A stretch of 36,128 bases of DNA, from positions 1 through 36,128 of the forward strand of contig JAAETH010000260.1 in assembly GCA_024228575.1 (NCBI GenBank), written 5' to 3'. The DNA comes from Actinomycetes bacterium. GTDB lineage: Bacteria > Actinomycetota > Acidimicrobiia > Acidimicrobiales > Poriferisodalaceae. A program made the translations under genes and the position numbers. This document shows positions 1-36,128 of this stretch, one piece after another; position 1 is the first letter of the stretch, and every line of letters starts with the position of its first letter. The notes beneath the pieces are model-generated. The model was not told where the DNA came from. It was given only the letters and a program-made list of their open reading frames with translations, and made no database searches.

Positions 1-606
1 GGCGTGGTCGACGTGGCCGTCAGGTTCGACGCCTACATCCCCGAACACCTGACCCTGGCCGATATGCGCGGTTCCCGTGTGCTCAGCCATCCTCAGGCTC
101 TCGAGCAGTGCAGCCGGTTCATCAAGCGGTGGGGTTTGGAACCAGAACCGGTGTCGTCGACCGCCGAGGCGTGTGACCTCGCGGCAACGACCGGCGACTG
201 CGTCGCGATCGCGAGAGCCGGCCTGGCGGTGGACCCGATCCTCAAGGTGGCCGAGCGCGAGGTCGACGATGTCGCCGGCGCTCTGACCCGATTCCTCGTC
301 ATCGGCCGACAAGGCTCGTTCGGTGACCTCGTGGGTGGCTCGGACCCGACACTGCGCACACTCTGGATGGCGACCTCGCGCGACCTGATCGGCCATCTCA
401 TAGACAACGTGGGTCCCGCCTTCGACGAGATCATCACCTCGCCCAGCGGCCAGGTCCTGCTGGTCACCAGCCGCGAAGCCGAACCCGACGACGATCTACC
501 CGATGGGGTACGGACGCTCGGACGAGTTCCGTGGACACCACGTACGCCGCTGGTTCGCCTGGGTGGAGCCCTGCCCGGCGTCCGCCACGAGATCAAGCCC
601 GAATAG
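1..606 (+). CDS. pheA: Prephenate dehydratase-like protein, 5' end outside window
   Basis: This is the C-terminal part of a prephenate dehydratase, which converts prephenate to phenylpyruvate in phenylalanine synthesis. The frame is open to the window edge, so the GTG at 4 is probably internal and the N-terminal lobe is missing. Counting from base 4, the family signatures are SHPQALEQC (residues 28-36), STAEA (52-56) and TRFLVIG (95-101), in the usual order. After the last motif, family members normally carry an ACT regulatory domain. Here about 100 residues follow that I cannot match to an ACT fold by eye (no ESRP-type motif). The gene may therefore lack normal phenylalanine feedback, or have a diverged domain. 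It ends convergently to the nitroreductase, 22 bp away. Confidence 0.72.
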   Translation, partial: GVVDVAVRFDAYIPEHLTLADMRGSRVLSHPQALEQCSRFIKRWGLEPEPVSSTAEACDLAATTGDCVAIARAGLAVDPILKVAEREVDDVAGALTRFLVIGRQGSFGDLVGGSDPTLRTLWMATSRDLIGHLIDNVGPAFDEIITSPSGQVLLVTSREAEPDDDLPDGVRTLGRVPWTPRTPLVRLGGALPGVRHEIKPE

Positions 607-628
607 GTGCCTGTTGCCCGCCAGATGC

Positions 629-1342
629 CTACCGGGGGGATCCTGGTGGGCCGGAGTTGGTGACGCGGGTGCCTTCTGGATCGACGGCCCACTCGGCCCC
701 GCTGCCCCACTCGTCGTCGTAGACCAGTTCCTGCACGCGACGACGGCGAACGGGGCCATGAGAACCGACCGGGCGCCCCAGCGTGATGGTGGCCGAGATG
801 GTCGTCTCCTCTGGCAACCCGAACAGGTCGCGCAACTCGGACTCGACGAGGCCGTGCCAGCCGGTCAGCACCCCGCCGTAGCCGAGAGCTCGAGCGGCGA
901 GCAGCAGGTTCTGGCAGGCCGGATAGACCGAAGCGCCCTCGAACGGTGACGCTGCGCGATGGCGGTTCATGCAGGCCAGAACCACAACCGGGACCTTCTC
1001 GAAGTTGTCGACGTAGTGCTGCATGGTTGTGGCCATGCGGGCCTTGGGTGAAGACGCGTCGACGCCGGTGCCGTCCGCGTATCCGTCGGTCGAACGTTTG
1101 TGGTTCCAAGCGGCCCTGAACGACTCGCCGAGAATCCGCTTCGCCACAACGGCGTTGGGTCCGTCGCGAAGTACGAGGAACCGGAAGGGCTGGCGGTTCG
1201 AACCGCTCGGCGCTCTCGTGGCATGCCACATGATCGTCGCCAGATCGTCCTCGGGAATCGGTTCGTCGGCATAACGACGGATCGCTCGTGTCGTGGCCAT
1301 CCCTTCGAGCAGGCCAACCTCGACGGGCACCGGTTCGCTCAT
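629..1342 (-). CDS. Nitroreductase-family flavoprotein (237 aa)
   Basis: FMN-dependent nitroreductase-fold protein; the substrate cannot be told from sequence. The N-terminus has TTRAIRRY (residues 17-24) and RAPSGSNRQPF (43-53), the family's FMN-binding signature. The C-terminal half has LGYGG followed by a GLPE..TISATITLGRP stretch typical of the family's closing strand. The ATG at 1342 was chosen because it overlaps the stop of the upstream ClC gene by ATGA. The frame stays open further upstream, but only antisense to the transporter gene. The gene is probably co-transcribed and translationally coupled with the transporter, though a shared role is not obvious. Confidence 0.87.
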   Translation of the reverse strand: MSEPVPVEVGLLEGMATTRAIRRYADEPIPEDDLATIMWHATRAPSGSNRQPFRFLVLRDGPNAVVAKRILGESFRAAWNHKRSTDGYADGTGVDASSPKARMATTMQHYVDNFEKVPVVVLACMNRHRAASPFEGASVYPACQNLLLAARALGYGGVLTGWHGLVESELRDLFGLPEETTISATITLGRPVGSHGPVRRRRVQELVYDDEWGSGAEWAVDPEGTRVTNSGPPGSPR

Positions 1343-3027
1343 TGGCTGCTGGTTTCCTCGAGAATCTCGTCGAGCTTCAAGATGTCGTCGGACAACACAA
1401 CTCCAACGAATCGTCCGGTGCCGTCGGTGACAGGGATCTTGTCGACGTCCTGTTCCTCCATGACCTCGGTGGCTTCGCGCAACGTCATGGAGAGCCGAGC
1501 AGGCCTGACCCGCCGCATGATCTGAGAAACACGGGCTGTACCCCACGTATCGCGGTCGAAGATCGAAGCATCGTGGATCTGGGCCATACCGAGGTAGCGC
1601 TCGCCATCGGCGACGACCACGTCGAGCTCCTTGTGACGCAGGGCGTGGTTCCACACGAAGTCGTTCAGGGTGGTGTCGGGCTCGATTGTTTTGACGTCGG
1701 TGCGCAGCGCCGATGTGACCGGCAGGCGGAACCGCCGTTCCAGGTGCCCGGACCGGGTCGCTTTCTGGAAGGAGGAGACCGATGCTCCACCCACGAACAC
1801 CTGGGACACCGCCACCGCAATGAGCCCAGGAACGACGAACTCGGTGGCACCGGTCGACTCGGCCACGAACATGACCGAGGTCAGCGGGGTGCGGTACCCG
1901 GCTCCGAGAAAGGCCGCCAAGCCGATGAACGGGAAGATCTGGATCGCATTCGCATCGCCCAGGACCTCACCCACGATGCGTCCTGCGATCAGCCCGAAGA
2001 TCGCAAGCGGGATGAACACGCCGCCAACACCGCCAGCTCCGAGGGTGACGGTCGTGGCCACCATACGAATGCCGAGCAACAGGATCAACAAACCAAGACT
2101 GTGGTCCGGTTCCAGAACCCATTCGAGGATGTTGTCGCCCGCCGAGGGTCCCATCGAAAGCGGACGGTCGTAGAGCCAGTCGGTCAGCAGTACCAGCCCG
2201 GCGAGGATGGTCGCACCGCCGACAACCCTCAGGTACCACGGCTGATCGGTCGAGACCCGCTTGGCTACCTTGAGCATCCGGGAGAACAAGAGGGCACCGG
2301 CACCTGCGACCAGGCCCACGAGAGCGGCGCCCCATAACTCGGTGCGATCGAACCGCAGCAGTTCCTGGGCCAGCTCGTCTCCACCCTCGACCAGTCGCAC
2401 ACCAAGAATCTCGTCCGCCGAAAAGATCTCGTGGGTACCGAAGAAGGCGACGAAGGTGACGTAGCTCGCCGACGAAGCGATAAGGGCAGGCAGCAGAGCC
2501 CTTCTGGCCACATCGCCCTGGTATGGCGACTCGAGGGCGAAGAGGACTCCGGTTGCCGGTGCCTTGAAGATGGCCGCGACACCAGCAGCGGCACCGGCGA
2601 CGAGGAGGGCTTTGCGATCCTTGTCGCGAAACAGGCTGCGCAGCCGGTGCTGGATCGCAGCACCGATGGTGGCCCCGGCGTAGATCGAAGGACCTTCGAG
2701 CCCGGCGGCTCCACCACCACCAATCGTCGCCGCACCCGCCGGCAGTCGAACAGGAAGATGAATCGAGCGCACACGGGGCTTGCGATCGTGATACGCCGCT
2801 ATGTACTCCTCGGAAGTTGCCGGCGACAGCCCGCGCCCGATGAACTTGAGGATCAGGACCGCCACCAGCAGGCCAATTCCCGGCGTGATGGCGCGCACCC
2901 AGAGCGGAGCATGAAGCACCTCGTGCAACAACAACTCGACAGTGACGAACTCGATGAGCGCCACAACAAGCCCTGTCAGAACACCAACGGCCGCGTATGC
3001 AATGAACCTGAGCAGACGATCGCGCAC
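1339..3027 (-). CDS. ClC-family chloride channel/antiporter with C-terminal CBS pair (562 aa)
   Basis: Membrane chloride transporter of the ClC family. About ten hydrophobic helices fill the first two thirds. The glycine-rich GLEGP segment (about residues 109-113) is the conserved G(K/R)EGP loop that supplies the gating/proton glutamate. The last ~130 residues look like two CBS domains, which usually bind adenine nucleotides and modulate transport. The GTG at 3027 was chosen as start because GGGAAGG lies 8 bases upstream. The frame is open to 3183, but that would overrun the divergent hydrolase start at 3106. The nitroreductase gene overlaps its stop by 4 bases. The 78-bp gap to the divergent hydrolase must hold both promoters. 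Confidence 0.9.
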   Translation of the reverse strand: MRDRLLRFIAYAAVGVLTGLVVALIEFVTVELLLHEVLHAPLWVRAITPGIGLLVAVLILKFIGRGLSPATSEEYIAAYHDRKPRVRSIHLPVRLPAGAATIGGGGAAGLEGPSIYAGATIGAAIQHRLRSLFRDKDRKALLVAGAAAGVAAIFKAPATGVLFALESPYQGDVARRALLPALIASSASYVTFVAFFGTHEIFSADEILGVRLVEGGDELAQELLRFDRTELWGAALVGLVAGAGALLFSRMLKVAKRVSTDQPWYLRVVGGATILAGLVLLTDWLYDRPLSMGPSAGDNILEWVLEPDHSLGLLILLLGIRMVATTVTLGAGGVGGVFIPLAIFGLIAGRIVGEVLGDANAIQIFPFIGLAAFLGAGYRTPLTSVMFVAESTGATEFVVPGLIAVAVSQVFVGGASVSSFQKATRSGHLERRFRLPVTSALRTDVKTIEPDTTLNDFVWNHALRHKELDVVVADGERYLGMAQIHDASIFDRDTWGTARVSQIMRRVRPARLSMTLREATEVMEEQDVDKIPVTDGTGRFVGVVLSDDILKLDEILEETSSQ

Positions 3028-3105
3028 GCCTAGGGCCTTCCCTGTTGACCATTCGATGGACACTGCATTCAGCCAGTCTGGCCTCTTGGCCGTACGATCG
3101 CTGCC

Positions 3106-3825
3106 ATGAACGAGGATCGGTTCTACTTTCGACAGCTCCTGGCCGGCCGCGATTTCGCGACCGACAACCAGTTGGCGGTGCAAATGGTCAACTTCGTGTA
3201 CCTGATCGGCGACCGCTCAACGGGCGAAGTAGTCGTTGTCGACCCCGCATACGACATCGGCAGTCTGCTGGATGTGGTCGAAGCCGATGGCATGAAGCTG
3301 ACCGGCGCTCTGGCCACCCACTACCACGCAGACCACATCGGCGGCGCGGTCTTCGGACACGAGATCGAAGGAGTTCACGAACTGCTCGAGAAGGTCGGGG
3401 TGAAGGTACACATCCAGCGCGCCGAACAGGAATGGGTCAAGAAGTCCAGTGGTCTCAGCGACACCGATCTGGCCCTCCACGACAGTGGCGACATCGTCCA
3501 GGTGGGCGACATCAAGATCGAGCTGATCCACACTCCCGGGCACACACCCGGCAGCCAGTGTTTTCTCGTGAACGGACATCTGGTGTCGGGCGACACTCTC
3601 TTCCTCGATGGTTGTGGTCGCACCGACCTGCCCGGAGCCGACCCAGAGCAGATGTACGAGAGCCTCAACAACCGGCTGTCGAAAGTTCCCGACGACTGTG
3701 TGCTCTTCCCGGGCCATCGGTACTCGTTCCCGTCGAGTTCGACGATGGGTGTCACCCGTGAAACCAATTTTGTGTTCCGTCCCAAGTCGAAGGAACAGTG
3801 GTTGATGATGTTCGGGGTCAACTGA
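3106..3825 (+). CDS. Metallo-beta-lactamase-fold hydrolase, glyoxalase II / persulfide dioxygenase type (239 aa)
   Basis: Metal-dependent hydrolase or dioxygenase of the MBL fold. The metal ligands are visible: THYHADH (H72, H74, D76, H77), H146 in TPGHTPGS, D163 in SGDTLF and H204 in FPGH. The segment GDTLFLDGCGRTDLPG is typical of the glyoxalase II/ETHE1 branch. The next gene is a rhodanese whose start overlaps this stop by one base (TGATG). A persulfide dioxygenase beside a sulfurtransferase is a known arrangement for oxidising sulfane sulfur, so I favour that role over hydroxyacylglutathione hydrolase. Substrate specificity is inferred from context only. Confidence 0.87.
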   Translation: MNEDRFYFRQLLAGRDFATDNQLAVQMVNFVYLIGDRSTGEVVVVDPAYDIGSLLDVVEADGMKLTGALATHYHADHIGGAVFGHEIEGVHELLEKVGVKVHIQRAEQEWVKKSSGLSDTDLALHDSGDIVQVGDIKIELIHTPGHTPGSQCFLVNGHLVSGDTLFLDGCGRTDLPGADPEQMYESLNNRLSKVPDDCVLFPGHRYSFPSSSTMGVTRETNFVFRPKSKEQWLMMFGVN

Positions 3826-4637
3826 TGTCGGACATCGCTCCGATCATCGGGGTGGACCAGATCCCCGAAGGCGCCGTCATCTGCGACACCAGGTGGTACC
3901 TGGACGGTCGCGACGGCCATGCCGCATACCTTGCGGGCCACATCCCTGGCGCCATATTCGTCGATCTCGACAACCATCTCGCTTCTCACGGATCGGCCGC
4001 AGAAGGCAGACATCCGTTGCCGTCGGCCGACGTTTTCGCAGCCTCGATGGGATCACTCGGCATCGGCCATGAAACCGTCGTGGTCGTCTACGACGACTCC
4101 GAGACGGTGTGTGCTTCACGTCTCGTTTGGATGTTGCGCGCTCTCGGCTCGCCGGCGGCCCTTCTCGATGGGGGGCTAGATGTATGGCCGACCGACCTCG
4201 AGTCGACCATCAACACCCTCGATCCTGTGCCCCACGAAACGAGGCCCTGGCCAAGCGCAAAAATCGCTGATGCCGACGAGACCGCACGGTTGGCATCGAG
4301 CGACGAGGGCGTCGTCCTAGATGCACGAGCACCTGAGCGATATCGCGGCGAGAGCGAACCGGTCGATCCCAGGGCCGGCCACATTCCAGGTGCCCTCAAC
4401 GCCCCGTTCGGCGACGACCGCGTAGACGGTCGATACCTCGACGCAGCGGAGTTGAGGGAACGTTACGCCGGGTTGGGAGTCACCGACGGGACCGCGGTCA
4501 TCGTCTACTGCGGTTCGGGAGTCAGCGCCTGCAACAACCTGCTGGCTCTCGAACGCGCGGGGATCGGCGCTCGCCTGTACCCGGGCTCGTGGTCGCAGTG
4601 GAGCAGCGATCCGAACCGGCCGGCCTCCACTGCGTAG
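3825..4637 (+). CDS. Thiosulfate/3-mercaptopyruvate sulfurtransferase, two rhodanese domains (270 aa)
   Basis: Sulfurtransferase that moves sulfane sulfur through a cysteine persulfide. Two rhodanese domains are seen. The N-terminal one (about 1-135) has AGHIPGA and a degenerate active-site region. The C-terminal one (about 155-270) has AGHIPGALNAPF and the loop CGSGVSA with the catalytic Cys at about residue 229. The ATG at 3825 was chosen because it gives a TGATG junction with the hydrolase gene; an ATG at 3798 would add nine residues inside that gene. CGSGV-type loops occur in both thiosulfate and mercaptopyruvate enzymes, so the donor is not fixed. Converges on the MscS-family gene, 3 bp away. 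Confidence 0.88.
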   Translation: MSDIAPIIGVDQIPEGAVICDTRWYLDGRDGHAAYLAGHIPGAIFVDLDNHLASHGSAAEGRHPLPSADVFAASMGSLGIGHETVVVVYDDSETVCASRLVWMLRALGSPAALLDGGLDVWPTDLESTINTLDPVPHETRPWPSAKIADADETARLASSDEGVVLDARAPERYRGESEPVDPRAGHIPGALNAPFGDDRVDGRYLDAAELRERYAGLGVTDGTAVIVYCGSGVSACNNLLALERAGIGARLYPGSWSQWSSDPNRPASTA

Positions 4638-4640
4638 GCC

Positions 4641-5369
4641 CTAGTCGTCTTCTTCGGATTCGGCTCGTTCGATCCGGACCGTGTTCAACAAGAACATCGA
4701 GTTGGGTACGAGATGAATCTGGCCGCCCGATTCGAGCTCGACAGCGGTGCTGTGCACCGCCACCACACGCCCCGACCATTTGTCGACGTCGACGACATCA
4801 CCAGCGTTCATCATCGACCGCAGAGCACGAGCCGCCGCAACCTCACCTGAGACCTCACGACCACCGAGGCCGACCAGCAGAGCGGCGGCGAGCCCCAGGC
4901 TGAACAACATCGCCGCGACCGCCAGGTTGACGATGGTCGTGTCGAGACCGATCTGACCTGCGGCGATTATGACCGTCATCACCAGGATTGCCGCCCTGAC
5001 GGCCGAGGGGACGATCCGTTGAGCCGACGCTGCAGCCCTGGCCAGCGCAGCCGCGACCGCCGACGCCGCCAATCCCGCGGCAGCATTGCCCACGATGAAC
5101 ACGATCAGCCCTGCGATAAGCCGAGGCAGATAGTCGACCGCGTCCTTTGGCAGGGTCTCGAGCGAGTCTGGATTGACGATTCCGAGAGCGACGATGAGTC
5201 CGACGACAACAGCCAGCCAGAAGGCCACGTTCGCCAGAGGTTCGGCCAGACGTTGGAGGATCTCGGCGCGACTCTCTGCACCCAACGCCCTGCGGACCAC
5301 CGCTGCCACGAACACGCCGACGATGAAGCCCGCACCTATGGCGATGGCGGCGCCTATCCATTCGTTCAT
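4641..5369 (-). CDS. MscS-family mechanosensitive channel protein (242 aa)
   Basis: Small membrane channel-like protein. Several hydrophobic helices fill residues 1-170. They are followed by an MscS beta-domain: NAGDVVDVDKWSG, then GGQIHLVPNS with the VPNS signature at about 221-224. The protein is short and ends soon after this domain, so the large C-terminal cage of classical MscS is missing. AAGGAGAT sits about 5 bases upstream of the ATG at 5369. It is the last gene of a minus-strand run headed by an ECF sigma factor, 28 bp after the anti-sigma gene, which suggests a role in the envelope or osmotic response controlled by that factor. Confidence 0.82.
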   Translation of the reverse strand: MNEWIGAAIAIGAGFIVGVFVAAVVRRALGAESRAEILQRLAEPLANVAFWLAVVVGLIVALGIVNPDSLETLPKDAVDYLPRLIAGLIVFIVGNAAAGLAASAVAAALARAAASAQRIVPSAVRAAILVMTVIIAAGQIGLDTTIVNLAVAAMLFSLGLAAALLVGLGGREVSGEVAAARALRSMMNAGDVVDVDKWSGRVVAVHSTAVELESGGQIHLVPNSMFLLNTVRIERAESEEDD

Positions 5370-5397
5370 GAGTATCTCCTTGGGCCCTTGTGTTTCA

Positions 5398-5721
5398 TCA
5401 CCGACCTGTGTCGGGATGCGGTTGGTCCAGCAGGATCTTTGCAGTGTTCACGCCAGAACTCAGAACCTGCCACATGAGCTGGAGATCTTGCTTGGCGAGC
5501 AGAGCCTCGCCGATTCGTGATCCCATGCGAGCTTCGAGCCCTGGTTCAGGTTCGAGAACAGCGGTCAGAGCCGACGTGACGTCGACCTGATCGACGGCGA
5601 TGCGCTCGATCTCGTCAGAACACTTGACGCATGCCTCAACGTGCTGCTCGAGCCCTTCGTCGACCTCACCGGTGTGGTACCAGCGGTCGAGTCGTGACCG
5701 CGACGGGTGGAAGAAACTCAT
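5398..5721 (-). CDS. Putative zinc-finger anti-sigma factor (107 aa)
   Basis: Short soluble protein with HxxxCxxC in LEQHVEACVKC near the N-terminus, the zinc-binding core of ZAS-type anti-sigma factors. No membrane helix follows, so if it senses stress it does so in the cytoplasm or through a partner. The ATG at 5721 overlaps the sigma factor stop (ATGA) and has GGGAGAG about 9 bases upstream. A GTG at 5730 would sit directly on that ribosome site. Tight coupling to the ECF gene supports a cognate pair. The family assignment rests on the His/Cys motif and position only. Confidence 0.75.
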   Translation of the reverse strand: MSFFHPSRSRLDRWYHTGEVDEGLEQHVEACVKCSDEIERIAVDQVDVTSALTAVLEPEPGLEARMGSRIGEALLAKQDLQLMWQVLSSGVNTAKILLDQPHPDTGR

Positions 5722-6305
5722 GGCTTCCACTCTCCCAGTGCGGCGGCGAGGGTTCGTCGTGCACGCAACAGCCTCGTCTTCACGGTCGGCAACGGAACAC
5801 CGAGCGCCTCAGCGATCTCGTCATATGTCATCTGTTCCACCTCACGCATGACCACCACACTTCGCGACAGGTCATCCAGACGATCGAGGGCTTCCTTGAA
5901 GTCTCTCAGAGCAGCCCGCTGTTGTACCTGCGTCTCAACCGACTCGTTGGTCGTCATCTCAGGCATCCCTGCAGGCTCGCGCAATACGTCACGCCTACGG
6001 CGCAAGGTGCTGATTGCATTGTTGTGGGCGATCCGCAGAATCCAGCTCTTCAGAGAAGACTCTCCCCTGAAAGTGGGCAGCGCCTGCCAGGCCTTGAGCA
6101 GGGTGTCCTGGGTGACGTCCTCGGCCAACGCCGGATCACGAACGATGGACAACGCTACGCGATAGATGGCGGTCGAGTGCTCGACCACGAGGTCGTGCAA
6201 CTCGGACGGCTGCGAGGCCCGGGGCGCACCGTTCGGGGCCGGGTCTTGCTGACCGTCCAGGTCTGATCTGGTCTGTGCCACTGAGTTTGTCCGCGCCATT
6301 CCCAT
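5718..6305 (-). CDS. ECF-type RNA polymerase sigma factor (195 aa from the chosen start)
   Basis: Sigma-70 family factor of the ECF group. Region 2 is seen in VVEHSTAIYRVALSIVRD followed by ALAEDVTQDTLLKAW and WILRIAHNNA. Region 4 is seen in LDDLSRSVVVMREVEQMTYDEIAEALGVP with PTVKTRLLRARRTL. The start is uncertain: the frame is open to 6425 with ATGs at 6353, 6344, 6305 and 6299, none with a clear ribosome site. The 6305 start gives a typical ECF length and leaves a GGAAC motif (6372-6368, minus strand) upstream as a possible -35 element for autoregulation. Coupled by ATGA to the anti-sigma gene. Confidence 0.85.
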   Translation of the reverse strand: MGMARTNSVAQTRSDLDGQQDPAPNGAPRASQPSELHDLVVEHSTAIYRVALSIVRDPALAEDVTQDTLLKAWQALPTFRGESSLKSWILRIAHNNAISTLRRRRDVLREPAGMPEMTTNESVETQVQQRAALRDFKEALDRLDDLSRSVVVMREVEQMTYDEIAEALGVPLPTVKTRLLRARRTLAAALGEWKP

Positions 6306-6379
6306 CAGCGGGTTGGTTGCCCGTGTCAGGCGTACATACATCATCGCCTGCATGAGGGACTGACGTTGTTCCAGGCGAA

Positions 6380-6401
6380 AAAGTCGCGAATGCGCGACTT
6401 T
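6380..6401. promoter_or_regulatory. Perfect 9-bp inverted repeat in the sigma factor / channel-protein divergent region
   Basis: The arms AAAGTCGCG (6380-6388) and CGCGACTTT (6393-6401) are separated by AATG. The element lies upstream of the chosen sigma start and 55 bp upstream of the divergent gene at 6457. It could be an operator serving both genes or an RNA hairpin. On the minus strand it is followed by TTTTTC, so an attenuator is also possible. Confidence 0.5.
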
Positions 6402-6456
6402 CCGAGAAACCGGCGCGTCCTCCAATTACTGAGACACCCAAACAAAGGAGCCACAC

Positions 6457-7131
6457 ATGTTGGCAATAAGTTTCACGGAAGGAATCGAGGACGCGTGGTC
6501 TGACATCGCGTCATTTGTTCCGAAGCTGATCGCCGCCCTCGTCATACTCCTGGTGGGTTGGTTCATCGCAAAGATGATTCACAAGGTCGTCCATCGCGTC
6601 CTGACCAAGATCAACTTCGACAACCTCGTCGACCGCAGCGGTCTCGGCACCTACGTCGAACGGGCCGGTTACCCGGACTCTGCGTTGCTGCTGGCCAAGA
6701 TCATCTACTTCGCAGTGATGATCATCGTGCTGCAGCTGGCGATCGGGGCATTCGGCGACAATGCGGTCCAGGACGTACTCAACGACCTTCTGGCCTTCAT
6801 CCCCAAGCTGTTCGTCGCACTTATCATCGTCGTCTTGACAGGTGCTGTTGCGAACGCCGTGAGGGGCCTCGTGAGCGGTGCCGTCAGCCACCTCTCGTAC
6901 GGCGGTTTCATCACTCAGGCAGTCACGGTCGCCATCTGGATCATCGGTGGTTTCGCCGCTCTCGACCAGATCGAGATCGCCGAAGACATCGTCGACACAC
7001 TGTTCACGACGGTCACCGCCTCGCTCGGCGCCATCCTCGTCATCAAGTTCGGCGTCGGCGGCATCTGGGCCGCCCGCGACCGCTTCTGGCCAGTCGTCTA
7101 CGACAAGATCGGCAGCAACGAGGACGACTGA
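6457..7131 (+). CDS. Conserved TM-helix channel-like membrane protein (224 aa)
   Basis: Membrane protein with about five hydrophobic helices and repeated segments resembling the 'conserved TM helix' unit of MscS-related proteins: FVPKLIAALVILLVGWFIAK near residue 20, and the similar FIPKLFVALIIVVLTGAVAN near 110. It lacks the MscS beta-domain motif, so it belongs to the CmpX-like group and not to the classical channels. AAAGGAG lies about 6 bases before the ATG. It is transcribed away from the ECF sigma operon, which itself ends in an MscS-family gene, so both channel-like proteins may belong to one regulon. A strong terminator follows. Confidence 0.78.
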   Translation: MLAISFTEGIEDAWSDIASFVPKLIAALVILLVGWFIAKMIHKVVHRVLTKINFDNLVDRSGLGTYVERAGYPDSALLLAKIIYFAVMIIVLQLAIGAFGDNAVQDVLNDLLAFIPKLFVALIIVVLTGAVANAVRGLVSGAVSHLSYGGFITQAVTVAIWIIGGFAALDQIEIAEDIVDTLFTTVTASLGAILVIKFGVGGIWAARDRFWPVVYDKIGSNEDD

Positions 7132-7192
7132 CCCGCGCCAACCAACACACGTCGCCTCAGCTCAACGGCCGAAGCGTCGAAGGTCAGCGAAA

Positions 7193-7232
7193 GTGACGCC
7201 CCGGTATCCCACACCGGGGCGTCACGCCTTTT
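7193..7232 (+). terminator. Rho-independent terminator
   Basis: A perfect 13-bp stem, GTGACGCCCCGGT (7193-7205) with ACCGGGGCGTCAC (7213-7225), has a 7-nt loop and is followed by GCCTTTT. It ends the transcript of the channel-like gene and separates it from the DUF2520-panC unit. Confidence 0.9.
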
Positions 7233-7255
7233 CCGGGCGATAGCGTTGATGGGGC

Positions 7256-7999
7256 ATGAAATCCGTACGCGTGATCGGTCCCGGAAGGGCAGGACGTTCG
7301 CTCGCCGCCGCCCTCGAGGACCGGGGGTGGCTGGTCCACCGGCTATTGGGTCGCGACGCCGAGTTTGGTGATGCTGCAGCAGGCGTCGACCTGTTGGTCA
7401 TTGCGACACCCGACGATGCCATCTCGTCTGTTGCGGCAGCGGTTGAACCCGTGAACTCGACCCTGGTCGCCCATCTGTCGGGTTCGCGAGGCCTCGATGT
7501 GCTCGCTCCCCACCCCCACGTGGCGTCGATGCATCCATTGATGACGCTCCCCGACGCAGCGACCGGAAGGCAAAGGCTCCAGTCGGGCATCACGTTTGCC
7601 ACCGCCGGAGATCCGCGGATCGAGTTGGTCGTCCAGAGCCTCGATGGCAATCCCATCCAGGTCGCCGAAAGCGACCGGGTTCTGTACCACGCAGCTGCCG
7701 CCATCGCGTCGAATCACCTCGTGACGTTGGCCGCCCAGGTGGAACGACTGGCCGAACAAATCGGGGTGCCGAGACAGGCATACCTGGACCTGATGCTCGC
7801 TTCGCTCGACAATGTCGCAGCCGCAGACTCGGCCGCAGACGCTCTGACCGGTCCTGCTGCCAGGGGCGATATCGAGACCATCAAGCGACATCTCGCCGCC
7901 TTGCCCGGAGACGAGAAAGATCTCTACATACGGTTGGCTCGAGCCAGCGCCGCCCTCGCCGGCCGCGAACCCGACCTGTTCGAGGAGATCGACACGTGA
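7256..7999 (+). CDS. Rossmann-like / DUF2520 protein (247 aa), candidate ketopantoate reductase
   Basis: NAD(P)-binding dehydrogenase-like protein. The N-terminus has RVIGPGRAGRSLAAAL, a GxGxxG-type dinucleotide loop, followed by DLLVIATPDDAI. The C-terminal part is all-helical, as in 6-phosphogluconate dehydrogenase-like proteins (DUF2520). Its stop overlaps the panC start by GTGA, so the two are translated together. Proteins of this family often sit beside panC, and the fold matches ketopantoate reductase (PanE), so it may supply pantoate to PanC. That function is inference from fold and neighbour. Confidence 0.82.
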   Translation: MKSVRVIGPGRAGRSLAAALEDRGWLVHRLLGRDAEFGDAAAGVDLLVIATPDDAISSVAAAVEPVNSTLVAHLSGSRGLDVLAPHPHVASMHPLMTLPDAATGRQRLQSGITFATAGDPRIELVVQSLDGNPIQVAESDRVLYHAAAAIASNHLVTLAAQVERLAEQIGVPRQAYLDLMLASLDNVAAADSAADALTGPAARGDIETIKRHLAALPGDEKDLYIRLARASAALAGREPDLFEEIDT

Positions 8000-8853
8000 T
8001 CACCGTCACCACCATCGCCGAGCTTCGAGTGCTGCTCGATGCACACCGAGGCAACGGACACTCTGTCGGATTTGTCCCCACGATGGGCTACCTACACGAC
8101 GGCCACGCATCGCTGATGCGGGCCGCCCGCGTCGAGAACGACGTCGTCGTGACCTCCATCTTCGTGAACCCACTCCAGTTCGCCGAGGACGAAGACCTGA
8201 GTGACTATCCCCGCGATCTCGAACGCGATCTACAGGTCTGCGATGAGGCTGGTGCTGATGTCATCTTCGCGCCGACCGCAGACGAGATGTACTCGCGACC
8301 GATGTCGACCGTCGTCGAGGTGCCCGAGATGGCCAAGCGGTGGGAGGGTGCGTCACGCCCAACCCATTTCGCCGGTGTCGCCACGGTCGTCGCGAAGTTG
8401 TTCTCGATCGTGGGAACGTGCAGCGCCTACTTCGGCGAGAAGGACTTCCAACAGCTGCGGATAATAACGACCATGGTCGAAGACCTCTCCTTCCCGATCA
8501 GGGTCGTCGGCTGCCCCATCCGGCGCGAGGACGACGGCCTGGCGATGTCGAGCCGCAACATCTATCTCGAAGGAGATCAACGAGCCGCGGCGACCGTTCT
8601 GAACCGTGCCCTGCGAGCGGCGATCGGCGCCTTCCACAACGGCGAAACCGACGGCGCCGTCCTGTCACAACTCATGGCATCAGAGGTGACCGCCGAGCCA
8701 TTGGCGGCGCTCGACTACGCAGCCGTGGTGCGATCCGACGACCTGACCACCGCCCGCACCGTCGACGACACCAATCGCCTGATCATCGCCGCCGACGTCG
8801 GTGCAACCCGACTCATCGACAATATGGGACTCGGCTCAACTACACCACTGTAA
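7996..8853 (+). CDS. panC: Pantothenate synthetase (285 aa)
   Basis: ATP-dependent ligase joining pantoate and beta-alanine to make pantothenate, the coenzyme A precursor. Class I nucleotidyl-transferase signatures are clear: PTMGYLHDGH (28-37), FVNPLQFAEDEDLSDYPRD (about 56-73), FGEKDFQQL (146-154) and MSSRN (184-188). The length is normal for the family. The start is a GTG overlapping the upstream stop by 4 bases. No panB or panD is seen in the window. Confidence 0.96.
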   Translation: MITVTTIAELRVLLDAHRGNGHSVGFVPTMGYLHDGHASLMRAARVENDVVVTSIFVNPLQFAEDEDLSDYPRDLERDLQVCDEAGADVIFAPTADEMYSRPMSTVVEVPEMAKRWEGASRPTHFAGVATVVAKLFSIVGTCSAYFGEKDFQQLRIITTMVEDLSFPIRVVGCPIRREDDGLAMSSRNIYLEGDQRAAATVLNRALRAAIGAFHNGETDGAVLSQLMASEVTAEPLAALDYAAVVRSDDLTTARTVDDTNRLIIAADVGATRLIDNMGLGSTTPL

Positions 8854-8883
8854 TTTGTGGCGCTTTCTTGGTAGGTTTCGGTC

Positions 8884-9384
8884 ATGGGAGGGTGCGTCAG
8901 GTTCGATTGTGTCAAACCCGCCGCCGCGGGTCTCGCCCTCGATCACGAACATCAGAGGGTGACCATCATCGATCGCGACACCGCCATCGATCTGCTCCTC
9001 ATCGAGTTGTGCCACCACCACGCCGACGAGGTCACGATGCCCACAGGGTGGGTCATCGACGACGACCGAGCAGCTCAACAGTCTCTGTTCGTCGCCGAAC
9101 TTCTCGATACCGCAGCCCCAGCATCGGTGTCGCGGCTCGATCATCGAAGGGCCAGACAAGAGCGGACCATCCACGAACCAACACTCTTCTCGGCGCCAGA
9201 ACGTGCCGATGAGAACAAGATGGAAGACAAGCGCCGGCGCATCCCGATCGAGCCGATCGAGCCGATCGAGGACGAGGACTCTCCCTGGATTGGCCAACCC
9301 GAGCTTCGCCACAGCGAACTGCTCGAAGTGGACGAGACTTCTCCGCTACTGGCTCGAGCGTTCAGAGCCAGCCGAGCGAGCTGA
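8884..9384 (+). CDS. Hypothetical protein (166 aa)
   Basis: I do not recognise a family. The N-terminal 100 residues look soluble and mildly helical (ITIIDRD-like start, then a His-rich HHHADE). The C-terminal third is charged and contains IEPIEPIEDEDE-like short repeats made by tandem copies of a 9-base unit near 9250. GGTAGG lies about 8 bases upstream of the ATG. Codon use is rich in GAC, GAG, CTC and GCC as in neighbouring genes, which favours this strand over the overlapping minus-strand frame at 8836-9312. It starts 30 bp after panC and abuts the convergent gene (TGATCA at 9382-9387). Confidence 0.55.
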   Translation: MGGCVRFDCVKPAAAGLALDHEHQRVTIIDRDTAIDLLLIELCHHHADEVTMPTGWVIDDDRAAQQSLFVAELLDTAAPASVSRLDHRRARQERTIHEPTLFSAPERADENKMEDKRRRIPIEPIEPIEDEDSPWIGQPELRHSELLEVDETSPLLARAFRASRAS

Positions 9385-9756
9385 TCAGCGACCCAACCGC
9401 CGCTTGGTGACCGTTACCGCAACCGTTCCATCCTCTGCAACTACACGATCGACGCGATCGCCCAGTAGATGAAGCATCAGGTCCTGTTCGCCCGACTCGT
9501 GCTGATTTCGCATCATCGCCGTCGAGCTGTGAAGACGGAGTCTGATCTCGTCACTATCGATGTCGAGGCCGACCGAAACCTTGGAATCGGGGCGATCGCC
9601 GCTGCGGGGAGTGGTCAGTTCAACAAAGGCCAGAACCACGTCTCGCGCGATCGAGGAATGCACCCCGGCCGTCTCGAGACGTTCGCTCAACAGCCCGCGC
9701 GCGGACTCGAGTTCCTCATCTGCTGTCCCACACGTGAATTCCTCAGCCACGGTCAC
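9385..9756 (-). CDS. Small RsbW/HATPase-like protein, probably degenerate (123 aa)
   Basis: The layout resembles small anti-sigma/serine kinase ATPases: a helix (ESARGLLSERLETAGV), then ARDVVLAFVELTT where the family has LAxxExxxNAxxH, then alternating strands (VSVGLDID, EIRLRLH), then LMLHLLGDRVDRVVAEDGTVAVTVTKRR as the closing helix and strand. The N-box asparagine that binds Mg-ATP is not present at the expected place (ELTTPRSG), so nucleotide binding may be lost. This is a fold-level guess by eye and the function is unknown. Its promoter would lie in the 9757-10050 gap. Confidence 0.6.
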   Translation of the reverse strand: MTVAEEFTCGTADEELESARGLLSERLETAGVHSSIARDVVLAFVELTTPRSGDRPDSKVSVGLDIDSDEIRLRLHSSTAMMRNQHESGEQDLMLHLLGDRVDRVVAEDGTVAVTVTKRRLGR

Positions 9757-10050
9757 AGTTTGTCACCATACGACGTCGCGCTCGCGAAGTTGAGGATCCA
9801 TCACAAGCCTTGCCCACAAACCGCCGGTGTGGATCAGGTGCTGAGCACCCTCGAAACCACATCTGCTCATCTTCGCGTACGCCATCGGTGTCAAGATGAT
9901 GGCCTCGTTCAGCCTTGCTCAACCGCCTCCACCACCAATGGGCGGGCTCAGAGAGTCATGTCTTGCCCACCATGACGACGCTGCGGTGTTCGCTCTGCGG
10001 CTGTCCACAGGTTGTGGCCAAACTTGTGGACTAACTACAACCGTGTGATT
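9757..10050. other. Gene-free 294-bp stretch with DnaA-box-like cluster
   Basis: No convincing gene in either strand. Five 9-mers lie one mismatch from TTATCCACA or TTGTCCACA: 9810-9818 (plus), 9828-9836 (minus), 10001-10009 (plus), 10013-10021 (minus) and 10025-10033 (minus). Three of them fall within 33 bp. A palindrome GGTGCTGAGCACC lies at 9838-9850. The stretch also holds the end of the crgA transcript and the promoter region of the 9756 gene. Whether DnaA binds here is untested. Confidence 0.45.
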
Positions 10051-10320
10051 TCAACGCCAGCGGGTTGCGAGCATGATGCCGACGAGAACGAAGCCGAGAC
10101 CACCCAGGAGCCACCATGTGTCGGGGCTGCCGGGCAGCCATGACAGATAGTTGGCGAAGATCACTGCGACGCCTACAGCCAGACAGGTTCCCATGGTCGC
10201 GGGCAACCAGCGCGGGCTCGGTGGAGCGGCAGCGGGTCGATGCCCGACCTCATAGTCGTAGCCGGCTGGTCTAGTGCCCTTTTGGGTGACCCGGCCGGGC
10301 TTGTTGAACGATCGCGACAT
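10051..10320 (-). CDS. crgA: Cell division protein CrgA (89 aa)
   Basis: Small membrane protein of the actinobacterial divisome that helps recruit FtsZ/FtsI partners. The N-terminus is basic and soluble (MSRSFNKPGRVTQ), followed by PSPRWLPATM and two hydrophobic helices (about 39-58 and 67-84) with the WLPG..DTWWLLGGLG connector typical of the family. The ATG at 10320 was chosen over an upstream start at 10356 that would overlap pknB. It is the last gene of the kinase/PBP cluster, 32 bp after pknB. Confidence 0.9.
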   Translation of the reverse strand: MSRSFNKPGRVTQKGTRPAGYDYEVGHRPAAAPPSPRWLPATMGTCLAVGVAVIFANYLSWLPGSPDTWWLLGGLGFVLVGIMLATRWR

Positions 10321-10352
10321 AACTGACGAGGATAGGCGAACGGGCCGCCGGT

Positions 10353-12479
10353 TCAAGCCTCGGTTGTGCTTGTGGTCGTTGTCGAGGTCGACGTTGTCGA
10401 CGTTGTCGACGTTGTCGTGGTCGGCGTAGTCGTAGTCGTGGTCGAGGAGGTCGTGGTCGTCGGCGGCTCGTCGGCTGCGTTGCCGATGATGATGACGACT
10501 TCTTGGCCGACGTAGGTCTCTGTTCCCGGCGCTGGCCTGATCTCGACAACCTGACCGTCGTTCTCGTCACCGAACTCGAGCTCGACCTCTTCGCGCCGCA
10601 CCACGAACCGATCGCCTTCGAGACTGGCCTGGACAACCTCGGGGTTTGTGCTACCGATCTCCTCGAGACCCGGAACGGTGACCGGCTCGGGACCCAAAGA
10701 CACCACAAGGGTGACGACCGAGTCGCGCACCAGAGAAGTGCCTTCGGGCGGGTCGGACCTGATGATGAACCCGATCTCGATGTCTTCGGAGAACTCTTCC
10801 TCGATCTGATCGTTGAGGAAAGCCCTGGCGATTGCGACCCTGGCGTCGGCGGCAGCGAGCCCGACCACCTGGGGTACGTCGACATCGCCGAGACCGAGCG
10901 ACACGACCAACTCGATGGTGCTGCCCGCCGGTCGTTGCTCGGCCGACGAAGGCGATTGACTGATGACCCTGCCCGCCTCGATCTCTTCGTCGGTGCGTTC
11001 TTCGACGTACACGTCGAAACCGGCTTGCCTGAGCTGGTTCTCGGCCTCGGCGCTCTCGAGGCCGACGACGTTCAGAACGTCGACGAGCACGGCTCCAGAG
11101 GATGCGGTCAGGACAATCGTTTCGTCCAGGTCGATGACCAGACCCGACCGCGGGTCCTGCTGGAACACCACGTTCTCGGAGACATCGTCGCGCTCCTCGA
11201 ATTCGACCACGACATCCTGGAACCCGAGTTCTTCCAGCTGGGCCTGGGCGATCTCCCAATTGGACCCGGTCAGTGAAGGCACCCTGGCCCGGCCGGCCGT
11301 GACCTCTTCCGAGGTGTCTGGCGTGGTGTCGTCGGTTCCGTCGTCTGAGCCACCCAGCAAGGCCTGGGCCAGGAAGAACAGGACAACAGCGAGACCGATG
11401 AGGGTCAGCAACAGGATGGCGATCCAGACACCGGTGCGCGGGGGGTTCTCTTCGTAGCCGCCGTAGCCGGGAGGAATGGGCGTCATCTGCGATGCCGTCG
11501 GATGCGGCGAAACCGCCGGCTGCTGCGGGACCTGCATTGCCGACGCCTGCATCTGAGGAACAGCGATGGTGGCATCGGCAGGTGGTGTCGAGGTGGGAAC
11601 GACGGGTGGCTGGGTCGCAACGGCACCGGTGACCCGTGGGGCCTCACCGGTGCGGTAGCGGCGAAGATCTGCCCTGAACTCCTCTGCGCTGGCGTAGCGC
11701 TCGTCGGCCTGCTTCGCAAGCCCGTGCAACACGACGGCCTCGAGAGCCGGGGGCACGTCGGCGTTGAAACGCACCGGCGAGGGAACCGGTTCCTGAACGT
11801 GTTTGTAGGCGATGGCAATCGGGGTGTCGCCGGTGAACGGGGGTCCCGCCGTGATCATCTCGTAGAGCACCACGGCCAACGAGTAGACGTCGCTGCGGGG
11901 GTCGGCAGGATGCCCCTGAGCCTGTTCGGGAGAAAGGTAGGTGGCCGTGCCCATGACATTGCCGGTCTGGGTGAGACCATCACTTGCGTCAGCGCTGAGG
12001 GCTCTGGCGATGCCGAAGTCGGTGACCTTCACCTGGCCGGAGGAATCGATGAGAACGTTTCCCGGCTTGATGTCGCGATGGACAACACCATTTCGATGGG
12101 CGAACCCGAGCGCCGCAGCTATGTCGATGGCGATGTCGGCGGCCCTGTCGGGGTGAAGCGGGCCTTCGGATCGGATGATCTCGGCCAGCGAGCGGCCTTC
12201 GACGTACTCCATCACGATGTAGTACGTGCCTAGTTCCTGTCCCCAGTCGTATACACCCACGACGTTCGGATGGTTCAGGTTGGCCGCCGCCTGAGCTTCG
12301 CGCCTGAAGCGCTCGACAAAGGCGGGATCGGTTGCGAACTCAGGGAACAACACCTTGACCGCCACTGGACGGTCGAGCAATTGGTCGCGCGCCAAGAACA
12401 CCTCGGCCATGCCGCCTCGGGCAATGCGCCGATAGAGCTCGTATCTCCCGCCAAAAACGGGCCTGTCCGTGTTGCTCAT
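10353..12479 (-). CDS. pknB: Ser/Thr protein kinase PknB with PASTA domains (708 aa)
   Basis: Membrane receptor kinase that senses cell-wall precursors and phosphorylates growth and division proteins. The kinase domain occupies about residues 12-275: glycine loop IARGGMAEVF, ATP lysine K42, HRDIKPGN (134-141), DFG (154-156) and SPEQ. A Pro-rich linker follows, then one TM helix (about 351-375) and four extracellular PASTA repeats starting near 399, 467, 533 and 601. The last ~37 residues are almost only Thr and Ser, encoded by repetitive GTCG-rich DNA (about 10356-10465, plus strand). The ATG at 12479 begins the usual MSNTDRPVFGGRYEL-type start; the frame is open upstream to 12566. No second kinase (pknA) is present. 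Confidence 0.96.
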   Translation of the reverse strand: MSNTDRPVFGGRYELYRRIARGGMAEVFLARDQLLDRPVAVKVLFPEFATDPAFVERFRREAQAAANLNHPNVVGVYDWGQELGTYYIVMEYVEGRSLAEIIRSEGPLHPDRAADIAIDIAAALGFAHRNGVVHRDIKPGNVLIDSSGQVKVTDFGIARALSADASDGLTQTGNVMGTATYLSPEQAQGHPADPRSDVYSLAVVLYEMITAGPPFTGDTPIAIAYKHVQEPVPSPVRFNADVPPALEAVVLHGLAKQADERYASAEEFRADLRRYRTGEAPRVTGAVATQPPVVPTSTPPADATIAVPQMQASAMQVPQQPAVSPHPTASQMTPIPPGYGGYEENPPRTGVWIAILLLTLIGLAVVLFFLAQALLGGSDDGTDDTTPDTSEEVTAGRARVPSLTGSNWEIAQAQLEELGFQDVVVEFEERDDVSENVVFQQDPRSGLVIDLDETIVLTASSGAVLVDVLNVVGLESAEAENQLRQAGFDVYVEERTDEEIEAGRVISQSPSSAEQRPAGSTIELVVSLGLGDVDVPQVVGLAAADARVAIARAFLNDQIEEEFSEDIEIGFIIRSDPPEGTSLVRDSVVTLVVSLGPEPVTVPGLEEIGSTNPEVVQASLEGDRFVVRREEVELEFGDENDGQVVEIRPAPGTETYVGQEVVIIIGNAADEPPTTTTSSTTTTTTPTTTTSTTSTTSTSTTTTSTTEA

Positions 12480-12602
12480 CGTGTGTTTCTCTGTGCCTGG
12501 CTTGGGCCTTGCGACAGTGCGAGCGAGCCTACCGGTGGTTCGTGGCCCGCTGCTTTCAGCTCCCAAGGATGCCGCATCGAGCCGCGAATGTAGGTCACCT
12601 TG

Positions 12603-14087
12603 TCAATTCTGTTCGGTCGGGTCACCGATCAGGGCCTCGAGGGCGGCCCGCATCACCTCACGAGCAACAGGCCCAGCATGGGTTCCACCGGTCAAGGGAC
12701 CGGTCTGAACATCCCCCTGAAGGAACACGGCAACGGCAACTCTGGGCTCGTCCGCCGGGGCAAAACCGACGATCCATGCATGGGTGTTGTCGCTTTCCCC
12801 AACCTCGGCGGTGCCCGTCTTGCCTGCTACTGCGATGTCATCGTCGAACTGGAGGCTTCGGGCCGTTCCGTTGGCGGCAACGTTCTCCAACATCGCCGAC
12901 AGCTCGCGGGCGGTCTCGAACTCGATCGGAGTTGCGGCAGCATCAGCGTCTGTCGAGGACACGAGCGTTCCCTCGCTGTCGCGAACCTCGGCCACGAGGT
13001 GTGGCTTCAGCATGACACCGTCGTTCGCCACGGTTGCGGCAACCAGCGCCATCTGCAGCGGCGTTGCGGCGACGTCGAACTGCCCAATCGCCGACTGCGC
13101 CAGCAGGGGGATGTTCTCGTCGTAGAAGTCGGCGGAGGGAACCACGGACTCGACCACACCGGCGAGCTCGATGTCAGGCGTCGAGTTGAAGCCGAACGAC
13201 TCGGCCATGGCCACCAACGCATCGGCCCCGATCTGAACCCCGAGCTCGGCGAAGCCGGTGTTGCACGACACCCGCAACATCTCGGTGAGGTTGCCACCAC
13301 ACGAGCTGTCGCCGAAGTTGGTGATCGGATGGTCGGTCTGAGGTGCCAGGTACTCGTCCGCGACTTCGTACTCGGGTTCGGCCGGTGTGACGACTTCCTC
13401 CTCGAGGCCAGCGGCAGCGGTGACGATCTTGAACGTCGATCCCGGCGGATAACGCTCCTGGAAGGCTCGAGACCGCGTCGGTTTCTCGGGATCGGAGACG
13501 AGGGCAAACCGGTCCTCGCGCGCCTGGTCGAGGTCGTGGCTCGACAACAGGTTCGGATCGAAGGTGGGCCACGCGTACATCGCGAGGATTGCCCCGGTCT
13601 GGGTGTCGATGGCCACCACGGCACCGTTGCGTTCACCGAGCGCCGCCCGCGCGATGCGCTGCACCGAATGATCGATGGTGAGGACAACATCGGCCGTACG
13701 CACACGATCCACGAAGAGGTCGGAGAGGCTCTTCAAGTCGATCTCGCGGTCGGTGCCGGCCAATTGGGCGTGAAAGGCCGATTCGAGTCCGCTAGCGCCA
13801 TAGTTCAGCGACACATAGCCGGTCAGATGGGCGTAAAGCTCGCCGTGGGGATACTCGCGCAAGCGCTCCAGCTCACCTTCGACCTCCACAGTCTCGGCGA
13901 CGACCACACCGTCGGCGGTCACGATTGCTCCACGGGGTTCGGAGAACTGTCTGACGATGTCGCGTGTGTTGTCGGGATGCGACCGGTAGTCGTCGGCGCG
14001 CACCAGCTGAACCAGGTTCAGCTGGATGAACAGGAGTGTGTACAACCCGAGGAGCACAGCGGTCACAGTTCGAATACGCAGGTTCAT
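12603..14087 (-). CDS. pbpA: Penicillin-binding protein PbpA, class B transpeptidase (494 aa)
   Basis: Membrane-anchored D,D-transpeptidase that cross-links peptidoglycan. One N-terminal helix (about 8-28) anchors it. The catalytic motifs are STFK (217-220, nucleophile S217), SCN (274-276) and KTGTAE (423-428). The length fits the PbpA group encoded beside rodA. The ATG at 14087 overlaps the rodA stop by ATGA, so the SEDS glycosyltransferase and its transpeptidase partner are made together. A 123-bp gap separates it from pknB. Confidence 0.95.
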   Translation of the reverse strand: MNLRIRTVTAVLLGLYTLLFIQLNLVQLVRADDYRSHPDNTRDIVRQFSEPRGAIVTADGVVVAETVEVEGELERLREYPHGELYAHLTGYVSLNYGASGLESAFHAQLAGTDREIDLKSLSDLFVDRVRTADVVLTIDHSVQRIARAALGERNGAVVAIDTQTGAILAMYAWPTFDPNLLSSHDLDQAREDRFALVSDPEKPTRSRAFQERYPPGSTFKIVTAAAGLEEEVVTPAEPEYEVADEYLAPQTDHPITNFGDSSCGGNLTEMLRVSCNTGFAELGVQIGADALVAMAESFGFNSTPDIELAGVVESVVPSADFYDENIPLLAQSAIGQFDVAATPLQMALVAATVANDGVMLKPHLVAEVRDSEGTLVSSTDADAAATPIEFETARELSAMLENVAANGTARSLQFDDDIAVAGKTGTAEVGESDNTHAWIVGFAPADEPRVAVAVFLQGDVQTGPLTGGTHAGPVAREVMRAALEALIGDPTEQN

Positions 14088-15391
14088 GCGGCAGCATCCA
14101 CCCGCCGAACAACCCGCCGGATCCGCGTTTCGCCCGCCGACTCGTCCGACACTCGCAGCAGCAGCGCAAGAAGCACATAGTTGGCCAGCAGGGATGACCC
14201 GCCGTAGGAGATGAACGGCAACGTGATGCCGGTCAGGGGCATCACCCTGAGAACCCCGCCCATGATGATGAAGGCCTGGAAGCCCACAATGATCGTGAGG
14301 CTGGCGGCCAGCAGGGTGCCGAACTCGTCACGAGCCCGCACGGCCACACGCAGCCCGGCACCGATAAACAGCAGGAAGCCACAGATGACAGCGGTGGCGC
14401 CGACAAACCCCAGCTCCTCGCCTATCACCGCGAAGATGAAGTCGGTCTCTCGAGCGGGGATCCTCTCGGGGGATCCGAGCCCGGGACCAGTACCGGTCAA
14501 TCCCCCCGAAGCGAGGGCGAATGTGGCCTGGACCAGCTGGTAGCCCTCACCGGAGGGGTCCTGCCAGGGATCCAGCCAGATGCGCACCCGCGACTGCACG
14601 TGCTCGAACATCGCCCAAGCGGCAACTGCGCCGGCGACGAACAGCCCTCCCCCGACACCGAGATACCAGGCGCGCCCGGTACCGACCCACACAACGATCA
14701 CGAAGGTCGAGAACACCAACAGCGAGGATCCGAGATCGCGTTCGGCGACCATCACCAGCAACGACGCACCCCATGCGGCCAGAAGGGGCCCCAGGTGTTT
14801 GAGGTCGGGAACGACGAACCTCCACAGCCTTCTGGTTCCCACGGCGAGCAGCTCACGTTTCTCGACCAGGTAGCCGCTGACGAAGATCGCCATCGCCAGC
14901 TTGGCTGCCTCACCCGGCTGAAAGCTGAACGGGCCAAGGCGAATCCAGAGGCGAGCACCGTTGATCGTTCGGCCCAACCCCGGCAGCAGCGGCGCCAGCA
15001 ACAAGACGATTCCGGCGAGTGCAAAGGTCCAGCGGTAGCGGGCCAGCACATTTGTGTCGTGAACGAAAGCGAGCGTCGCAACAAACGCAACGATGCCAAG
15101 AAGTGTCCAAGCGGCCTGGTTTGCAGCCAGCTCGGGATCGAGCCTGACGATGACCGAATAGCCGAGGCCGTTCAGCAGTGCTGCCAGGGGTAGCAACGTT
15201 CCGTCGGCTGCGGGGGCAAACCACCGAACCGCCAGATGGGCCCCGAGCAACAGCACCACGACCTGGATCAGGAAGGGTGTGACCGAAGAAGGCGTCGGAG
15301 TGTCGGTAGCGACCGCCAGGGTGTAGGTGCCGACCGTGACGACAACAGCGACGAGGACGAGGCCAAGCTCGGTAGTCCGTTGTCTGGTCAC
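14084..15391 (-). CDS. rodA: SEDS-family peptidoglycan polymerase RodA/FtsW (435 aa)
   Basis: Multi-pass membrane glycosyltransferase that polymerises lipid II, working with PbpA. About 10-12 hydrophobic helices are seen. Family segments include LGRTINGARLWI, FSFQPGEAAKLA, ERDLGSSLLVF and, near the C-terminus, MPLTGITLPFISYGGSS. The start is GTG at 15391, overlapping the pstP stop (GTGA); the frame is open further upstream but antisense of nothing useful. Together with pstP and pbpA it forms a fully overlapped gene chain. Confidence 0.95.
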   Translation of the reverse strand: MTRQRTTELGLVLVAVVVTVGTYTLAVATDTPTPSSVTPFLIQVVVLLLGAHLAVRWFAPAADGTLLPLAALLNGLGYSVIVRLDPELAANQAAWTLLGIVAFVATLAFVHDTNVLARYRWTFALAGIVLLLAPLLPGLGRTINGARLWIRLGPFSFQPGEAAKLAMAIFVSGYLVEKRELLAVGTRRLWRFVVPDLKHLGPLLAAWGASLLVMVAERDLGSSLLVFSTFVIVVWVGTGRAWYLGVGGGLFVAGAVAAWAMFEHVQSRVRIWLDPWQDPSGEGYQLVQATFALASGGLTGTGPGLGSPERIPARETDFIFAVIGEELGFVGATAVICGFLLFIGAGLRVAVRARDEFGTLLAASLTIIVGFQAFIIMGGVLRVMPLTGITLPFISYGGSSLLANYVLLALLLRVSDESAGETRIRRVVRRVDAAA

Positions 15392-16920
15392 GAATCTGCT
15401 GGTCTGATGCCCTCGATGAAGGCTCTCGCCGCCTCGAGACTGGTCACTTCGACCACTTGCTCGAGCTCGGTGATGGTGGCCTCGGGTAGCTGCGAGCGAT
15501 AGATGCCCGAACCCTCCTCGAGGGTCGGCTCGAACCAGAACACTCCACCTTCGCGACCTTGGAAGACGACGACCTCGTCTCCGGCGAAGCTGACGTGGTA
15601 GGAGCTGCGGGCATACCAACCCGTCAGACCGATGGCGCCTGCGGCGATCGAGAGAACCAACAAAACGCCGGCGATGTGACGCCATGTGATCGACACGGGC
15701 GACGACCATCCCGAAGGCGACGCACCGATCTTCTCGCCGATCTCGGGGTTCTCGATTCGCACAGCCGAGTCGGGTTCGGAGAACGTGACCGCCGACACCT
15801 GTTCGGTCGGGGTCGGGTCGACAGCGGGGACATCATCTTCCTCTGGCGAAGGTTCGGCGGGCGCAGCATCGGGCTCGACAGCCGGAACTTCGATCGCAGA
15901 GGGTATTACCGGAGCCGGATCATCGGGGTTCTCCTCGGAGTCGGAGGGCTCACCTTCGACCAACCAGGGAAGAGGGCCTTCACCATCGTGTTTGGGCAGT
16001 TCGAGATCGTCCAGTGCATTCGTCCTCTCCTGCAACAGCGGTACCTCGTCATCGGCGACCGGCACAGCGAACGGGTCGGCTTCGATGATCAGCTCTGCGG
16101 TGGTCTCGCCCGGCGATACCGGCGCGAAGACGCCAGTATCGACCGATGTCGATGGTGTCTCGTCGTCGACGGGTGGAGTCATCAGCGCATCTGGTGCGGC
16201 GTCCTCGGCGTCGATATTCACGACGATGACCGTGATGTTGTCGCGTCCGCCGCCCGTGTTCGCCTGCTCGATCAGCAACTTGGCCGCCTCGGAGGGATCG
16301 GGGTTGGCCGCAACGATCGATGCGATTACACGGTCCGTGACCTCGTTGACCAGCCCGTCGCTGCACAAGATGAAGCGGTCACCCGCCTCGGGGACCATCT
16401 CCCACGAGTCGACGTCGACCTGCTCTCCCACACCGATGGCCCTGGTGAGCATGTTTCGGTACGGATGGGTCTCGGCCTCGACTGGGTCGAGTTGTCCTCT
16501 CCGGACCAGTTCGGCAACGTAGGAATGATCGTCCGTGACCTGCTCGAGTTCGCCATCGCGCCACAAATAGATGCGCGAGTCGCCGACGTTCACCAGACCG
16601 AGCACCGGCTCGTCGCTGCTGCCGATGACACCGATCGCGGTGAGGGTTGTTCCCATGCCCATCAGCTCTGGGTTCTTCTGGGCGTACTCCCACACGGCGG
16701 CGTTGGCCCCCACCACGCCATCGGCCAGATCGACCAGCGACGATTGCTCGAGGCCCGACATGGCACGAACGGCCACACGTGACGCAACCTCGCCACCCTG
16801 GTGACCGCCCATACCATCCGCGACCACGAACAGACCGTGGTCGGCGAACAGGGCGTCCTGGTTGGCCGGGCGCACCCTTCCCGCGTGGGTGGCGCCTCCC
16901 CACGACAAACGAAGCCGCAT
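15388..16920 (-). CDS. pstP: PP2C-family Ser/Thr phosphatase PstP (510 aa)
   Basis: Metal-dependent phosphatase that reverses PknB phosphorylation. The catalytic domain (about 5-240) has RPANQDA, DGMGGHQGGEVAS (D35 and neighbours bind Mn/Mg), GDSRIYLW, CSDGL and GGRDNITVIV. A long acidic Pro/Glu linker follows, then one TM helix near 413-435 and a ~75-residue external tail. The ATG at 16920 is preceded by GAGGAG at 5 bases; a GTG at 16926 is the alternative. The upstream 51-bp tandem repeat ends 17 bp before this start, so the ribosome site lies between repeat and gene. Confidence 0.94.
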   Translation of the reverse strand: MRLRLSWGGATHAGRVRPANQDALFADHGLFVVADGMGGHQGGEVASRVAVRAMSGLEQSSLVDLADGVVGANAAVWEYAQKNPELMGMGTTLTAIGVIGSSDEPVLGLVNVGDSRIYLWRDGELEQVTDDHSYVAELVRRGQLDPVEAETHPYRNMLTRAIGVGEQVDVDSWEMVPEAGDRFILCSDGLVNEVTDRVIASIVAANPDPSEAAKLLIEQANTGGGRDNITVIVVNIDAEDAAPDALMTPPVDDETPSTSVDTGVFAPVSPGETTAELIIEADPFAVPVADDEVPLLQERTNALDDLELPKHDGEGPLPWLVEGEPSDSEENPDDPAPVIPSAIEVPAVEPDAAPAEPSPEEDDVPAVDPTPTEQVSAVTFSEPDSAVRIENPEIGEKIGASPSGWSSPVSITWRHIAGVLLVLSIAAGAIGLTGWYARSSYHVSFAGDEVVVFQGREGGVFWFEPTLEEGSGIYRSQLPEATITELEQVVEVTSLEAARAFIEGIRPADS

Positions 16921-16937
16921 GCTCACTCCTCAACTCC

Positions 16938-17097
16938 GCTCACTGCGCTCTTTCTCGCCTTCTGGCTCGCCAACGCTCGCTCCGTGCGGCTCACTGCGCT
17001 CTTTCTCGCCTTCTGGCTCGCCAACGCTCGCTCCGTGCGGCTCACTGCGCTCTTTCTCGCCTTCTGGCTCGCCAACGCTCGCTCCGTGCGGCTCACT
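16938..17097. repeat. 51-bp tandem repeat, three copies plus a 7-bp partial
   Basis: Three identical 51-bp units begin at 16938, 16989 and 17040. A fourth start (GCTCACT) at 17091 runs into the fhaB stop codon. A stray GCTCACT also occurs at 16921. Each unit contains several GCTC/GAGC-type blocks such as GCTCGCCAACGCTCGCTCC. The array fills the gap between fhaB and pstP inside an otherwise tightly packed operon. The period is a multiple of 3, so all plus-strand frames stay open, but that does not imply coding. Confidence 0.95.
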
Positions 17098-17533
17098 TGC
17101 TCACCTCAAACACGGTGGCCCCGATCTGTAACCTGTCGCCTTCCTTCACGACGGTTGGACGGCTCACCTTCTCACGATTCAGATAGGAGCCGTTCGTCGA
17201 GCCGAGATCCTCGACGTACAACTCGCCATCTCTTCTGAAGATCCTCGCGTGTCTCTGTGACGCGTAGGTGTCATCGACGGTTACTTCGCACCCAGCCGCG
17301 CGCCCGACGTGGAGTTCGTCTCCCACGACATGCACCTTGCCGGCCTGCTCGGCGGGCGCGATGAGCACCAGACGCGTCGTGTTGCTTCTGACTCGCCGTT
17401 GACGCGCCACTCGCTGCTTGGGAGCACGAGCCGGCCGCACCTCGGTCCACACGGCATGGACGACGCGCAGAAAGAACAAGTAGATGAGGGCGAGCAGGCA
17501 GAGCGTCAGTAGCTGGACGAGTGCTGGCGACAT
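17093..17533 (-). CDS. fhaB: FHA-domain protein FhaB / FipA-like (146 aa)
   Basis: Small phosphothreonine-binding adaptor. It has an N-terminal hydrophobic helix (about 5-27), a basic linker (RVARQRRVRSNTTRL) and a C-terminal FHA domain with LHVGRAAGCEV, the SQRHARI strand and LGSTNGSYLN. The mycobacterial homologue links PknA/PknB signalling to division and wall synthesis. The ATG at 17533 forms a TGATG junction with fhaA. The stop lies inside the partial fourth copy of the 51-bp repeat. Confidence 0.92.
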   Translation of the reverse strand: MSPALVQLLTLCLLALIYLFFLRVVHAVWTEVRPARAPKQRVARQRRVRSNTTRLVLIAPAEQAGKVHVVGDELHVGRAAGCEVTVDDTYASQRHARIFRRDGELYVEDLGSTNGSYLNREKVSRPTVVKEGDRLQIGATVFEVSK

Positions 17534-18186
17534 CAGCTGGCCTCGAAACGGATTTCGCGGCCAGCGATCTCGATGATGTCGAGATCGACCAATGTGTGAT
17601 CTGCCACCGGGCTCTGATTGACCCTGGTGCCGTTGGTCGACCCGAGGTCCACCAGTCGATAGCCGGCGCCTGCCACTTCGATGCCCACGTGCCGTCGGCT
17701 GACCCTGGGATCTTCGATCTGCAGGTTGCACGCGGCCTCGCGTCCGATGGTCACTCCGGTTCCGAGCGCAACCCGAGAACCGTCGGAGAACACGAGTGAC
17801 CCGGGCCCGTTCTCGGCATTCGCTTCCAGCGCCGATGTCACCTCAAAACGGCCCTCGCGGTAGCCCTGTCCCGGAGCCAGACTCACAACCACATTGCCAA
17901 CGAAGCGATAGCCACGTTCGCGGGCATGGGTCCTGGCCAGGTCGCCGAGCTCGCGGACCAACGCCTCCTGCATAGGGGTGAACCGATCGAGGTCCGCCTG
18001 GGACAGCCACACGGCGAACATGTTTGGAGCGGTCATCGAGCCGCGAACGTCGAGTGTGCGTTCGTCGTCGAGTACTCGCACAACACGACGACCGATCTCG
18101 ACGGGCTCCACGGCCCCACGAAAGGCGCGGGCAAACCCACCTTCAACCAGTCGCTCAAGGCGCCTTTCGAATCCCCGCATAACCAT
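17533..18186 (-). CDS. fhaA: FHA-domain protein FhaA with N-terminal DUF3662 domain (217 aa)
   Basis: Cytoplasmic regulator that binds phosphorylated partners of PknB. The N-terminal ~115 residues (FERRLERLVEGGFARAF then EIGRRVVRVLDDE) match the DUF3662 region of FhaA. The C-terminal FHA domain has VTIGREAACNLQIEDPRVSRRH and LGSTNGTRVN. It is short compared with mycobacterial FhaA, because the long disordered linker is missing. The start is uncertain: ATGs at 18186 and 18180 both lack a clear ribosome site, and the frame is open to 18228. First gene of the operon; its promoter lies in the 114-bp gap to the tRNA. Confidence 0.9.
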   Translation of the reverse strand: MVMRGFERRLERLVEGGFARAFRGAVEPVEIGRRVVRVLDDERTLDVRGSMTAPNMFAVWLSQADLDRFTPMQEALVRELGDLARTHARERGYRFVGNVVVSLAPGQGYREGRFEVTSALEANAENGPGSLVFSDGSRVALGTGVTIGREAACNLQIEDPRVSRRHVGIEVAGAGYRLVDLGSTNGTRVNQSPVADHTLVDLDIIEIAGREIRFEAS

Positions 18187-18300
18187 TGGCCAGGAGTCTA
18201 CGAGCGATGAGGTTCGGGTGGGTTGCATGGCCCATGTGGGGAATCGTCCACAAACCGTGTTCTCAAATCGGTGCGGAACCGGTACTGTTTGCCCGCACTC

Positions 18301-18387
18301 GCGCGAGTGGCGGAATTGGCAGACGCGCAGGCTTCAGGTGCCTGTGCCCGTAAGGGTGTGAGGGTTCAAGTCCCTCCTCGCGCACCA
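18301..18387 (+). tRNA. tRNA-Leu (anticodon CAG)
   Basis: The cloverleaf can be folded by hand. Acceptor GCGCGAG (18301-18307) pairs with CTCGCGC (18377-18383). The anticodon arm CAGGC-loop-GCCTG has loop TTCAGGT giving anticodon CAG. A long variable arm (TGCCCGTAAGGGTGT) is typical of class II tRNA-Leu. The T-arm reads GAGGGTTCAAGTCCCTC, and the CCA end is encoded. A TACTGT box 12 bases upstream may be the -10. Synteny beside fhaA resembles mycobacteria. Confidence 0.97.
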
Positions 18388-18399
18388 ACGATCCTGGTC

Positions 18400-18427
18400 G
18401 AGCCCCGGCGCTACAGCGCCGGGGCTC
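18400..18427. terminator. Strong GC hairpin after tRNA-Leu
   Basis: GAGCCCCGGCGCT (18400-18412) pairs with AGCGCCGGGGCTC (18415-18427), leaving a tiny loop. There is no long T-run, only GTGTGTTGT on the right and GACCAGGAT on the left. It lies between the tRNA and the convergent MFS gene, so it could act for both strands. Confidence 0.75.
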
Positions 18428-18443
18428 GTGTGTTGTCGGGTTC

Positions 18444-19718
18444 CTAGTCGACTGGAACCGGATCGCCCTCGAGTCTCGAGTCGGTTCCCACCCAAACCAT
18501 CACAAGGGCGGCGAGCCCGAACAGTAGGTAGGCGACCGCCATCGGTGTGACCGTGGACTCGATGCGGGCATCGACAATGGCTGCCAGCACGGAGCCGACT
18601 GCGGTTGTGATGAGCCCGACGATGCCGGACGCAGTGCCCGCGAGATCGCCCATCGGCTGCAGCGCCAGGCTGAAACACGCCGGTCCGAACGGCGCGGCAA
18701 CGGTGTTGAGGGCCACGAAACCAACGATCCAGATCCACAACGCCGGAAGGCCGTCGTAGGCCACGGTGACGAACAGGTTGATCAGGCTGAGCACACAGAA
18801 CAACACGGCGGAGCCCCTCAACGTGGCTGCTGCACCTCGGCGACCTATCAGCCGATCCCCGACGACAAAGGCGGCGGCCATGACCACCCCCGCTCCCGAA
18901 AACATGGCCACGAACAGGTCATCACGTCCATAGAGCCTGTCCATGATCGGTTGACTGCTGCCGAGGAAGATGAAGAAGCCCGCGTGGTTCAGGGTCAACG
19001 CCAGCGTGACAGCCATGGTCGAGCGGGTCGTGAGGACCTTGCGAAACGCCTTGGCCGTCGGCTTGAACTGCAGAGGCCTGCGGTTCTCGTCGGGCAAGGT
19101 TTCACCGAAACGTCTGACCCACAGGATCTGGCCGGCGGCCGCAACCATACAAAAGACGAACACGGCCTGCCAAGGAGCGATCAACAAGATGAGTGCCCCA
19201 ACCAGGGGAGCGGCCACGGGGCCGATCATGAACACCGCCATGACGATCGACATGACCCGGGCCATCTGGTCGCCCTGGTAGAGATCGCGAGCAATCGCCA
19301 TTCGAAGAAGTGCCGGCGCTGCGGCTCCGAATCCCCAGATGAACCGGGCGACGAGCATCGGAGGCAGGCTCGTCGAGGCGGCGCTGATCCCGGCTCCGAC
19401 GATGTAGAGAACGAGGCCGGCGACCATGGACGGTCGTCGTCCGAACCGGTCGGAGATCGGACCCCAGATGGGCTGGCCAATCGCCATTCCGACGAAGTAG
19501 ACGGTCACGATGAGACTCACACGAGTCGACTCGGGGGCGAGCCCCAGGTCGGGTCTCATCTCGTCGAAAGCCGGAATGACGATGTCGATTCCGAGCGCCA
19601 GCAGTGACCCGCTGAGCGCGAGGTAGGCGATAACGCTCGATGTGTTTCGCGACCGGACTGTTGAACTGTTCGAGGGCAAGAGCCGACAGGGTACGTGGGT
19701 GCCTTGAATTGCCCGCAT
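18444..19718 (-). CDS. MFS drug-resistance transporter, Bcr/CflA type (424 aa)
   Basis: Twelve-helix proton-driven exporter. The loop after TM2 carries GPISDRFGRRP, the MFS motif A (GxxxDRxGRR). The N-terminal helix has LGIDIVIPAFDEM, close to the D-x-x-x-PA/PS-x pattern of the Bcr/CflA group. The substrate is unknown. The ATG at 19718 has AAGGTG about 8 bases upstream. The divergent peptidase starts only 22 bp away at 19741, so each promoter must overlap the other gene's 5' end unless one start is wrong. Confidence 0.85.
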   Translation of the reverse strand: MRAIQGTHVPCRLLPSNSSTVRSRNTSSVIAYLALSGSLLALGIDIVIPAFDEMRPDLGLAPESTRVSLIVTVYFVGMAIGQPIWGPISDRFGRRPSMVAGLVLYIVGAGISAASTSLPPMLVARFIWGFGAAAPALLRMAIARDLYQGDQMARVMSIVMAVFMIGPVAAPLVGALILLIAPWQAVFVFCMVAAAGQILWVRRFGETLPDENRRPLQFKPTAKAFRKVLTTRSTMAVTLALTLNHAGFFIFLGSSQPIMDRLYGRDDLFVAMFSGAGVVMAAAFVVGDRLIGRRGAAATLRGSAVLFCVLSLINLFVTVAYDGLPALWIWIVGFVALNTVAAPFGPACFSLALQPMGDLAGTASGIVGLITTAVGSVLAAIVDARIESTVTPMAVAYLLFGLAALVMVWVGTDSRLEGDPVPVD

Positions 19719-19740
19719 TCCAGTGACACCTTGGAGATCT

Positions 19741-20982
19741 GTGACCACACACCGTCGTTCGCATGCTTTGCGCTCACTACGTCATGTGGCGACAGTCGTT
19801 TTGCTGCTGATCGTCACGCTTGTCGTACCGAGCGGCGATGCGATCGCGGACGAGGACGACCTCAAGGACTTGCGCGAAGAGCGCGAAGCGCTGGCCGAAC
19901 AACGCGCGGCCCAAGCGGCTTCGGTCGACGCCGCAGCGGCCGAGTTCGAAGAGGTCACCGAGGCCCTCGAGATCTTGAACAACGACGTCGAGTCCGCCGA
20001 GGGGCGCCTCGCAGCATCTCAGCAAGCGGTCGAGGACAGCAAGCTCGCCCTCGAGTCGATCGAGCAACAGGAGTCCTACGTCCAGGAACAGATGGACCAG
20101 ACCGCCGAGGGCCTTCAAGACCTCGCCGTCCAGTGGTACGTGGCGGGCCGCGACACCGAACAACAGAGTTCGTACGTCTCGCTCGACGCTGCCACACCCA
20201 CAGAGGCGGCCGTCAAGGAGACCCTGTTCAAGGTCAGACTCGGCCAGGAGACAAACCTCGTCGACCGGATGCGCGAGCTGGCAGACGACCTCGATCTGCT
20301 CGTCGAGAATCGGGCCAGGGCCGTCGAAGAAGCCGCCGAGCGCGAGGAGGTGATGGCCTCGCGCCTCGACGACGTGGAGGCGTCGCGCGACAGGCTCGAA
20401 GAGTTCGCAATGGGGGTCGAGGAACGCCTCGATCAGCGTTTGGCCGAGGCCGCCTCGCTCGAAGCTCTCGACGCCGAACTCGCCCAACAGATCCGCAACG
20501 AGGAACGAGAGATCGCCCGCAAACTCGCCGAAGCAAGACGGCGCGAGGAATTGGCCCGGCGAGCGGCCGCTGTGCCCAACATCGTCGGCGACGGCGAGAT
20601 CGTCAACGTCGGCGGAATTCGGGTTCACAGCTCGATCTCGAACAACCTTGCCCAGCTGCTCCAGGCAGCTGCAGCAGACGGTGTCCTGCTCGGCGGCGGT
20701 GGGTACCGAAACTCCTCGGCCCAGATCGCCCTGCGGAGGGCACACTGCGGATCGAGCGACTACGAGGTCTACCAGAAGCCGTCGTATCAGTGCCGCCCCC
20801 CAACAGCTCGGCCGGGTTACTCGAATCATGAGCGCGGATTGGCCGTCGATTTCACTGCTGGAGGCAGGGCGATAACCAGTCGCAGTACCGCCGCTTTCAA
20901 GTGGTTGGCCGCAAACGCAGCGAAGTACGGCTTCTACAACCTGCCCTCTGAACCGTGGCACTGGTCGGTGAACGGCCAGTAG
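19741..20982 (+). CDS. Secreted coiled-coil protein with C-terminal VanY/M15B peptidase domain (413 aa)
   Basis: Probable extracytoplasmic peptidoglycan peptidase. A signal sequence (about 1-40: basic start, VATVVLLLIVTLVV, then AIA) is followed by a long Glu/Ala-rich coiled coil (about 42-290) and a D,D-carboxypeptidase VanY-type domain. That domain has YSNHERGLAVDF (zinc His and Asp) and EPWHWS (zinc His plus catalytic region). Coiled coil plus hydrolase resembles division hydrolases of the EnvC/PcsB kind, though with a different catalytic domain. The GTG at 19741 has GGAG at 5-6 bases; a GTG at 19723 is the alternative. Confidence 0.87.
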   Translation: MTTHRRSHALRSLRHVATVVLLLIVTLVVPSGDAIADEDDLKDLREEREALAEQRAAQAASVDAAAAEFEEVTEALEILNNDVESAEGRLAASQQAVEDSKLALESIEQQESYVQEQMDQTAEGLQDLAVQWYVAGRDTEQQSSYVSLDAATPTEAAVKETLFKVRLGQETNLVDRMRELADDLDLLVENRARAVEEAAEREEVMASRLDDVEASRDRLEEFAMGVEERLDQRLAEAASLEALDAELAQQIRNEEREIARKLAEARRREELARRAAAVPNIVGDGEIVNVGGIRVHSSISNNLAQLLQAAAADGVLLGGGGYRNSSAQIALRRAHCGSSDYEVYQKPSYQCRPPTARPGYSNHERGLAVDFTAGGRAITSRSTAAFKWLAANAAKYGFYNLPSEPWHWSVNGQ

Positions 20983-20986
20983 CCGT

Positions 20987-21799
20987 CTACCTCAAGAGGT
21001 TCGAGGGAAGCATCCGCGCTACCGCCGACAGCACACCAAGGGTTCCTGAACCCGAACCGCCGCGACGCTCGAAGACGCCGATGGGACAAAGCTCGTCGTC
21101 GGTCTCGCCGAGGGCGAATGCTCCCCACCAGACATTGTCGGGCGCCAGAATCGCTCCCTCGACCTTCATGTGACCAACGTGGCTACCGGGTAGTGGAGCA
21201 ATCGGGTGCCCGATCAGGCCCTTGGTCAGACCGAACCGCCGACGACTCTCGACCTCGGTTTGGGACCGCACCCCGGCCGCCTGAAGCACCGCGTCCAGAA
21301 CAGGAGCGAGATGTTCGTCGGGGACTCCTGCGAGACCCGCACGCGACAGGCCGAGCACCACTTGTTCTCTCACGACCGAGAGCGGCATCTCCAGCCCGAT
21401 CACCCGTAGTGAAACATCGACCGAGTCACCCATGCGCGTGGCGTCCGCCCAGACGTTGCTGGCCCACCAGAGCGCCTCGAGTAGTGGGCCACGTTTCCCG
21501 CGTTCCATCGCCAGGGCTCGACTCCGCGACTCGTCGATCTGGCGCCTCCGCTCGAGTCCGACATCAACAAGCCCTTGCCTCTCACAACCCGGGCACAGGT
21601 TCACGGGGCTTTCCGATCCGGATACCTCGGCAAGCCTGAACCCGGCTTGATGAACCTCACACACGAGACGGCCACAACTGTTGCATGGCACGGCATGGGC
21701 CCGGTTGCAGAAACTGCAGACCGGCCGGGGTGGCGTTCCCGGACCGGAGCCGTGATGACTGATCGACCCGAACACGCAGAATGAATCGGCGTTCGACAA
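20987..21799 (-). CDS. Hypothetical protein with N-terminal cysteine-rich zinc-ribbon-like region (270 aa)
   Basis: I do not recognise the family. Residues about 28-75 hold the CxxC pairs CSFC, CNSC and CPGC plus CEVH, enough for two zinc sites as in B-box or double zinc-ribbon folds. The rest is soluble, with a region LLEALWWASNVWADATRMGDSVDVSLRV-like and a Gly-rich C-terminus. No membrane helix is seen. The start is a TTG at 21799 with GAAGAG upstream; a GTG at 21775 is the alternative. It is the third gene of the minus-strand flavoprotein run, 45 bp after the reductase. Confidence 0.68.
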   Translation of the reverse strand: MSNADSFCVFGSISHHGSGPGTPPRPVCSFCNRAHAVPCNSCGRLVCEVHQAGFRLAEVSGSESPVNLCPGCERQGLVDVGLERRRQIDESRSRALAMERGKRGPLLEALWWASNVWADATRMGDSVDVSLRVIGLEMPLSVVREQVVLGLSRAGLAGVPDEHLAPVLDAVLQAAGVRSQTEVESRRRFGLTKGLIGHPIAPLPGSHVGHMKVEGAILAPDNVWWGAFALGETDDELCPIGVFERRGGSGSGTLGVLSAVARMLPSNLLR

Positions 21800-21844
21800 A
21801 GGGCTCTTCAGTGAAGAAACGATGACATTCCTCGCCAGTTCTGG

Positions 21845-23059
21845 CTAGGGCTTGGCCCTCGTCCTCCTCAGTAGTGGTTCGGCCAAACCGAGGGAGCGGT
21901 CCGCTAGTCGAAGGACCCGGCCTGACGCGCCGGGGGTATCGACATCGACGAGGTTTCCCATGACCTGGAGGGTTATCTTTGCAATCGGGTCCGTGCCAAC
22001 CGCGATCCGCAGGCCGCCGCGCAATATCCACGGATGGCCGATGAGCAGCGAGAACCGCCGCCCCGTCCGCAGGAAACCATCGAACCGGTTGGCAACTTCG
22101 TGGTCGTAGCGCCCGGCGCAATCAACCGGATCGTCGACGAAGAGGTCCGCGGCCAGTATTCCCGTCTCGAGTGCGTAGTCGATTCCCTCACCGTTCATCG
22201 GGTTGATGAGCCCCGCGGCATCACCCACGGCCACCCATCCGGGCCCATGGCGTTTCTGTGCACTCATCGGTAGCCGCCACGCTCGCGGTCGTTGGAGGAA
22301 CTCGCTTGTTTCCCACGATTCGCGAACGAGTGACGCGTACGACTCGACCATGCGGTTCAGATTCAGCCTCTTGAAACCCTTCATGGTCGACAGGGCACCC
22401 ACGCCCAGATTCACGGTTCCGTCGCCGGCCGGGAACATCCACCCATAACCGGGCACCGCTGTGCCACGTTCGTCGCTGAGGGTCAGGCATGCCTCGATAT
22501 GGCGATCGGCGTGGCGCGGCGATTCCACATATGTGCGGATGGCCAGACCGAACGTCTCGTCCTCGACCCGGACTGCCCCCAGCATGCGACCAGCCTGCCC
22601 GGTTGCGCCGGCAGCCAAGACGACGAGGTCGGCCTGCCAGGTCTCGCCACCCACATCAACACCGGTGACACGACCATCGACGAGCCGAGGAAGTGCCTCC
22701 ACGCCGTAGACGATCTCGGCACCCGCCTTTGCGGCCGCGTCGATGAGGGCAGCGTCGAGTCGACGCCTCGGCCAGACGGCACCGTGGGCGGGGAACAGAC
22801 CGCCAGGCCAGTCGAGTTCGCGAGTGACCTTGCCGGCGATCATCCTCAACCCGTCGATGTGGTGTGCGTCGGCGTAGGAGATGTCGAGTTCATCGAGCGC
22901 TGCGATGGCCCTGGGGGTGAGGCCATCGCCGCAAACCTTGTCGCGGCCGTGAACTCCCTTTTCGAAAACGACGACGTCGAGTCCGGCGCGAGCACCCCGG
23001 ACAGCAGCCGCTGCTCCTCCCGGACCACCTCCGATGACCGCGATATCGACCTTTCTCAC
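21845..23059 (-). CDS. Geranylgeranyl reductase-family FAD oxidoreductase (404 aa)
   Basis: Flavoprotein of the type that saturates isoprenoid double bonds. The N-terminus has VIGGGPGGAAAA (FAD dinucleotide loop) and DKVCGDGLTPRA, the C-G-D-G motif of this family. Near residue 280, GWVAVGDAAGLINPMNGEGIDYALETG is the second FAD signature. In actinobacteria such enzymes can reduce the menaquinone side chain (MenJ-like), or act on other prenyl lipids; no menaquinone gene is nearby to decide. The GTG at 23059 overlaps the upstream stop (GTGA). Confidence 0.87.
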   Translation of the reverse strand: MRKVDIAVIGGGPGGAAAAVRGARAGLDVVVFEKGVHGRDKVCGDGLTPRAIAALDELDISYADAHHIDGLRMIAGKVTRELDWPGGLFPAHGAVWPRRRLDAALIDAAAKAGAEIVYGVEALPRLVDGRVTGVDVGGETWQADLVVLAAGATGQAGRMLGAVRVEDETFGLAIRTYVESPRHADRHIEACLTLSDERGTAVPGYGWMFPAGDGTVNLGVGALSTMKGFKRLNLNRMVESYASLVRESWETSEFLQRPRAWRLPMSAQKRHGPGWVAVGDAAGLINPMNGEGIDYALETGILAADLFVDDPVDCAGRYDHEVANRFDGFLRTGRRFSLLIGHPWILRGGLRIAVGTDPIAKITLQVMGNLVDVDTPGASGRVLRLADRSLGLAEPLLRRTRAKP

Positions 23060-24198
23060 CCCTGAAGCCTGCCGCCGTCGCGACCGTTCTGGAACCGCAA
23101 CGGGTCGATCGCAGCGGGATCGAGTCCGGCTTCGAGGTGACGCCCGGGAACCACCCCGTCGATGATCAGGCCCACCGCGCAGTCCGCGGCACCGGGAGCG
23201 CTCTGGATGCCGGTGCCTCCCTGTCCGCAGAGCCAGAAGAATCCATCGTGTTCGCTCCAGCCGATCACGGGGTTCTGATCCGGGGTGAACACCCTGAGAC
23301 CGGCCCACGCGGTTCGCACGGAACGCAGTTCGTTCCGGACAAATGGCTGTGCCGCTTCGATCGTCATCGCTACGTCGATCTCCTCGTGACGCACGTCGGA
23401 CGGTTCGACCGGTGTCTGGTCCATGGGCGACAAGAGCAATTGCTCGCCCGCTTCGGGTTTTGCGTAGAAGTCGTCCCTGGAGGAGATGAGCATCGGGCCG
23501 TCAAACACACCCGGAGTCGGCACGGTGAAGGCGGTTCGACGCTTGGGAATCAGGCCGACTGGCGACACCCCGGCACGCCCGGCGACGACATCGCCCCAAG
23601 CTCCCGCCGCGTTCACCACCACAGGCGTCTCGTATTCCTCGGTGCTGGTCGTGACGCGCCAGGTGGTGCCGGTACGGGCCAGCTCGACCACCTCACATTC
23701 ACGGACGATGTCCACCGAGTTGCGCCTGGCCTCACGAACGTACGCCTGGTGAAGCCCCGCCACTTCGAGATCTGAGACGTCTGGTTGAAAGGTGACCGAC
23801 TCGACGGAGTCGAGGTCGACCCACGGCGCCATCTCGACGACGACATCAAAACCGACGCGTTCGACCTGCCCAAGGCGCGAATTCGAGATGTCTTCAGAAG
23901 GGGGTTCGACGTCGTCTCCGGCCACGTTTGCGGTTAGGAGTCCACGGGGCGACAGGAAGGACACCTCTGAAAACTCTGAGTCGGGGTTGTCCAGGGTCTC
24001 GAGACCAACATCGGTCAGGGCGGAGAAGACCCCGCCGCCGAGACCTGGCACCAGCACGGCAGCGGATCGTCCCGTCGAATGGTGCACCAGGGAACTCTCT
24101 CGCTCGACGACGACAACTCTCAGCTCGCGGGGAAGCCTGGCAGCAACACTGACACCAGCTATGCCTCCACCAACAACGACCACATCAACACTGCGCAC
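23056..24198 (-). CDS. FAD-dependent oxidoreductase, DadA/glycine-oxidase type (380 aa)
   Basis: Flavoprotein of the D-amino-acid dehydrogenase / glycine oxidase family (DAO fold). VDVVVVGGGIAGVSVA at the N-terminus is the FAD-binding loop. A C-terminal TAWAGLRVFTPDQNPVIGWSEHDGFFWLCGQGGTGIQ is the typical closing segment of this family. The substrate is not clear. The GTG at 24198 was chosen because GGGGAG lies 8 bases upstream; the ATG at 24216 would put that ribosome site inside the gene. First gene of a three-gene run, 67 bp divergent from the acyl-CoA dehydrogenase. Confidence 0.85.
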   Translation of the reverse strand: MRSVDVVVVGGGIAGVSVAARLPRELRVVVVERESSLVHHSTGRSAAVLVPGLGGGVFSALTDVGLETLDNPDSEFSEVSFLSPRGLLTANVAGDDVEPPSEDISNSRLGQVERVGFDVVVEMAPWVDLDSVESVTFQPDVSDLEVAGLHQAYVREARRNSVDIVRECEVVELARTGTTWRVTTSTEEYETPVVVNAAGAWGDVVAGRAGVSPVGLIPKRRTAFTVPTPGVFDGPMLISSRDDFYAKPEAGEQLLLSPMDQTPVEPSDVRHEEIDVAMTIEAAQPFVRNELRSVRTAWAGLRVFTPDQNPVIGWSEHDGFFWLCGQGGTGIQSAPGAADCAVGLIIDGVVPGRHLEAGLDPAAIDPLRFQNGRDGGRLQG

Positions 24199-24265
24199 CG
24201 ATTGTTCTCCCCTCATAGACGTCGGGTAGCTTCTCGAAACGTACGCCAGTGGATAGGAATGTGCC

Positions 24266-25573
24266 ATGACAGGGCTCAAAACGGCAGGACCAGACGATTT
24301 TGATCTTCGGATGTCCGAAGAGGTCGTACCGCTGTATGAGGCGGTGAAGGAGTTCATCGCCGAGGTGGTCATTCCAGGCTCATCGGAATTTCACCGCTTG
24401 GGAGAGAACCGACCCGATCACTGGGCCTACAGCGATGAACAGCTCGAATTCCTCGAGGGGATGAAGAACGAGGCTCGCAGCAGGGGTCTGTGGAACTTCT
24501 TCCTGCCCGATGCCGAGACCGGCGAAGGCCTGTCGAACCTCGACTACGCATATATCGCCACCGAACTGGGCAAGAACCCACTCGCCTCTCAGACGATGAA
24601 CTGCTCGGCTCCCGACACGGGGAACATGGAGGTTCTCGAACGTGTAGGCACCCCCGAACAAAAGGAGAAGTGGCTCAAGCCGCTCCTCAACGGCGAGATC
24701 CGATCGGCCTACGTCATGACCGAGCCCGACGTGGCCAGCTCCGACGCCAAGAATGTCCGTTGTCAGGCCATCCTCGATGGCGACGAGTGGGTCATCAACG
24801 GCCAGAAGTACTTCGCTTCGGGCGCCGGTGAGGGTCGTTGCAAGATCTTCATCGTGATGGTGAGAACCAACGAGGACGCATCACCACACCTTCAGCAATC
24901 GCAGATCCTGGTCCCCAAGGACACCCCCGGTGTCGAGATCGTCGGTCCCATGGAGGTCTTCGGCGAGGACGAAGCGCCACACGGCCACATGCACATCAAG
25001 TTCCACGACGTGCGCGTGCCAAAGGACAACATCTTGCTCGGCGAGGGCCGAGGATTCGAGATCAGCCAACTGCGTCTTGGCCCCGGTCGCATCCACCACT
25101 GCATGCGTTCCATCGGTGCCGCCGAAAAGGCCCTCGAGCTGATGGTCGATCGCTCCACCAAACGTGTGGCATTCGGCAAGAAGCTCGCCTACCTCGGCGG
25201 CAGCATGGAGATCATCGCCAAGGCACGCCTCGAGATCGAGGCCATGCGGCTGATGGTGCTGCGAGCAGCAAAGGCCATGGACGTTCTCGGCAACGCCGAG
25301 GCTCGCGTCTGGGTCAGCGGCGTCAAGGCAATGGTGCCCAAGCGGTGCGCCGAGATCATCGACCAGGCAATCCAGATGCACGGCGGCACGGGCCTGACCC
25401 AGTGGACACCACTCGCCAGCATGTACAGGCAGCAGCGCACACTCAGACTCGCCGATGGTCCTGACGAGGTGCACTACTTCGTCGTGGGTCGTGCCGAGGT
25501 CAATTCCCACGTCCCACTCGACTGGATTCCTGGCGAAGAGATCATGCAGCGCCAGATGTTCGGCGAACCCTGA
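24266..25573 (+). CDS. Acyl-CoA dehydrogenase (435 aa)
   Basis: FAD enzyme introducing the alpha-beta double bond in acyl-CoA. Visible family segments are YVMTEPDVASSDAKN (about 150-164, flavin/substrate loop), VINGQKYFASGA, LGPGRIHHCMRSIGAAEKALE and QMHGGTGLTQWTPLASMYRQQRTLRLADGPDEVH near the C-terminus (FAD binding). It is longer than the ~380-aa short-chain enzymes and resembles the ACAD10/11-like group in length and motif wording. AGGA lies about 9 bases before the ATG. A hairpin at 25594-25633 follows. Confidence 0.93.
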   Translation: MTGLKTAGPDDFDLRMSEEVVPLYEAVKEFIAEVVIPGSSEFHRLGENRPDHWAYSDEQLEFLEGMKNEARSRGLWNFFLPDAETGEGLSNLDYAYIATELGKNPLASQTMNCSAPDTGNMEVLERVGTPEQKEKWLKPLLNGEIRSAYVMTEPDVASSDAKNVRCQAILDGDEWVINGQKYFASGAGEGRCKIFIVMVRTNEDASPHLQQSQILVPKDTPGVEIVGPMEVFGEDEAPHGHMHIKFHDVRVPKDNILLGEGRGFEISQLRLGPGRIHHCMRSIGAAEKALELMVDRSTKRVAFGKKLAYLGGSMEIIAKARLEIEAMRLMVLRAAKAMDVLGNAEARVWVSGVKAMVPKRCAEIIDQAIQMHGGTGLTQWTPLASMYRQQRTLRLADGPDEVHYFVVGRAEVNSHVPLDWIPGEEIMQRQMFGEP

Positions 25574-25593
25574 TTCAACAATCGGCTGTCTGT

Positions 25594-25633
25594 CCGGTGC
25601 CAGCCACTTCCTGAGGTCGCCAACTGGCACCGG
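25594..25633 (+). terminator. Inverted repeat, probable terminator of the acyl-CoA dehydrogenase transcript
   Basis: CCGGTGCCAG (25594-25603) pairs with CTGGCACCGG (25624-25633) across a 20-nt loop. There is no T-run, so termination is only suggested. A second hairpin, GCCAGCC (25670-25676) with GGCTGGC (25681-25687), lies in the leader of the next gene. Confidence 0.45.
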
Positions 25634-25731
25634 CAGGCCAACCACGGGGACCCTAGGATGCGGGGGCCTGCCAGCCGCGGGGCTGGCTCGACAGAGACCG
25701 CCGCGACGGTCGACAAACGGAGGAGCCACAT

Positions 25732-26157
25732 ATGGACGACATCATCGTCGGCGTCGACCGATCCGAAACCGCCCGCCGAGCTGCCGAGGACGCCGCTGAA
25801 CTCGCCGCCGCGTATGGGGTGAACCTCCACCTCGTCATGTGCGTCGACCACTCAGCTCCAATGAACAAAACCATCGGCGGCGACGTCTTCCACGTCGACG
25901 CCCTCTCGGAGGCAGCGCAACACCTCGCCTCGCTCGCACTCGAGCTATCGCACACTCCTGTGACCCACACGGTCAGTTTCGACGAGCCGGCCCGAACGTT
26001 GTGCGACGAGGCCGAACGACTGAACGCTCGCATGATCGTCGTCGGCAACCGTCGTGTCCAAGGAATCGCGCGGGTCCTCGGATCTGTCGCCAGCGATGTC
26101 GCCAGACGGGCACCGTGTTCAGTCCTCATTGCCCACACAACCCGAGCCGACACCTGA
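25732..26157 (+). CDS. Universal stress protein, UspA family (141 aa)
   Basis: Single-domain cytoplasmic stress protein. It starts with DDIIVGVDRSETARRA (the VGvD.S.. strand-helix of the family). It ends with VVGNRRVQGIARVLGSVASDVARRAPCSVLI, which keeps the G-2x-G-9x-G-S spacing of ATP-binding members approximately. The ribosome site is strong: GGAGGAG 6 bases before the ATG at 25732. A hairpin leader lies upstream, with TAGGAT (25655-25660) as a possible -10. Its partner or signal is unknown. Confidence 0.88.
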   Translation: MDDIIVGVDRSETARRAAEDAAELAAAYGVNLHLVMCVDHSAPMNKTIGGDVFHVDALSEAAQHLASLALELSHTPVTHTVSFDEPARTLCDEAERLNARMIVVGNRRVQGIARVLGSVASDVARRAPCSVLIAHTTRADT

Positions 26158-26931
26158 TGTAGCTGCCTCGGTTCGGCACGATTCAGAGAAGTCGACGGGC
26201 CGTACCTCGACACCGAGGTGTGAACCTCCCTCCACCCATCACCTGCTTGGGCGGAAGATCCGGTTTTTGAAGTTCTGGCTACCCGTAGTAGCCGGCGGGC
26301 CACTCGTTCTCGCAGCTGACACTGAGCACCCCAACCGGAATGAGATCGCGGAGACGCAGAACGACAACGATGTCAGCACCACACCGTATGCAGTCCGAGT
26401 AGCAGGCCTCTTCGGCAGCGAGCATGTCATCGTCGGGATTCACCCGACAGTGTCACCGCCATACGACGAAATCACGTGCGTCTGGCAACGCAGCGTCGCC
26501 TACAGACCGCACGCGTGACACACGGCCTCGACCTCGATCCAATTGAACGCCGCCTTGACCATCCCCTCAGATCGGCTCCACTAGCCCTTCTTGTCCGGGG
26601 GTTGAGGTTGACCAGACCGCGCCTACACCCTCCAAGCCACCATGCGCCTCGAGCAAGTCCCGCAACCGGGGCAACCTCCCTTGGGTGACGCGGAACTTCA
26701 CGGATGGGGCTCCGTAGGTGAAGCCACGATCTCTGGATGGATCGTCCAACCGCTCGCCATCCGATCAGACTCAGTGATCGATGCCGTTGGGTCGAGGTGG
26801 ATCTCGATGGCCCAGCGTTTCTGGCAGGACCCGACAGGGGCGGCCTCCAGCCTGGGTCCAACTGCTCGAGAGGGTAGCCGTGTCGCTGCCCGCGACGAGG
26901 CCACTGTGACATCCAACGGTACTGTCGTGGT
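26158..26931. other. 774-bp stretch without a convincing gene
   Basis: Short frames exist on both strands (for example 26239-26430 minus, 26567-26749 minus, 26642-26962 plus), but none has a ribosome site, a family motif or the codon bias of neighbouring genes. The minus-strand frames at 26567-26749 and 26698-26955 look protein-like in places but are interrupted, as in a decayed gene. I see no RNA gene or clear terminator. It may be the remnant of an older insertion. Confidence 0.5.
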
Positions 26932-29526
26932 GTGGGTTCGAGCGGTGGCGATCATCAGGTGACGCTATTGACCGGAGGCGACGAATCGGACCCGGTGGTT
27001 GCCTCTCGGTTCGGATGGCTCGGATCGGTGGTCATCGCAATTGCGTCCGTGATCGGGGTCGGGGTGGCTGTTGCCTGGGTGGAAGGCTCCGACAGCCCTC
27101 CACCAAGTTCCACCACGACCCAGCCGGGTGTGACAGAGCCCGCCTCGGTGACTGTGCCGGATCTTGATAGCGCGGACGAGGCGTTCCGGTGGGTTGGCAT
27201 GTCTGTCCCGGCTGCCACCGATCTAACACCTGGTGGCTTCGGAGTTCCTGCTGCCGTGGGTGACGGGTTCGTAGCGGTGTCGACGGGGACCGGTCTGGCT
27301 GTGACGCGAGATCTGGCGGGTTTCGACCCGATTGAGCTGCCTGAAGGCGATCAGGTGTTGGCACTCGATGCTCACCATCGGACGATCGTTGTCCTCGTGG
27401 GCAATCAGGTTGCGTTGCAGGCGGAGGGGGAGCCGTGTGAGTCGTCGCCAGCGCCGACTCGTTTGCTGGTGTCCGACGACGTTGGCCGCACCTGGGCTGG
27501 CCTCGATCTTCCCGAGCCGTTCGGGCCGTCAGATGAGCGCGTTCGCCAATTTGGGTGGTACTCGGTGGCGACGGACGCCACGGTCACGATCGTGACCGGC
27601 GACGTCTGGCGTGAACTCGACTTCGGCTGCGTGGCATATGAGATGGGTATCGAACTGGTTTCTGCCGATGCTGAGGGGTTGACCTACCTCGATGGCGAAG
27701 GGGAGGTCATCACGGTGTCGTGGGATCATCTCGGCCTGTCGAACACCGAACGAGCAATCGCACCCGACAAGAATGAAGAACGAAGGGTGGCGCTCGACCG
27801 AAGCGGATTCGACTCGGTCACCCTCACACTGACCAACGACGAATGGGGCACAACTGCAGTAGATGCGGTGACGGTGGTCCACGATGGGTCGAGATTCGTG
27901 GCTAGCGGACCTGCTGACACGGCGCTATGGCGGTCGATAGACGGTGTGGTCTGGGAGGAGCAGCCTTTCCCGGCAGATACGCGGTCCGTCTTGTGGCCCT
28001 ATGTGCATTCTGTGCGGGTCGACTCGGAGGGAGCGTCACAGGTCACCGTTGACGGAGGACATACCTGGGCCGAGGTTGTCCCACCCAAAGACCAGTTGGT
28101 GACCGGTGTGTTCGAGTTGGGCGGCGTTGCCTACCACACGGCCATGAGCCCGGCTGGCAGTAGGTCCTACCTGCTGCACCGTGACCGTCGGGGTGACTGG
28201 AACTGGGTGAACACAGCCGATGTCGAGGGTCTCGACTTCGTTGCCTCGGGACCGGTGAGCATCATCGGCACGTTGAGCGGAGCGCTGGTGTTGGTCGGAG
28301 AGAACCTCGACGGACCGTACCTGTTGGCGGCAACGCCTACAGACTCAGATGTTGCCGGTGAGGGCACGCCTCAACCGACCTCACCGAGAATGGTGATCAC
28401 CGACGAGCCCACTGAATGGTCATTGATCAGCTCGATCGAGACCGACACAACCATCTATGGCCGCAGCACGGGAGCGGTAGTCGAGCCAGATCGAGTGATC
28501 GTCAACGACGGCGGCGTGTTGAAGGCGAGCAGCGATCTCGTCGTCTTCAACGAACTGCCACTCGGAGACTGGGTGCCGATCACCTTCGATGCTGAAGCCG
28601 ACCGGGTGGCCGTCTTGGTTTCCTCACCCGGCGACGTCACCGGTGGCAAGTGTGTCCACCCGGTTCCCGTCGCTCATCTCATGATCTCCAGCGACGGCGG
28701 TCAGACCTGGACCAGGGAGGATCTTCCTTTTGCTGAGGTTGATACTCCAGGGCGTCTGCAATCGGAGCAGATCTACGGCGTGGTCACGAGCCCCGAGGCG
28801 ACCTTGGTGGCTCGGCTTGGTCACTTCGAGAGGAGTTTCGCCTGTGTCGCCATGGAACTCGGATTCGAAGATGCGTGGCGCTCCGAGGGAGGCGTAGAGG
28901 CAGTCTCGGACGGAGACATGGTCGAGTATTCGTTCGAGGAATTCGGCTTCACTCCCGAAGAGATCGATGCGCTGAACTCCGATTCTGGATTCGATGCGTT
29001 CTTCCTCGATGGCGAGTGGCGAAAGATCGATCAGTTCGGCTGGCCGCTCAACTATGACAACGGTGTGTTCACAGCCGGCCCGGCAAGCTCCCCCGGGTGG
29101 GCGTGGTACTTCTCGACCAACGGCCTCGAGTGGTCGGTGGTCCCGTTCGACGCCGAGTTTGAGGTCGCGATCGCCGCCGGCGGCGCGATCGTCAGGGGAG
29201 TCAACGGTGACTTCGACCTCTCCAACGACGGAGGCACAACCTGGAGCACCGTCGAGCTACCCCGTACCGACTGGCGCGTAGCCGGTGTCATCACCTCCGA
29301 ACGCCTTGTCCTCGTCCTTGCCACCGATGGAGCGGACCAGTGGTTCGTTGCCTACCAGGACGCGGACGACGTTTGGCACAAGGTCGCGTTGAGCGGCGAT
29401 CCGCAACCCGCATCGGACCGCGGGGTTCATATCGCAGGGGTGTTCAGCGACCAGCTTCTCCTAACAGTCCGCTACGGCCACGATGCGTCCCTCGTAGCCA
29501 TCGATCTTCCGGGCACCAGACCATGA
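26932..29526 (+). CDS. Membrane-anchored protein with BNR/propeller-like repeats (864 aa)
   Basis: Large probable extracellular protein with one N-terminal TM helix (about 28-50), then a Pro/Ser/Thr linker. The body carries several Asp-box-like motifs (SxDxGxTW type): SDDVGRTW, SIDGVVW, VDGGHTW, SSDGGQTW, STNGLEW and SNDGGTTW, each followed by a Leu-Pro or Phe-Pro turn. Such repeats mark sialidase/Vps10-type beta-propellers but do not prove enzymatic activity. Two halves look duplicated: CVAYEMGIE (~226) and CVAMELGFE (~640) sit in the same context after an Asp box. The GTG at 26932 has no ribosome site; a GTG at 26959 is possible. Codon use has more GTT and TTG than the core genes. Confidence 0.78.
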   Translation: MGSSGGDHQVTLLTGGDESDPVVASRFGWLGSVVIAIASVIGVGVAVAWVEGSDSPPPSSTTTQPGVTEPASVTVPDLDSADEAFRWVGMSVPAATDLTPGGFGVPAAVGDGFVAVSTGTGLAVTRDLAGFDPIELPEGDQVLALDAHHRTIVVLVGNQVALQAEGEPCESSPAPTRLLVSDDVGRTWAGLDLPEPFGPSDERVRQFGWYSVATDATVTIVTGDVWRELDFGCVAYEMGIELVSADAEGLTYLDGEGEVITVSWDHLGLSNTERAIAPDKNEERRVALDRSGFDSVTLTLTNDEWGTTAVDAVTVVHDGSRFVASGPADTALWRSIDGVVWEEQPFPADTRSVLWPYVHSVRVDSEGASQVTVDGGHTWAEVVPPKDQLVTGVFELGGVAYHTAMSPAGSRSYLLHRDRRGDWNWVNTADVEGLDFVASGPVSIIGTLSGALVLVGENLDGPYLLAATPTDSDVAGEGTPQPTSPRMVITDEPTEWSLISSIETDTTIYGRSTGAVVEPDRVIVNDGGVLKASSDLVVFNELPLGDWVPITFDAEADRVAVLVSSPGDVTGGKCVHPVPVAHLMISSDGGQTWTREDLPFAEVDTPGRLQSEQIYGVVTSPEATLVARLGHFERSFACVAMELGFEDAWRSEGGVEAVSDGDMVEYSFEEFGFTPEEIDALNSDSGFDAFFLDGEWRKIDQFGWPLNYDNGVFTAGPASSPGWAWYFSTNGLEWSVVPFDAEFEVAIAAGGAIVRGVNGDFDLSNDGGTTWSTVELPRTDWRVAGVITSERLVLVLATDGADQWFVAYQDADDVWHKVALSGDPQPASDRGVHIAGVFSDQLLLTVRYGHDASLVAIDLPGTRP

Positions 29527-29621
29527 ACGCCTCCAAGACCCCAGCCCTGGAACGGACAGCCCCAGTGCCTTATGGCCGGTCGCCGAAAGCAGCGCCGGGC
29601 GCACCAGATTTGGGTAGCGGG

Positions 29622-29891
29622 ACCGTTCGTTCCATGCGCAGCTGAGCGTTCTGGCTACGGAGCTCGACCAGCTCTGAAGTTCAGACGTGATCACGCCTTC
29701 GCGTTCGCCGGCATCGATCCGGGCCTGGCGGACCCAGTTCCCCAGACTCGACTCACCAACCCCGAGACCCTCGCCACACTTCGGATCGAACGGCCATCCT
29801 CGATGACCAAGACCACAGCATCAGCCTTGAACTCGGCGGTGAACGAACGACGCGTGCGACGCACCGGCTGTTCCTTCTCCAACGCTGGCAC
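29622..29891 (-). pseudogene. Decayed IS3-family transposase orfA
   Basis: The 5' part reads RRTRRSFTAEFKADAVVLV then DGRSIRSVAR, the helix-turn-helix start of IS3 orfA. The match then jumps frame to GESSLGNWVRQARIDAGERE and jumps again to ELVELRSQNAQLRMER. Two frameshifts show that it is inactive. AGGAGG remains 5 bases before the GTG start at 29891. No orfB or inverted repeats are left. It lies outside the island boundary proposed below. Confidence 0.85.
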
Positions 29892-29973
29892 GGCTACCTC
29901 CTAGTCGAAGTGACCGGGTCAACGGGGGAGGCTCAGCTACGCTCAATCTGGCCGCGTTGGCAAGAAACGCAGA

Positions 29974-30012
29974 AACCCCAGAATCAGAAATATGTTCCGA
30001 CCTGGGGTTTTG
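29974..30012 (-). terminator. Hairpin downstream of the tRNA-Ala 3' end
   Basis: AAACCCCAG (29974-29982) pairs with CTGGGGTTT (30003-30011) around a 20-nt loop. Read on the minus strand it directly follows the tRNA-Ala 3' end. It is best explained as the native terminator of that tRNA and therefore marks the chromosomal side of the junction. Confidence 0.65.
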
Positions 30013-30015
30013 TGG

Positions 30016-30042
30016 TGGAGCTGATGGTGTGGAGCTGATGGG
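30016..30042. repeat. Tandem 13-bp direct repeat of the tRNA-Ala 3' end
   Basis: GTGGAGCTGATGG occurs at 30016-30028 and again at 30030-30042. On the minus strand each copy is the end of the T-arm plus the acceptor strand CAGCTCC. The right copy is continuous with the T-arm and anticodon loop. The left copy carries the encoded ACCA and runs into the terminator-like hairpin. Confidence 0.9.
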
Positions 30043-30075
30043 ACTCGAACCCACGACTTCCTGCTTGCAAAGCTG
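30030..30075 (-). other. Attachment-site remnant: 3' half of tRNA-Ala(UGC)
   Basis: Read on the minus strand from 30075: the anticodon loop TTTGCAA (anticodon TGC), the 3' anticodon stem GCAGG, variable AAGTC, T-arm GTGGGTTCGAGTCCCAT, then acceptor strand CAGCTCC. The U at the acceptor position that would pair with G3 is kept, the identity mark of tRNA-Ala. The 5' anticodon strand should be CCTGC-like but is ACAGC, and no D-arm or 5' acceptor follows. The break in the anticodon stem is a usual crossover site of tyrosine recombinases, so this is read as the distal att site of an integrated element. Confidence 0.82.
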
Positions 30076-30322
30076 TGCGGAGGGTGTCTTGCGTCGTCCG
30101 ACAGAGTCCATCAGTGTCTCACCAAATCCGTCTGATTCGGAATGTTCTCCCAGGTCAGCAGGGGTTTCCTCGTCCGATCTGTCCCGCTGAGTCTGCCTGG
30201 GTCTCTTCGTGCGCCGTCTACGAGAAACGATCGGGTTCGTGCCCAGTTGGCTACGTTTCCGGCTACGTCGAGGCTCGGTGTCGGTGGACATTCGCTAGCA
30301 AGTTCTTTTCGTTCGGGTGCGC
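30076..30322. other. Island left arm without a gene
   Basis: No supported gene. It contains a short direct repeat GGCTACGT at 30249-30256 and 30261-30268, and related CGTCCGA words near 30095 and 30172, which could be recombinase arm-binding sites. A minus-strand frame crosses the stretch but runs through the tRNA fragment and is not credible. Confidence 0.4.
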
Positions 30323-30324
30323 TA

Positions 30325-31528
30325 GTGCTGTGACCGGGATTGTGTGGTTGTTTGGCGCGTCCACCACTTGGGGGTTGGGGCCTGTTTTGATGGTGGGATG
30401 TCTGAACGAGTTCGGGTCCGTCGCTTGACCCATGAAGAGGGCCTACAGATCCAGCGGATCGTGCATCGTGGCGGCGTGCTCTGGTTGTGCACGCATCGGC
30501 TGGGGCAACACGGTGCCGGTGATAGCCCGGCTTGTGGTCACCTCCGAGGACCGGGTTCGCGAGATGATCCACCGGTTCAACGACCTGGGGATGCGATCGC
30601 TGGACCCTCAGTGGGCGGGTGGCCGTCCCCGCCAGACAACGACTGACGATGAAGCCTTCATCGTCGCGACTGCCCGCACACGTCCCGAGAAACTCGACCA
30701 GCCCTTCACCCGGTGGAGTATCGGCAAGCTTGTCGACTACCTCGCCGACAACAGCGATCGGGTCGTCACCGTCGGCCGTGAACAGCTCCGGCTGGTACTC
30801 AAGACCAACGGGATCACCTTTCAGCGAACCAAGACCTGGAAGGAATCCAACGACCCGGATCGTGGCGCGAAGTTGGACCGTATCGAGCACGTGCTCGAAC
30901 ATCACCCGGATCGCACGTTCGCGTTCGACGAGTTCGGGCCCTTATCGATCCGACCCGTTGGCGGATCGTGCTGGGCGGCCAAGAGCCATCCAAAACGTCA
31001 ACCAGCGAACTACAACAAGCTCCACGGGGTCCGCCAGTTCCACGGCTGCTACTCGATCGGTGATGACGAACTATGGGGCGTCGTACGCAACCACAAGTCA
31101 GCAGCCAACACCCTCGCAGCGTTGAAATCGATCCGGGCTCGCCGCCCCGACGGTGACCAGATCTATGTGATCCTCGACAACCTGTCGGCCCACAAAGGCA
31201 CCAAGATCAGGGCCTGGGCGAACAGGCACCATGTTGAGTTGTGTTTCACACCGACCTACAGCTCGTGGGCGAACCCGATCGAAGCCCACTTCGGGCCCCT
31301 ACGCGATTTCGTGCTCAACAACTCGAACCACCCCAACCACGTCGTGCTGACCCGCCGACTAGATGCACACCTGCGCTGGCGCAACGCCAACGCCAGAGCA
31401 CCCGAACTACTCGCCGCTCAACGACGAGAACGAGCACGAGTCCGAGCCGAGAAAGGCCACCGATGGGGACGACCAGCCACACAAGCCGCATGACCCGCCA
31501 ACCGCGCGAACGTTTCCGGTCACAGCAC
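30325..31528 (+). mobile_element. IS630-family insertion sequence (1204 bp)
   Basis: Perfect 13-bp terminal inverted repeats, GTGCTGTGACCGG at 30325-30337 and its complement at 31516-31528, are flanked on both sides by TA (30323-30324 and 31529-31530), the target duplication of IS630/Tc1 elements. The element holds one transposase reading (30398-31493) with frame damage. It landed 3 bp past the stop codon of the next gene, which it did not interrupt. Confidence 0.93.
30398..31493 (+). pseudogene. IS630 transposase, N-terminally frameshifted
   Basis: DDE transposase. The genuine N-terminus, RVRVRRLTHEEG from an ATG at 30398, is in one frame up to about 30476. A short RRALVVHASAG follows in a second frame. 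From GNTVPVIARLV to the end the protein is in a third frame, open from 30432 to 31493. Compared with related transposases as I remember them, about seven residues (STSSVRY-like) are missing and one G is lost in a G-run near 30512. The catalytic residues remain: D in FAFDEFGP, D in YVILDNLSAHK and E in WANPIEAHFG. Probably inactive unless rescued by frameshifting. Confidence 0.85.
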
Positions 31529-31531
31529 TAG

Positions 31532-32698
31532 TCACCGGATCCTGTGTTCCCAGTCGAAGTCGGGCTGGAGTGTCAGGCCTCGCGAGTGGAGCAGCCCTTT
31601 CAGTTCGGGGTCGGCGACGATGGCGAAGACGTCTTGGGCGCCGGTCGTTCCTGCGAGGATCTCGCAGTCGGGGCTAACGAGGCTGTTGACCGCCTCTTGG
31701 ATGGCGGCCGTCTGTACCCACTTGCTCACGTGGATCTCCAGATCCAGCGGGAGGCCATTGACAGAAGCGATCAGCGAGGCTCGCCTGGAGTCAACGGTTC
31801 GCTTCACGATCGTGTTATCAACCCGGATCATGCCGTTCGAGCTCGCCGCCCACGACTCGAGCGTGTCCAGGGCCGCGGTCATGGCCAAGGCCCCATGCTC
31901 TGCGTCCGTCACCAGCCAGGACCGTTGGTCGTCGGTGAGGAGCATCAGCAGTTCGAGCATCTCCGATGACGAGCGTTCGACGTTGTAGAAGCCGATCCCA
32001 AACCGGTGCACGACCTGGTCACTCAACTCTGCCGCAGCGTGGGCTGGTGATAGGGCGCTCAGGTTCGCGAAGAATCCGTGCGGCCGATATTGCCCGAGCA
32101 CTTCGAGACTGATCTCATCGAGACGCTCCGACGCCCGCCGCCGGCTCTGTTTGAGGTAATCATCCACATCGGGATTGGACCTGAACGTCACCCAGTGGCC
32201 GCCGTCGAGGCCGCACCCGACGAGCGCTGTTCCTGCGAACAGGTTGATCGCCTCGACGACCGTGTCTACTTCGAGTCGTCCGCGCCAGAAACGCGGTCGA
32301 AAGACGGCTTCCTGCTCCCCGGTGTGGATTCTGAATGTGGCTTGCTCACTGGACTCGCAGTCCCAGTCACAACCCCTGATCATCGAGTCACCCGATATCG
32401 CCCTGACCTCTGCTTCGATACCGGCGAGTTCCAGCAGGTGACTGATCCACTTGCCCACTCTCAACTCTGTGAAAGGCTCATCCTGGAGCGCGAGATCGCT
32501 GCTCACCTCAAGCAAGCGAAGTGCTGCAACGTAGCTGCCGAGTGGACTCGAGGGTAGACCTGCGCCACCGCCGGCCTCCCCGGGCGACTTGACCCCAGAC
32601 CACGAGAACTCCGCACCCAACGCGACAAGTTCCCTGTGAACCTTCTCAATGATCGCCTCCGTGCCCTCGTCAGCACCGGCGAAGTGTTCCCAGACCAT
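31532..32698 (-). CDS. Hypothetical island protein, no recognised domain (388 aa)
   Basis: I do not recognise a family. The protein is soluble and acidic, with no signal or membrane helix. Regions that stand out are a Gly-rich loop (GEAGGGAG, about 41-48), SDSM..CDWDCES-like Cys/Asp cluster near 105-115, EVDTVVEAINLFAG, a helix-rich middle (LKQSRRRASERLDEI) and a Trp-containing C-terminus (FDWEHR). The ATG at 32698 was preferred over a GTG at 32710. Divergent from the DUF4357 gene, with the promoter region at 32699-32774. The IS630 copy sits 3 bp past its stop, so no terminator remains close by. Confidence 0.72.
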   Translation of the reverse strand: MVWEHFAGADEGTEAIIEKVHRELVALGAEFSWSGVKSPGEAGGGAGLPSSPLGSYVAALRLLEVSSDLALQDEPFTELRVGKWISHLLELAGIEAEVRAISGDSMIRGCDWDCESSEQATFRIHTGEQEAVFRPRFWRGRLEVDTVVEAINLFAGTALVGCGLDGGHWVTFRSNPDVDDYLKQSRRRASERLDEISLEVLGQYRPHGFFANLSALSPAHAAAELSDQVVHRFGIGFYNVERSSSEMLELLMLLTDDQRSWLVTDAEHGALAMTAALDTLESWAASSNGMIRVDNTIVKRTVDSRRASLIASVNGLPLDLEIHVSKWVQTAAIQEAVNSLVSPDCEILAGTTGAQDVFAIVADPELKGLLHSRGLTLQPDFDWEHRIR

Positions 32699-32774
32699 CG
32701 GACACCACACTCCCAGTCAGCCAATCGGTCTAGCACGACGGCTCACCCCGATCGCCGGGACTCCGTCCCCCGCC

Positions 32775-33131
32775 TTGCTCAGCAGCTTCCTAGTTGGCAA
32801 GGACACCAACGCCGAAGGCACTGAGACCGCCGACGGGTTTGTCGTCTACGCCGGATCGCTGGCTCGGACGGCCCGGGTTCCCTCCATCCACGCCTATGTG
32901 ACCCAACTCCGAGCGGCCTTGCTGGAGAAGGGCCTGTTCGCCGAAGCCGACAAGCATCTGCGCCTGACCGAGGACTACGTGTTCGCGTCGCCGTCGACCG
33001 CCGCGATGGTCATGCTCGGCCGGACAGCGAAAGGCAGGGTCGAGTGGAAGACTCCGAACGGCCGGACCCTCAAGGAACTACAGACGGCCGACACAACAGC
33101 CGAGACGTGGGAGAGATCCAGCGATGGATGA
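32775..33131 (+). CDS. DUF4357-domain protein, apparently N-terminally truncated (118 aa)
   Basis: Almost the whole protein is a DUF4357 domain: GFVVYAGSLAR, then VPSIHAYVTQLRAALLEKGL, then the hallmark DYVFASPSTAAMVMLGR and the WKTPNGRTLKELQ end. In full-length relatives this domain follows a nuclease such as GIY-YIG or another effector; none is present. The start is uncertain. The TTG at 32775 is the only start codon between the domain and the divergent gene. An ATG at 32649 would overlap the divergent gene and add unrelated residues. It overlaps the next gene by 8 bases, so it is probably translated with it. Confidence 0.7.
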   Translation: MLSSFLVGKDTNAEGTETADGFVVYAGSLARTARVPSIHAYVTQLRAALLEKGLFAEADKHLRLTEDYVFASPSTAAMVMLGRTAKGRVEWKTPNGRTLKELQTADTTAETWERSSDG

Positions 33132-34287
33132 TCGCAAAGCTCCGCTACCACAGGAGGGTCAGCAGCTCGAGTTCAAGGAAGCCCTTGACCCGACCGCTGC
33201 CAAGGATCGTCTCACCCTGGTCAAAGAGGTAGTGGCGTTCGCCAACGCGAACGGCGGGAAGATCGTCGTTGGCGTGGCCGATGACGGTGTACCTATCGGA
33301 GTCCCAGCAGCCCAAGCAACAAGATGGGATCCATCCAAGATCGGTGACCTGCTTGACTCCTTCATCGGCCCAGACCATCTCGAGGTATCGATCTCAACGT
33401 CCACTGAGAACGTGGCCGAAGGGATGATCCTGGTGACGATCGATGTCCCGCAGTACGAGGCTCCACCGCTCGTGCTTGGCAAGGATGGCAACCACAGCGG
33501 CGGCAGCCAGGCTTTCCGCCGCTACTCGGTGTTCGTGAGGCACAACACAAAGGCCGAGCCAGCCCGACGTGGTGACTACCTGAAGTGGCGAGACGACCTC
33601 CGCAATCGCATTCTTCAGCAGTTCCAGATGGCGGTCGAGGCCCCAGAGACCGCACACCTTCGGATCATTGGCGATGACGAGGTGCGCGACGAGCCGAACT
33701 TCTTCCTCTCACGAGCTGCCGACCTGTTCCGCCAGCGACCAGAGAAGCTCCTCGACGGGGATGACCTGCTCTACCTGTTCCGGAACCGCGAGGTCCTCGA
33801 TTTCACCGCCGATCTAGTGCCGGGACTCCTCGTCCAGAGCGCACGGCAGCGGCGAGCGACCCTGTTCTTCTGGCTGGCGCTCTCGGGAGTCGGAGCGATG
33901 AGGGTCACTCGGATCCTTGGCGGTGCTCTGCACATGTCTGATCGTGACAAGTCCGACATGGCCAGCGCTGTGCCGTTGGTCGCAGCCCTATACCTCAGCG
34001 CAACCGACTACGCAGAGCTGGTAGGTCTCATGGCCGCATCGTCGTATGCGCACATTTTGGAAGCAGCGAAGGAGTTCCCAACGATCATCGAAGCGAGAGC
34101 GGCGGTCGACGAACGGCGGAATGGCGCTATCGACCGGGTCCAACTAGCGGATCTCGCCGACGACCAACTGCTCGATCAGGCAACAGCCTTGGCCGAAGAG
34201 CACAACTCTGGACACATCTCACGCCGCATGCCGAACCTCGGGCTGGAGTACCTCGGCCGTCGACTGCGCATACCAAAGGCAGAGTAA
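33124..34287 (+). CDS. AlbA_2 (Schlafen-type) domain protein with unknown helical C-terminus (387 aa)
   Basis: The N-terminal ~160 residues form an AlbA_2 putative nucleic-acid-binding domain: EGQQLEFKEAL (about 11-21), LVKEVVAFANANGGKIVVGVADDG (32-55) and a late FVRHNTKAEPA segment. The remaining ~220 residues are mostly helical and unrecognised, with RRATLFFWLALSGVGAMR and a closing LEYLGRRLR. Related AlbA_2 proteins occur as regulators and, in some cases, in nuclease or defence contexts. GGAGAG lies 8 bases before the ATG. It overlaps the DUF4357 gene by 8 bases. A 9-bp hairpin at 34382 follows. Confidence 0.8.
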   Translation: MDDRKAPLPQEGQQLEFKEALDPTAAKDRLTLVKEVVAFANANGGKIVVGVADDGVPIGVPAAQATRWDPSKIGDLLDSFIGPDHLEVSISTSTENVAEGMILVTIDVPQYEAPPLVLGKDGNHSGGSQAFRRYSVFVRHNTKAEPARRGDYLKWRDDLRNRILQQFQMAVEAPETAHLRIIGDDEVRDEPNFFLSRAADLFRQRPEKLLDGDDLLYLFRNREVLDFTADLVPGLLVQSARQRRATLFFWLALSGVGAMRVTRILGGALHMSDRDKSDMASAVPLVAALYLSATDYAELVGLMAASSYAHILEAAKEFPTIIEARAAVDERRNGAIDRVQLADLADDQLLDQATALAEEHNSGHISRRMPNLGLEYLGRRLRIPKAE

Positions 34288-34381
34288 CGGTCGTGACCAC
34301 GACGTAGTGCTCACGTCATGGGTGATCGCCACGAACGACCCACCTTTGCGGCGAGTACAAGTCCAGGCTGCCACGCTGAGT

Positions 34382-34409
34382 GCGGTGCCTAGCGGGAACC
34401 ATAGGCACC
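34382..34409. terminator. Hairpin between the convergent AlbA_2 genes
   Basis: CGGTGCCTA (34382-34390) pairs with TAGGCACCG (34401-34409) around a 10-nt loop, 94 bp after the AlbA_2 gene. There is no T-run, so termination is plausible but not certain. It is positioned between two convergent genes. Confidence 0.5.
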
Positions 34410-34459
34410 GAGACATCCCAATCGTTCAGGTTCCGGACGCTGGCTACTCTCAACTTCTG

Positions 34460-34479
34460 TTTAGAGCACCTTTAGAGTA
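34460..34479 (+). promoter_or_regulatory. Paired TTTAGAG sites downstream of the AlbA_2/HATPase gene
   Basis: TTTAGAG (34460-34466) and TTTAGAGTA (34471-34479) are direct repeats 11 bp apart, about one helical turn. The same word forms the palindrome in front of the regulator gene at 35952-35978. An ATG follows 4 bases later (34483), but the frame behind it is antisense to the regulator and is not accepted as a gene. Confidence 0.5.
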
Positions 34480-34530
34480 CGGATGAACATGCAGGTCGAA
34501 AGAAGTCCCAACTGTTTAGTGACATCAGCG

Positions 34531-35949
34531 TTATTCAGCGAGGATTGTCCAGTAGGCCCGCGGATCTTTGGGGCTGTTTCCAACCCAGGAGATGACTCCT
34601 GCCTCACGGAGAGCGTTCAGCTGGCGAATCACGACGGGGCGAGACCGTCCAGTCGCCTCCACCAGGTCACCAGTGCTCACCCTGCCGCCTTCACGTACGA
34701 AGCGCACCAGATCTCTTGAACCGGCGGGAAGGCGCGCCTCGAGCTCGCGATCGACAGCCGTAGAGGGAAGAGTCAATCGAACGCTTCCCGATGTCTGCTG
34801 GTACTCGGGGTCTGCTAGTCCCGCTAGGCGCATTTCCTCGAACATCCGTCTGACGCCCTCACCGAGTTCCTGGCCGAAGGCGAGGTCTGCACAGACTCGG
34901 GCTATCCGCGGGTTGCGAGCGAAGCGGGTGATGTGAAGCGGATCCGTCAAGTCGGCGATCCCGGGGAACCGCCCGGGGCTTTCCACTTCGATGCGGTCGT
35001 CGAAGATCTCGACCCTGATGTGGTCACCTCCGACGCTGTAGGAGCGGTGCACCACGCCGTTCACGATGGCCTCGAGCCATGCGTCTTGGGGCACGAGACC
35101 GATCGATTCGAATCGTCCACTGCGGCCAAGCGCCTTACGTTTCGGCGTCTGCTCGATCATCTCATTGCGAGCGGCGCGCAGCTGATGGGGAATAGGACCG
35201 TCAATGCGGGAATCGTGCAACAGCTGCTGCCGCGCGCCGGTGCCCCGCTCAGTTCCACGGTACCGAAGGACCCGAACACTCGCCTCAGGAAACCATCGTT
35301 GGGGTTCGACGCCGAAGAGCAGCACGGCCGCCGCCGTGAGTGCTCCATCAGGCTTCGCCAAGCCTCTCGCCACCAGGAGCCGCTTCGGGTCTGGGTGATT
35401 GACAGCAATCGCGTATGAGGTGAGAAGCGCGCCATCGAGATCGTCGAATGCAGCGTCGTGTATGACAGTGCTCTCGAATGTAGATTGCCCCTTGTCGTAG
35501 AGGAGTTCCTGGCGTTGGGCAAAGGTCAAACGCCTGTTCTCGTCACCGACACGCAAGAAGACCTCGTCCTTCTTGTTCGTGTGGACCTGACCGCTGGTCT
35601 CGACGTCTACGACGACGAGCTCATCGATTTGACCATCGCTGTTCACGCACTCAACGGGTCTCGTTCTGCATGGGACCGTCGGCGTTGTGAAGTCGAGCGC
35701 AGCCTGCTGCCAGCTCGCCAGTTGTCCCTTCTTCGTCTTCGTGACGCCCTCTACTTTGCCGTCCCACAGGCCGACGACAACAGTGCCCCCCTCGGCGTTC
35801 GCGAAACCGATCAGGCAGTCGGCGAGGTCCTTGGCCGCAACCCTTGGACTCTTTCGATCGAACCACTGGTCCTCGGCAAGCTCTAGGAGCGCGCTCCCTC
35901 GTTCTTCGGCTGGCAACGCCAGCGCCTGCTCGGCGGCAACGGTAGACAT
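34531..35949 (-). CDS. AlbA_2 / HATPase / winged-helix transcriptional regulator (472 aa)
   Basis: Likely DNA-binding regulator. The N-terminal AlbA_2 domain (about 20-140) has EDQWFDRKSPRV, LADCLIGFANAEGGTVVVGLWDG and EVFLRVGDENRRLT. The middle region holds a RecG-type HATPase (HATPase_c_4-like): WLEAIVNGVVHRSY (N-box) and FDDRIEVESPGRFPG. The C-terminal ~65 residues form a winged helix: GRVSTGDLVEATGRSRPVVIRQLN then LREAGVI. The ATG at 35949 has no ribosome site but follows a palindrome with a -10-like box, suggesting a leaderless, self-regulated transcript. It lies 44 bp downstream of the integrase on the same strand. Confidence 0.87.
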   Translation of the reverse strand: MSTVAAEQALALPAEERGSALLELAEDQWFDRKSPRVAAKDLADCLIGFANAEGGTVVVGLWDGKVEGVTKTKKGQLASWQQAALDFTTPTVPCRTRPVECVNSDGQIDELVVVDVETSGQVHTNKKDEVFLRVGDENRRLTFAQRQELLYDKGQSTFESTVIHDAAFDDLDGALLTSYAIAVNHPDPKRLLVARGLAKPDGALTAAAVLLFGVEPQRWFPEASVRVLRYRGTERGTGARQQLLHDSRIDGPIPHQLRAARNEMIEQTPKRKALGRSGRFESIGLVPQDAWLEAIVNGVVHRSYSVGGDHIRVEIFDDRIEVESPGRFPGIADLTDPLHITRFARNPRIARVCADLAFGQELGEGVRRMFEEMRLAGLADPEYQQTSGSVRLTLPSTAVDRELEARLPAGSRDLVRFVREGGRVSTGDLVEATGRSRPVVIRQLNALREAGVISWVGNSPKDPRAYWTILAE

Positions 35950-35951
35950 TC

Positions 35952-35978
35952 AATTACTCTAAACCATTTAGAGTAATT
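35952..35978 (-). promoter_or_regulatory. Perfect 12-bp inverted-repeat operator at the regulator start
   Basis: AATTACTCTAAA (35952-35963) and TTTAGAGTAATT (35967-35978) are separated by CCA. On the minus strand TAGAGT lies 6 bases before the ATG at 35949 and could be the -10 box of a leaderless promoter, so a protein bound to the palindrome would block transcription. The regulator beside it is the obvious candidate binder. Confidence 0.8.
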
Positions 35979-35993
35979 GCGAGCTCGCTCACG

Positions 35994-36128
35994 TCACTGA
36001 GCGTCGGCGACGCTCGACAGCAGTTCGTCCCATGCCTCGGCGGCGTGGGGGAGGCTCGGTCGGACGCTGTGGCGATAGCCCTCGGCAGTACGGGCATCGC
36101 CGTGCCCGGCGAGGTCGGCGACCTTGAC
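35994..36128 (-). CDS. Tyrosine recombinase/integrase, C-terminal end only
   Basis: This frame is too short for an ordinary ORF list and runs off the right edge. It reads KVADLAGHGDARTAEGYRH, then SVRPSLPHAAEAWDELLSS. The LAGH pattern with TAEGYRH 7-8 residues later matches the box II end of phage-type integrases: the H of GH is the last catalytic His and the Y of EGYRH the nucleophile. It stops at 35994, 44 bp before the regulator start. Its N-terminal and core domains lie outside the window. Position and direction suit the integrase of the island whose other end is the tRNA-Ala fragment. Confidence 0.85.
   Translation of the reverse strand, partial: VKVADLAGHGDARTAEGYRHSVRPSLPHAAEAWDELLSSVADAQ

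What the first reader, a model, noticed from the sequence alone, without database searches (positions are those of the whole stretch)
30030..36128. Uncharacterised island in a tRNA-Ala, bounded by a tRNA fragment and an integrase
The 3' half of tRNA-Ala(UGC) at 30030-30075, followed outward by a terminator-like hairpin, is what the distal att site of a tRNA-integrated element looks like. At the other edge lies an integrase C-terminus on the same strand. The model predicts that an intact tRNA-Ala lies just right of the window, 5' of the integrase and transcribed leftward. If so, the island is little more than 6 kb, small for an integrative element, with few genes besides int.
Basis: partly seen in the sequence, partly recalled or inferred. 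Interest (0 to 1): 0.78.

Follow-up and report, generated by a model that had tools for sequence, protein, structure and literature searches.

The report
Small tRNA-Ala integrated genomic island
A roughly 7-kb piece of foreign DNA seems to have inserted itself into an alanine tRNA gene of an uncultured actinobacterium by means of its own integrase; the mechanism is well known, but I found no description of this integrase branch, its repeat code or its self-regulated cargo gene.

Summary
Window 30029-30073 is an exact 45-bp copy of the 3' part of an intact tRNA-Ala(UGC) that begins contig C422 of the same genome, and the window ends inside a tyrosine integrase. The contig stops there, so the right junction cannot be read. 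Two lines of evidence put the intact tRNA about 1.15 kb beyond it: the fragment carries the variants of C422's tRNA, not those of the other two tRNA-Ala genes found; and in two relatives one left-flank gene, an unoccupied tRNA-Ala(UGC) and one C422 gene lie in that order on one contig. The island is then about 7.2 kb. A locus from another MAG is a complete 7.0-kb island of the same design. The integrase family was found in Acidimicrobiia and other actinobacterial MAGs (14 of 15 record titles), usually 106-149 bp downstream of tRNA-Ala (once tRNA-Val), with arm-type-like ACGTAGCC repeats at the island ends. In this 6.15-Mb genome the distal repeat occurs three times, each beside a tRNA-Ala fragment. 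Cargo: IS630, an orphan ORF, a truncated DUF4357 gene and two Schlafen-AlbA_2 genes, one with a conserved palindromic operator. An ordinary kind of element, with an apparently undescribed integrase family and regulatory module.

The parts
30029..30073 (-). distal att core: 3' part of tRNA-Ala(UGC), anticodon loop to 3' end
   Evidence: 45/45 with the intact tRNA-Ala(TGC) at C422:1-75
29973..30010 (-). hairpin outside the island, possibly the original tRNA terminator (9-bp stem, 20-nt loop, no clear T-run)
   Evidence: read from the sequence; a similar sequence follows tRNA-Ala(GGC) in C218 and G001; not listed by the scan
30249..30268 (.). distal arm-type-like repeat GGCTACGTNNNNGGCTACGT
   Evidence: the same in C201, L093, L097 and the distal end of the G089 element
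30322..31531 (+). IS630-family insertion sequence, transposase ORF 30432-31493; abuts the 3' end of the next ORF without truncating it
   Evidence: 40-nt inverted repeats, 75% complementary; NF033545 E=2.9e-46
31532..32710 (-). orphan ORF p2, 392 aa, unknown
   Evidence: no hit in Pfam, PADLOC, NCBIfam, PHROGs; no match at E<=1e-4 in 395 other genomes, none in plasmids or phages
32787..33131 (+). C-terminal remnant of a DUF4357 / PDC-S14-like gene; about the first 196 positions of the family are missing
   Evidence: PF14267 E=2.4e-18; PDC-S14 profile positions 197-296 of 301 only
33124..34287 (+). p4, Schlafen AlbA_2 protein, 387 aa
   Evidence: PF04326 E=4.1e-15; at E<=1e-20 one relative in 297 other genomes, 34% identity; none in plasmids
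34531..35949 (-). p5, AlbA_2 + HATPase_c_4 + winged HTH, 472 aa
   Evidence: 51.5% identical to Gordonia phage Nymphadora gp38 and 49.1% to Mycobacterium phage Squirty gp31
35951..35979 (.). 13-bp perfect inverted repeat, operator-like, just before the p5 start codon
35994..36128 (-). tyrosine integrase, last 44 codons and stop; cut by the contig end
   Evidence: 74% over residues 344-386 of the C150 integrase

Best explanation
A small integrative element sits in tRNA-Ala(UGC), inserted by its own tyrosine integrase. Inferred mechanism: the integrase bound ACGTAGCC-type arm repeats near both element ends and crossed over within the 3' part of the tRNA gene; the element supplied a replacement 3' end, so the tRNA stayed intact beside int, and the original 3' end was pushed about 7.2 kb away, to 30029-30073. 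Shown: the fragment, its matching tRNA, the distal arm-like repeat, the integrase C-terminus, sister elements, and an unoccupied site in relatives. Inferred: the missing 1.1-1.2 kb (integrase N-terminus and spacer), contiguity with C422, the crossover and the role of the repeats. No relaxase or phage structural gene is seen in the visible part, so transfer between cells would need a helper. It may no longer be fully functional: an IS630 has entered and one cargo gene is truncated.
For: Core matching: window fragment = C422 tRNA 45/45, C201 fragment = C150 tRNA 47/47, C417 first fragment = C218 tRNA 46/46, each worse against the other two. Gene order: acyl-CoA dehydrogenase, tRNA-Ala(UGC) and a C422 luciferase-like monooxygenase gene in that order and orientation on one contig in G004 and in G018, with a single core match in each of those genomes. 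Family architecture: 13 of 20 loci with a tRNA 106-149 bp upstream of int, C218 with one at 64 bp. Complete sister island L093: tRNA-Ala(UGC), int, arm-like repeat, distal core 48/50, 6,986 bp between tRNA end and distal core. Rarity of the repeats.
Against: The junction is not assembled. C218's left end and the window's right end are 17 bp apart in integrase coordinates, which would suit a join to C218. The gene-order evidence in G004 and G018 rests on one protein per side: of 7 left-flank proteins tested only the dehydrogenase was found there, and the peptidase gene nearest the tRNA in C422 was not. GC is close to the flank (0.617 against 0.632). No locus fetched by the integrase carries the window's cargo. 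Excision was not observed.
Confidence: 0.86

Rival explanations
1. The window's right end joins C218 across a 17-bp assembly gap: the integrase is the frameshifted C218 copy beside tRNA-Ala(GGC), and the island spans two tRNA-Ala loci after recombination between two integrase copies.
For: C218 ends at integrase nt 1012 and the window begins at nt 1030, same gene and orientation; no extra lost contig is needed at that junction.
Against: The cores mismatch (UGC fragment against GGC tRNA, 36/40). C417 and C218 flanks are both orthologous to one contig around tRNA-Ala(GGC) in the same-genus genome G001, and window and C422 flank genes are neighbours in G004 and G018, so this join needs a rearrangement. 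Two related integrase copies sharing this conserved stretch could break an assembly at the same place (inference).
Confidence: 0.08
2. A relic: the fragment and the integrase come from different events (tandem accretion and decay), not from one element.
For: Tandem accretion is seen in this genome: C417 holds two fragments 1.2 kb apart with a PIN/VapC-like gene and a 121-bp integrase remnant between them. IS630 and the truncated DUF4357 gene show decay in the window.
Against: The fragment is still 45/45 with the intact tRNA, the distal repeat is perfect, and no second core lies between 30073 and 36128.
Confidence: 0.05

Closest known systems
tRNA-integrated genomic islands and integrative mobilizable elements (IMEs)
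   Same: Tyrosine integrase beside a tRNA, 3' fragment at the far end; size within the 5-15 kb given for most IMEs in PMC5704250 (passages read)
   Different: No relaxase in the visible part. Some family members carry a MobF/TrwC relaxase (6 of 18 loci); that 2017 review knew of no canonical IME with MobF
Actinobacterial AICEs and T4SS-type ICEs
   Same: Tyrosine integrases in tRNA 3' ends, tandem arrays; MOBF relaxases described as well represented in Actinobacteria (PMC3218068, passages read)
   Different: No replication initiator, FtsK-like or T4SS gene found among the window's island ORFs scanned
CIMEs and tandem accretion
   Same: C417's inner segment resembles the decayed resident element beside a newer one that the review describes
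   Different: The window's own island still ends in an integrase
Genes beside the integrase of temperate actinophages (Nymphadora gp38, Squirty gp31)
   Same: p5 is about 50% identical, lies next to or near the phage integrase there, and has a similar palindrome before the start codon
   Different: Those are phages; no phage structural gene is seen in the window's island

Membership tests
tRNA-integrated element with tyrosine integrase | 3' tRNA fragment identical to an intact tRNA of the same genome | tested here: met
   45/45 with C422
tRNA-integrated element with tyrosine integrase | integrase gene adjacent to the intact tRNA | tested here: inconclusive
   the contig ends inside int; met in 13 of 20 family loci at 106-149 bp and in C218 at 64 bp
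tRNA-integrated element with tyrosine integrase | unoccupied site in relatives | tested here: met
   G004 and G018: tRNA-Ala(UGC) between one gene of each flank, single core match per genome; the distance to the left gene is about 13 kb there, 4.5 kb here
Integrative mobilizable element (IME) | relaxase and/or oriT | tested here: inconclusive
   no homologue of the C150 relaxase in the window; oriT not tested
Integrative conjugative element / AICE | conjugation or FtsK-type transfer genes | tested here: not met
   none among the five island ORFs scanned with Pfam; the unread 1.15 kb is expected to be int
Phage satellite | packaging or capsid-hijacking genes | tested here: not met
   no such family among PHROGs matches of the four cargo proteins
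PDC-S14 defence candidate (PADLOC) | full-length about 300-aa protein | tested here: not met
   only profile positions 197-296 matched

The most novel reading that the evidence does not exclude
An undescribed family of compact tRNA-Ala elements of Acidimicrobiia, defined by one integrase clade and its own arm-repeat code, ships single defence or toxin-antitoxin modules as about 7-kb units. p5 is one such unit: a one-gene, operator-controlled AlbA_2-ATPase-wHTH module shared between chromosomes, an island and temperate actinophages, acting against other phages.
Probability: 0.25. Interest if true: 0.6.

Novelty: new member of a known kind. Interest (0 to 1): 0.38.

Why it matters
It gives a readable end-to-end definition (core plus arm-like repeats) for a group of small integrative elements in uncultured actinobacteria, so that further elements can be found by pattern even in fragmented genomes. 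The conserved operator in front of p5 makes an uncharacterised Schlafen-like regulator, also carried by actinophages, directly testable in vitro.

Tried and rejected
A single-sequence AlphaFold model of p2 had mean pLDDT 36.2 and was discarded; no fold search was run. Searching relatives with the left flank and tRNA core was unspecific, since tRNA-Ala matches almost everywhere (37 of 41 genomes). The operator palindrome had exact matches in 12 viral contigs; in the stretches held, only one of them (60,285 bp, the length of Squirty) encodes p5, so the palindrome alone does not predict p5 in that collection. I did not compute the chance expectation there. Ten of the 36 ORFs flanking p5 relatives listed were scanned with PADLOC and gave no match, which speaks against p5 sitting in defence islands. 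Integrase relatives in phages and plasmids are distant: 25.6-29.5% identity in the rows listed (10 of 56 plasmid and 10 of 748 phage records), all under 60%. Viral contigs gave one partial hit at 30%. L097 has two distal-type repeats, but no distal core was found, so it is not counted as complete. The G037 island has another integrase (27%) and is not counted in the family. An earlier count said the palindrome precedes 'nearly all' p5 relatives; the counts in the full report replace that. After re-checking, confidence in the main explanation went from 0.88 to 0.86, because the gene-order evidence rests on one protein per side.
Full report
What is there. The window is the whole of contig C260 (36,128 bp) of a 6.15-Mb, 960-contig genome. 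Window 30029-30073 is a 45-bp exact copy of the 3' part (anticodon loop to 3' end) of tRNA-Ala(UGC), on the minus strand. The intact gene starts contig C422 at base 1, also on the minus strand. No tRNA is called at the fragment. At the other edge, 35994-36128 on the minus strand is the C-terminus and stop of a tyrosine integrase.

Which tRNA it belongs to. The searches found three intact tRNA-Ala genes in this genome (C422 UGC, C150 UGC, C218 GGC) and displaced fragments on three other contigs. Window-C422 match 45/45, C201-C150 47/47, the first C417 fragment-C218 46/46; cross-matches are worse; the second C417 fragment matches C218 42/45. The genome thus appears to hold three tRNA-Ala islands. 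Neighbouring genes agree, with limits. In G004 and G018 (same family) the window's acyl-CoA dehydrogenase (24266-25573; 73% amino-acid identity), tRNA-Ala(UGC), a C422 luciferase-like monooxygenase gene (59-60%) and tRNA-Ile lie in that order on one contig, orientation as expected, and the tRNA core is found once in each genome. But only one of seven left-flank proteins tested was found there; the C422 peptidase gene nearest the tRNA is beside tRNA-Ala(UGC) in G001 and G016 instead; the distance from dehydrogenase to tRNA is about 13 kb there and 4.5 kb here; and tRNA-Leu is turned relative to the dehydrogenase. C417's left and C218's right flank are both orthologous to contig C634 of the same-genus genome G001, which has its own 2.6-kb island in tRNA-Ala(GGC).

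The gap. The missing part should hold integrase codons 1-343 (1,029 bp) and a spacer of 106-149 bp, about 1.15 kb. That puts the tRNA 3' end near 37.3 kb and the island at about 7.2 kb (arithmetic). Against this, C218's end and the window's end are only 17 bp apart in integrase coordinates. I rank that join low because it goes against the core matching and the gene neighbourhoods.

The family. The C150 integrase (394 aa; Phage_integrase E=4.4e-16) has relatives of 60-75% identity at E<=1e-60 in 6 of 297 other genomes of the order. A pattern-based, not exhaustive, scan of 84,980 species genomes gave 15 loci; 14 titles name Acidimicrobiales, Acidimicrobiaceae, Acidimicrobiia, Actinomycetes or Actinomycetota MAGs, one names Thermoanaerobaculia. 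Four of the 15 have the contig lengths of genomes already, so the sets overlap. One search examined 20 loci, the window included. Thirteen have a tRNA 106-149 bp upstream of int on the same strand (12 Ala, 1 Val) and C218 has one at 64 bp. The other six have none within 400 bp: L095 has 81 masked bases there, L099, L103 and the window begin inside int, L086 has only 178 bp upstream, and L102 has tRNA-Ala 1.7 kb away. Before int lie ACGTAGCC-N7-ACGTAGCC repeats (14 of 20, up to 2 mismatches); L093 has a one-base-shorter spacing. At the distal end lies ACGTAGCC-N4-ACGTAGCC, about 170-200 bp inside the core, in the window, C201, L093 and G089. I read these as integrase arm-type sites (inference). 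In this genome the distal pattern occurs 3 times and the proximal one once, up to 1 mismatch, all at such islands; the backward controls gave 1 and 0.

Sister islands. L093 (JANQPS010001353.1) is complete: tRNA-Ala(UGC), int, UvrD-like helicase, DarT (PF14487 E=1.2e-22), ADP-ribosylglycohydrolase (PF03747 E=1.6e-29), a putative antitoxin gene, distal core 48/50; 6,986 bp between tRNA end and distal core. G089 has a 15.2-kb element in tRNA-Val bounded by a 67-bp, 87% repeat, with a TrwC relaxase; no conjugation-pore gene among nine of its ORFs scanned. Homologues of the C150 MobF relaxase are in 6 of 18 integrase loci examined, C150 itself included; many of the 18 are cut by contig ends; L093 and the window have none. 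C417 shows tandem accretion with a PIN/VapC-like gene.

The cargo. IS630 (30322-31531) abuts p2 (31532-32710), an orphan with no match at E<=1e-4 in 395 other genomes, none in plasmids or phages. A DUF4357 gene keeps only its C-terminal third and overlaps p4, an AlbA_2 protein with one relative at E<=1e-20 in 297 other genomes. p5, 44 bp after int, is AlbA_2-HATPase_c_4-wHTH, with relatives at E<=1e-60 in 14 of 297 other genomes and in 27 phage records. None of the 14 has this integrase in the stretch held. In Nymphadora the gene lies next to, and in Squirty near, the phage integrase.

The p5 operator. A 13-bp perfect inverted repeat (35951-35979) precedes its start codon. The pattern TACT[CG]TAAA-N3-TTTA[CG]AGTA with up to 1 mismatch was found in 10 of 298 genomes, none with the backward control. 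Nine of the ten are among the 15 that encode p5, and there every listed site lies within about 150 bp of p5, before or after it; the tenth, G178, shows no p5 relative near its site. The other six p5 genomes have no site at that stringency; several of them have diverged palindromes. In 12 of 17 p5 genes examined, phage genes included, a TANAGT hexamer ends about 6-7 nt before the start codon, which would suit a leaderless promoter (recalled, inference). Autorepression by p5's winged HTH is therefore likely, but untested. Against a defence role: ten of 36 flanking ORFs scanned gave no PADLOC match, and of ten scanned with Pfam seven have metabolic, replication or phosphotransferase domains and three none. 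In the phage and viral collections the palindrome is not tied to p5 (1 of 12 contigs).

What was searched in print. Searches for Acidimicrobiia or Acidimicrobiales with islands, integrases or mobile elements, tycheposons, AlbA_2/Schlafen with phage defence, prophage-mediated defence in Gordonia phages, small tRNA islands and accretion, COG2865/AlbA_2 regulators and MobF IMEs in Actinobacteria listed no description of this family, judging by titles and abstract starts. Passages only were read in PMC11389934, PMC5704250 and PMC3218068; all other papers were seen as search listings. The label COG2865 for p5's architecture is recalled and comes from no call on p5.

Noticed in passing
window 35951-35979 and 34460-34479: Operator-like palindrome before p5, and two half-sites (TTTAGAGCA, TTTAGAGTA) beyond its 3' end; in G242 and G152 palindromes (up to 1 mismatch) lie on both sides of p5.
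   Followed up: partly
window 30015-30041: The outer 13 bp of the att core (GTGGAGCTGATGG) are duplicated in tandem with a 14-bp period, just outside the fragment.
   Followed up: no
L012:6394-7669 (G000 C417): Two tRNA-Ala(GGC) fragments 1.2 kb apart with a PIN/VapC-like gene and a 121-bp integrase remnant between them: an older island overtaken by a newer one.
   Followed up: partly
L063:2184-4909 (G001 C634): A 2.6-kb island in tRNA-Ala(GGC) where no integrase of this family was found, keeping arm-like repeats and a DUF5615 PIN-like gene: possibly moved in trans, or decayed.
   Followed up: partly
L010:2-999 (G000 C218): The integrase beside tRNA-Ala(GGC) lacks its usual start region and is frameshifted; about half of the usual spacer is lost.
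   Followed up: partly
L084:3038-18312 (G089): 15.2-kb element in tRNA-Val with integrase and TrwC/MobF relaxase, no conjugation-pore gene among nine ORFs scanned: a candidate MobF-type IME.
   Followed up: partly
window 26932-29526: Large protein with a weak BNR-repeat match beside the fragment; another protein with a weak BNR match lies left of the C417 fragments (L012:4069-5844).
   Followed up: no
L093 (JANQPS010001353.1): Contig labelled Thermoanaerobaculia although the other 14 titles of this integrase family are actinobacterial; possibly misbinned.
   Followed up: no

Follow-up and report, generated by a model that had tools for sequence, protein, structure and literature searches.

Candidate operators flank a Schlafen-type gene that encodes its own DNA-binding tail

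The stretch of DNA analysed here, referred to as the window, comprises 36,128 nucleotides of a contig from an acidimicrobial bacterium (Poriferisodalaceae). Near its end lies a minus-strand gene for a three-domain protein, with a perfect palindrome (op1) just before the start codon and an array of related half-sites (op2) past the stop codon (Table 1). On the far side of op1 the contig breaks off within what reads, by eye, as the C-terminus of a tyrosine integrase, and the stop codon of this putative integrase gene is located 15 nt before op1. Beyond op2 is a second SLFN_AlbA_2 gene (window positions 33124-34287; 387 aa, with a different C-terminus), which is convergent with the first, such that op2 lies between them. 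Farther away, a tRNA-Ala fragment probably represents the attachment-site end of an island that holds the gene. An IS630-like transposase gene (DDE_3, HTH_32; 30432-31493) is present within this probable island.

Table 1. Features of the locus and of related arrays. Positions are those of the window unless a locus identifier (L) is given.
Feature	Position	Strand	Remarks
45-bp copy of tRNA-Ala(TGC) 3' end	30029..30073	-	100% identical to intact tRNA-Ala elsewhere in the genome
op2 half-sites	34445..34479	none	34471-34479 and 34460-34468 direct, 11 bp apart; 34445-34453 inverted
Gene, 472 aa, SLFN_AlbA_2 + HATPase_c_4 + winged helix	34531..35949	-	
ArsR/SmtB-type winged helix, aa 414-454	34588..34710	-	Pfam and fold; candidate operator-binding domain
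HATPase_c_4 domain, aa 308-394	34768..35028	-	Pfam
SLFN_AlbA_2 domain, aa 26-141	35527..35874	-	conserved E26, D31, K33, E67
op1, perfect 13-3-13 palindrome	35951..35979	none	arms 35951-35963 and 35967-35979
-10 box TAGAGT	35956..35961	-	in promoter-proximal op1 arm; 6 nt before ATG
Possible degenerate third half-site, AGCTCGCAA	35977..35985	-	10 bp upstream of op1 left arm; from sequence
Tyrosine integrase gene 3' end (GHGDARTAEGYRHS...)	35994..36128	-	cut by contig end; read by eye; too short for family match
10-bp units in tandem (as many as 20 perfect copies), located at the stop codon or shortly past it, distant homologues from Streptococcus, Fusobacterium and contigs of a viral collection	L153:4414-4613; L180 from 2893; L181 from 2899; L185:3931-3982; L187:3926-3956		

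The protein matches the Pfam families SLFN_AlbA_2 (47.1 bits against a gathering cut-off of 25.3), HATPase_c_4 and HTH_5. Residues E26, D/E31, K33 and E/D67 are conserved, with E26, D/E31 and E/D67 present in most of 64 sequences. For comparison, the catalytic-type triad of SLFN13 consists of E205, E210 and D248 (PMC5862951), such that the carboxylates are spaced by 5 and 38 residues in that enzyme and by 5 and 36 in the window protein, where E67 is assigned by spacing only. The AlphaFold2 model of the protein has a mean pLDDT of 85. The best structural match found by Foldseek, extending over most of the length, is PDB 3lmm (Corynebacterium diphtheriae DIP2311), while the N-terminal core matches human SLFN13 and SLFN14 and the C-terminus matches SmtB-type winged-helix proteins. 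Sequence identity to 3lmm, SLFN13 and SLFN14 is low (about 12-25%), and we know of no operators described for 3lmm. Pfam detects no WYL domain, and thus the protein is not a BrxR/WYL regulator. PADLOC likewise matched no dedicated anti-phage system model, returning only a partial match to a pAgo model (aa 39-404) and weaker pAgo-type matches; the partial match is probably due to the presence of the same domain in some pAgo proteins. The initial annotation had termed the product an AlbA_2/HATPase regulator. The domains are as it proposed, with the winged helix, but "Schlafen-type nuclease/ATPase with a DNA-binding tail" is a more fitting description of the protein than "dedicated regulator". 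RNase activity is inferred from these likenesses, and we lean modestly towards an RNase or defence function. Two related loci carry one stop codon each (L092 and L094) and a third has frame breaks over the matched stretch (L049); these are probably decayed genes.

The palindrome reads CAATTACTCTAAA-CCA-TTTAGAGTAATTG, with 13-bp arms that contain no mismatch on either side of a 3-bp spacer, and it includes two inverted copies of the half-site TACTCTAAA (35955-35963 and 35967-35975). It had earlier been described as a perfect inverted repeat of 12 bp with a 3-bp spacer, at 35952-35978, directly before the ATG. Perfection, spacer and placement all hold, the gap to the start codon (35949-35947) being 1 bp, but the repeat had been drawn one base short at each end. 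op1 has a palindrome score of 13, whereas dinucleotide shuffles (n = 20) of the same 110 bp of upstream DNA reached 7 at best and 4.9 on average. In the 6.15-Mb genome there is one full site, and the 13-bp arm is found at no other place; when two mismatches are allowed, just two other matches to the arm appear, both isolated. As with the possible third half-site in the window, comparable half-sites are found 10-11 bp upstream of the left arm in relatives.

Relatives were drawn from 63 loci of a one-genome-per-species collection, most of them clear orthologues and the others from within the same order, together with two phage groups. A site of the form TACTnnAAA-nnn-TTTnnAGTA (9-3-9) precedes the orthologous gene in 52 of 69 loci, which span Acidimicrobiia, other Actinomycetota and two groups of temperate phages, and a TACTnnAAA-type site is found at 20 or 22 bp in two further Corynebacterium loci. 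Absence of the palindrome before close orthologues would have refuted the initial annotation; it is instead at the same place in most of them, phage copies included, as exemplified by phage Squirty, where CCTCTACTGTAAA-AGG-TTTACAGTAGAGG stands directly before a GTG. Across 92 arms there is hardly any change at T1, A2, C3, T4 and A8, whereas positions 5-6 are variable. This variation is mostly symmetric, with the arm variants CTCTAAA, CTTGAAA, CTCGAAA, CTGTAAA and CTTGCAA each paired with its own reverse complement. Arms that change on both sides together are what a DNA-bound dimer selects for. In about one fifth of the loci op1 lacks a clear palindrome, and several of these have only direct half-sites.

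A perfect palindrome may also act in RNA, and the strand can indeed fold (MFE -19.4 kcal/mol, z -2.4), as would a terminator or attenuator hairpin between the integrase gene and the Schlafen gene. However, a U-tract is absent, no terminator match was obtained, the half-sites of op2 are often direct repeats that cannot form a hairpin, and op1 is kept where the upstream gene differs. We therefore attach almost no weight to an RNA hairpin.

The position of op1 relative to the start codon is consistent with a role at a promoter. Exactly 6 nt (35955-35950) separate the TAGAGT from the ATG on the minus strand, as the initial annotation stated, and no Shine-Dalgarno-like sequence is present between them, again in agreement with it. 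The distance from the right arm of the 9-3-9 site to the ATG or GTG is exactly 5 nt in 32 of the 52 relatives that carry the site. In 30 of these 32 the hexamer that starts at -12 conforms to TANNNT (TAGAGT in 20, TATAGT in 4, TACAGT in 4 and TAGACT in 2), and a Shine-Dalgarno-like motif is found in only 2 of the 52. According to published work, leaderless genes, which are common in Actinobacteria, are marked by a TANNNT about 12 bp upstream of the start (PMC3160421). Genes with op1 share the exact position and consensus of this element, but differ in that the -10 box coincides with an operator arm. A standard scan accepted no sigma-70 -35/-10 pair, and a -35 consensus was not found; the promoter call therefore rests on the -10 box and its position. 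The proposed overlap of palindrome and leaderless promoter is thus upheld among the relatives, with a -10 box at leaderless distance in those 32 loci. By sequence criteria the gene is leaderless (TANNNT near -12, no Shine-Dalgarno), the start of the transcript at the start codon being inferred.

The palindrome appears to be dedicated to this gene. A degenerate search for full sites in 17 genomes, reached via the loci, returned 30 distinct sites, 29 of which are at the Schlafen gene. The exception is an operator-like array (L172:1501-1534; TACTCGAAA-cgg-TTGCGAGTA-gc-TGCGAGTAG) adjoining an ssb-like gene on another Brachybacterium contig, in a genome that also carries the Schlafen gene. This array is possibly a target or a decoy in a prophage, or it may have arisen by chance. 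These counts, with the single full palindrome in the 6.15-Mb genome, show no sign of a regulon, and a large one was rejected on this basis. A REP/RAYT-type element can also be rejected, as each genome has only 1-4 sites, nearly all of them next to the gene, and the protein has no transposase domain. The Schlafen gene itself is, as a rule, present once per genome.

It could be argued that a different regulator, whose gene lies elsewhere, binds the palindrome, since direct evidence of binding by the Schlafen protein is missing and mutual information between recognition helix and operator arms is dominated by phylogeny. Nonetheless, the site accompanies the gene in different classes and in phages but hardly occurs anywhere else in the genome, and the Schlafen protein has an SmtB-like winged helix of its own. 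We consider a foreign regulator improbable. A conserved palindrome over the gene's own promoter, combined with a DNA-binding domain in its product, satisfies what can be asked of an autorepressor at the level of sequence; binding and repression are inferred.

The initial annotation had captured only half of the architecture, as the stop codon is closely followed by a second operator array. Along the gene strand, from 34479 to 34445, op2 reads TACTCTAAA-gg-TGCTCTAAA-cagaag-TTGAGAGTA, occupying 51-86 nt past the stop codon. The closest relative (L035) has half-sites at the window's offsets of +51, +62 and +77, plus another at +88. With a matrix made from op1 arms only, at least two half-sites were found within 220 bp downstream of the gene in 19 of 56 loci and in none of 638 control windows; a regular-expression version of the test gave 19 of 56 loci against 5 of 1428 control windows (Fisher p 1e-24). 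About two thirds of the loci showed no detectable op2. Half-sites within op2 are spaced helically, by 10-11 bp, and the commonest arrangements are direct neighbours at 11 bp and inverted ones at 12 bp. An unusual op1 arm is usually matched in op2, for example in L078, where both sides have TACTTGATAGATCTATCAAGTA, and in L075 and L092, where they have TACTCGAAA. Some of these matches are recent long direct repeats, and so the likeness between op1 and op2 is partly due to duplication. Even so, we regard it as likely, in the absence of binding data, that op2 is bound by the same Schlafen protein that would bind op1. A promoter function of op2 for the next gene was rejected, because a start codon at +5 follows none of 35 inverted half-sites.

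Duplication also leaves room for the alternative that only op1 regulates, and that op2 is a relic promoter-operator, left when the op1-gene unit was duplicated in tandem and the second copy was then lost. Traces of such duplications do exist: a truncated second gene copy lies past op2 in one locus (L076:4381-4674), and direct repeats of 75-155 bp flank the gene in about ten loci, where upstream copies can hold a remnant of the gene 3' end (a remnant of this kind is located upstream in L037:2756-2908). However, op2 in L055, L065, L068, L035 and L041 keeps a four-half-site symmetry of its own, unlike a decaying copy, and its offsets after the stop codon are equal in the window and L035. The lack of start codons at +5 also speaks against a former promoter, and the multi-copy 10-bp arrays of distant homologues are not promoter copies. 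A relic origin thus remains conceivable but unlikely.

Those distant homologues, from outside Actinomycetota, are 31-36% identical to the window protein and collinear with it through the winged helix, and their downstream arrays are purer. In Streptococcus dysgalactiae the array (TAGGATACAG)x20 starts about 30 bp after the stop codon, and in S. respiraculi TTTATTGTAG repeats run from the stop codon onward. Fusobacterium homologues have CTAGTA-type units after the stop, and two contigs from a viral collection carry TTTTAAGTAG x5 and GTCCTAGTAA x3. Pairs of AGTA 9-12 bp apart occur within 150 bp past the stop in five of six distant homologues and are nearly absent in control windows; the odd one among the six is S. 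respiraculi, which has a GTAG core instead. A scan of viral contigs with the window protein gave no match.

The layout is not general to proteins that combine Schlafen, ATPase and winged-helix domains. Homologues of about 23-32% identity from within the order are without this operator, three of them having unrelated direct repeats. The AGTA array is also missing in one faecal and six Proteobacterial homologues examined, one of which is embedded in a BREX operon (L193), unlike the window clade. Because the faecal and Proteobacterial homologues lack the array, the two-sided operator layout, as judged from these comparisons, marks a clade and not the whole domain family. In the open-access papers searched we found no description of a single gene paired with operators on either side, in several phyla and in phages.

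Several observations indicate that the gene moves. About 8 of 67 loci have a tRNA gene no more than 500 bp away, where about one would be expected assuming one tRNA gene per 70 kb, and phage copies of the Schlafen gene adjoin integrase genes. In phage Squirty (L150:3950-6712) the gene is close to a RelA/SpoT-like gene in the integrase-proximal region. In another locus (L088:2724-6428) a 3.6-kb stretch extends from a tRNA-Thr gene to a partial duplicate of its 3' end and holds the Schlafen gene, both operators and a RelB-like ORF, with no recognised integrase. In genome G327 the 3' end of msrA and an operator (157 bp) are duplicated beside the Schlafen gene (L132:4668-4824; L133:196-352).

This mobility raises the question of whether an integrase or a one-gene mobile element might use op1 and op2 as its crossover or end sites. 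The gene is next to a putative integrase gene in the window and to integrase genes in phages, tRNA genes are near the loci noted above, homology between unrelated loci ends near the operators, and genome G418 has a solo operator unit without the Schlafen gene at the 3' end of msrA (L134:5180-5270). However, the attachment sites are elsewhere (the tRNA-Ala fragment in the window and the tRNA-Thr duplicate in L088), and integrases were detected near only a minority of loci, albeit with a profile built from few sequences. Moreover, a single gene copy per genome is the rule, and the sites fit the -10/ATG spacing exactly. A recombination function therefore seems very unlikely.

We conclude that op1 probably serves a self-contained, mobile Schlafen gene of the defence type as its dedicated autoregulatory operator, with binding, repression and RNase action inferred; autorepression at op1 is the inference in which we place the most trust. 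The C-terminal winged helix, as a dimer, would bind op1 and block RNA polymerase, leaving the gene nearly silent and self-limiting. Copies bound at op2 might either cover the 3' end of the gene or reach across to op1 and close a DNA loop of some 1.45 kb; both arrangements could tighten repression and retain the protein at the gene that encodes it. That op2 serves in bridging is inferred and remains tentative. A signal of phage infection, perhaps acting via the ATPase, may then release the protein to cleave RNA (tRNA).

Looping repressors such as those of lac and gal and lambda CI combine a promoter operator with a distant second operator, and the window locus resembles them in having op1 at the promoter and a distant op2. 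It differs in that op2 follows the stop codon of the repressor's own gene and is helically phased; looping is not shown. BrxR/WYL autorepressors, which belong to defence islands, have an inverted repeat (11 bp, 5-bp spacer) at their own promoter and a second box about 0.8 kb on (PMC9122601), and share with the window locus a winged-helix protein, an inverted repeat at its own promoter and a distant second box. BrxR, however, is a pure regulator whose second box precedes another promoter (PMC9122601), whereas the DNA-binding tail of the window protein sits on a putative effector and op2 precedes no conserved gene. Proteins that join a Schlafen RNase, a minimal histidine-kinase ATPase and a winged helix are described as accessory defence effectors near BREX (PMC12839542). 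Their three-domain order is that of the window protein, and the homologue in L193 is inside a BREX operon. In the window clade, unlike these BREX-associated fusions, the gene stands alone on islands and prophages and is flanked on either side by dedicated operators.

A more speculative proposal, which we consider rather doubtful, is that the phased half-site array past the stop codon is a DNA depot on which the Schlafen nuclease is kept inactive at its own gene, in the form of a filament or a loop, until phage-induced DNA loss or remodelling, or ATP turnover, sets the active enzyme free. The length of the array, 3-4 half-sites in the window and its nearest kin and up to 20 copies of the 10-bp unit in Streptococcus, would then set the trigger threshold. 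If true, this would amount to a single-gene immune sensor stored on its own locus.

The simplest account remains that of a self-contained, horizontally moving defence-type Schlafen gene silenced via its own DNA-binding tail, in which binding, repression, bridging, triggering and RNase action are all inferred. Bacterial Schlafens have begun to emerge as a class of anti-phage RNases, toxic enzymes whose silencing and triggering are still an open question. For this clade, sequence alone provides a probable DNA target (TACTnnAAA half-sites), its placement on the promoter and a further phased array after the gene, both with natural variants. With these named, binding, autorepression, bridging, ATP dependence and triggering by phage therefore become testable with short oligonucleotides and reporters.
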